Shown here in pieces: positions 1 through 32,500 of a DNA stretch of 32,500 nucleotides. Within the stretch, counting starts at the first letter, position 1; each line of letters opens with the position of its first letter. The translations under genes were made by a program, and so were the position numbers. Source of the stretch: Chloroflexota bacterium (GTDB lineage: Bacteria > Chloroflexota > Dehalococcoidia > JACVQG01 > JAHKAY01); contig JAHKAY010000019.1 in NCBI GenBank assembly GCA_018825785.1, forward strand, positions 1 to 32,500, read 5' to 3'. Below the pieces are notes generated by a model. It had not been told where the DNA came from. It ran no database searches and saw only the letters and a list, made by a program, of their open reading frames with translations.

Positions 1-795
1 GATTGACCGTCAATACCTGGCCACACCGTTCTATGGAGCGCGCCGGCTGGCCGCCTGGCTCAGGAACCAGGGTCACAGGGTCAACCGCAAACGTGTGCGG
101 CGGCTGATGCAGGTGATGGGCCTCAAGGCCATCTATCGCCGTCCCCGGACCAGTCAGCCGGCGCCGGGCCACAGAACCTACCCCTACCTGCTGGGCGGCA
201 TGGAGATAACGAGGCCGGACCAGGCATGGGCGGCGGACATCACCTACATCCCGATGGCCCGGGGCTTCCTGTACCTGGTGGCCATCATGGACTGGCGCAG
301 CCGCTGCGTGCTCTCCTGGCGGCTGTCCAACACCCTGGACGGCGACTTCTGCCTCGAGGCACTGGAGGAGGCACTCCGAAAGGGCCTGCCTCACATCTTC
401 AACACCGACCAGGGAGCTCAGTTCACCGCCGAGGCCTTCACCGGGATGCTGGATCGACACGGGGTGAGGATCAGCATGGACGGGAAAGGGCGCTACAGCG
501 ACAACCTGTTCGTGGAGCGGCTGTGGCGCACGGTCAAGTACGAGGAGGTGTATCTGAAAGCATACCAGGATGGCAGAGAGGCCAGGACCGGAATCGGGGA
601 CTACTTCCGCTTCTACAACACCCAGCGTCCCCACCAGGCCCTGGGATACCGGACACCGGGAGAGGCGTACGCCTCAATCCCTATGGAAGCTACGGAAGGA
701 GGTGTGGTAGAATCTTCAGCACCGGGCAGTCTGAGGACGGCAGGGCCCGCTCTTAATATGGCCTCTTCCCTGTCCTAACAATGGGGTCCACCTCA
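1..795 (+). mobile_element. IS3-family insertion sequence, 3' part
   Basis: The window opens inside an insertion sequence. It carries the orfB-type DDE transposase and ends in GGGGTCCACCTCA at 783-795. That string resembles the right terminal inverted repeat of IS3-family elements, whose left end would read TGAGGTGGACCCC. The left end and any orfA lie outside the window. The boundary at 795 is supported independently, because immediately after it a reading frame typical of a membrane transporter begins mid-protein. The exact last base and any target duplication cannot be set without the left end. Confidence 0.8.
2..778 (+). CDS. IS3-family transposase OrfB, 5' end outside window
   Basis: This is the C-terminal 258 residues of an rve-type integrase-like transposase that would cut and join the IS ends. 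The frame is open from base 2, before the first in-window ATG at 95. The N-terminal part carries the HTH_21 region (YGARRLAAWL, then NRKRVRRLM). The catalytic DDE triad is visible: D in AADITYIP, D in NTDQGAQF and E in NLFVERLWRTVKYEE. The typical C-terminal FYNTQRPHQALGYRTP follows. In IS3 elements OrfB is usually made as an OrfAB fusion by frameshifting, and the orfA part is not in the window. All three catalytic residues are intact, so the element may still be active if its left part is complete. Confidence 0.93.
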   Translation: MDRQYLATPFYGARRLAAWLRNQGHRVNRKRVRRLMQVMGLKAIYRRPRTSQPAPGHRTYPYLLGGMEITRPDQAWAADITYIPMARGFLYLVAIMDWRSRCVLSWRLSNTLDGDFCLEALEEALRKGLPHIFNTDQGAQFTAEAFTGMLDRHGVRISMDGKGRYSDNLFVERLWRTVKYEEVYLKAYQDGREARTGIGDYFRFYNTQRPHQALGYRTPGEAYASIPMEATEGGVVESSAPGSLRTAGPALNMASSLS

Positions 796-930
796 ACGAC
801 CAGCTTTAATAAACTCATGGTCTTTGGTGGCAATCTTACTGCGGCTGTTCCCAATATGCTGGCACTTGTCGGCTTCGCCGTTGTGTTTGGTATTATCGCC
901 GCCTGGCGTTTCCGCACCAGCGCCGTCTAA
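781..930 (+). pseudogene. C-terminal remnant of an ABC-2-type transporter permease, cut by the IS
   Basis: From 796 to the TAA at 928-930 the frame encodes a hydrophobic tail. It includes NLTAAVPNMLALVGFAVV, a further hydrophobic run and a short basic end (AWRFRTSAV). This pattern of a last membrane helix plus a short basic tail is typical of ABC-2 permease C-termini. Everything upstream is replaced by the IS. An ATG at 781 inside the IS end happens to be in frame, so a 49-residue fusion could be read, but no ribosome binding site precedes it. The permease call rests on the tail's character and is moderately secure. That the gene is broken is more certain. Confidence 0.6.
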
Positions 931-959
931 AGGCCCGGGTATCCCCAGGACGGTCGGCG

Positions 960-1703
960 TCAGCTAAGTATTGCGGATGGGTGCTCTTGGAACGGGTGAG
1001 TCCTCAGAACCAGCGAGAACAGGTAGGGGTAGTTCGATTTCAGATGTTCAACATAGTCCAACCATTCACTGGCCAGGTGGTCATAGAACCTGCGGATATC
1101 ATTTGCCAAGTGCGCCAGGTCCTTCTCGGGTAGATTGGCAGTCGACGGTCTGGCCTCGAGTTCCTCGTCCAGGTGGGTAAGCGCCCACAGCAGGCTGGTG
1201 AAACGGTCGTGCTCAAGCAGACTGGGATTTCCCAGCAATCTCAACAAGAACTCTCGTTTCCCCGCCAGGAACGCTTTAAGACCTTCCAGGTTTACACTGT
1301 GACAGTCAACCTCAATTCTCAGGTGGTAAGCAAACTCCGCAGCTTTTCGGAAATCTCTATGCGTCCACTGTTCCGTGATATTAAGGTGCTGGGCAATCTC
1401 CGTGCGGTTGTCGAATTCCTTGAGGAGAGAATTGAGCAGGTGGTTTCCAGCTTCGCTGAAAAAAGCCCCCACTACCATGTTGAGCTTCTGTAGCTTGCCC
1501 TCTTTCTCCCTGCGGGCAAGGATGCGTTCAATTATTACCACGACAAGCAAAACTTGCAGCGGCAGAAATGCTAGGTCGCCGAGCATGTATATGAAGATGT
1601 GGTGCACATCGTGGAAGATGAGGTAATGAACAAAGTATAGTATCACGGAGAGGGTCAAGAATATCAAAGCCAGAGAAATAAAGAAGGAATAGCGCTTTAT
1701 CAT
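960..1703 (-). CDS. Two-TM membrane protein of unknown function
   Basis: I do not recognise this 247-residue protein as a named family. Two hydrophobic segments lie at about residues 9-30 and 38-62. The rest is a predominantly helical, charged soluble domain of about 185 residues. The stretch from about 63 to 90 (ARREKEGKLQKLNMVVG) looks like a helix leaving the membrane. No catalytic or metal-binding motif is obvious. Two cytoplasmic-side helices plus a soluble domain would fit a small sensor or scaffold, but that is a guess. The ATG at 1703 lacks a clear Shine-Dalgarno. Its stop faces the permease remnant, so the two are convergent. It looks more AT-rich than the core operons. Confidence 0.75.
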   Translation of the reverse strand: MIKRYSFFISLALIFLTLSVILYFVHYLIFHDVHHIFIYMLGDLAFLPLQVLLVVVIIERILARREKEGKLQKLNMVVGAFFSEAGNHLLNSLLKEFDNRTEIAQHLNITEQWTHRDFRKAAEFAYHLRIEVDCHSVNLEGLKAFLAGKREFLLRLLGNPSLLEHDRFTSLLWALTHLDEELEARPSTANLPEKDLAHLANDIRRFYDHLASEWLDYVEHLKSNYPYLFSLVLRTHPFQEHPSAILS

Positions 1704-1824
1704 TGGCGGGGAGCCATTATGAAATACATCCTATTTTTGCCTGAAGCGGATGATAGCACATATCCCGAGCCAAGCATACGCCACAACCGAACCGCGATTG
1801 AACGCTCGCTATCCAATTGAATGC

Positions 1825-2793
1825 TTACCTGGTTGCCAGCGTGCTCTTCAACAAGACCCCGTTGGCCCAATACAGACCTGTCGTACTGGAGGGCAAGAGG
1901 TCGTAGGTCGTACCGCTGTCATAGGCCACAAGCTCCACCGCTACCACCAGCGCCCCGTTCAGGGTATCGCCCGCCTGGTAATCGCCCAGTGCTCGTCCCT
2001 CAGCCGTGGGGTGGCCCAGCGACGCGGTCACAATACGTCCGTCGTTCAGTTTAACCCTTACTACCTGGAAGGACGACGGCACAGGGGTCACCGCGGTCTC
2101 GACCACCGAGGCCCGGACACGCTCTCCCCAGCCGTCCACCGTCCACACGGCCATCCCTTTGCGCAACTGCTCTACCGGGACCGGTCCGGCAGGAGTATCT
2201 ATGAGACTTCCCCTCGCCAGGCAAATGGGACACGTGTTGAAGCTTGGTTCTCGTTTCAGTACCGTTATCTCACCCCACCGTGTGATGGTCCCGTCTATGC
2301 GCTCCCCCTGGCCTTCTCCCACTCGTAGCGTGAAGTTGTAGACATCGCCAGAAGCAGTAGTCTGGACTGCGAAGGTGAGTTTCTTGTGCTCCCGGTAGAT
2401 ACGCAATTTCTCCTCGTTGGTGTACGGGGCTTTGTTCGGCAGGCCAAGATATTCCAGGACCGCGGAGAATTCAGCCTCGTTCGTCCTGATGACAGGAAAC
2501 TGCTCCAGAGCGTTCTTCTCTTCTTGTCCCTCTCGCGCCACCGGGTAGAAATCGGGGTCGCAGTAAAACACCTCACCGAACCTGGAAACCAGACGGTATT
2601 TCAGCTGTGGTAGCGAGTAGCTGACAGGGGGCGTTGGCGTCTGCGTTCCTGGAGTCTGTGTTGTTGGCGTCTGCGTCGTTGGAGTCTGTGTACCTGGTGT
2701 CTGCGTCGGTTGCACTCCGCACGCTGACGGAAGAAAGACTAGCCCTGCTGCAAGCAGTGCCAACCATATCATCGTGATACGCGATTTTTTCAT
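1825..2793 (-). CDS. Hint-domain lipoprotein
   Basis: This is a 322-residue predicted lipoprotein. Residues 1-24 form a signal peptide ending in a lipobox-like FLPSAC with Cys25. A Thr/Pro/Gln linker (residues 30-56) has five TQTPx repeats. Residues 60-185 form an unassigned domain. The C-terminal 135 residues are a Hint (Hedgehog/intein) fold. Its block A is CLARGSLIDTPAG with Cys191 as the likely nucleophile, preceded by Cys188 in a CPIC pair. It also has the GHPT motif at 260-263 and the closing TYDLLP...YWANGVLL strand. Inteins end in His-Asn; this one ends in KSTLATR, so splicing is not expected, but thioester-driven self-cleavage is possible. It lies 3 nt after the glutaminyl cyclase gene, so the two should be co-translated. 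The Hint assignment is firm; the function is unknown. Confidence 0.85.
   Translation of the reverse strand: MKKSRITMIWLALLAAGLVFLPSACGVQPTQTPGTQTPTTQTPTTQTPGTQTPTPPVSYSLPQLKYRLVSRFGEVFYCDPDFYPVAREGQEEKNALEQFPVIRTNEAEFSAVLEYLGLPNKAPYTNEEKLRIYREHKKLTFAVQTTASGDVYNFTLRVGEGQGERIDGTITRWGEITVLKREPSFNTCPICLARGSLIDTPAGPVPVEQLRKGMAVWTVDGWGERVRASVVETAVTPVPSSFQVVRVKLNDGRIVTASLGHPTAEGRALGDYQAGDTLNGALVVAVELVAYDSGTTYDLLPSSTTGLYWANGVLLKSTLATR
2632..2706 (-). repeat. Five 15-nt tandem units coding TQTP(G/T)
   Basis: Five imperfect 15-nt units encode the TQTPx linker (residues 30-54) of the Hint lipoprotein. They probably form an extended, possibly glycosylated, spacer between the lipid anchor and the folded domains. 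Such in-frame repeats can change copy number without breaking the gene. Confidence 0.85.
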
Positions 2794-2796
2794 CCT

Positions 2797-3609
2797 CTAC
2801 TCCAGCGGAACCAGTTTAATCTCAAAGACCTTGGGCCACAACTTTCCGGTTACAAACAGACGGTCATTCTCAGCGTCATACGCGATGCCGTTGAGAACAT
2901 CCACGGGCTCCCGCAGCTCTTCCTGACCGAGAAGTCCATCCATTTCTATCCAGCCAATCACCTTACCGGTAGTGGGTGAGAGCCTGGCAATGCGGTTTGT
3001 TAGCCAGACATTGGCATAGATCTCCCCTCGGACGTATTCTAGTTCATTCAGTCTGGTGACAGGTCCGAAATTGTCAGATACCTCTATTCGACCGGTTTCC
3101 TTGAAGTTGTCTGGATGCAGGAAATACAACGTGGAGGTACCATCGCTCATGACCAGGTGATTTCCATCATGGGTTATGCCCCAGCCCTCGGTTGAGTACG
3201 TGAACTGCTCCAGTAACTCAAAACTGTTCTTGTCGTACACGAACCCGATTCCTTCTCTCCATGTCAGCTGGATTATCCTGTCTCTCCAAATAGTAATTCC
3301 CTCACCAAAGAGCTGCTCTGGCAGCTTGCGAATCTGCAGGACCTCTCCCGTCTCCAAATCTACCCTGCGTAGGGTAGAGGCCCCGTAGAGCCCCGTTCCT
3401 TCATATAGAGCGCCGCCACTGAAGACCAGTCCTTGCGTAAAAGCCTTTTGGTCATGAGGATAAGTATTGATAATCTCATATGTATATATGGGGACAGCCT
3501 GTACTGTGGCGGGACCCGGTGACATGGGAAGCCCTGAGCAGGAGGCAAGAGGAAGGACCAGCAATGATGTAACCAACGCCAGGAGCAAAATCCCGGAACG
3601 AGCACTCAT
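2797..3609 (-). CDS. Glutaminyl-peptide cyclotransferase (PF05096 type), lipoprotein
   Basis: This enzyme would convert N-terminal glutamine of peptides to pyroglutamate outside the cytoplasm. It is the beta-propeller type of glutamine cyclotransferase found in plants and bacteria. Family motifs run the full length: FTQGLVF, LYEGTGLYG, LFGEGI, QLTW, EGWGITHDG, MSDGTSTL, LNELEYV and ANVWLTN. A signal peptide ends in LPLASC with Cys24 as the lipid-modified residue. I chose the ATG at 3609 over the one at 3642 because AGGGGAG sits at good spacing before it and the signal peptide then starts correctly. The product is 270 residues. The Hint lipoprotein follows after 3 nt, so the two exported proteins may act on the same substrates. 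Confidence 0.92.
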   Translation of the reverse strand: MSARSGILLLALVTSLLVLPLASCSGLPMSPGPATVQAVPIYTYEIINTYPHDQKAFTQGLVFSGGALYEGTGLYGASTLRRVDLETGEVLQIRKLPEQLFGEGITIWRDRIIQLTWREGIGFVYDKNSFELLEQFTYSTEGWGITHDGNHLVMSDGTSTLYFLHPDNFKETGRIEVSDNFGPVTRLNELEYVRGEIYANVWLTNRIARLSPTTGKVIGWIEMDGLLGQEELREPVDVLNGIAYDAENDRLFVTGKLWPKVFEIKLVPLE

Positions 3610-3683
3610 AGAGGCTCCCCTAAGCGGACAATTCGCAGGCAATATAGCGGTCTGGGTTGATACTCTTCACAGCCGTGATTGTC

Positions 3684-4079
3684 CTAGTGTTTCTCCAGCA
3701 GGTCTTTCATAGGCGTCCAGTAGTAATCACGCCATCCCTGGCTGATGTCATCGTAGAACTCCACAGGAACCCCAGTCTGAGTTAAAGTCAGGCGTGTACT
3801 GCCCGGGACCCCTTTCAGCGAAAACGTGGCCTGGGAGTAGTGGCCTTCCGGCCAATCGCTGTACCGCCACGACTGGACAATCTTGTGGTCTGGCACCAGC
3901 TCAAGATTGACCCCCACGATATCGCCGCCATATATACTGAACTTATCTCCTGCGCGGCGGCTGATGCGCGCCGGAGAGCTGGTGAGAGCAGAATGTTTCT
4001 TTGAATCCATAAGCGTCTCATATACCTCGTTGGGACTCGCTTTGAAAGTCACCGACTGGCGAATGGTCCTGGTTTTCAT
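3684..4079 (-). CDS. SRPBCC / AHSA1-domain protein
   Basis: A 131-residue single-domain protein of the START-like SRPBCC superfamily, AHSA1 branch. Typical features are the opening TFKASPNEVYETLMDS, the central YSDWPEGHYSQ region and the closing GWRDYYWTPMKDLLE helix. Such proteins bind hydrophobic ligands or assist chaperones, and the specific ligand cannot be told. The ATG at 4079 is preferred because GGAG precedes it. An upstream in-frame ATG at 4169 would add 30 low-complexity residues and overlap the end of proS. It is the last gene before proS on this strand and may be reached by read-through from that operon. Confidence 0.85.
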   Translation of the reverse strand: MKTRTIRQSVTFKASPNEVYETLMDSKKHSALTSSPARISRRAGDKFSIYGGDIVGVNLELVPDHKIVQSWRYSDWPEGHYSQATFSLKGVPGSTRLTLTQTGVPVEFYDDISQGWRDYYWTPMKDLLEKH

Positions 4080-4107
4080 TCCCTGCTCCTCTGTTGCTGA
4101 CTTTGCT

Positions 4108-5832
4108 TCACCCCTGGCTGGCAGCGGGTGGGGGGGCGAGGGCGGGGTGGCGGGGGAGGCGGGGGGCAAGGCCCTCCAGGGGCCAGAGCTGCGCCTCCTT
4201 CTCCTTCCTCCCCTTTATCTCCGCGGAAGCCTTCTGTAGGGTGCGGGGGCTGACGGTGACACGGAGGGGCATCCCCAGGAGGTCGGCATCGTTGAACTTG
4301 ACCCCCGGCGATTCCTGCCGGTCATCGTAGAGGACCTCCAGCCCCTCCGCCTCCAGCTCCTGGTAGAGCCTCTCCGCCGTCTCCCTGACCTGGGCCTGTT
4401 CCAGGAGGAGGGGGCAGAGGTATATCTGGTAGGGGGCGATGGTGGGGGGCCAGAGGATGCCCTTTTCATCATGGTTCACTTCTGCCGCCGCCGCCATGAG
4501 CCTTCCCAGGCCGATACCGTAGCAGCCCATGACCAGGGGATGGACCTTCCCTTCCTGGTCCAGGAACTGGGCGCCCATCTTCTCGCTGATGAAGGTCTCC
4601 AGCTTGAAGACGTGGCCCACCTCTATCCCCCGCTCCGAGGCCAGTTCCCGGCCACAGCCGGGGCAGGGGAGGCCCGCCCGGGCCAGGGCGATATCGGTCA
4701 GGATGTCCACGGTGAAATCCCTGGGGTAGTTCACATTCTTGATGTGGGTGTCGGGGCGGTTCCCCCCCGCCACCAGGTTCCGGGCCAGGGCCACCGAGTC
4801 GTCGGCTACGGTCTTTATCCCCCTGAGCCCCAGGGGGGAGGCCGACCCCGCCACCAGCCCCGCCCCTTTCACCTCCTCCTCGGTGGCCAGCCTCAGCTCA
4901 GGACAGCCCAGGGCCCTTTTCAGCTTGGTCTCGTTTATCTCCAGGTCCCCGCGGATGGTGGCGAAGACCACCTCACCGTTGCAGGAATAGAAGACGGCCT
5001 TGAGGGTCCTGGCCGTGGGCACTCCCAGGAAGCGGGCCAGGTCTTCAATGGTGATGATGCCGGGGGTGGTGACCTCCTCCAGGGGCAGGGGCTTTTCCTG
5101 GGAGGGGTTGCCTTTCTGAAAGGAAGCCTTTTCCGCATTGGCGGCGTAGCCGCAGCCGGGGCAGTGGAGGACCTCGTCCTCGCCGCTGGGGGCCAGGGCC
5201 ATGAACTCGTGGGAGACCTTCCCGCCGATGGCCCCGCTGTCCGCCTCCACCATCAGGGCGGGGAGGCCGCAGCGGCGGTAGATGTTCTGGTAGGCCACTA
5301 TCATCTTCTGGTAGCTTTGCTCCAGCCCGGCCTCATCGGCATCAAAGCTGTAGAGGTCCAGCATCTGGAACTCCCGGACCCGGATGAGGCCCCCCCGGGG
5401 GCGGGGCTCATCCCGGAATTTGGTCTGGACCTGGTAGAGGAGCAGGGGCAAATCCCGGTAGCTCTTCGTATGGCGGCGGACTATCTGGGTGATGACCTCC
5501 TCGTGGGTCGGGCCGAGGAAAAGCTGGTGGTCCCGCCGGTCTTTGAGGGCAAAGAGGGTGGGGCCGAAGCTCAGGTGGCGCCCCGTCTCTTCCCAGAGCT
5601 CCACTGGCTGGAGGACGGGCAGGAAAAGCTCCTGTCCCCCCGCCCGGTCCATCTCCTCGCGGATGATGTTTTCTATCTTCCTCAACACCCGCCAGCCCAG
5701 GGGGAGAAAGGAATAGACCCCCGAGGCCACCTGGCTTATCATCCCCGCCCGGAGCAATAGCTGGTGGGAGATAGTGTCTGCCTCGGCGGGGGGCTGGCGC
5801 AGGGTCTTGGTGAGGAGCCGGGAGACCCTCAT
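4108..5832 (-). CDS. proS: Prolyl-tRNA synthetase, bacterial type
   Basis: It charges tRNA-Pro with proline in the cytoplasm. The 574-residue length fits the bacterial form that carries an inserted editing domain. Class II motif 1 is near residues 45-70 (WRVLRKIENIIREEMDRAGG), motif 2 contains TKFRDEPRPRGG and motif 3 contains GCYGIGLGRLMAA. The YbaK-like insertion lies between motifs 2 and 3, and the anticodon-binding domain follows (IAPYQIYLCPL onward). The C-terminal tail is unusually Pro/Ala-rich (HPALAPPPAASQG). The start is the ATG at 5832, which overlaps the ispG stop as ATGA; a longer frame upstream is out-of-frame ispG sequence. It is the last core gene of the operon. Confidence 0.96.
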   Translation of the reverse strand: MRVSRLLTKTLRQPPAEADTISHQLLLRAGMISQVASGVYSFLPLGWRVLRKIENIIREEMDRAGGQELFLPVLQPVELWEETGRHLSFGPTLFALKDRRDHQLFLGPTHEEVITQIVRRHTKSYRDLPLLLYQVQTKFRDEPRPRGGLIRVREFQMLDLYSFDADEAGLEQSYQKMIVAYQNIYRRCGLPALMVEADSGAIGGKVSHEFMALAPSGEDEVLHCPGCGYAANAEKASFQKGNPSQEKPLPLEEVTTPGIITIEDLARFLGVPTARTLKAVFYSCNGEVVFATIRGDLEINETKLKRALGCPELRLATEEEVKGAGLVAGSASPLGLRGIKTVADDSVALARNLVAGGNRPDTHIKNVNYPRDFTVDILTDIALARAGLPCPGCGRELASERGIEVGHVFKLETFISEKMGAQFLDQEGKVHPLVMGCYGIGLGRLMAAAAEVNHDEKGILWPPTIAPYQIYLCPLLLEQAQVRETAERLYQELEAEGLEVLYDDRQESPGVKFNDADLLGMPLRVTVSPRTLQKASAEIKGRKEKEAQLWPLEGLAPRLPRHPALAPPPAASQG

Positions 5833-6875
5833 CTTGCCAGCCGGAAAAGCTCGCTGCTGAGGGCGGGGAGAAGCTCCTCTTCCTCCACGGTCCTGATGAC
5901 CTGGCCCTTGAGGAAGAGGGCCCCCTTCCCCTTCCCGCAGGCGATGCCCACATCCGCCTCCCGGCACTCCCCGGGGCCGTTCACCACACAGCCCATGACG
6001 GCCACCTTCAGGGGCCTGTCTATCCCCGATAGCATCTCCTCCACCTTCTGGGCGATTTCCGGCAGGTTGTCCACCTCGCAGCGGCCGCAGGTGGGGCAGG
6101 AGACCAGCACCGGGCCCTTTTCCAGGTCCAGGGCCTTCAGTATTTCATACCCCTCCCTCACTTCCTCCCGGGGGTCGGGGGTGGTGAGGGAGACCCGGAT
6201 GGTGTCCCCGATGCCCTCGTTGAGGAGGATGCCTATGCCGATGGCCGAGCGCACAGTGCCCGCCAGCGGGGGCCCGGCCTCGGTGATGCCCAGGTGGATG
6301 GGGTAGGGCATCTTCTCCGCCAGGAGGCGGTTGGCCTCCACCGTGGTGGGGACGTCAAAGGCCTTGGCCGATACCTTGATAAGCTCAAAGCCCAGGCCCT
6401 CCAGGTATTCCACCTCCCGCAGGGCCGCCTGGGCCAGGCGCTGGGGGAGGGGGCCCTGAAGGTCTTGGGGCAGGCTCCCGGCATTGACCCCGACGCGGAT
6501 GGGGATCTGGCGCTCCTTGGCCATCTTCACTATCTGGGCCACCCTTTTCCGATCCCCCATGGTGCCCGGGTTGAGGCGCAGGGCATCGGCCCCGGCTTCC
6601 AGGGAGAGGAGTGCCAGGCGGTAGTCAAAGTGGATATCGGCGATGATGGGGAGGGGAGATTTCTTTCTTATCTCCGCCAGGGCCAAAGCGGCCTCCCTAT
6701 CGGGGACGGCCAGGCGGACGAGCCGGCAGCCGGCCTCTGCCAGCTCCCTTATCTGGCGGCGGGTGGCGTGGACATCCCTGGTATCGGTCTTGGTCATGGA
6801 CTGGACCACGATGCTGGCCCCGCCCCCCACCACCACCCCGCCGATATTCACCGGGCGGGAAAAACGCCTCTTCAT
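5829..6875 (-). CDS. ispG: 4-hydroxy-3-methylbut-2-enyl diphosphate synthase
   Basis: Sixth step of the non-mevalonate (MEP) isoprenoid pathway: it reductively opens methylerythritol cyclodiphosphate to HMBPP using a [4Fe-4S] cluster. The 348-residue protein has the N-terminal TIM barrel (VQSMTKTDTRDV, ADIHFDYRLAL, RLNPG, GVNAGSLP). The C-terminal cluster domain carries the cluster cysteines in CPTCGRC and GCVVNGPGE. The ATG at 6875 overlaps the rseP stop (ATGA), and its own TGA overlaps the proS start in the same way. dxr and uppS in the same operon place it in a shared isoprenoid supply module. Confidence 0.97.
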   Translation of the reverse strand: MKRRFSRPVNIGGVVVGGGASIVVQSMTKTDTRDVHATRRQIRELAEAGCRLVRLAVPDREAALALAEIRKKSPLPIIADIHFDYRLALLSLEAGADALRLNPGTMGDRKRVAQIVKMAKERQIPIRVGVNAGSLPQDLQGPLPQRLAQAALREVEYLEGLGFELIKVSAKAFDVPTTVEANRLLAEKMPYPIHLGITEAGPPLAGTVRSAIGIGILLNEGIGDTIRVSLTTPDPREEVREGYEILKALDLEKGPVLVSCPTCGRCEVDNLPEIAQKVEEMLSGIDRPLKVAVMGCVVNGPGECREADVGIACGKGKGALFLKGQVIRTVEEEELLPALSSELFRLAR

Positions 6876-7906
6876 TCCTGCCCCATTACTCTCATTAAAT
6901 CATAATAGCTAACTACCAGCAACAGGCCTATCAGGAGGGCCATGCCGATGAGGTGGACTAGGTTTTCCCGGCGCGGGGAGATACGTTTTCTTCTCACCGC
7001 CTCCAGCAGCACAAAGGCCAGCCGTCCCCCGTCCAGGCCGGGGAGGGGAAAGAGATTGATGATGGCCAGGTTGATGCTGAGGAAGGCGGCGAAGGCGAGG
7101 AGGGGACCTGGGCCGGCCTGGGCCACCTCCCCGGCAATCTGAAAGACGGCTATGGGTCCCCCCACCTGGGGGGAGGTGCGGCGGACGAACCCGCCCCATA
7201 TCTCATTGCGGAAGAGCTTCAGCGTATCCACCAGGGCCCCCGCTCCCATGGGGAGGGCCCGCCAGAAGGGATAGGATACCTTTTGGACCTGGGGGTCTTC
7301 TGTTGTGACCATTATGCCCACCGCTCCCTGTTCAGGGGGCGGCCGCCACCGGGGGACAACCGTGACCATCAGGGGCTGGCCATCCCTCTGGACCAGGAGC
7401 TCCAGGGGGGAGCCCAGGTGGAGCTGGATGCGGTAGATGAGGTCGGCGCTATTTAAGATTTCGTGTCCCCCCGCCTGGACTATCTGGTCTCCCGGGGCCA
7501 GGCCGGCCTGCTGGGCGGGGGAGCCGGGGGCTACCTCCTGGAGGACTACCCTGCCCACGGCGGTTTCCTGGGGAAGCATGAAGCTGGCAGCGAAGAGGAA
7601 AACGGGCAGCAGGATGTTCATCAGCGAACCGGAGATGAGGACGAGGGTGCGAACCGGGATGGGCTTGCCCGCCAGGCTGCGCGGATTGGTGGGGTCCTCC
7701 TCCCCCAGGAGCCGGACAAAGCCCCCCAGGGGGAGGAGGTTCAGGGAATAGGCCGTCTCTCCCACCCTGAAAGCGGCTAGGCGGGGGGGATAGCCCAGCC
7801 CAAACTCCTCCACCTTCACCCCGGATAGCTTGGCGGTGATGAAATGGCCAAACTCATGGGCCAGGATGAGAAGGACGATTATGAGGATGACGCTCAGGAT
7901 ATCCAA
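6872..7906 (-). CDS. rseP: Site-2 zinc metalloprotease, RseP/RasP type
   Basis: An intramembrane protease that cleaves membrane-spanning anti-sigma factors or leftover signal peptides. It has 344 residues. The zinc motif HEFGH is at residues 17-21 in the first membrane helix, a PDZ domain lies mid-protein (PGSPAQQAGLAPGDQI), and the third zinc ligand is in FPLPGLDGG near the C-terminus. The start codon is TTG at 7906. It is supported by GGAGG seven bases upstream and by the protein opening directly into the first membrane helix. The gene overlaps the end of dxr by 13 nt. The dxr-rseP pairing, often with cdsA and uppS, is common in bacteria. Confidence 0.95.
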   Translation of the reverse strand: MDILSVILIIVLLILAHEFGHFITAKLSGVKVEEFGLGYPPRLAAFRVGETAYSLNLLPLGGFVRLLGEEDPTNPRSLAGKPIPVRTLVLISGSLMNILLPVFLFAASFMLPQETAVGRVVLQEVAPGSPAQQAGLAPGDQIVQAGGHEILNSADLIYRIQLHLGSPLELLVQRDGQPLMVTVVPRWRPPPEQGAVGIMVTTEDPQVQKVSYPFWRALPMGAGALVDTLKLFRNEIWGGFVRRTSPQVGGPIAVFQIAGEVAQAGPGPLLAFAAFLSINLAIINLFPLPGLDGGRLAFVLLEAVRRKRISPRRENLVHLIGMALLIGLLLVVSYYDLMRVMGQE

Positions 7907-9027
7907 CGAGCAACCTCCAGGGCCTTCTCCCGGCCGGATTTGTCGGCTTCCAGGACCTCCTCCAGGGAGGGGTGGGGGACGGGCCGGTGGCCTTCCATGG
8001 CTTTCTCCACCAGGCGGGGGATGGCGGTAAAGGAGATGCGGCGGGAGAGGAAGAGCTCCACCGCCACCTCATCGGCGGCGGAGAGGACCGCAGGCAGGGT
8101 CCCCCCCTCCCGCCCTGCCTCCAGGGCCAGCTTCAGGCAGGGGAAGTGCTCATAGTCGGGGGGCTCAAAGGTGAGACTGCTCAATCTCTTCCAGTCCAGG
8201 CGGGGGAGGTGGGGGTTTTCCAGGCGCTGGGGGTAGGTCAGGGCATACTGGATGGGCAGGCGCATATCGGGGGGGGCCATCTGGGCCTTCACCGAGCCGT
8301 CCGCAAACTCCACCAGGGAGTGGACCAGGCTCTGGGGATGGACCAGGACCTCTATTTTCTCGTAGGGGATGCCGAAGAGCCAGTGGGCCTCTATGGCCTC
8401 AAAGCCCTTGTTCATCAGGGTGGCGGCATCAACGGTCACCTTCTTTCCCATCTTCCAGGTGGGGTGGGCCAGAGCCTCCTCCGGCGTTATCCGGGGCAGC
8501 TCCTCCAGGGGGAGGCGTAGGAAGGGGCCGCCGGAGGCGGTGAGGACCAGGCGGGCTATCTTCTCCCGTTCCTCGCCCACCAGGCACTGCCAGAGGGCGC
8601 TGTGCTCGCTGTCTATGGGCAGAAGCTGGCCGGGGCGGGCCTCCCGCATGATTATCTCCCCTGCCATTACCAGGACCTCCTTGTTGGCCAGGGCCACCCT
8701 CTTCCCCGCCCTGAGGGCGGCCAGGGTGGGGGAGAGGCCTGCTTTTCCCGAAGTGGCCACCAACACAAGGTCCACGGCGGGGTGGGCGGCAATCTCCTCC
8801 AGGCTGGCCCGGCGGAAGTTGCCGGTGAGGTCGGGGCCATCAAAGGCCACCATCTCCGGCTGCCATTGGGCAACCTGCCGGGCCAGGAGGTCCCGGTTCT
8901 TCCCCGCCGCGAGGGCCAGCACCCGGAAGCGCCCCGGGAAAGAGGCCACAACCTCCAGGGCCTGCTGGCCGATAGAGCCCGTGGAGCCCAGGAGGGCCAG
9001 GTGGGTCGGCTTATGTGAGTCCTTCAT
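7894..9027 (-). CDS. dxr: 1-deoxy-D-xylulose-5-phosphate reductoisomerase
   Basis: Second step of the MEP pathway: it converts DXP to methylerythritol phosphate with NADPH and a divalent metal. The 377-residue protein shows the NADPH-binding GSTGSIG at residues 14-20, the LPIDSEHSALWQCL segment with metal-binding acidic residues, and the central NKGFEAIEAHWLF and VHPQSLVHS motifs of the catalytic domain. The ATG at 9027 has only a weak ribosome site and lies 10 nt after the cdsA stop. The full length is normal for the family. Confidence 0.97.
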   Translation of the reverse strand: MKDSHKPTHLALLGSTGSIGQQALEVVASFPGRFRVLALAAGKNRDLLARQVAQWQPEMVAFDGPDLTGNFRRASLEEIAAHPAVDLVLVATSGKAGLSPTLAALRAGKRVALANKEVLVMAGEIIMREARPGQLLPIDSEHSALWQCLVGEEREKIARLVLTASGGPFLRLPLEELPRITPEEALAHPTWKMGKKVTVDAATLMNKGFEAIEAHWLFGIPYEKIEVLVHPQSLVHSLVEFADGSVKAQMAPPDMRLPIQYALTYPQRLENPHLPRLDWKRLSSLTFEPPDYEHFPCLKLALEAGREGGTLPAVLSAADEVAVELFLSRRISFTAIPRLVEKAMEGHRPVPHPSLEEVLEADKSGREKALEVARWIS

Positions 9028-9037
9028 GGGGAAAGGC

Positions 9038-9805
9038 TTAGAACAGCCCGGTCATTAGATAATAGACCAGTGGGGCGGTGAAGGCAACGCTGTCCATCCG
9101 GTCCAGGACGCCACCGTGGCCGGGGAGGATGGCCCCGGCGTCCTTGGCCCCCGCCCCCCTCTTGAGCCAGGACTCGGCCAGGTCCCCCACCTGTCCCAGG
9201 ACCCCCACCGCCGCCCCGAGATATGCCGCCTGGGTGGAGCTCAAAGGCAGGCCCAGGAGGAGGTCCAGGAGATAGGCGGCCAGGATGGCCCCCAGGAACC
9301 CGCCCTCCGCGCCCTCCCGGGTCTTGCCCGGGCTTATCCCTGGCGCGAGAGGCCGGTGTCCCAGGGCCCGGCCGACGAAATAGGCCGAGGTATCGCAGGC
9401 GAAGGTGGTGAAGAGGGCGAAGACCGCCCAGCCCCACCCCACCTGCATCAGGGCCACCAGATAGCCCAGGAGCCATCCCGGGTAGAACATCCCCGCCAGA
9501 AGGGGGGCCCAGGTGGGGAAGGGCTTTTTGAAGGCAAACAGCCCGGCCAGGCTGCCGCCCACCGCCAGGGCGATGAGCCCGACTACCAGGTCACCGGGCA
9601 AGAGGGGTCTCAGGGCGAAGAGGGCGGAGAAGATAAGGCCCAGGCCGAGAACGGCCCCCCCTACCCCTGATAGCCGGTAGAACTCCCACGAGCCTATCAG
9701 GCTGATGAGGGCCACCAAGAAGGCGAACCAGTACAGGCCCAGGTATAGACAAATAAAAAGGAGGGCCAATGCCCAGATAGAGGTTATTGTTCGCTTCTGG
9801 AGCAC
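9038..9805 (-). CDS. cdsA: Phosphatidate cytidylyltransferase (CDP-diglyceride synthase)
   Basis: An integral membrane enzyme that makes CDP-diacylglycerol from phosphatidate and CTP, the precursor of all phospholipid head-group reactions. The 255-residue protein is almost entirely hydrophobic with several membrane helices. Near its C-terminus it carries the full family signature, beginning SWLKRGAGAKDAG and ending PGHGGVLDRMDS. The GTG start shares one base with the uppS stop (TAGTG). Its product could feed the CDP-alcohol phosphatidyltransferase at 22397-22972 in this window. Confidence 0.95.
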   Translation of the reverse strand: MLQKRTITSIWALALLFICLYLGLYWFAFLVALISLIGSWEFYRLSGVGGAVLGLGLIFSALFALRPLLPGDLVVGLIALAVGGSLAGLFAFKKPFPTWAPLLAGMFYPGWLLGYLVALMQVGWGWAVFALFTTFACDTSAYFVGRALGHRPLAPGISPGKTREGAEGGFLGAILAAYLLDLLLGLPLSSTQAAYLGAAVGVLGQVGDLAESWLKRGAGAKDAGAILPGHGGVLDRMDSVAFTAPLVYYLMTGLF

Positions 9806-10509
9806 TATTCCGGGACCCGGCCGAAGCGCCGCTGGCGCTGGCTGTAGGCCAGAAGGGCTTTCTCCATCTCCTCATCGCCAAAGTCGGGCCAGTAGGCGGG
9901 GGTGAAGTAGTATTCGCTGTAGGCGGCCTGCCAGATAAGGAAATTGCTCACCCTGACCTCCCCGCCGGTGCGGATGATGAGGTCGGGGTCGGGGAGGTCG
10001 GGGGTGTAGAGGTAGCGGCGGAAGATGTCCTCGTCAACCTCGGCGGGGGTGATGCCCCGGGAGAGGAGGGAGCGCACAGCGTCCAGGACCTCCGCCCTCC
10101 CCCCGTAGTTGAAGGCCACGGAGAGGGTCATGCCGGTGTTGTTTTTGGTGAGCTCCACGGCCTGCTTCACCCGCTTTGCCAGGCGGGGGGAGAGGCCGTC
10201 CAGCCTGCCCACGTGCTTGAGCCTCACCTCGCGGCGGTGGAGATCCTCCGTTTCCCGGTCAATGACCTGTGCCAGGAGGCGGAAGAGGCCGTTCACCTCT
10301 GGCCTGGGGCGGTTCCAGTTCTCGGTGGAGAAGGCGAAGAGGGTGAGATATTTGATGCCGTATTTGCCAAAGGCGGAGACCACCCGGCGGATGTTCTCGG
10401 TGCCCTGGCGGTGGCCCTCCAGGCGGGGGAGGCCCCTCTCCTGGGCCCATCGGCCGTTTCCGTCCATGATGATGGCCACATGGCGGGGCAGAGGGCTGAT
10501 TTCAGGCAT
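9805..10509 (-). CDS. uppS: Undecaprenyl diphosphate synthase (cis-prenyltransferase)
   Basis: It extends farnesyl diphosphate with isopentenyl units in cis to form the C55 lipid carrier for cell-wall polymers. The 234-residue protein has the catalytic Asp16 in IIMDGNGRWA, the FAFSTENWNRP motif, and the C-terminal RTGGEVRVSNF followed by the AYSEYYF segment. It starts at the ATG at 10509, 3 nt after the frr stop. It uses the isoprenoid units supplied by dxr and ispG of the same operon. Chain length is assumed from the bacterial norm. Confidence 0.96.
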   Translation of the reverse strand: MPEISPLPRHVAIIMDGNGRWAQERGLPRLEGHRQGTENIRRVVSAFGKYGIKYLTLFAFSTENWNRPRPEVNGLFRLLAQVIDRETEDLHRREVRLKHVGRLDGLSPRLAKRVKQAVELTKNNTGMTLSVAFNYGGRAEVLDAVRSLLSRGITPAEVDEDIFRRYLYTPDLPDPDLIIRTGGEVRVSNFLIWQAAYSEYYFTPAYWPDFGDEEMEKALLAYSQRQRRFGRVPE

Positions 10510-10512
10510 ATA

Positions 10513-11079
10513 TCAGCCCTCCCAGACCTCTTTCTCCTTGCTCTCCCCCAGGCGGTTCATATCTTCCAGATTGCCATCGGTGAGGTTCTGCAGTTCGGTC
10601 TGGGCCCGTTTGGAATCGTCCTGGGAAATGCTCCCTTCCTTCTCCAGCTTTCTCAGTTCCTCCAGGATATCCCGGCGGATATTGCGGAGGGCTATCCTCC
10701 CGTCTTCCGCCCGCTTTCTTACTATCTTTACCAGCTCCTTCCGCCTCTCTTCAGTGAGGGAGGGGATGGCCAGGCGCAGGACATGGCCGTCGCTGGCGGG
10801 GGTGAGGCCCAGGTCCGATTTGAGGAGCGCTTTTTCAATGGCTACCAGGGAGGCCCTGTCCCAGGGCTGGATGACGAGGAGCCGGGCCTCCGGGGCGGTG
10901 ATGGTGGCCATCTGGTCCAGGGGGGTGGGGACGCCATAATATTCCACTTTCACCTTCTCCACCAGGGCGGGGGAGGCCCGGCCGGTGCGGATGCTGGCCA
11001 GCTCCCTTTCCAGCGCTGCGCTGGCCTTCTTCATCCGGCTGTCGGCCTCCTGGAGCAGTTCCCTGGGGGTGGGCATCAT
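10513..11079 (-). CDS. frr: Ribosome recycling factor
   Basis: With EF-G it splits the post-termination ribosome. The 188-residue protein has the expected three-helix bundle sequence: an opening LLQEADSRMKKASAALEREL helix, then SIRTGRASPALVEKVKVEYYG, the internal domain II (TPLDQMATITAPEARLLVIQ), and a C-terminal helix with KIVRKRAEDGRIALRNIRRD. Two ATGs follow each other at 11079 and 11076; the first is used here. It lies 1 nt after the pyrH stop, the classical pyrH-frr pair. Confidence 0.97.
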   Translation of the reverse strand: MMPTPRELLQEADSRMKKASAALERELASIRTGRASPALVEKVKVEYYGVPTPLDQMATITAPEARLLVIQPWDRASLVAIEKALLKSDLGLTPASDGHVLRLAIPSLTEERRKELVKIVRKRAEDGRIALRNIRRDILEELRKLEKEGSISQDDSKRAQTELQNLTDGNLEDMNRLGESKEKEVWEG

Positions 11080-11080
11080 T

Positions 11081-11791
11081 TCAACTCTGGACCCGGCTGC
11101 CTATGGGCTCCCCCGCCACCGTCCGCTCTATGCTGTCCTTGGCCCGGAGGTCAAAGACGATGATGGGAAGCTTGTTCTCAAGACAAAGGGCGAAGGCAGT
11201 GGCGTCCATCACCTCTGGCCTCAGCCTTATGGCCTCCTCATGGGTGAGGTGCTCAAAGCGCCGGGCCCGGGGGTTTTTCTGGGGGTCGGAGTCGTAGATG
11301 CCATCTACTCGGTTCTTGGCCATGAGCAGGACCTCCGCCCCTGTCTCTATCGCCCGCAAGGCCGCGGCGGTATCTGTGGTCATATAGGGGTTGCCCGTGC
11401 CCGAGGCGAAGATGACCACCCGGCCCTTCTCCATGTGGCGCATGGCCCGGCGGCGGATATAGGGCTCGGCCACCGCCTTTACCTCTAAGGCCGACTGGGT
11501 CCTGGTCTCCACACCTTGCCTTTCCAGGGCATCCTGAAGGGCCAGGGCGTTGATAACGGTGGCCAGCATCCCAGCGTAGTCGGCGCTGGCTCTCTCCATC
11601 CCCATTTTCGCGGCTTTGGCCCCCCGGAAGATGTTTCCCCCGCCGACCACTATGGCCACCCGGGTCCCCTGCTCCACCACCCGCTTAATCTGGCGGGCAA
11701 TGTTCTTGAGTGCGGTCTCGTCAATGCCGTAGGCCTGCTCTCCCTGGAGGGCCTCACCGCTGAGCTTGAGAAGGACCTGCTTGTAGGCGAT
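11081..11791 (-). CDS. pyrH: UMP kinase, apparently starting at an ATC codon
   Basis: It phosphorylates UMP to UDP for pyrimidine nucleotide synthesis. The conserved N-terminus [13 protein letters not shown] must be part of the protein, because it forms the phosphate-binding start of the amino-acid-kinase fold. It lies upstream of the first conventional start codon (GTG at 11680). In this frame there is no ATG, GTG, TTG or CTG between that segment and the upstream in-frame TGA. The only sensible start is ATC at 11791-11789, five bases after a perfect GGAGGG (11797-11802). That gives 236 residues, the family norm. Other motifs are [10 protein letters not shown], the [12 protein letters not shown] segment and [15 protein letters not shown]. 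The ATC may be a real rare start or a base error. Confidence 0.9.
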
Positions 11792-11802
11792 GGGCTCCCT
11801 CC

Positions 11803-12303
11803 TTAGACCCCCAGTTCAAAACGGGCGAAGCGCTTCACACGGATATTCTCCCCCACCCGGGCGATGGTCTCCATTACCCTCTCCTCCACGCTCTTCTGAG
11901 GGTCTTTGATAAAGGGCTGAGAAAGGAGGCAGACCTCCTTGGGGTCGGCGCAATCGCCGGGGGGGACCTGCTGTGGGGAAAGGAACATGGGGGCGGTGGC
12001 GGCTACTTGGAGGGCCAGGTCATGGGCCAGGTCTTTTAACTCCTGGGTGCGGGCCACAAAGTCGCTCTCGCAGTTCACCTCCACGAGGGCCCCGATGCGG
12101 GCGCCGGGATGGATATAGGCCTCTACCAGCCCCTGGGATACCTCTCGGTGGAGCTTTTTCTCCGCCCGGGCCAGGCCCCGCTTGAGGAGGAGCTCCAGGG
12201 CTTTCTCCTCATTGCACTCACATTCCGTGAGGGCATTCTTGCACTCAATAACAGGCGCCCCGGTCTTCTCGCGGAGCGCCTTTATCTGGGCGGTCAGGCT
12301 CAT
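11803..12303 (-). CDS. tsf: Elongation factor Ts, short form
   Basis: Nucleotide-exchange factor that regenerates EF-Tu-GTP. The N-terminal UBA-like domain ([21 protein letters not shown]) and the core motif CESDFVART are clear. At 166 residues it is much shorter than the 280-residue proteobacterial form. It lacks most of the second core subdomain and resembles the short EF-Ts of thermophiles and related lineages. The ATG overlaps the rpsB stop as ATGA, and the TAA lies just before the pyrH ribosome binding site. Confidence 0.95.
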
Positions 12304-13085
12304 CGGTTTTCCTCGTCGGGGGCAAAGGAGAGGGACTGAGGCCCTCCTTCCATCGCCGCCTCGGGGGCCTCGGGCATAGCTTCCTCCCTCATGGCTTTTC
12401 CCTCCAGGACAGCGTCGGCGATGCGGCTGGTGATGAGGCGCACTGCCCGGATGGCATCGTCATTGGCGGGGATGGAGTAGTCTATGGGCCGGGGGTCGCA
12501 GTTGGTATCACAGATGGCCAACACAGGGATGCCCATCTTTCTGGCCTCGCTTAGGGCGATGGCCTCATTTACCGGGTCCACTATGAAGAGGGCCGAGGGC
12601 AGGGTGGTCATCTCTTTGAAGCCGCCCATATACCGATTGAGGCGGGTCATTTCCTCCTGGAGCTTGCTGGTCTCCTTCTTGGGTAGGTTCACCAGTTCCC
12701 CCCTGGCCATGGCATCCTCCTGCCGCACCAGATAGTCAATGCGGGCCTGGATGGTGGAGAAGTTGGTGAGCATCCCCCCCAGCCAGCGCTGATTGACATA
12801 GAACATACCGCAGCGTTTGGCCTCCTGTTCTACCGCCTCCTGGGCCTGTTTTTTGGTGCCTACGAAGAGGATGTGGCCCCCATCGGCCACCACGTTCTTC
12901 ACGAACTCAGAGGCTTTTTCCAAGAGGACCACGGTCTGTTGGAGGTCAATGATGTGGATGCCGTTGCGCTGGGTGAAAATAAACCCCTTCATCTGGGGGT
13001 GCCATCGGCTGGTCTGGTGGCCGAAGTGGGCCCCCGCTTCAAGAAGGAGTTTCATAGAGACAGCTGTGGATGATTCCTGTATCAC
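12300..13085 (-). CDS. rpsB: Small ribosomal subunit protein uS2
   Basis: Ribosomal protein S2 of the 30S subunit. Diagnostic segments are [46 protein letters not shown] and [20 protein letters not shown]. The 261 residues include a short acidic C-terminal extension. The GTG start at 13085 is preceded by GGGGGTGA, which matches the extended anti-Shine-Dalgarno. Eight bases separate it from the hslU stop. It is paired with tsf, as in most bacteria. Confidence 0.96.
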
Positions 13086-13093
13086 GTCACCCC

Positions 13094-14458
13094 CTAGAGT
13101 ATATATCGGCTGAGGTCTTCATCCCGGAGCAGGTTCCCCAGGTGCTCCCGGACATATGCCTGGTCCACCATTACCTTCTCCCCCTGCCTCTGTGGGGCGG
13201 CGAAGGAGAGCTCTTCCAGGACCTGTTCCATGATGGTATAGAGCCGGCGGGCCCCTATGTTCTCCATCTTCTCGTTCATCCGGCTGGCCCAGAAAGCCAT
13301 CTCGGCGATGCCCTCATGGGTAAAGTCAAGCTCCACCCCCTCTGTTGCCAGGAGGGCATGGTATTGCTTGGTAAGGGAGTTCTCCGGCTCCTCAAGGATG
13401 CGCTCCAGGTCCTGCGGGGAGAGTGATTTGAGCTCTACCCTGAGGGGCAAGCGCCCCTGGAGTTCCGGGATAAGGTCCGAGGGCTTGCAGTCGTAGAAAG
13501 CCCCGGCAGCGATGAAGAGGATGTAATCGGTCTTCACTGGGCCAAAGCGGGTCATGACTGTGGTCCCCTCCACAATGGGCAGGAGGTCCCTCTGCACCCC
13601 CTCCCCGGAGACATCTCTGCCAACCTCTATCTTGGGGCCGCAGAGCTTGTCCAGCTCGTCTATGAAGATAACCCCGTCCTCGTGGGTGCGGGTCAGGGCC
13701 CGGTCCACCACCTGGTCGAAGTCAATGAGCTTGTTGGCCTCTTCCTTGGTGAGGATACGTCGGGCCTCTTTCACTGGTACCCGCCGCCAGCGACGCTGGC
13801 CATCATACTCCTTCAGGTTCTCCCATTCCCAGTTATCTTCCGGGGCCCGGAGAGCCAGCTCCGCCGGGCTTTCCACATCGCCCCCTATCTCTATCTCAAC
13901 TATCTGTTCCTCCAGTTGCTTGGCATGGAGGAGCTTGGCCACATACTGACGTGAGGAACGGCGGGTGGGGTGCCGACGGAGCACGGTCCTCTCGTCAAGG
14001 GGAAGGGTGAGCTGGCCCTGGGGAAGGGCAATCTTGGCAGGGAGCTGTTTGCAGAGATAGTCCAAGAGCTTCTCATTGGCCGCCTTTTCCGCCTTGGTGG
14101 TCACTTCAGCCAGCTCGTTCTCATAGACCTTCATCACGGCTGTTTCCACCAGGTCGGTGACCATAGACTCCACATCCCGGCCCACATAGCCCACCTCGGT
14201 GAACTTGGTGGCCTCCACCTTGATGAAAGGGGCATCAATCAGGGAAACCACCCGGCGGGCGATCTCCGTCTTGCCCACCCCGGTTGGGCCTATCATCAGA
14301 ATATTCTTGGGGATGATCTCCTTCCGCATCTCAGGCGGTAGATGGCGGCGGCGCTCACGGTTTCTCAAGGCGATGGCTACCGCCCGCTTGGCCTCTTCCT
14401 GCCCGACAATATAGCGGTTCAGTTCCCGAACGACCGCCTGTGGGGTAAGCCCCTTCAT
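13094..14458 (-). CDS. hslU: HslU ATPase subunit of the HslUV protease
   Basis: AAA+ unfoldase that feeds proteins to the HslV peptidase. Walker [10 protein letters not shown] lies near residue 60 and Walker B is [10 protein letters not shown]. The I-domain insertion sits between them, and the C-terminus ends in the usual DLSRYIL, which docks into HslV. I chose the ATG at 14458, which follows AGGCAGGA. An in-frame ATG at 14470 has no ribosome site and lies only about 7 nt from the predicted transcript start. The product is 454 residues. hslV, normally directly upstream, is absent from this position and from the window. hslU is the first gene of the long operon. Confidence 0.95.
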
Positions 14459-14483
14459 GTCCTGCCTCATTGAATTCTTTAAG

Positions 14484-14512
14484 AGTTTAACACAAGGCCC
14501 CTGCGGGGGCAA
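14484..14512 (-). promoter_or_regulatory. Predicted promoter of the hslU-to-proS operon
   Basis: On the minus strand, TTGCCC (14507-14512) and TAAACT (14484-14489) are separated by exactly 17 bases. The predicted transcript start is near 14477, giving a leader of about 19 nt to the ATG at 14458. An inverted repeat GCCCC-N4-GGGGC at 14497-14510 covers the -35 box and spacer and could be an operator. The boxes match consensus at 4 of 6 positions each. Confidence 0.55.
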
Positions 14513-14546
14513 TAGACGGCCTGCAAAAGGGGGGACCATATTAATC

Positions 14547-14575
14547 TTGCTTTTCTTGCCGGAGCGTGGTATACT
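14547..14575 (+). promoter_or_regulatory. Predicted promoter of the nusA-truB operon
   Basis: TTGCTT (14547-14552) and TATACT (14570-14575) are 17 bases apart, a good sigma-70-type match, with transcription expected from about 14582. It is divergent from the hslU promoter, so the two large translation operons are controlled from one intergenic region of about 180 nt. Confidence 0.7.
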
Positions 14576-14598
14576 AAATCGAATATGCTCTGGCTCTT

Positions 14599-14624
14599 AA
14601 AAGGTGGGTAGAACCCACCTTTTT
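14599..14624 (+). terminator. Intrinsic terminator-like hairpin in the nusA leader
   Basis: A perfect 11-bp inverted repeat (AAAAGGTGGGT, loop AGA, ACCCACCTTTT) is followed by one further T. It begins about 17 nt after the predicted transcript start and ends 14 nt before the nusA ATG, just ahead of its ribosome binding site. It could act as an attenuator. NusA itself strengthens intrinsic termination, so feedback control is plausible. The T-run is short and partly inside the stem, so termination may be incomplete. Confidence 0.6.
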
Positions 14625-14638
14625 GGTTGGGAGGCGGG

Positions 14639-16003
14639 ATGAAGACGGAATTTATGATGGCCATAGCCCAGCTGGCCGCGGAGAAGAGGCTGCCCCGGGA
14701 GGTGGTCCTCCAGGCAGTGGAGCAGGCCCTGGCCTCTGCTTTCCGTAAGGACGACTTCGCTGGCTTCAACATCTCCGTTAAGATCCTTCCTGCCACTGGG
14801 GAGATGAAGGTCCTGGTGCACAAAACGGTGGTGGAGAACCCCACCGACCCCAAAAAGGAGCTCTCCCTGGATGAGGCCAATAAGATAAGGCCCAATGTCC
14901 AGATAGGCGATAGTATTGACCTGGAGGAGGCCCCCAAGCACGCCGGGCGTATCGCTGCCCAGACAGCCAAACAGGTAGTGCTTCAGAGGCTGAGGGAGGC
15001 GGAGCAGTCCGCTGTCTTTGATGAGTTCCGGGGACGGGAGGGGGAGGTTCTGGTGGGGGTGGTGCAGAGGGTGGAGCCCAAGCAGGTTGTGGTAAACCTT
15101 GGTCGGGGGGAGGCCCTCCTCCCCCAGACGGAGCAGGTAAAGGGAGAGCGCTACCGCTCCGGCCAGAGGCTGAGGGTCTATCTGGTGGAGGCACAGCGCA
15201 CCGCCAGAGGCCCGCTGATGGTCGTTTCCCGGACCCATAAGAACCTGCTGAAGAACATGCTGGAGCTGGAGGTGCCGGAGGTGGCCCAGGGGGTAGTGGA
15301 GGTAAAAGCCATCTCCCGGGAGGCCGGCTCCCGGAGCAAGGTAGCAGTAGCCGCCCGTCAGCCGGGGGTGGACCCGGTAGGCAGTGTGGTAGGCCTGAGG
15401 GGCCTGCGTATCCAGAGCATCGTCAAGGAGCTGGGCGGGGAAAAGATAGATGTGGTAGAGTGGAGCCCTGACCCGGCGGTATTCATCGCTAACGCCCTCT
15501 CCCCTGCCCAGGTGGTGCGGGTGGAGATCCACCAAGGGGAAAAGGCGGCCACGGTGGTGGTGCCCGACCGCCAGCTCTCCCTGGCCATCGGCAAGGAGGG
15601 GCAAAATGCCCGCCTGGCGGCTAAACTCACCGGCTGGCGGATAGATATCAAGAGTGTCACCGCCGCCGAGGCGGAGAAGCCCCCCGCCCCTCAAGTAGTT
15701 GAGGAGGCTGTGGCCGCTGAGGCAGCCCCTGCCTTGGAGGGGGTCCTGCGGGAGGCCACTGGGGTGGCCCTCGCCGAGGCCCCGCCGGAGGTTGCCGCCG
15801 TGGAGATAGTCTTTCCTGTGGTGGTAGCCCCGGAAAGGGGGCCCATCCGCTTTGCCGAGGAGATCCTCTCCTCCCGCACCACCGTGGAAAAGAAGAAGAA
15901 GAAGGAGAAGGAGAAGGATGATAAGAGCCGGCCCAGAAAGCCCCGCCGGGTCAAAGCGGAGTCGGTAGAGGAAGAGGAAGACCTGGGGACAGAAAGCCTG
16001 TGA
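14639..16003 (+). CDS. nusA: Transcription termination/antitermination factor NusA
   Basis: Binds RNA polymerase and nascent RNA to modulate pausing and termination. The N-terminal domain starts [21 protein letters not shown]. An S1 domain follows ([21 protein letters not shown]), then two KH domains ([37 protein letters not shown]). The last 120 residues are an Ala/Glu-rich linker ending in a Lys-rich, then acidic, tail and are not conserved. The ATG at 14639 is used with GGGAGG just upstream; a TTG at 14627 would add four residues and consume the ribosome site. The product is 454 residues. The usual upstream partner rimP is missing. Confidence 0.96.
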
Positions 16004-16281
16004 GAACTGTAGGAAGGCCCGTTCCCCAGCGCACCTGTATCTCCTGCCGGCAGGTCAGGGATAAAAGGGGGCTGGTCCGTATCGTGCAGGGGGTGGACGG
16101 GGGTGTGGAGGTGGACCCCTCTTGGAAGAAGGCGGGGAGGGGGGCTTATCTGTGCCCCCGCCTCCAGTGCTGGCAGGACCTCAAGGTTGATAGGCTGGGC
16201 CATGCCCTGAGGACAAAGGTAAGTCCCCAGGCCATGTCCCAGCTCATGGAACATGCTAGGAGGACCTATGGGTCTAGTTAA
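16000..16281 (+). CDS. ylxR: YlxR family RNA-binding protein (DUF448)
   Basis: A 93-residue basic protein of the YlxR family, usually found between nusA and infB; its members have been reported to bind RNA or nucleoid-associated targets. The family motif is plain: RTCISCRQVRDKRGLVRIV, then GRGAYLCPRLQCW. The GTG start overlaps the nusA stop as GTGA, and the end overlaps infB by 14 nt, so all three genes should be translationally coupled. Confidence 0.93.
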   Translation: MRTVGRPVPQRTCISCRQVRDKRGLVRIVQGVDGGVEVDPSWKKAGRGAYLCPRLQCWQDLKVDRLGHALRTKVSPQAMSQLMEHARRTYGSS

Positions 16282-18037
16282 AGAGGAAAAGCCCCGGGAA
16301 CCAGGGGCAAAAAAGTCCGTTGAATTCCCCCCCTCCCTGACGGTGAGGGAACTGGCGGAGCTTCTCAAAATCAGCCCCGTGGAGGCCATAAAGCAGCTCA
16401 TGCGCGCGGGAATAATGGCCAGCATCAACCAGGTCATTGACTATCATACTGCGGCGCTGGTGGCCACGGAGTTGGGCTTTGAGCCCCGGGAGAAGCCGGA
16501 AGTCAAGCAGAAGGTGGAGGTGGTGGGAGGGCTTTTCCCCAGGCCCCCCGTCATCACCATCCTGGGCCATGTGGACCACGGCAAGACCACCCTCCTGGAT
16601 GCCATCCGCCGGACGGATGTGGCCTCTACCGAGGCCGGTGGCATTACCCAGCGCATCGGGGCCTACCAGGTGGAGGTGGATGGCAGGAAGATAACATTCC
16701 TGGATACCCCCGGTCACGAGGCCTTTACCGCCATGCGGGCCCGGGGGGCCCAGGCAACAGACATAGCCGTCCTGGTGGTTGCTGCCGACGATGGGGTGAT
16801 GCCCCAGACCGTAGAAGCCATCCACCACGCTCAGGCGGCCAATGTGCCTATTGTCGTGGCCATCAATAAGGTGGATAAGCCCGAGGCCAACCCTGAGAAG
16901 GTCAAGCGCCAACTGGCGGAGCTGGGCCTTCTGGTGGAGAAATGGGGGGGCCAGGTGGTCTGCGTCGAAGTATCGGCCAAGAAGAGGCAAGGGATAGATG
17001 AACTGCTGGAGAACCTGCTCCTGGTGGCCGATATACAGGAGCTTAAGGCAGACCCCAACCGCTCTGCGGTGGGGGCGGTGGTAGAGGCGGGGCTGGACAA
17101 GACCCGGGGCCCCGTAGCCACCCTCCTTGTCCAGAACGGCACCCTGAAAGTGGGCGACGCCATTGCGGTGGGAGATACCTGGGGCCGCATCAAGGCCATG
17201 TTCAACGATAAAGGGAAGAGGGTCAAAGAGACAGGCCCGGCTACCCCGGTATCGGTCATGGGCCTCAACAGTGTCCCCCTGGCCGGTGAGCCTTTTACAA
17301 CCCTCCCCGATGAGCGCCAGGCCCGCTCTTTCCTCCAGCAGCGCCAGCAGGAAAGGCAGGGGGCTCTCCTGCAGCCCAAAAAGGCCGCCTCTTTGCAGGA
17401 TATCTACACCAAGATAAAGGAAGGGGAGGTGAAAGAGCTCCCCGTGGTGCTCAAGACCGATGTCCAGGGGAGCATTGAGCCCATCCGCACCTCCCTTGAG
17501 AAGCTGAGCACCGAGAAGATAAGGCTCCGGGTCATCCACGCCGCTTCAGGTACCATCACCGAAAGCGATGTCCTCCTGGCCCTGGCCTCCAAGGGCATCG
17601 TCATCGGCTTTAATACCCGCCCTGAGCCTGGGGCCAGGAAACTGGCCGAGACCGAGGGGGTAGAGGTCCACTTCTATAATGTTATCTATGAACTGGTGGA
17701 GGCGGTGGACAGGGCCCTCCAGGGGATGGTGGAGCCCACCTATCTGGAGGTGATTGATGGCCGGGCCCGGGTCCTGGCCTCCTTCGGCGCTGGCAAGGGG
17801 GTCAGGAAGGTGGCCGGGGTCCTGACAACAGAAGGAAGGCTTACTATGGGCTCCCAGGTGCGGGTGCGGAGGGGAACGGAAGTGCTCCACGAGAGTAAGG
17901 TGAAGAGCCTGAGGCGCTTCAAGGATAATGTCCCCGAGGTGGGAGCAGGGCTGGAGGCCGGGGTGGGGGTGGAGGACTTCCGGGACTTCCAGGAAGGGGA
18001 TATCCTGGAAACCTACCACCGGGAAAAGGCCCCTTGA
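16268..18037 (+). CDS. infB: Translation initiation factor IF-2
   Basis: GTPase that brings initiator tRNA to the 30S subunit and promotes subunit joining. The 589-residue protein has one short IF2-N domain ([19 protein letters not shown]) and lacks the long linker of enterobacterial IF-2. G motifs are [23 protein letters not shown] and SAKKRQG. The C2 domain ends the protein ([21 protein letters not shown]). The ATG at 16268 follows GGAGG at ideal spacing; an ATG at 16253 would add only five residues and has no such site. Confidence 0.97.
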
Positions 18038-18387
18038 CCCGCCGCACCGAGCGCCTTAACGACCTGCTCCGGGAGGAGATAAGCCAGGTCCTCCACCACC
18101 AGGCCCGGGACCCCCGCCTGGCTGGCCTTCTGAGCATCACCAACGTGGATATATCCCCCGATATGCGCTATGCCAGGGTCTTCGTCAGTATCCTGGGCAA
18201 CGAGGAGGAGAAGGACAAGGCCCTCCATGGCCTTGTCCGGGCCCAGGGCTTCTTTCGCCGGGAGCTGGCCCGCAAGCTCAACCTGAGGCGGACACCACTG
18301 CTCAGCTTCCACCGGGATGACTCCATAGAGGAGGCGGCCCGGGTCCTGCAGCTTATGGGCCAGGTAGAAAAAGAGGACACCCGGTAA
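18034..18387 (+). CDS. rbfA: Ribosome-binding factor A
   Basis: Assists late 30S subunit maturation by binding near helix 1 of 16S rRNA. The 117 residues form the KH-like fold with the family features RTERLNDLLREEISQVL, ARDPRLAGLLSITNVDISPD and the closing IEEAARVLQLM. The start is TTG, overlapping the infB stop as TTGA. The YlxP-like DUF503 gene that often lies between infB and rbfA in Firmicutes is instead at 30843. Confidence 0.95.
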   Translation: MTRRTERLNDLLREEISQVLHHQARDPRLAGLLSITNVDISPDMRYARVFVSILGNEEEKDKALHGLVRAQGFFRRELARKLNLRRTPLLSFHRDDSIEEAARVLQLMGQVEKEDTR

Positions 18388-18399
18388 GCTGTAATCCGA

Positions 18400-19260
18400 T
18401 TGGGCGTTGATGGCCTCCTCAATATCAGCAAGCCCGCTGGCCTCACCTCTTTTGTCACTGTAGCCCGGGTCCGCGCTCTGGCGGGGGAGAAAAAGGCGGG
18501 CCACGCGGGCACCCTGGACCCCCTGGCTACGGGCGTCCTTCCCATAGGGCTGGGGGCCGGCACCCGTGTTCTTTCCTATCTCTTGGAACTGCCCAAGCTA
18601 TACCGGGCGGAGATTGAGCTGGGGGCCACCACCGATACCTATGATGCTGAGGGCCGGGTAATCTCCCGCAGGGACCCCTCTCATATCACCGAAGAACAGG
18701 TCCAGGAGGCCCTGAAAGGCTTTGACGGTGAGGTCTGCCAGCGCCCCCCCGTCTACAGTGCCCTGAAGCTAAGGGGCCGACCTTTCTACTCCCTGGCCAG
18801 AAAGGGCCATCCCCAGAGCCCCACACCCCGCCGGGTTAAGGTGTATGCTATCCGTCTCCTTGCCTTCCAGCCACCCCGGGTGCTGCTGGAGGCGGAGGTG
18901 GGGCGGGGTTTCTACCTTCGCTCACTGGCCCACGACCTGGGGGAGGCCCTGGGCTGCGGGGGCTTCCTCAAGGTCCTGGTGCGGTTGCGCTACGGCCCAT
19001 TCCTCCTGGATGAGGCCCATCCCCCGGAGGGCGACCTTCTTTCCCACCTCCTGCCCCTGGACTTCCCCTTACAGGGCTTGCCCCCTCTGGAGCTGGGGGA
19101 AAACGAAGCCCTGGCCCTGAGGCGGGGCCAGGCTTTGCCCCTCTCCGCCAGGCTCCCCCCTGGGGAGCGCTTCAGGGCCTACCGGCAAGGGGCCTTCCTG
19201 GCGGTACTCAGGCGGAAGGGGGATGCCCTCCTGCCTGAGAAGGTTTTTTGCCCAATCTAG
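18400..19260 (+). CDS. truB: tRNA pseudouridine-55 synthase
   Basis: Converts U55 of the tRNA T-loop to pseudouridine. The 286-residue protein carries the catalytic Asp40 in AGHAGTLDPLATGVL, the YRAEIELGATTDTYDAEG segment, RPPVYSALKLRGRPFY and the C-terminal GFYLRSLAHDLGEALGCGG motif, followed by a PUA-like tail. TTG at 18400 is the only reasonable start: it directly precedes the conserved GLLNISKPAGLTS, although no strong ribosome site is seen. It lies 12 nt after rbfA and ends the operon. Confidence 0.95.
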   Translation: MGVDGLLNISKPAGLTSFVTVARVRALAGEKKAGHAGTLDPLATGVLPIGLGAGTRVLSYLLELPKLYRAEIELGATTDTYDAEGRVISRRDPSHITEEQVQEALKGFDGEVCQRPPVYSALKLRGRPFYSLARKGHPQSPTPRRVKVYAIRLLAFQPPRVLLEAEVGRGFYLRSLAHDLGEALGCGGFLKVLVRLRYGPFLLDEAHPPEGDLLSHLLPLDFPLQGLPPLELGENEALALRRGQALPLSARLPPGERFRAYRQGAFLAVLRRKGDALLPEKVFCPI

Positions 19261-19291
19261 GGAAATAGGGGCAAGAGCGGGGCCAAAGGTA

Positions 19292-19321
19292 TTGACATTT
19301 GCTATGTGATATGTCTATATT
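19292..19321 (+). promoter_or_regulatory. Predicted promoter of the small zinc-ribbon gene
   Basis: A perfect TTGACA (19292-19297) and TATATT (19316-19321) are 18 bases apart. The start of transcription near 19328 would leave the GGAGGTGG ribosome site at 19341 inside a leader of about 26 nt. A strong promoter for a 46-residue protein suggests high expression. Confidence 0.7.
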
Positions 19322-19353
19322 TCAGCCAGCCTATTTGAAAGGAGGTGGCCAAA

Positions 19354-19494
19354 GTGCAGGCATACTGTTTCAAGTGCCGGACGAAGAGGGAGATAAAGAA
19401 CCCGACGAGGATTACCCTCAAGAACGGTCGCCCTGCCACGCGTGGGGTGTGTCCGGTCTGCGGCACTAAAGTATTCCGCATCGGCCATAGCTAG
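19354..19494 (+). CDS. Small zinc-ribbon protein (DUF5679-like)
   Basis: A 46-residue protein with two CxxC pairs, YCFKCRTK and VCPVCGTK, separated by a basic segment that includes ITLKNGRPATRGV. This matches the small zinc-ribbon proteins annotated DUF5679 in Chloroflexota and some archaea, whose function is unknown; nucleic-acid binding is likely from fold and charge. The GTG start follows a near-perfect GGAGGTGG ribosome site. The gene has its own promoter. Its TAG stop overlaps the stop of the convergent PHP gene. Confidence 0.88.
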   Translation: MQAYCFKCRTKREIKNPTRITLKNGRPATRGVCPVCGTKVFRIGHS

Positions 19495-20159
19495 GGGTTC
19501 TCCTTAACAGGAAGGCGGCTGAGGAGGAGTTGGGCGTTTTTCTGCAGGTCCGCTAGCTCTTCCTCAGTCAAGCCCGCGCCTATGCCTACAGCCCTGAAGA
19601 GGGAGGGGGTAAGGAAGTCTTCTTCGTCATGGGCATCTGAGGCTATCAGTAGTTTAGCCTGGGTCTGGCGGGCCATCTGAGCGATGTGGCCGTTGGTCCG
19701 GGAGTGGCCCTTTCGGGCGGTCAGTTCGAGGAAGACGCCCTGCTGGGCGGCCAATAAGGCCTCTTCCAGGGTGATGAGGCCGGGGTGGGCCAGGAGGTCC
19801 ACATAGCGCGAACTCAGGGCGGCCCGGTTGGTTCCGGGCTCTGTGGGTTCGGTAAGCGTCTCACCGTGGACCACCACCAGCCAGGCCCCCAGCTCTTTCG
19901 CTCTTTGGGCCATCTGGGGTATGATGGCAGCGGGGAGATGGGTAAGCTCCACCCCGGGGATGGCCAGAATATTCCAGTGGGCCCTGGCCACCAGACAGTC
20001 TTTCTTTACCTCCTCGAGCACCCTCTCCAGAGAACCGGGGCCCACATGGTCGGTGAGGGCTATGGCTCCAAGCCCAAGGACATGTGCCCGGCGGATGAGT
20101 TCCATTGGCGAAAGGACGCCATCGCTGAGGTAGGTGTGGGTATGGAAATCGGCGAGCAT
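19491..20159 (-). CDS. PHP-domain metal-dependent hydrolase
   Basis: A 222-residue phosphoesterase-type protein of the PHP family, related to histidinol phosphatase and the PHP domains of polymerases. Metal-binding motifs are in family order: DFHTHTYLSDG (His6, His8), ALTDHVG, GVELTHL, VVVHGE, LLAHPG and SDAHDEED. The substrate is unknown. The ATG at 20159 has AGGGGA just upstream; a longer frame to 20252 would add a poor leader sequence. It is divergent from the inositol phosphate synthase gene. A TTGTCT-N17-TATTTT pair at 20167-20195 could be its promoter but would give an almost leaderless mRNA. Confidence 0.9.
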   Translation of the reverse strand: MLADFHTHTYLSDGVLSPMELIRRAHVLGLGAIALTDHVGPGSLERVLEEVKKDCLVARAHWNILAIPGVELTHLPAAIIPQMAQRAKELGAWLVVVHGETLTEPTEPGTNRAALSSRYVDLLAHPGLITLEEALLAAQQGVFLELTARKGHSRTNGHIAQMARQTQAKLLIASDAHDEEDFLTPSLFRAVGIGAGLTEEELADLQKNAQLLLSRLPVKENP

Positions 20160-20226
20160 GTCCCCTAAAATACCATAACGGGGCAGGAGAGACAAGATGA
20201 AGAAATCTGTGCATGTGAGGAGGAGT

Positions 20227-21300
20227 ATGGGTGAAATCAATGTGGCCGTCATCGGCGTGGGGAACTGTGCTTCCTCTCTGGTCCAGGGTGTCCAGTATTA
20301 TCGCAAGGCGAAAAAGGAAGAGTTTGTCCCCGGCCTGATGCATGTGGACCTGGGGGGCTACCATGTGGGGGATATACGCTTCGTAGCCGCCTTTGATATA
20401 GACAAGAACAAGGTGGGAAAGGACCTGGCCCAGGCCATCTTTGCCCCACCCAACAACACCATCCGCTTCAGTGATGTCCCCGATACGGGGGTGAAGGTGG
20501 AGAGGGGGATGACCCATGACGGCCTGGGGAAATACCTCTCCCAGGTCATCTCCAAAGCCCCGGGGGCCACATCCAACATAGTCCAGCTCCTGAAGGATAC
20601 CGGGACCCATGTGGTGGTGAACTTCCTCCCGGTGGGCAGTGAGATGGCCACCAAGTGGTATATAGAGCAGGTGCTGGATGCCGGCTGCGGCTTTGTCAAC
20701 TGTATCCCGGTGTTTATCGCCAGGGAGCCATACTGGCAGAAGCGCTTTGAGGAGAGGGGCCTGCCGGTCATCGGGGACGACATCAAGTCCCAGGTGGGGG
20801 CCACCATCACCCACCGGGTCCTCACCCACCTTTTCCGGCAGAGGGGGGTGAAGTTGGAGCGGACCTATCAGCTCAATTTCGGCGGCAATACCGACTTTCT
20901 GAATATGCTGGAGAGGGAGAGGCTCCACTCCAAGAAGGTCTCCAAGACCCGGGCGGTGACCTCCCAGCTGGACTATGACATTGGGGCCGACAACATCCAT
21001 ATCGGCCCCTCGGACTATGTCCCCTGGCTCCAGGACCGGAAGTTCTGCTACATCCGGATGGAGGGGCGCACCTTTGGCGATGTGCCTCTCAACCTGGAGC
21101 TGAAGCTGGAGGTGTGGGACAGCCCCAATTCGGCGGGGGTGGTAATAGACGCCATCCGCTGCTGTAAGCTGGCCATGGACCGGGGGTTAAAGGGGGCCCT
21201 CATCGGCCCCTCAGCCTATTTCATGAAATCTCCTCCTGTCCAGTATTCTGATGATGAGGCCCACCGACTGGTGGAGGACTTTATCGCTGGGAAACTCTGA
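20227..21300 (+). CDS. ino1: Myo-inositol-1-phosphate synthase, actinobacterial type
   Basis: Isomerises glucose 6-phosphate to 1L-myo-inositol 1-phosphate with enzyme-bound NAD. The 357 residues closely follow the mycobacterial Ino1 pattern: [73 protein letters not shown] and [19 protein letters not shown] chose the ATG at 20227 behind AGGAGG. The ATG at 20197 also has a weak ribosome site and would add ten residues. It is the first gene of a three-gene module with a PimA-like transferase and a CDP-alcohol phosphatidyltransferase, so the product probably goes into phosphoinositides. Confidence 0.96.
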
Positions 21301-21303
21301 GGG

Positions 21304-22416
21304 ATGAAGATAGCCATCGTTTCCCCCTATGACTTCTCCTACCCCGGGGGGGTGAACAACCATATAATTCAACTGGAAAAGCACTTCCTCAGAATGGGCC
21401 ACCAGGTCAGAATCCTGGCCCCGCGGTCCAGGAAAGGCGTGACTGTTCCCAATCTCATACCCCTGGGCAGGGCCTTCCCTGTCCCCTCGGGGGGGTCTGT
21501 GGCCAGGATTACCTTTTCCCTCTGGCTTGGCCCCCGGGTGAAGGAAATCCTGGAGAGGGAAGCCTTTGACATCGCCCATGTCCATGAGCCCCTCACCCCC
21601 TTTCTCCCCGCGCTGGTCCTGATGCGGGCCCGCTGCCCCAAGATAGGCACCTTCCATGCCTGCCATCGGGAACCCCGGGGCTATGGCCTGACCAAGCCCC
21701 TCATCTCCGTCTGGTTCCAGCGGCTGGACGGTCTTACCGCTGTTTCCATCCCTGCCCGTGACTTCATCGCCCGGCATTTCCCCGGGGACTATCAGATTGT
21801 CCCCAACGGGGTGGACCTGGCCCTCTTCCGGCGGGAGACCCCGCCCCTGGAGGCCGTCAAGGAAGGCAAGACCCTGCTCTTTGTGGGCCGGCTGGAGAAA
21901 AGGAAGGGCCTGGACTACCTCCTGGGGGCCTTGGCCGTGATAAGAAAGGAAAGGAAGGATGTGCGGCTCATCGTGGTGGGGCCGGGGACCCGCCTCAGGG
22001 AGGCCTATGAGGAAATGGCCCGGGAAATAGGCGGGGTGCATTTCACCGGCCTTGTTCCCTCTGAGGACCTGCCCCGATATTATGCCTCGGCCAATATCTT
22101 TTGTGCCCCGGCCACGGGGGAGGAGAGCTTTGGACTTGTCCTCCTGGAGGCCATGGCCATGGCCAAGCCGATAGTGGCCTCTGCCATCCCCGGCTTCGCC
22201 CAGCTCGTCACCCACGGAGAGGACGGGGTCCTGGTGCCCCCCAAGGACGAGAAGGCCCTGGCGAGGGCCATCCTGGAGCTGCTGGAAGACCCCGCCAGGG
22301 CCCAGGCCATGGGAGAGAGGGGGTGGGAGAAGGCCCAGGGCTACTCCTGGGAGAGCATCGCTGAGAAGACCCTGGCGGTCTACCGGAGGCACCTGGTTGG
22401 GGCTCCCCGACTTTAG
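21304..22416 (+). CDS. GT4 glycosyltransferase, PimA-like mannosyltransferase
   Basis: A 370-residue GT-B glycosyltransferase of family GT4. It resembles mycobacterial PimA, which transfers mannose from GDP-mannose to phosphatidylinositol. Matching segments are SPYDFSYPGGVNNHIIQL at the N-terminus, GRAFPVPSGGSVARI, HVHEPLTPFLP, IVPNGVDLALF, LFVGRLEKRKGLDYL and the donor-site EESFGLVLLEAMA at about residues 275-287. It lies 3 nt after the inositol phosphate synthase gene and overlaps the next gene by 20 nt. The context strongly favours an inositol lipid acceptor; the sugar donor is not proven by sequence. Confidence 0.9.
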   Translation: MKIAIVSPYDFSYPGGVNNHIIQLEKHFLRMGHQVRILAPRSRKGVTVPNLIPLGRAFPVPSGGSVARITFSLWLGPRVKEILEREAFDIAHVHEPLTPFLPALVLMRARCPKIGTFHACHREPRGYGLTKPLISVWFQRLDGLTAVSIPARDFIARHFPGDYQIVPNGVDLALFRRETPPLEAVKEGKTLLFVGRLEKRKGLDYLLGALAVIRKERKDVRLIVVGPGTRLREAYEEMAREIGGVHFTGLVPSEDLPRYYASANIFCAPATGEESFGLVLLEAMAMAKPIVASAIPGFAQLVTHGEDGVLVPPKDEKALARAILELLEDPARAQAMGERGWEKAQGYSWESIAEKTLAVYRRHLVGAPRL

Positions 22417-22972
22417 AAAGGGCGCGGCCCGCCGCCTGAGTTCCGTCCCGGCCCGGTTCCTTGTGGGCAGGATGAGCCCCAATACCCTGAGCCTGGTGGG
22501 CTTTCTCCTGAGCCTGCTTGCGGCCTCCCAGGTAGCCCTGGGCCATCTCCTCTGGGGTGGCCTGCTGGTCCTGCTGGCGGGTTTTGTGGACCTACTGGAT
22601 GGGGCGGTGGCCCGGCTGGGGGGGCGGGCCACCCCTTTCGGGGCCGTCCTGGACTCCGTCCTGGACCGCCTCTCCGAGGCGGCTGTCCTTATGGGCCTGG
22701 TGGTCCATTTTGGGGGGTCCTCCCTGGTCTATCTTATCTACGCGGTCCTGGTGGGCTCCTTCCTGGTGAGCTATGTCCGGGCCAGGGGGGAGGGACTGGG
22801 GCTTGTCATGGAGACGGGCCTCTTCACCCGTGGGGAGAGGGTGGTGGTGCTGGCGTTGGGCCTGGTCTTCCCCGTGGTACTATGGCCCGCTCTGGCCCTC
22901 ATCGCCTTCCTTTCCTGGTTCACGGTGGGAGAGCGCCTTTTCTCCGTCTGGCAGAAAACGGCCAAGCGCTGA
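22397..22972 (+). CDS. CDP-alcohol phosphatidyltransferase, PI-phosphate synthase-like
   Basis: A 191-residue integral membrane enzyme that would join a CDP-lipid to an alcohol phosphate, here probably inositol phosphate. The catalytic CDP-alcohol motif is complete: Asp68-Gly, Ala72-Arg73, Gly82, Asp86 and Asp90, within DGAVARLGGRATPFG. The sequence around it (FGAVLDSVLDRLSE, SYVRARGEGLG, TRGERVVVLALG) follows mycobacterial PgsA1, a PI-phosphate synthase, more closely than PG-phosphate synthases. The start is TTG at 22397, seven bases after GGAGG and inside the end of the preceding transferase gene. CDP-diacylglycerol could come from the cdsA of this window. Confidence 0.87.
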   Translation: MGLPDFRKGAARRLSSVPARFLVGRMSPNTLSLVGFLLSLLAASQVALGHLLWGGLLVLLAGFVDLLDGAVARLGGRATPFGAVLDSVLDRLSEAAVLMGLVVHFGGSSLVYLIYAVLVGSFLVSYVRARGEGLGLVMETGLFTRGERVVVLALGLVFPVVLWPALALIAFLSWFTVGERLFSVWQKTAKR

Positions 22973-23014
22973 ACCTTTGACGAATAATGGCTTTTCTGGC
23001 ATAGTAAGGAGGCC

Positions 23015-24298
23015 ATGCCGGCCATAGCTATTCTAGGGGGCCAGTGGGGGGATGAGGGGAAAGGGAAGGTGGTGGACTACTTGGCCCAGCGCGCCCACAC
23101 CGTTGCCCGTTTTGGCGGCGGCAGCAACGCCGGGCACACCGTCATCAACCAGTATGGCGAGTTCCGCATGCACCTGGTCCCCTCGGGGGTCTTCTATCCC
23201 CATATCACCTGCCTCATCGGCAACGGGGTGGTGGTGGACCCCAAGGTCCTGCTGGAGGAGATTGACCTTCTCCGCGGCCGGGGGGTGGACACCTCCCGTC
23301 TATTCCTCTCCGACCGGGCCCATCTGGTCATGCCCTACCATGTTCTTCTGGACGGGCTGGAGGAGGAGGCGCGGGGGGCCGGGGCACTGGGCACTACCCG
23401 GCGGGGGATAGGACCCTGCTATGTTGACAAGGCAGCTCGCCTGGGGATAAGGGCCGGGGAGCTCCTGGACCGGGAGGCCTTCAGGAAGCGCGTGGCCTTT
23501 GTCCTGGAGCAGAAGAATGCCCTCCTCACCCGGGTCTATGGCCGGGAGCCCCTTTCCCTGGAGGGGGTCTTCAACGAGTATTGCGCCTACGGGGAGCGCC
23601 TGCGTCCCTTCATCCGGGATACGGGACTCCTTCTGGAGGCGGTCCTGGAGCGGGGGGAATGGGTGGTCCTGGAGGGGGCCCAGGGGGCCCTTCTGGACCT
23701 GGACTTCGGCACCTATCCCTATGTCACCTCCTCCTCCCCCACCATCGGGGGGGCTCTTACGGGGCTGGGAGTGAGTGCCAGGAGGCTGGAGCAGGTCCTG
23801 GGGGTGTTCAAGGCCTACTCCACCCGGGTGGGGGAGGGGCCTCTGCCGACGGAGATGGAGAAAGAGATGGGGCAGAGGGTGAGGGAGCGGGGCCATGAAT
23901 ACGGGACCACCACTGGAAGGCCCCGGCGCTGCGGCTGGTTTGATGGGGTGGCCGCCAGATACGCCTCCCGGCTCAACGGCTTTACTGGTCTCGCTATCAC
24001 TCGCCTGGATGTCCTGGATGAGCTCCCCGCTCTCAAGCTCTGTGGTGCCTATAAAGTGGGTCACGAGACCCTGGAGCATTTCCCCGCCAGCCTGCCCCTT
24101 CTGGAGCGCTGTCAGCCCGCCTATGAGGAGCTTCCCGGCTGGCAGACCCCCCTCCGGAATATCCGGCGCTTTGAGGACTTGCCCCCCCGGGCTAGAGCTT
24201 ACATAAAGAAGATAGAGGAGATAGCTTCCTGCCCGGTGGTGCTCGTCTCCGTGGGCCCCCAGCGGGAGGAGACCATCCTTATCAAGCCCTTGTTCTAG
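23015..24298 (+). CDS. purA: Adenylosuccinate synthetase
   Basis: First committed step from IMP to AMP, using GTP and aspartate. The 427-residue protein begins with the P-loop-like GGQWGDEGKGK (residues 8-18). It continues with the FGGGSNAGHTV motif, HLVPSG, GTTRRGIGPCY, LEGAQGALLD and the C-terminal NGFTGLAITRLDVLDEL segment. The ATG at 23015 has AAGGAGG immediately upstream. It follows the lipid module by 42 nt on the same strand and may be read through from it. Confidence 0.97.
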   Translation: MPAIAILGGQWGDEGKGKVVDYLAQRAHTVARFGGGSNAGHTVINQYGEFRMHLVPSGVFYPHITCLIGNGVVVDPKVLLEEIDLLRGRGVDTSRLFLSDRAHLVMPYHVLLDGLEEEARGAGALGTTRRGIGPCYVDKAARLGIRAGELLDREAFRKRVAFVLEQKNALLTRVYGREPLSLEGVFNEYCAYGERLRPFIRDTGLLLEAVLERGEWVVLEGAQGALLDLDFGTYPYVTSSSPTIGGALTGLGVSARRLEQVLGVFKAYSTRVGEGPLPTEMEKEMGQRVRERGHEYGTTTGRPRRCGWFDGVAARYASRLNGFTGLAITRLDVLDELPALKLCGAYKVGHETLEHFPASLPLLERCQPAYEELPGWQTPLRNIRRFEDLPPRARAYIKKIEEIASCPVVLVSVGPQREETILIKPLF

Positions 24299-24454
24299 CC
24301 CCGGAAGGCTATGTGGGCAGGCCGACCGGCTTTAGAGTGGTTCTGGCAATTGCGGGTAGAGGGCCCGTATATTGTCCTTGGTGCCGGGGGCATCGGACTT
24401 GTTGTACATGCCCTGGGTGCTATTGCCTGGTTCCGACGGGGGAGGGCTTGGCCC
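24299..24454. other. Intergenic space between convergent purA and HDAC-like gene
   Basis: This 156-nt stretch lies between the stop codons of two convergent genes. I found no clear terminator hairpin with a T-run, no tRNA and no recognisable gene. A plus-strand frame from 24311 contains a hydrophobic run (YIVLGAGGIGLVVHALGAIA) but then continues antisense through the deacetylase gene, so I do not call it. Confidence 0.5.
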
Positions 24455-25408
24455 TTATCTAAAACCGTCCAGGAAGGCCTTTACATTCTTGCCCAGGACC
24501 TTCTGGTTGTAGCCGCCCTCCAGGACGGCAAACCTTCTGCCACTGCTGTTTCTCTCGGCCGCTCTCTTGAGCAGTGTGCCTATGGTTGTGTAGTCCTGAA
24601 TCTCAAAAATCCCACCCCAGTCAGATTTGCTCGCATCAAATCCGGCTGATACGGCCAGAATATCATATTGTCTTGGCTCCGCGAGGAAGGCTTCCAGTTT
24701 CTGGAGTAGCATGGTCCTGTCCCCCCCCTGAGACACCAGGTGAAAATAGGTAACTCTGGGGTCATCATTCTGGGGGTCATCGAATGTGTAAAATGTCCCA
24801 TCGCCCCAATGGAGGTCAAAGTCCACAATCAAGGCCCTTTCTATCTTCTTTTCATCCAGCAGCTTCATTACGGCGACGGCGATATTGTTAAAGTAGCAGA
24901 AGCCCCAGGAGGAGTCGGGACCGGCATGATGGCCGGGGGGCCGATTGATGGCCATAGAGACCTCTCCGGCCATTGCCATCTCCGAGGCCAAGAGCGCCCC
25001 GCCGGCGGACAGGAGGGCAGTATCATAGAGCTCATTGCCCTTTGATTTCACGTTGTCAATTTGCCGCTGGGTATGGACCCTTCTAATGTCTTCTACATTG
25101 GCCGGTTCGGGCTGGGTGAAGACAAAGCCGGGAACGCCCCAGAACTCTTTCAGGATGGCCTCTATTCTCCCGGGTTCAGCCGCCGCCTCTTTAGAGTAGA
25201 CCGTTAGATAGGCGGGATGGTAGATTACTATAACCCCCTTCTGTTGAGGGGTCGGGAGCCTGGTCTCCCCGGGGGTTGGGGGGGCATTGGGGGTCGGGGA
25301 GTTGGGCTGCCCGGTGGTCGGGGTGACATTAGGGGTCGGGGTGGCCCTGCAGGCAGCGGGCAGGCCCAGGACCAGCAGCAACGCCATTGACCACAGCAGC
25401 CCCTTCAT
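24455..25408 (-). CDS. Exported histone-deacetylase-like amidohydrolase
   Basis: A 317-residue class II-type deacetylase/acetylpolyamine amidohydrolase with an export signal. Residues 1-19 form a hydrophobic signal ending in LGLPAAC, a lipobox-like site with Cys20. A Thr/Pro/Asn linker follows (about residues 22-54). The catalytic domain has NRPPGHHAGPDSSWGFC with the paired active-site His160-His161, zinc ligands Asp198 and His200 in DFDLHWGDG, Asp258 in SAGFDAS, and Tyr300 in LEGGY. All key residues are present, so it should be active. Family members normally lack an export signal. Its ATG overlaps the dapA stop by 4 nt, making it the last gene of the dap operon. Proline at -3 of the lipobox is unusual. 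Confidence 0.9.
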   Translation of the reverse strand: MKGLLWSMALLLVLGLPAACRATPTPNVTPTTGQPNSPTPNAPPTPGETRLPTPQQKGVIVIYHPAYLTVYSKEAAAEPGRIEAILKEFWGVPGFVFTQPEPANVEDIRRVHTQRQIDNVKSKGNELYDTALLSAGGALLASEMAMAGEVSMAINRPPGHHAGPDSSWGFCYFNNIAVAVMKLLDEKKIERALIVDFDLHWGDGTFYTFDDPQNDDPRVTYFHLVSQGGDRTMLLQKLEAFLAEPRQYDILAVSAGFDASKSDWGGIFEIQDYTTIGTLLKRAAERNSSGRRFAVLEGGYNQKVLGKNVKAFLDGFR

Positions 25409-26313
25409 TCCCCCGCCGGTGCGTGGTGAGGAGGCAGGTCTATCGTGAAGTTCTTGAGGGTGGAATCTATCTGGGCAGCGGTCTTCTCATCGGGCTCCAC
25501 CAGGGGCAGGCGTGGCTTACCCACCCGGAAGCCCACCCTGTTGAGGGCGTATTTGAGGGGGATGGGGTTGGCCACCAGGAACATGGCACTCACCAGGGGC
25601 AGGAGCCGGCGGTGGATGGCGGCCGCCTCGGCGGTCCTGCCCTGAAGGAAATCGTCTATCATCTCCTTTATCTGCTTTCCCACCAGGTGGGAGATGACGC
25701 TGATGACCCCGTAGCCCCCCAGGGCCAGGATGGGCAGGGTATCCCCATCGTTCCCGCTCCAGACAAGGAAGTCCTTTCTCCTCACCCCCTGGATAATGCG
25801 TGCCACCTGCTCCAGGTTGGCCGAGGCCTCCTTCACGCCGATGATGTTATCTACCTCTGAAAGGCGGAGGACCACATCGGCGGGGAGGTTGGTGACGGTG
25901 CGGGAGGGGACGTTATACAAGATGCAGGGCAGGCGGGTGGCGCTGGCGATGGCCCGGAAGTGCTGGTAGAGGCCCTCGGGGGTGGGGCGGTTATAGTAGG
26001 GGACCACCAGGAGGCAGGCATCCACCCCCAGCCCCTCCGCCTCCCGGGTGAGTTCAATGCTCTCGGCGGTGTTGTAGCTTCCCGTGCCGGCCACCACCGC
26101 CCCTCTATTGCCCGCGGCCTCTCTCACCTGGGCGAAAAGCTTCAGTTTTTCCTCCCGGCTCAGGGTGGGGGCCTCGCCGGTGGTGCCCGAGACCACCAGG
26201 CCGTCGCTCCCTGAGGCCAGAAGGGCTCTGGCCAGGCGTTTTGCCTGGGGGTAGTCCACCTCTCCCCTCTCGTTGAAAGGGGTGACCATGGCGGTGATGA
26301 GGCGGCCCAGCAT
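25405..26313 (-). CDS. dapA: 4-hydroxy-tetrahydrodipicolinate synthase
   Basis: Condenses pyruvate with aspartate semialdehyde, the first committed step to diaminopimelate and lysine. The 302-residue TIM-barrel protein keeps all catalytic residues at the E. coli positions: Schiff-base Lys161 in GVKEAS, Tyr133 in YNVPSRT, Arg138, Thr44-Thr45 in GTTGE and Tyr107 in PYYNRPT. The ATG at 26313 abuts the stop of the asd homologue directly. It needs a source of aspartate semialdehyde, which is notable because the neighbouring asd homologue lacks its catalytic residues. Confidence 0.97.
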   Translation of the reverse strand: MLGRLITAMVTPFNERGEVDYPQAKRLARALLASGSDGLVVSGTTGEAPTLSREEKLKLFAQVREAAGNRGAVVAGTGSYNTAESIELTREAEGLGVDACLLVVPYYNRPTPEGLYQHFRAIASATRLPCILYNVPSRTVTNLPADVVLRLSEVDNIIGVKEASANLEQVARIIQGVRRKDFLVWSGNDGDTLPILALGGYGVISVISHLVGKQIKEMIDDFLQGRTAEAAAIHRRLLPLVSAMFLVANPIPLKYALNRVGFRVGKPRLPLVEPDEKTAAQIDSTLKNFTIDLPPHHAPAGE

Positions 26314-27324
26314 TTATAGCCAGCCGTTCTGGAGCAGGGCCTCGGCTATCTGGATGGCGTTGATGGCCCCCCGGCGCAGGTTATCGGCCACCACCCACAT
26401 GGTCAGGCCGTTGGGCAGGGCCACATCCTGCCGCACGCGCCCCACATGGACCTCGTCGGTGCCCGCCACGGCCCAGGGCTGGGGATAGAGGCTCACCTCG
26501 GGGTCATCCTCCACCTTCACCCCCGGGGCCTGGGCCAGTAACCGGCGGGCCTCCTCTGGGTTGATGGGGTTGGTGAATTCCACGTGGATGGCCTGGCTGT
26601 CCCCGATGTAGACCGGCACCCGGACGCAGGAGGCGGAGATAGCCAGGTCAGGGGAATGCATCAGCTTGGCGGCCTCCTCTTTTATCCGCCATTCCTCCAT
26701 GGTATAGCCATTGTAAAGGAAGACGTCTATTTCCGGTAATATGTTGAAGGCTGTCTGGTGGGTAAAGACATGTGGGATGACGCCCTTTCCCTCCAGGACC
26801 TGTTTGGCCTGGTTGGTGAGCTCTTCCATAGCCGCCGCCCCCGCCCCGGAGACGGACTGGTAGGTGGCCACCACGGCCCTCCTGATGGGGTTTACCCGGT
26901 GCAGGGGGGCCAGGGCCATTACCATCTGGATGGTAGCGGCACTGGGGCTGGCGATGATCCTCTTGTGGTGCTTCAGGTCTTCCAGGTTTACCTCAGGGAC
27001 CACCAGGGGGACCCAGGGCTCCATGCGGTATGTGGCCGACTGGTCTATTACCACCGCTCCGTTCTTGACTGCGGTTGAGGAGAAACGGCGGCTAGCTTCA
27101 GTGCCGGCAGCGAAGAAGACCAGGTTCAGACGGCTCAGGGAGGCGGAGGTGAGCTCCTTCACCTCTATCTCCTGGTGGTTGAAGAAGAGCTGCTTGCCGG
27201 CGGAGCGGTCGGAGGCCAGGAGCTGAAGGGAAGTGAGGGGGAACTGCCTTCTCTCCAGGAGCTTTAACAGCTCTCGCCCCATCAGGCCGGTGGCTCCCAC
27301 CACGGCCACATAGAGGGGCTTCAC
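26314..27324 (-). CDS. Aspartate-semialdehyde dehydrogenase homologue lacking the catalytic Cys and His
   Basis: This 336-residue protein is a full-length member of the Asd family, which reduces aspartyl phosphate to aspartate semialdehyde. Shared segments include VAVVGATGLMGRELLKLL, LLASDRSAGK, VPLVVPEVN, TYQSVSGAGAAAMEEL, SCVRVPVYIG, GTDEVHVGRVR and VVADNLRRGA. But the active-site motif normally read NPNCST is SPSAAT: Ala129 replaces the nucleophilic Cys. Asp242 replaces the acid/base His of RVPV..GHS. The only Cys is Cys233. The frame is otherwise intact. The GTG start at 27324 overlaps the dapB stop (GTGA), so the gene is translated in the operon. It may have a regulatory or altered role. 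Confidence 0.88.
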   Translation of the reverse strand: MKPLYVAVVGATGLMGRELLKLLERRQFPLTSLQLLASDRSAGKQLFFNHQEIEVKELTSASLSRLNLVFFAAGTEASRRFSSTAVKNGAVVIDQSATYRMEPWVPLVVPEVNLEDLKHHKRIIASPSAATIQMVMALAPLHRVNPIRRAVVATYQSVSGAGAAAMEELTNQAKQVLEGKGVIPHVFTHQTAFNILPEIDVFLYNGYTMEEWRIKEEAAKLMHSPDLAISASCVRVPVYIGDSQAIHVEFTNPINPEEARRLLAQAPGVKVEDDPEVSLYPQPWAVAGTDEVHVGRVRQDVALPNGLTMWVVADNLRRGAINAIQIAEALLQNGWL

Positions 27325-28121
27325 GGCGGGTTCCCTCCCAGGCCCAGGAGCTTCTCCAGGCCATAGACCAGTCCCTTGAGCTCCACAACTGCCTTGATGG
27401 CCAGGAGGACGCCGGGCATGAAGCACTCCCGGCTTATGGCATCGTGCCTGATGCTGAGGGTCTGGCCCGATGCCCCGAAGATGACTTGCTGGTGGGCCAT
27501 GAGCCCGGGGAGGCGCAGGCTGTGGAGGGCGATGCCACTCAGCTCCCCGCCCCTGGTGCCGGGGAGGTTCTCCTTCTGGGTGACGGGATGGAGGAAGGGC
27601 TTCCCCCTGGCCTTGGCTATGGCCCTGGCTGTAGCCAGGGCGGTGCCTGATGGGGCATCCAGCTTTTCGTGGTGGTGCATCTCTATAATTTCAGCGTAGT
27701 CAAAGTAGCGGGCAGCTAGTTGGGCGAGGTAATTCATCACCACCGCTCCCAGGGCGAAGTTGGGGGCCGCCACCACCCCCACCCCCGCCTCCCGGGAAAG
27801 GCGGTCAAATTCCTCCAGGTCATGGGGGGTAAGGCCGGTGGTGCCCATGACCACATTTACGCCTTTCCTGGTGGCCACTGGCACCAGGGCCCTGGCGGCC
27901 TCGGCCACGGAGAAATCGGCCAGGACCTGGGGCTTGCCCCTTCCCAGTACCTCCTCCAGGTGGGAGGAGTAGAGGATGGTTTCAAAGCCTGGGGGCAGGG
28001 GATGGGCTGGAGCGCGGATATCCACCGCCCCCACCACCTGGAAATCCGGGTTCCTGCTCAGGGCCTGGAGAAGCTCCCGCCCCATCTTCCCCGCCCCGTG
28101 AATGGCTACCCGGAGAGCCAT
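27321..28121 (-). CDS. dapB: 4-hydroxy-tetrahydrodipicolinate reductase
   Basis: Reduces the DapA product with NAD(P)H in lysine and diaminopimelate synthesis. The 266-residue protein has the nucleotide-binding VAIHGAGKMGREL, the GTTGLTP loop, the catalytic EMHHHEKLDAPSGTA with His149-151 and Lys153, and the C-terminal ISRECFMPGVLLAIKAV. All expected active-site residues are present. It starts at ATG 28121, 5 nt after the pnp stop, and overlaps the next gene. Confidence 0.96.
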   Translation of the reverse strand: MALRVAIHGAGKMGRELLQALSRNPDFQVVGAVDIRAPAHPLPPGFETILYSSHLEEVLGRGKPQVLADFSVAEAARALVPVATRKGVNVVMGTTGLTPHDLEEFDRLSREAGVGVVAAPNFALGAVVMNYLAQLAARYFDYAEIIEMHHHEKLDAPSGTALATARAIAKARGKPFLHPVTQKENLPGTRGGELSGIALHSLRLPGLMAHQQVIFGASGQTLSIRHDAISRECFMPGVLLAIKAVVELKGLVYGLEKLLGLGGNPP

Positions 28122-28126
28122 TGCCT

Positions 28127-30316
28127 CTACCGGGGGGGGTTGTCCCTGGGGTGGGGCCGCGGTCGCTGATGAGGCCCGGAGTGAGTGGGGGGGGGACGGT
28201 GGGGCTGATGGCTATCCGTTGGCCGGGCTCCGCCTGCCTGCTGAGGTCCCTGGAAAACGGCGCGGCGGGAGAGGTTGACCCTTCCCAGGCGGTCTATCTC
28301 CATCACCTTGACCATTATCTCGTCCCCCACCTTCACCACATCCCCGGGGCGGCGGGCATCGTAATCCGCCAGCTCCTCCACGGGGACAAGTCCCTCCTTA
28401 CCCGGCAATATCTCCACCATGGCCCCGTTGGGGAGTATGCGGGTCACCTTGCCTGTAAAGACGGTCCCCACTTCCACCTCTTGGGTGAGGTTCTGTATCA
28501 TCTTCATGGCCTTCTGGGCGGCCTCCTCGTTGGTGGAGCCGATGACCACGCTCCCGTTATCGTTGACATCTATGGAGGCCTTTGTCTCATCAATGATAGC
28601 GCGGATGCGCCGGCCTCCTGGGCCGATGAGGGCGCCAATCTTCTCTGTGGGTATGGTCATCCGGTACATGCGGGGGGCATAAGGGGAGAGTCGGGTACGG
28701 GGCTGGGCAATGGTCTGCCCCATCTTTTCCAGAATCTGGAGCCGGGCCTCCCGGGCCCTCTTCAGGGCCTGCTCCAGGATTTCAAAAGCTACCCCTTTGA
28801 GCTTTATATCCAGTTGGACGGCGGTGGCCCCCTTTTCTGTCCCGGCCACCTTGAAGTCCATGTCCCCGTAGGCGTCCTCCAGGCCCTCTATATCGGTGAG
28901 GATGACATACTGGCCATTCTCACCGGTGATAAGGCCCATGGCCACCCCCCCGACACCAGCCTTGATGGGGACCCCCGCGTCCATCAGGGAGAGGCTGGAG
29001 GCGCAGGCCGATGCCATGGAGGTGCTGCCGCTTGAGGAGAGTACCTCCGAGACCAGACGGATGGTGTAGGGGAACTTATCTACAGAGGGCAGGACCGGCT
29101 CCAGGGCCTTCTCCACCAGGGCGCCGTGGCCTATCTCCCGCCGACCTGGGGAACCTACCCTCTTCACCTCCCCTGTGGAGAAGGGGGGGAAATTGTAGTG
29201 GTGGATAAAGCGCTTGGTCTCTTCTGGGGAGAGGGTGTCCAGCTCCTGCTCCTCCCTGGTGGAGCCCAGGGTGGTGAGGGTCAGGACCTGGGTGTTGCCC
29301 CGGGTGAAGAGCCCCGAACCATGGGTGCGGGGCAAAAGGCCCACCTCAGCGCTGATGGGGCGGAGCTGGGTTAGGGGGCGACCATCAGGGCGGCGGCCCT
29401 CCTTAAGCAGTACCTCCCGGAAAGCCTTTTTTGCCTGGGCATCAAAAATGGCGGCTATCTCTTCCGGGGGGTAGGTCTCCTTCAGCTTCTCCAGGACCCC
29501 GGCCTGGAGCTGGTCAAGCCTTGCTTCCCGCTCTGCCCTGTCCCCTCTGAGGGCCTCAAGGAGCTTTCCCCCCAGGGCATGGACGACCGCCTGAACGGCC
29601 TCGGGGCTGGGCTGCCAGGGCTGGAAGGACATCTTGGGCTGACCCAGCTTTTCCCTTATCTCCTCCTGGAGGCGGATGATTTCCTGGTTGGCCTCCTGCC
29701 CATAGCGGAGGGCCTGCATCAGCAGGTCGTCGGGCACCTCTTTGGCCCCAGCCTCCACCATGACCACGGCGACTTTTGTCCCTGCCACCACCACCTCCAG
29801 GGGACTTTCATTTGCCTGGGAGAAGGTAGGGTTGAGGAAGAAGCTGCCCCCCGAGTAGCCCACCCGCACCGCCCCCACCGGGCCTTCAAAGGGGACGGGG
29901 GAGAGGTGAAGGGCGGCGGAGGCCCCCACCACAGAAAGGATATCGGGTGGGTTCTCCTGGTCCGCGGAAAGGACGGTGATGATGACCTGGATATCCTGGC
30001 GGAAGCCCTTGGGAAGGAGGGGTCGCAGGGAGCGGTCGGTGAGCCGGGCGGTAAGGGTCGCTTCCTGGCTGGGCCTGCCCTCCCGGCGGAAAAAGCTGCC
30101 GGGGATCTTCCCCGCTGCATAGAGCCTTTCCTCAAAATCTATGGTGAGGGGGACGAAGTCCACCCCCTCCCGGGGCTTGCGGCTGTGGCAGGTGGTGGCC
30201 AGGACAATGGTATCGCCGTAGCGGACGGAAACAGCCCCCTCCGCCTGCTCTGCCAGCTTCCCCACCTCAAATATCAGTGGCTTTCCGCCCACAAGGCATT
30301 GAAACGTATGAGACAT
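28127..30316 (-). CDS. pnp: Polyribonucleotide nucleotidyltransferase (PNPase)
   Basis: Phosphorolytic 3'-5' exoribonuclease of RNA turnover. The 729-residue protein has two RNase PH domains: the first with GSFFRREGRPSQ and TDRSLRPLLP, the second with LPRTHGSGLFTRGNTQ and DMDFKVAGTEKGATAVQLD. A KH domain (IGALIGPGGRRIRAI) and an S1 domain (GTVFTGKVTRILPNGAMVE) follow. The last 40 residues are an unusual Pro/His/Arg-rich tail. I prefer the ATG at 30316 over the adjacent GTG at 30319 for its spacing to AAAGG. rpsO-pnp is a conserved pair. Confidence 0.97.
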   Translation of the reverse strand: MSHTFQCLVGGKPLIFEVGKLAEQAEGAVSVRYGDTIVLATTCHSRKPREGVDFVPLTIDFEERLYAAGKIPGSFFRREGRPSQEATLTARLTDRSLRPLLPKGFRQDIQVIITVLSADQENPPDILSVVGASAALHLSPVPFEGPVGAVRVGYSGGSFFLNPTFSQANESPLEVVVAGTKVAVVMVEAGAKEVPDDLLMQALRYGQEANQEIIRLQEEIREKLGQPKMSFQPWQPSPEAVQAVVHALGGKLLEALRGDRAEREARLDQLQAGVLEKLKETYPPEEIAAIFDAQAKKAFREVLLKEGRRPDGRPLTQLRPISAEVGLLPRTHGSGLFTRGNTQVLTLTTLGSTREEQELDTLSPEETKRFIHHYNFPPFSTGEVKRVGSPGRREIGHGALVEKALEPVLPSVDKFPYTIRLVSEVLSSSGSTSMASACASSLSLMDAGVPIKAGVGGVAMGLITGENGQYVILTDIEGLEDAYGDMDFKVAGTEKGATAVQLDIKLKGVAFEILEQALKRAREARLQILEKMGQTIAQPRTRLSPYAPRMYRMTIPTEKIGALIGPGGRRIRAIIDETKASIDVNDNGSVVIGSTNEEAAQKAMKMIQNLTQEVEVGTVFTGKVTRILPNGAMVEILPGKEGLVPVEELADYDARRPGDVVKVGDEIMVKVMEIDRLGRVNLSRRAVFQGPQQAGGARPTDSHQPHRPPPTHSGPHQRPRPHPRDNPPR

Positions 30317-30343
30317 CACATAACCTTTCTTCAGTTGCCGGGA

Positions 30344-30607
30344 CTACTTCTTGAGCCCCAGCTTCTCGATGAGGGCCAGATAACGGCGTCTGTTCTTCTT
30401 TGCCAGATAGGCCAGAAGGCTGCGGCGTTGCCCTATCAGCTTCAGCAGCCCCCGTTGGGAATGGAAGTCCTTCCGGTTCTTTCCCAGGTGCTGCGCAAGC
30501 TCCTTCATCCTCCCCGTGATGAGTGCCACCTGGACCTCCGAGGAGCCGGTATCCTTTGAGTCTCTCCGGTAGTCGCCGATAATGGCCCCTTTTTTCTCCT
30601 TATCCAA
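30344..30607 (-). CDS. rpsO: Small ribosomal subunit protein uS15
   Basis: Ribosomal protein S15, a primary 16S rRNA binder. The 87 residues show DTGSSEVQVALITGRM, HLGKNRKDFHSQRGLL, GQRRSLLAYL and RYLALIEKLGLKK. The TTG at 30607 is chosen because GGAAGGGG lies just upstream and the length then matches the family's 89 residues. Longer versions would add a leader not seen in S15. It is the first gene of the rpsO-pnp-dapB-asd-dapA-HDAC operon. Confidence 0.95.
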   Translation of the reverse strand: MDKEKKGAIIGDYRRDSKDTGSSEVQVALITGRMKELAQHLGKNRKDFHSQRGLLKLIGQRRSLLAYLAKKNRRRYLALIEKLGLKK

Positions 30608-30634
30608 TTTTCCCCTTCCTCTATTTGGCGAAAA

Positions 30635-30663
30635 ATTATAACACAACGAGGTGGCGGTGTAAA
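30635..30663 (-). promoter_or_regulatory. Strong predicted promoter of the rpsO-pnp-dap operon
   Basis: On the minus strand TTTACA (30658-30663) and a perfect TATAAT (30635-30640) are 17 bases apart. Transcription would start near 30628, about 20 nt before the TTG start of rpsO, leaving room for the GGAAGGGG ribosome site. Confidence 0.8.
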
Positions 30664-30668
30664 CGCAC

Positions 30669-30698
30669 TTGTTTTCTCCCCCCTCCCCGTTGTATATT
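30669..30698 (+). promoter_or_regulatory. Predicted promoter for DUF503 and helicase genes
   Basis: TTGTTT (30669-30674) and TATATT (30693-30698) are 18 bases apart on the plus strand. This places a divergent promoter 5 bases from the rpsO promoter. It would give a leader of about 138 nt before DUF503, which contains the zinc-ribbon remnant. Confidence 0.5.
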
Positions 30699-30730
30699 TC
30701 TAGCTGTCTTGGGCTTCATGGCGTTTCTGA

Positions 30731-30820
30731 GGCGGCGGCAGGCCGGCCCAGGTCCCCTTCCAGCCCCATCTGGACCGGCCGGTCTACTGCCACGATTGTT
30801 TTGCCAGGGTAGAAATCTGT
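30731..30820 (+). pseudogene. C-terminal remnant of a CxxC zinc-ribbon protein
   Basis: Between an in-frame TGA (30728-30730) and the DUF503 start, one frame reads AQVPFQPHLDRPVYCHDCFARV. The pattern VPFxPxxDRPVYCxxCF is the C-terminal half of small two-CxxC zinc-ribbon proteins common in Chloroflexota. The first CxxC pair and any start codon are missing, so this looks like a decayed gene left in the leader. The frame runs on into DUF503 as an overlapping shadow. The match rests on one motif only. Confidence 0.45.
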
Positions 30821-30842
30821 AGCGAGGTCCCCTCAACCAAGG

Positions 30843-31130
30843 ATGATAGTCGGAATCCTCACAGTGAGGCTTCGCCTCCCGGAGAACCAGTCCCTCAAGG
30901 GGAAGCGCCAGGTGGTGAAGTCCGTTATCCAGCGGGTGAGGAACCGCTTCAATGTCTCGGTGGCAGAGGTGGAGGACCAGGACCTCTGGCAGGTAGCCAC
31001 CATCGGAGTGGGCTGTGTTTCCAATTCTACATCCCATGTCAATGAGGTCCTCTCACGGGTGATGGACTTCATCGCCGGGAGCCGCCTGGACGCGGAGCTC
31101 CTGGACTACGAGATAGAGATTCTCCCCTAG
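30843..31130 (+). CDS. DUF503 family protein (YlxP-like)
   Basis: A 95-residue protein matching the DUF503/YlxP family: it begins MIVGILTVRLRLPENQSLKGKR, continues VVKSVIQRVRNRFNVSVAEV and ATIGVGCVSN, and ends YEIEILP. In Bacillus the ylxP gene lies between infB and rbfA and has been linked to ribosome assembly; the biochemical role is not settled. Here it has left that cluster. The ATG at 30843 has only a weak AAGG ribosome site. The helicase gene starts 2 nt after its stop, so the two are likely coupled. Confidence 0.93.
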   Translation: MIVGILTVRLRLPENQSLKGKRQVVKSVIQRVRNRFNVSVAEVEDQDLWQVATIGVGCVSNSTSHVNEVLSRVMDFIAGSRLDAELLDYEIEILP

Positions 31131-31132
31131 GG

Positions 31133-32500
31133 ATGGATACCGCCTCTTTTCTCCGGGGCCTGTCTGCCCTCCCTTTTTACCAGGGGCAGGTGGTGCACAT
31201 TGAGCGCCTCCCCCCGCGCGAGGCGGCCTATGGGGAGGTGGAGCTTTCCCCCTCTGTCCGTGCTCTTCTCAGGGAGAAGGGTCTTTTCCCCCTCTACCGC
31301 CACCAGGCCCAGGCCCTGGAGTATATACGGCGGGGGGAGAATGTGGTGGTGGCCACCCCCTCCGCCTCGGGCAAGACCCTCGTCTATAACCTGGCGGTGA
31401 TAGAGGCTCTTCAGGCAAGCAAGAGGGCCCGGGCCCTGTATCTTTTTCCCACCAAGGCCCTGGCCCAGGACCAGTGGCGCAAGCTGAAGGAGCTGGGCCT
31501 GGGGGAGGGGGGGACCTATGATGGGGATACCCCCTGGGAGGAGAGGGGGCAGCTGAGGAAAAGGACCCGCCTCATCCTCACCAACCCCGATATGCTCCAT
31601 GTGGGCATCCTGCCCAACCATGCCTCCTGGGCCCCCTTCTTCCGCCACCTCAAGCTGGTGGTGGTGGACGAGGCCCACGCCTACCGGGGGGTCTTCGGCT
31701 CCCATGTGGCCCAGGTCCTGAGAAGGCTAAGGCGCATAGCGGAGCTCTATGGCTCCCGGCCCCAGTTCATCCTCTCCTCCGCCACCCTGGCCAACCCCAG
31801 GGAGCACGCCCAGAGCCTGGTGGGCCTGCCTTTCCAGGCGGTAACTGAAGACGGCTCCCCCTCCGGGGGCAAGGACTTCGTCTTCTGGGACCCCCCGTTT
31901 CTGGACCCCTCCCGCTCCCAGCGCCGCAGCCCCAACAGCGAGGCCGCCTATCTCCTCTCGGAGCTGGTGGCGGGGGGTATAAGGACCCTGGTCTTCGCCC
32001 GGAGCCGTCGACTGACGGAGCTTATCTATATCTATGCGCGGGACCGCCTGAAAGAGAAGGCCCCGGGACTGGCCCCCAGGCTCCGGCCCTACCGGGCGGG
32101 CTACCTCCCAGAGCTGAGGCGGGAGATTGAGCGGGGGCTCTTTGATGGCGAGCTCCTGGGGGTGGTGGCTACCACCGCCCTGGAGCTGGGGGTGGACATA
32201 GGAAGCCTGGAGGCCACCGTCCTCAATGGCTATCCCGGAAGCATAGCCTCCGCCTGGCAGCAGGCGGGGAGGAGCGGCCGGCGGGGTGAGAGGTCCCTCA
32301 GCTTCCTCATCGCCCGGGATGACCCCCTGGACCAGTATCTAATGCGCCACCCCGAGGCCTTCTTCCAGCGCCCGGTGGAGCACGCCCTCATCAACCCCCT
32401 CAACCCCTATCTCCTGGCCCTCCACCTCCTCTGCGCCGCCTGGGAGTTCCCCCTGCAGGAACGGGATGGCCGCTACTTCGGCGAGGGCTGGGAGAAGATA
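31133..32500 (+). CDS. DEAD/DEAH helicase, MrfA/YprA (Hrq1-like) family, 3' end outside window
   Basis: The first 456 codons of a superfamily 2 helicase; the frame is open to the last base of the window. Motifs in order are the Q-motif-like LYRHQAQAL near residue 54, Walker A TPSASGKT at 75-82, FPTKALAQDQ, TNPDMLH, the DEAHAYRGVFGSH box, SSATLANP, VVATTALELGVDIG and QQAGRSGRRG. This spacing and wording fit the MrfA/YprA group, which in Bacillus takes part in repair of mitomycin damage with the exonuclease MrfB. The DUF1998-type C-terminal domain expected of this group would lie beyond the window. The start at ATG 31133 lies 2 nt after DUF503. Confidence 0.93.
   Translation, partial: MDTASFLRGLSALPFYQGQVVHIERLPPREAAYGEVELSPSVRALLREKGLFPLYRHQAQALEYIRRGENVVVATPSASGKTLVYNLAVIEALQASKRARALYLFPTKALAQDQWRKLKELGLGEGGTYDGDTPWEERGQLRKRTRLILTNPDMLHVGILPNHASWAPFFRHLKLVVVDEAHAYRGVFGSHVAQVLRRLRRIAELYGSRPQFILSSATLANPREHAQSLVGLPFQAVTEDGSPSGGKDFVFWDPPFLDPSRSQRRSPNSEAAYLLSELVAGGIRTLVFARSRRLTELIYIYARDRLKEKAPGLAPRLRPYRAGYLPELRREIERGLFDGELLGVVATTALELGVDIGSLEATVLNGYPGSIASAWQQAGRSGRRGERSLSFLIARDDPLDQYLMRHPEAFFQRPVEHALINPLNPYLLALHLLCAAWEFPLQERDGRYFGEGWEKI

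Follow-up and report, generated by a model that had tools for sequence, protein, structure and literature searches.

The window, meaning the whole stretch of 32,500 nucleotides of Chloroflexota DNA analyzed here, contains a dapB-asd-dapA operon whose middle gene encodes a homologue of aspartate-semialdehyde dehydrogenase (Asd, ASADH) lacking both the catalytic Cys and the catalytic His (Table 1). The asd start GTG and the dapB stop overlap in the sequence GTGA, and the dapA ATG directly abuts the asd stop codon TAA, in agreement with the original prediction of a full-length gene translationally coupled between its two neighbors. Immediately downstream of dapA, and in the same orientation, lies a gene for a histone-deacetylase-fold protein (PF00850; 24455-25408); the protein carries an N-terminal lipoprotein-like signal and a Thr/Pro-rich linker and is possibly an exported deacetylase. 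Genes for inositol-3-phosphate synthase, a GT4 glycosyltransferase and a CDP-alcohol phosphatidyltransferase are clustered at 20197-22972. The last is nearest to models for archaetidylinositol and phosphatidylinositol phosphate synthases (155 and 126 bits, below the cut-offs), and the gene content of this cluster suggests inositol phospholipids in the organism.

Table 1. Genes of the dapB-asd-dapA operon and active-site codons of asd, in window positions
Feature	Position	Strand	Basis or detail
dapB, 4-hydroxy-tetrahydrodipicolinate reductase	27321..28121	-	TIGR00036, 236 bits
Asd (ASADH) homologue, Cys-less and His-less, pseudoenzyme candidate	26314..27324	-	336 aa, GTG start
Ser128 (AGT), position of the conserved substrate-site Asn (NPNC)	26941..26943	-	alignment and codon check
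Ala129 (GCC), catalytic Cys position	26938..26940	-	alignment and codon check
Gln156 (CAG), active-site Gln retained, TYQ motif	26857..26859	-	
Arg213 (CGG), position of the phosphate-orienting Lys (K246 in H. influenzae)	26686..26688	-	
Arg235 (CGG), substrate-carboxylate Arg retained, RVPV motif	26620..26622	-	
Asp242 (GAC), catalytic His (acid-base) position	26599..26601	-	alignment and codon check
dapA, 4-hydroxy-tetrahydrodipicolinate synthase	25405..26313	-	TIGR00674, 336 bits

Active site and expected activity of the operon Asd

As a sequence the window protein belongs to the bacterial-type ASADH family. In whole-protein profile searches it scores 392.5 bits against TIGR01296 (asd_B, cut-off 324.2) and 415 bits against NF011456 (cut-off 223), and both Semialdhyde_dh domains (PF01118 and PF02774) are found. 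An annotation pipeline would therefore label it an active enzyme. The AlphaFold2 model, with a confident pLDDT of 88, superimposes on solved ASADHs with a TM-score of 0.92. A conserved predicted fold combined with lost catalytic residues marks the protein as a candidate pseudoenzyme.

The replacements of the nucleophile by Ala and of the acid-base His by Asp, as well as the retention of the Gln and Arg of the active site, had been predicted and were all confirmed, the two replaced positions by inspection of their codons. The nucleophile region reads IIASPSAATIQM as compared with IIANPNCSTIQM in active relatives and the acid-base region reads VRVPVYIGDSQA as compared with VRVPVxxGHSEA, with SPSAAT standing in place of NPNCST and GDS in place of GHS. 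Two further changes, Asn128 to Ser and Lys213 to Arg, came to light in addition to those predicted. Arg100 and Glu210 are also retained and the NADP/cofactor motifs GATGLMG and ASDRSAG are intact. The sole Cys of the protein, Cys233, is present in active relatives as well, which rules out a displaced catalytic Cys. A set of 86 intact relatives defines 81 near-invariant columns. The window protein keeps 73 of them and departs from eight, three of which are catalytic or substrate-site positions, and this distribution of losses is not due to chance. A sequencing or assembly error can be dismissed because several active-site codons changed together and similar losses occur in many genomes.

In H. 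influenzae ASADH, the mutants C136S, H277N and K246R retain <0.01%, 1% and 3.3% of activity, respectively (PMC3276109). By analogy with these mutants, the window protein is very unlikely to function as an ASADH.

A second Asd and the recurrence of altered operon copies

The original prediction held that the cell would need another Asd to supply DapA, and a search of the window genome (1.59 Mb, completeness 97%, contamination 0.32%) located one. Three proteins of the ASADH superfamily are encoded, namely the window protein, an ArgC-like protein and an archaeal/fungal-type Asd (contig C12:138-1244, reverse strand) with Cys144, Gln171, Arg252 and His259 all intact in the motifs EPNCTT, YQ, RVP and GH. 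This second Asd scores 322 bits against NF006416/PRK08664 (cut-off 232) and 295.8 against TIGR00978, just short of the cut-off of 301.2, and is expected to have ASADH activity. Archaeal/fungal-type and bacterial-type Asds share only about 27% identity. A foreign origin of the contig is unlikely given its matching G+C content (0.621 vs 0.622), the orthologues with 76% identity in two genomes of the window's order and the low contamination. The operon Asd is the ancestral copy and the archaeal-type Asd the newcomer, so the label paralogue initially given to the window gene was not quite right.

Relatives assign the window to the class Dehalococcoidia of the Chloroflexota. Operon Asds were read in 139 genomes of this class and eleven core residues, either catalytic or cofactor-binding, were scored; genomes without the ANPNCxT codon pattern were fetched first, and the sample leaves aside several dozen more distant operon Asds of the class. 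At least one core residue is lost in 31 of 32 operon copies from genomes with an archaeal-type Asd as opposed to 18 of 107 from genomes without a detected one, and the Cys is lost in 11 of 32 as opposed to 5 of 107 (Fisher p = 3.5e-17 and 4e-5, respectively, uncorrected for relatedness). A phylogeny-controlled sign test gives the same direction with too few informative pairs for significance. Parsimony on a tree calculated without the catalytic columns yields 11 changes for Cys loss, at least five of them forced by well-supported branches, and Cys-less operon Asds are found in many families across the class. All 34 archaeal-type Asds checked keep the Cys, Gln, Arg and His, and those accompanying altered operon copies fall into four sequence clusters. 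The window's order presents a graded series: G001, from the window's own family, has an intact operon Asd and no second Asd detected, G004 has both Asds with the operon copy intact, G003 has both with an operon copy reading NPDSST, and the window genome has both with an operon copy that is Cys-less and His-less.

The 18 exceptions are mostly incomplete MAGs or members of genera or families whose relatives have a second Asd, and several alter the NADP-phosphate Arg alone. One Cys-less operon Asd (L015) comes from a 0.8 Mb MAG with no second Asd detected; its sequence is identical in G259, whose congener G260 has an archaeal-type Asd. Two other Cys-less copies, L101 (G184; IPNSST/N) and L085 (G043; SPNAAA/Y), come from genomes with a completeness of 74% and 69% in which no second Asd was detected; they are either true exceptions or cases in which the assembly lacks the second Asd.

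Ala129 and Asp242 proved not to be conserved among relatives. In other lineages the nucleophile is Ser or Gly and the His is replaced by Asn or Tyr, or the cofactor loop has been lost instead; overall, the nucleophile is replaced by A, S or G, Asn128 by S, D, E, G, C, T, K, H or R and His242 by D, Y or N, depending on the lineage. Most altered operon copies of family f44 keep Cys and His; what they have lost is the substrate-site Asn, the NADP-phosphate Arg, the glycine-rich loop or the Gln, the last replaced by Glu, and some of these copies may retain activity. Five f44 copies (L089, L092, L094, L259 and L260) retain Cys and His but have a Glu in place of the active-site Gln, and their glycine-rich NADP loop is broken (for example GATEIVG or GATDIIG), a mode of disarmament unlike that of the window protein.

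Altered operon Asds are full-length open frames that still adjoin dapB and mostly also dapA. Among the 28 genomes with an archaeal-type Asd in the class sample, 19 keep the operon Asd and none was detected in nine. Seven of these nine have readable dapB and dapA genes, which adjoin each other with no asd between them.

Selection on altered copies and competing explanations

The view that the altered active site does not reflect random decay, part of the original prediction, is upheld by low dN/dS values and by the focus of the losses on catalytic columns. In pairs where both copies are Cys-less, all from lineages other than the window species, as are the other altered pairs, dN/dS is 0.06 (G014/G050), 0.17 (G033/G060, dS 0.64) and 0.21 (G187/G281). 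The remaining altered pairs fall between 0.09 and 0.24, with the exception of very close pairs carrying little signal. Pairs of intact Asds lie in the same range, and so do DapA and DapB of the altered pairs. Purifying selection this strong on copies with crippled catalysis argues that the protein still does something. Losses in the Cys-less copies concentrate on Asn128, His242 and Gln156, and the six active-site columns besides Cys129 are lost in 29 of 90 cells as compared with about 84 of 1,110 in the rest of the near-invariant columns. P106, P110, E111, N113, R296, R298, D300, W310, D314 and N315, located in the motifs PLVVPEVN, GRIRxD and WxxxDN, are never lost. The window Asd itself evolves somewhat faster than DapA predicts (ratio 1.40 vs 1.05, z = 3.9; z = 2.1 against DapB), and its constraint is therefore partly relaxed.

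This mild acceleration would fit a transitional decay in which the operon Asd, made redundant by the second Asd, loses its active-site residues first and is deleted later, the gene staying open for a while with the help of translational coupling to dapA. The differences among lineages in the residues lost and the nine second-Asd genomes without an operon Asd would fit as well. We nevertheless regard decay as unlikely, since the altered pairs, G033/G060 included, are as constrained as DapA and DapB, the losses are focused on catalytic columns and the altered frames remain open over their full length. Coupling alone is excluded as the reason for retention by the genomes in which dapB adjoins dapA without asd; the nine genomes also imply that any second role is dispensable. 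The intact cofactor motifs of the window protein, together with Gln156, Arg235 and Arg100, would suit new or residual Cys-independent chemistry on the same fold, such as that of a reductase or a hydrolase with a related substrate. The different chemistry initially envisaged is, however, very improbable as a common property, as the replacements at the nucleophile, Asn128 and His242 vary by lineage without a shared new active site and other lineages lose the cofactor loop, which makes a role for the folded protein likelier. The least probable alternative considered is a regulatory hetero-oligomer in which the dead subunit would bind the live archaeal-type Asd and modulate it. Dead copies do occur mostly where an archaeal-type Asd exists, and the C-terminal-half residues of GRxRxD and W310-D314-N315 are never lost in Cys-less copies, but the low identity between the two Asd types and the four archaeal-type clusters that accompany altered copies make repeated compatibility of an interface unlikely.

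The computational observations, namely the loss of active-site residues, its recurrence, the intact second Asd, the operon position and, in other lineages, purifying selection, point instead to a displaced ancestral Asd that was probably kept as a pseudoenzyme with a non-catalytic role, perhaps as a partner of the DAP enzymes. An archaeal/fungal-type Asd acquired elsewhere in the genome would have taken over catalysis from the bacterial-type Asd of the operon, and the DAP-branch enzymes would use aspartate semialdehyde from this second enzyme. After such a non-orthologous displacement the old gene may be either deleted or retained. Where retained, the active site would be free to vary, and the rest of the protein, with nucleophile and acid-base His gone presumably no longer an ASADH, would stay folded and under purifying selection for a non-catalytic function. 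Recurrent loss in carriers of the archaeal-type Asd suggests such a second job for the old protein, and the DAP enzymes are the first partner candidates because the gene lies between dapB and dapA. The most likely function would be a structural or allosteric one, exerted as a partner of the co-translated DapA and perhaps DapB, in keeping with the scaffolding or regulatory role originally proposed, which is plausible. More tentatively, the operon Asd of Dehalococcoidia could have an ancestral catalysis-independent function in the DAP branch, for example in building or activating a DapA-DapB assembly, that repeated archaeal-type takeover has exposed.

Significance and comparison with known systems

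The active-site groups of ASADH were described in a 2010 review as preserved throughout evolution (PMC3276109). In one bacterial class this constraint has been lifted many times with the protein still kept, and most of the genomes concerned have gained a second Asd or are closely related to genomes that have. The altered operon Asds represent natural separation-of-function mutants that predict a role of Asd besides catalysis and supply sequences for testing it. Curated models call these copies active aspartate-semialdehyde dehydrogenases and pathway annotation can consequently be wrong. A literature search on Usg, pseudoenzyme Asds and lysine synthesis in Dehalococcoidia found nothing.

The window protein resembles bacterial-type ASADHs (TIGR01296/NF011456; Thermus 2yv3, S. 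pneumoniae 2gz1) in fold, length, NADP motifs, Gln, Arg and location in a dap operon, and differs from them in lacking the catalytic Cys, the His and the substrate-site Asn and in having Arg for the phosphate-orienting Lys. Archaeal/fungal-type ASADHs (PRK08664/TIGR00978; M. jannaschii 1ys4), the type of the second Asd in the window genome, form a separate branch with the catalytic set intact. E. coli Usg and the P. aeruginosa USG-1 homologue (2hjs; NF005957, NF004224) are likewise ASADH homologues without the Cys. E. coli Usg reads VPDSLTS, has lost the Gln and carries Gln and Ala for two Arg residues, and so illustrates that dead relatives of ASADH occur. Usg, however, adjoins truA/pdxB instead of lying in a dap operon. 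The window protein scores below both Usg-type cut-offs (244.6 vs 273 for NF005957 and 259.2 vs 284 for NF004224) and represents a separate subfamily. The plant TSB-like pseudoenzyme, which has lost key catalytic residues and allosterically activates tryptophan synthase alpha (PMC12727527), is a precedent for this kind of mechanism in amino-acid biosynthesis. Both proteins are relatives of biosynthetic enzymes that survive with key catalytic residues lost; TSB-like is a paralogue of a still-active gene with a proven partner, whereas the window protein would have arisen by non-orthologous displacement and the DAP enzymes are its candidate partners.
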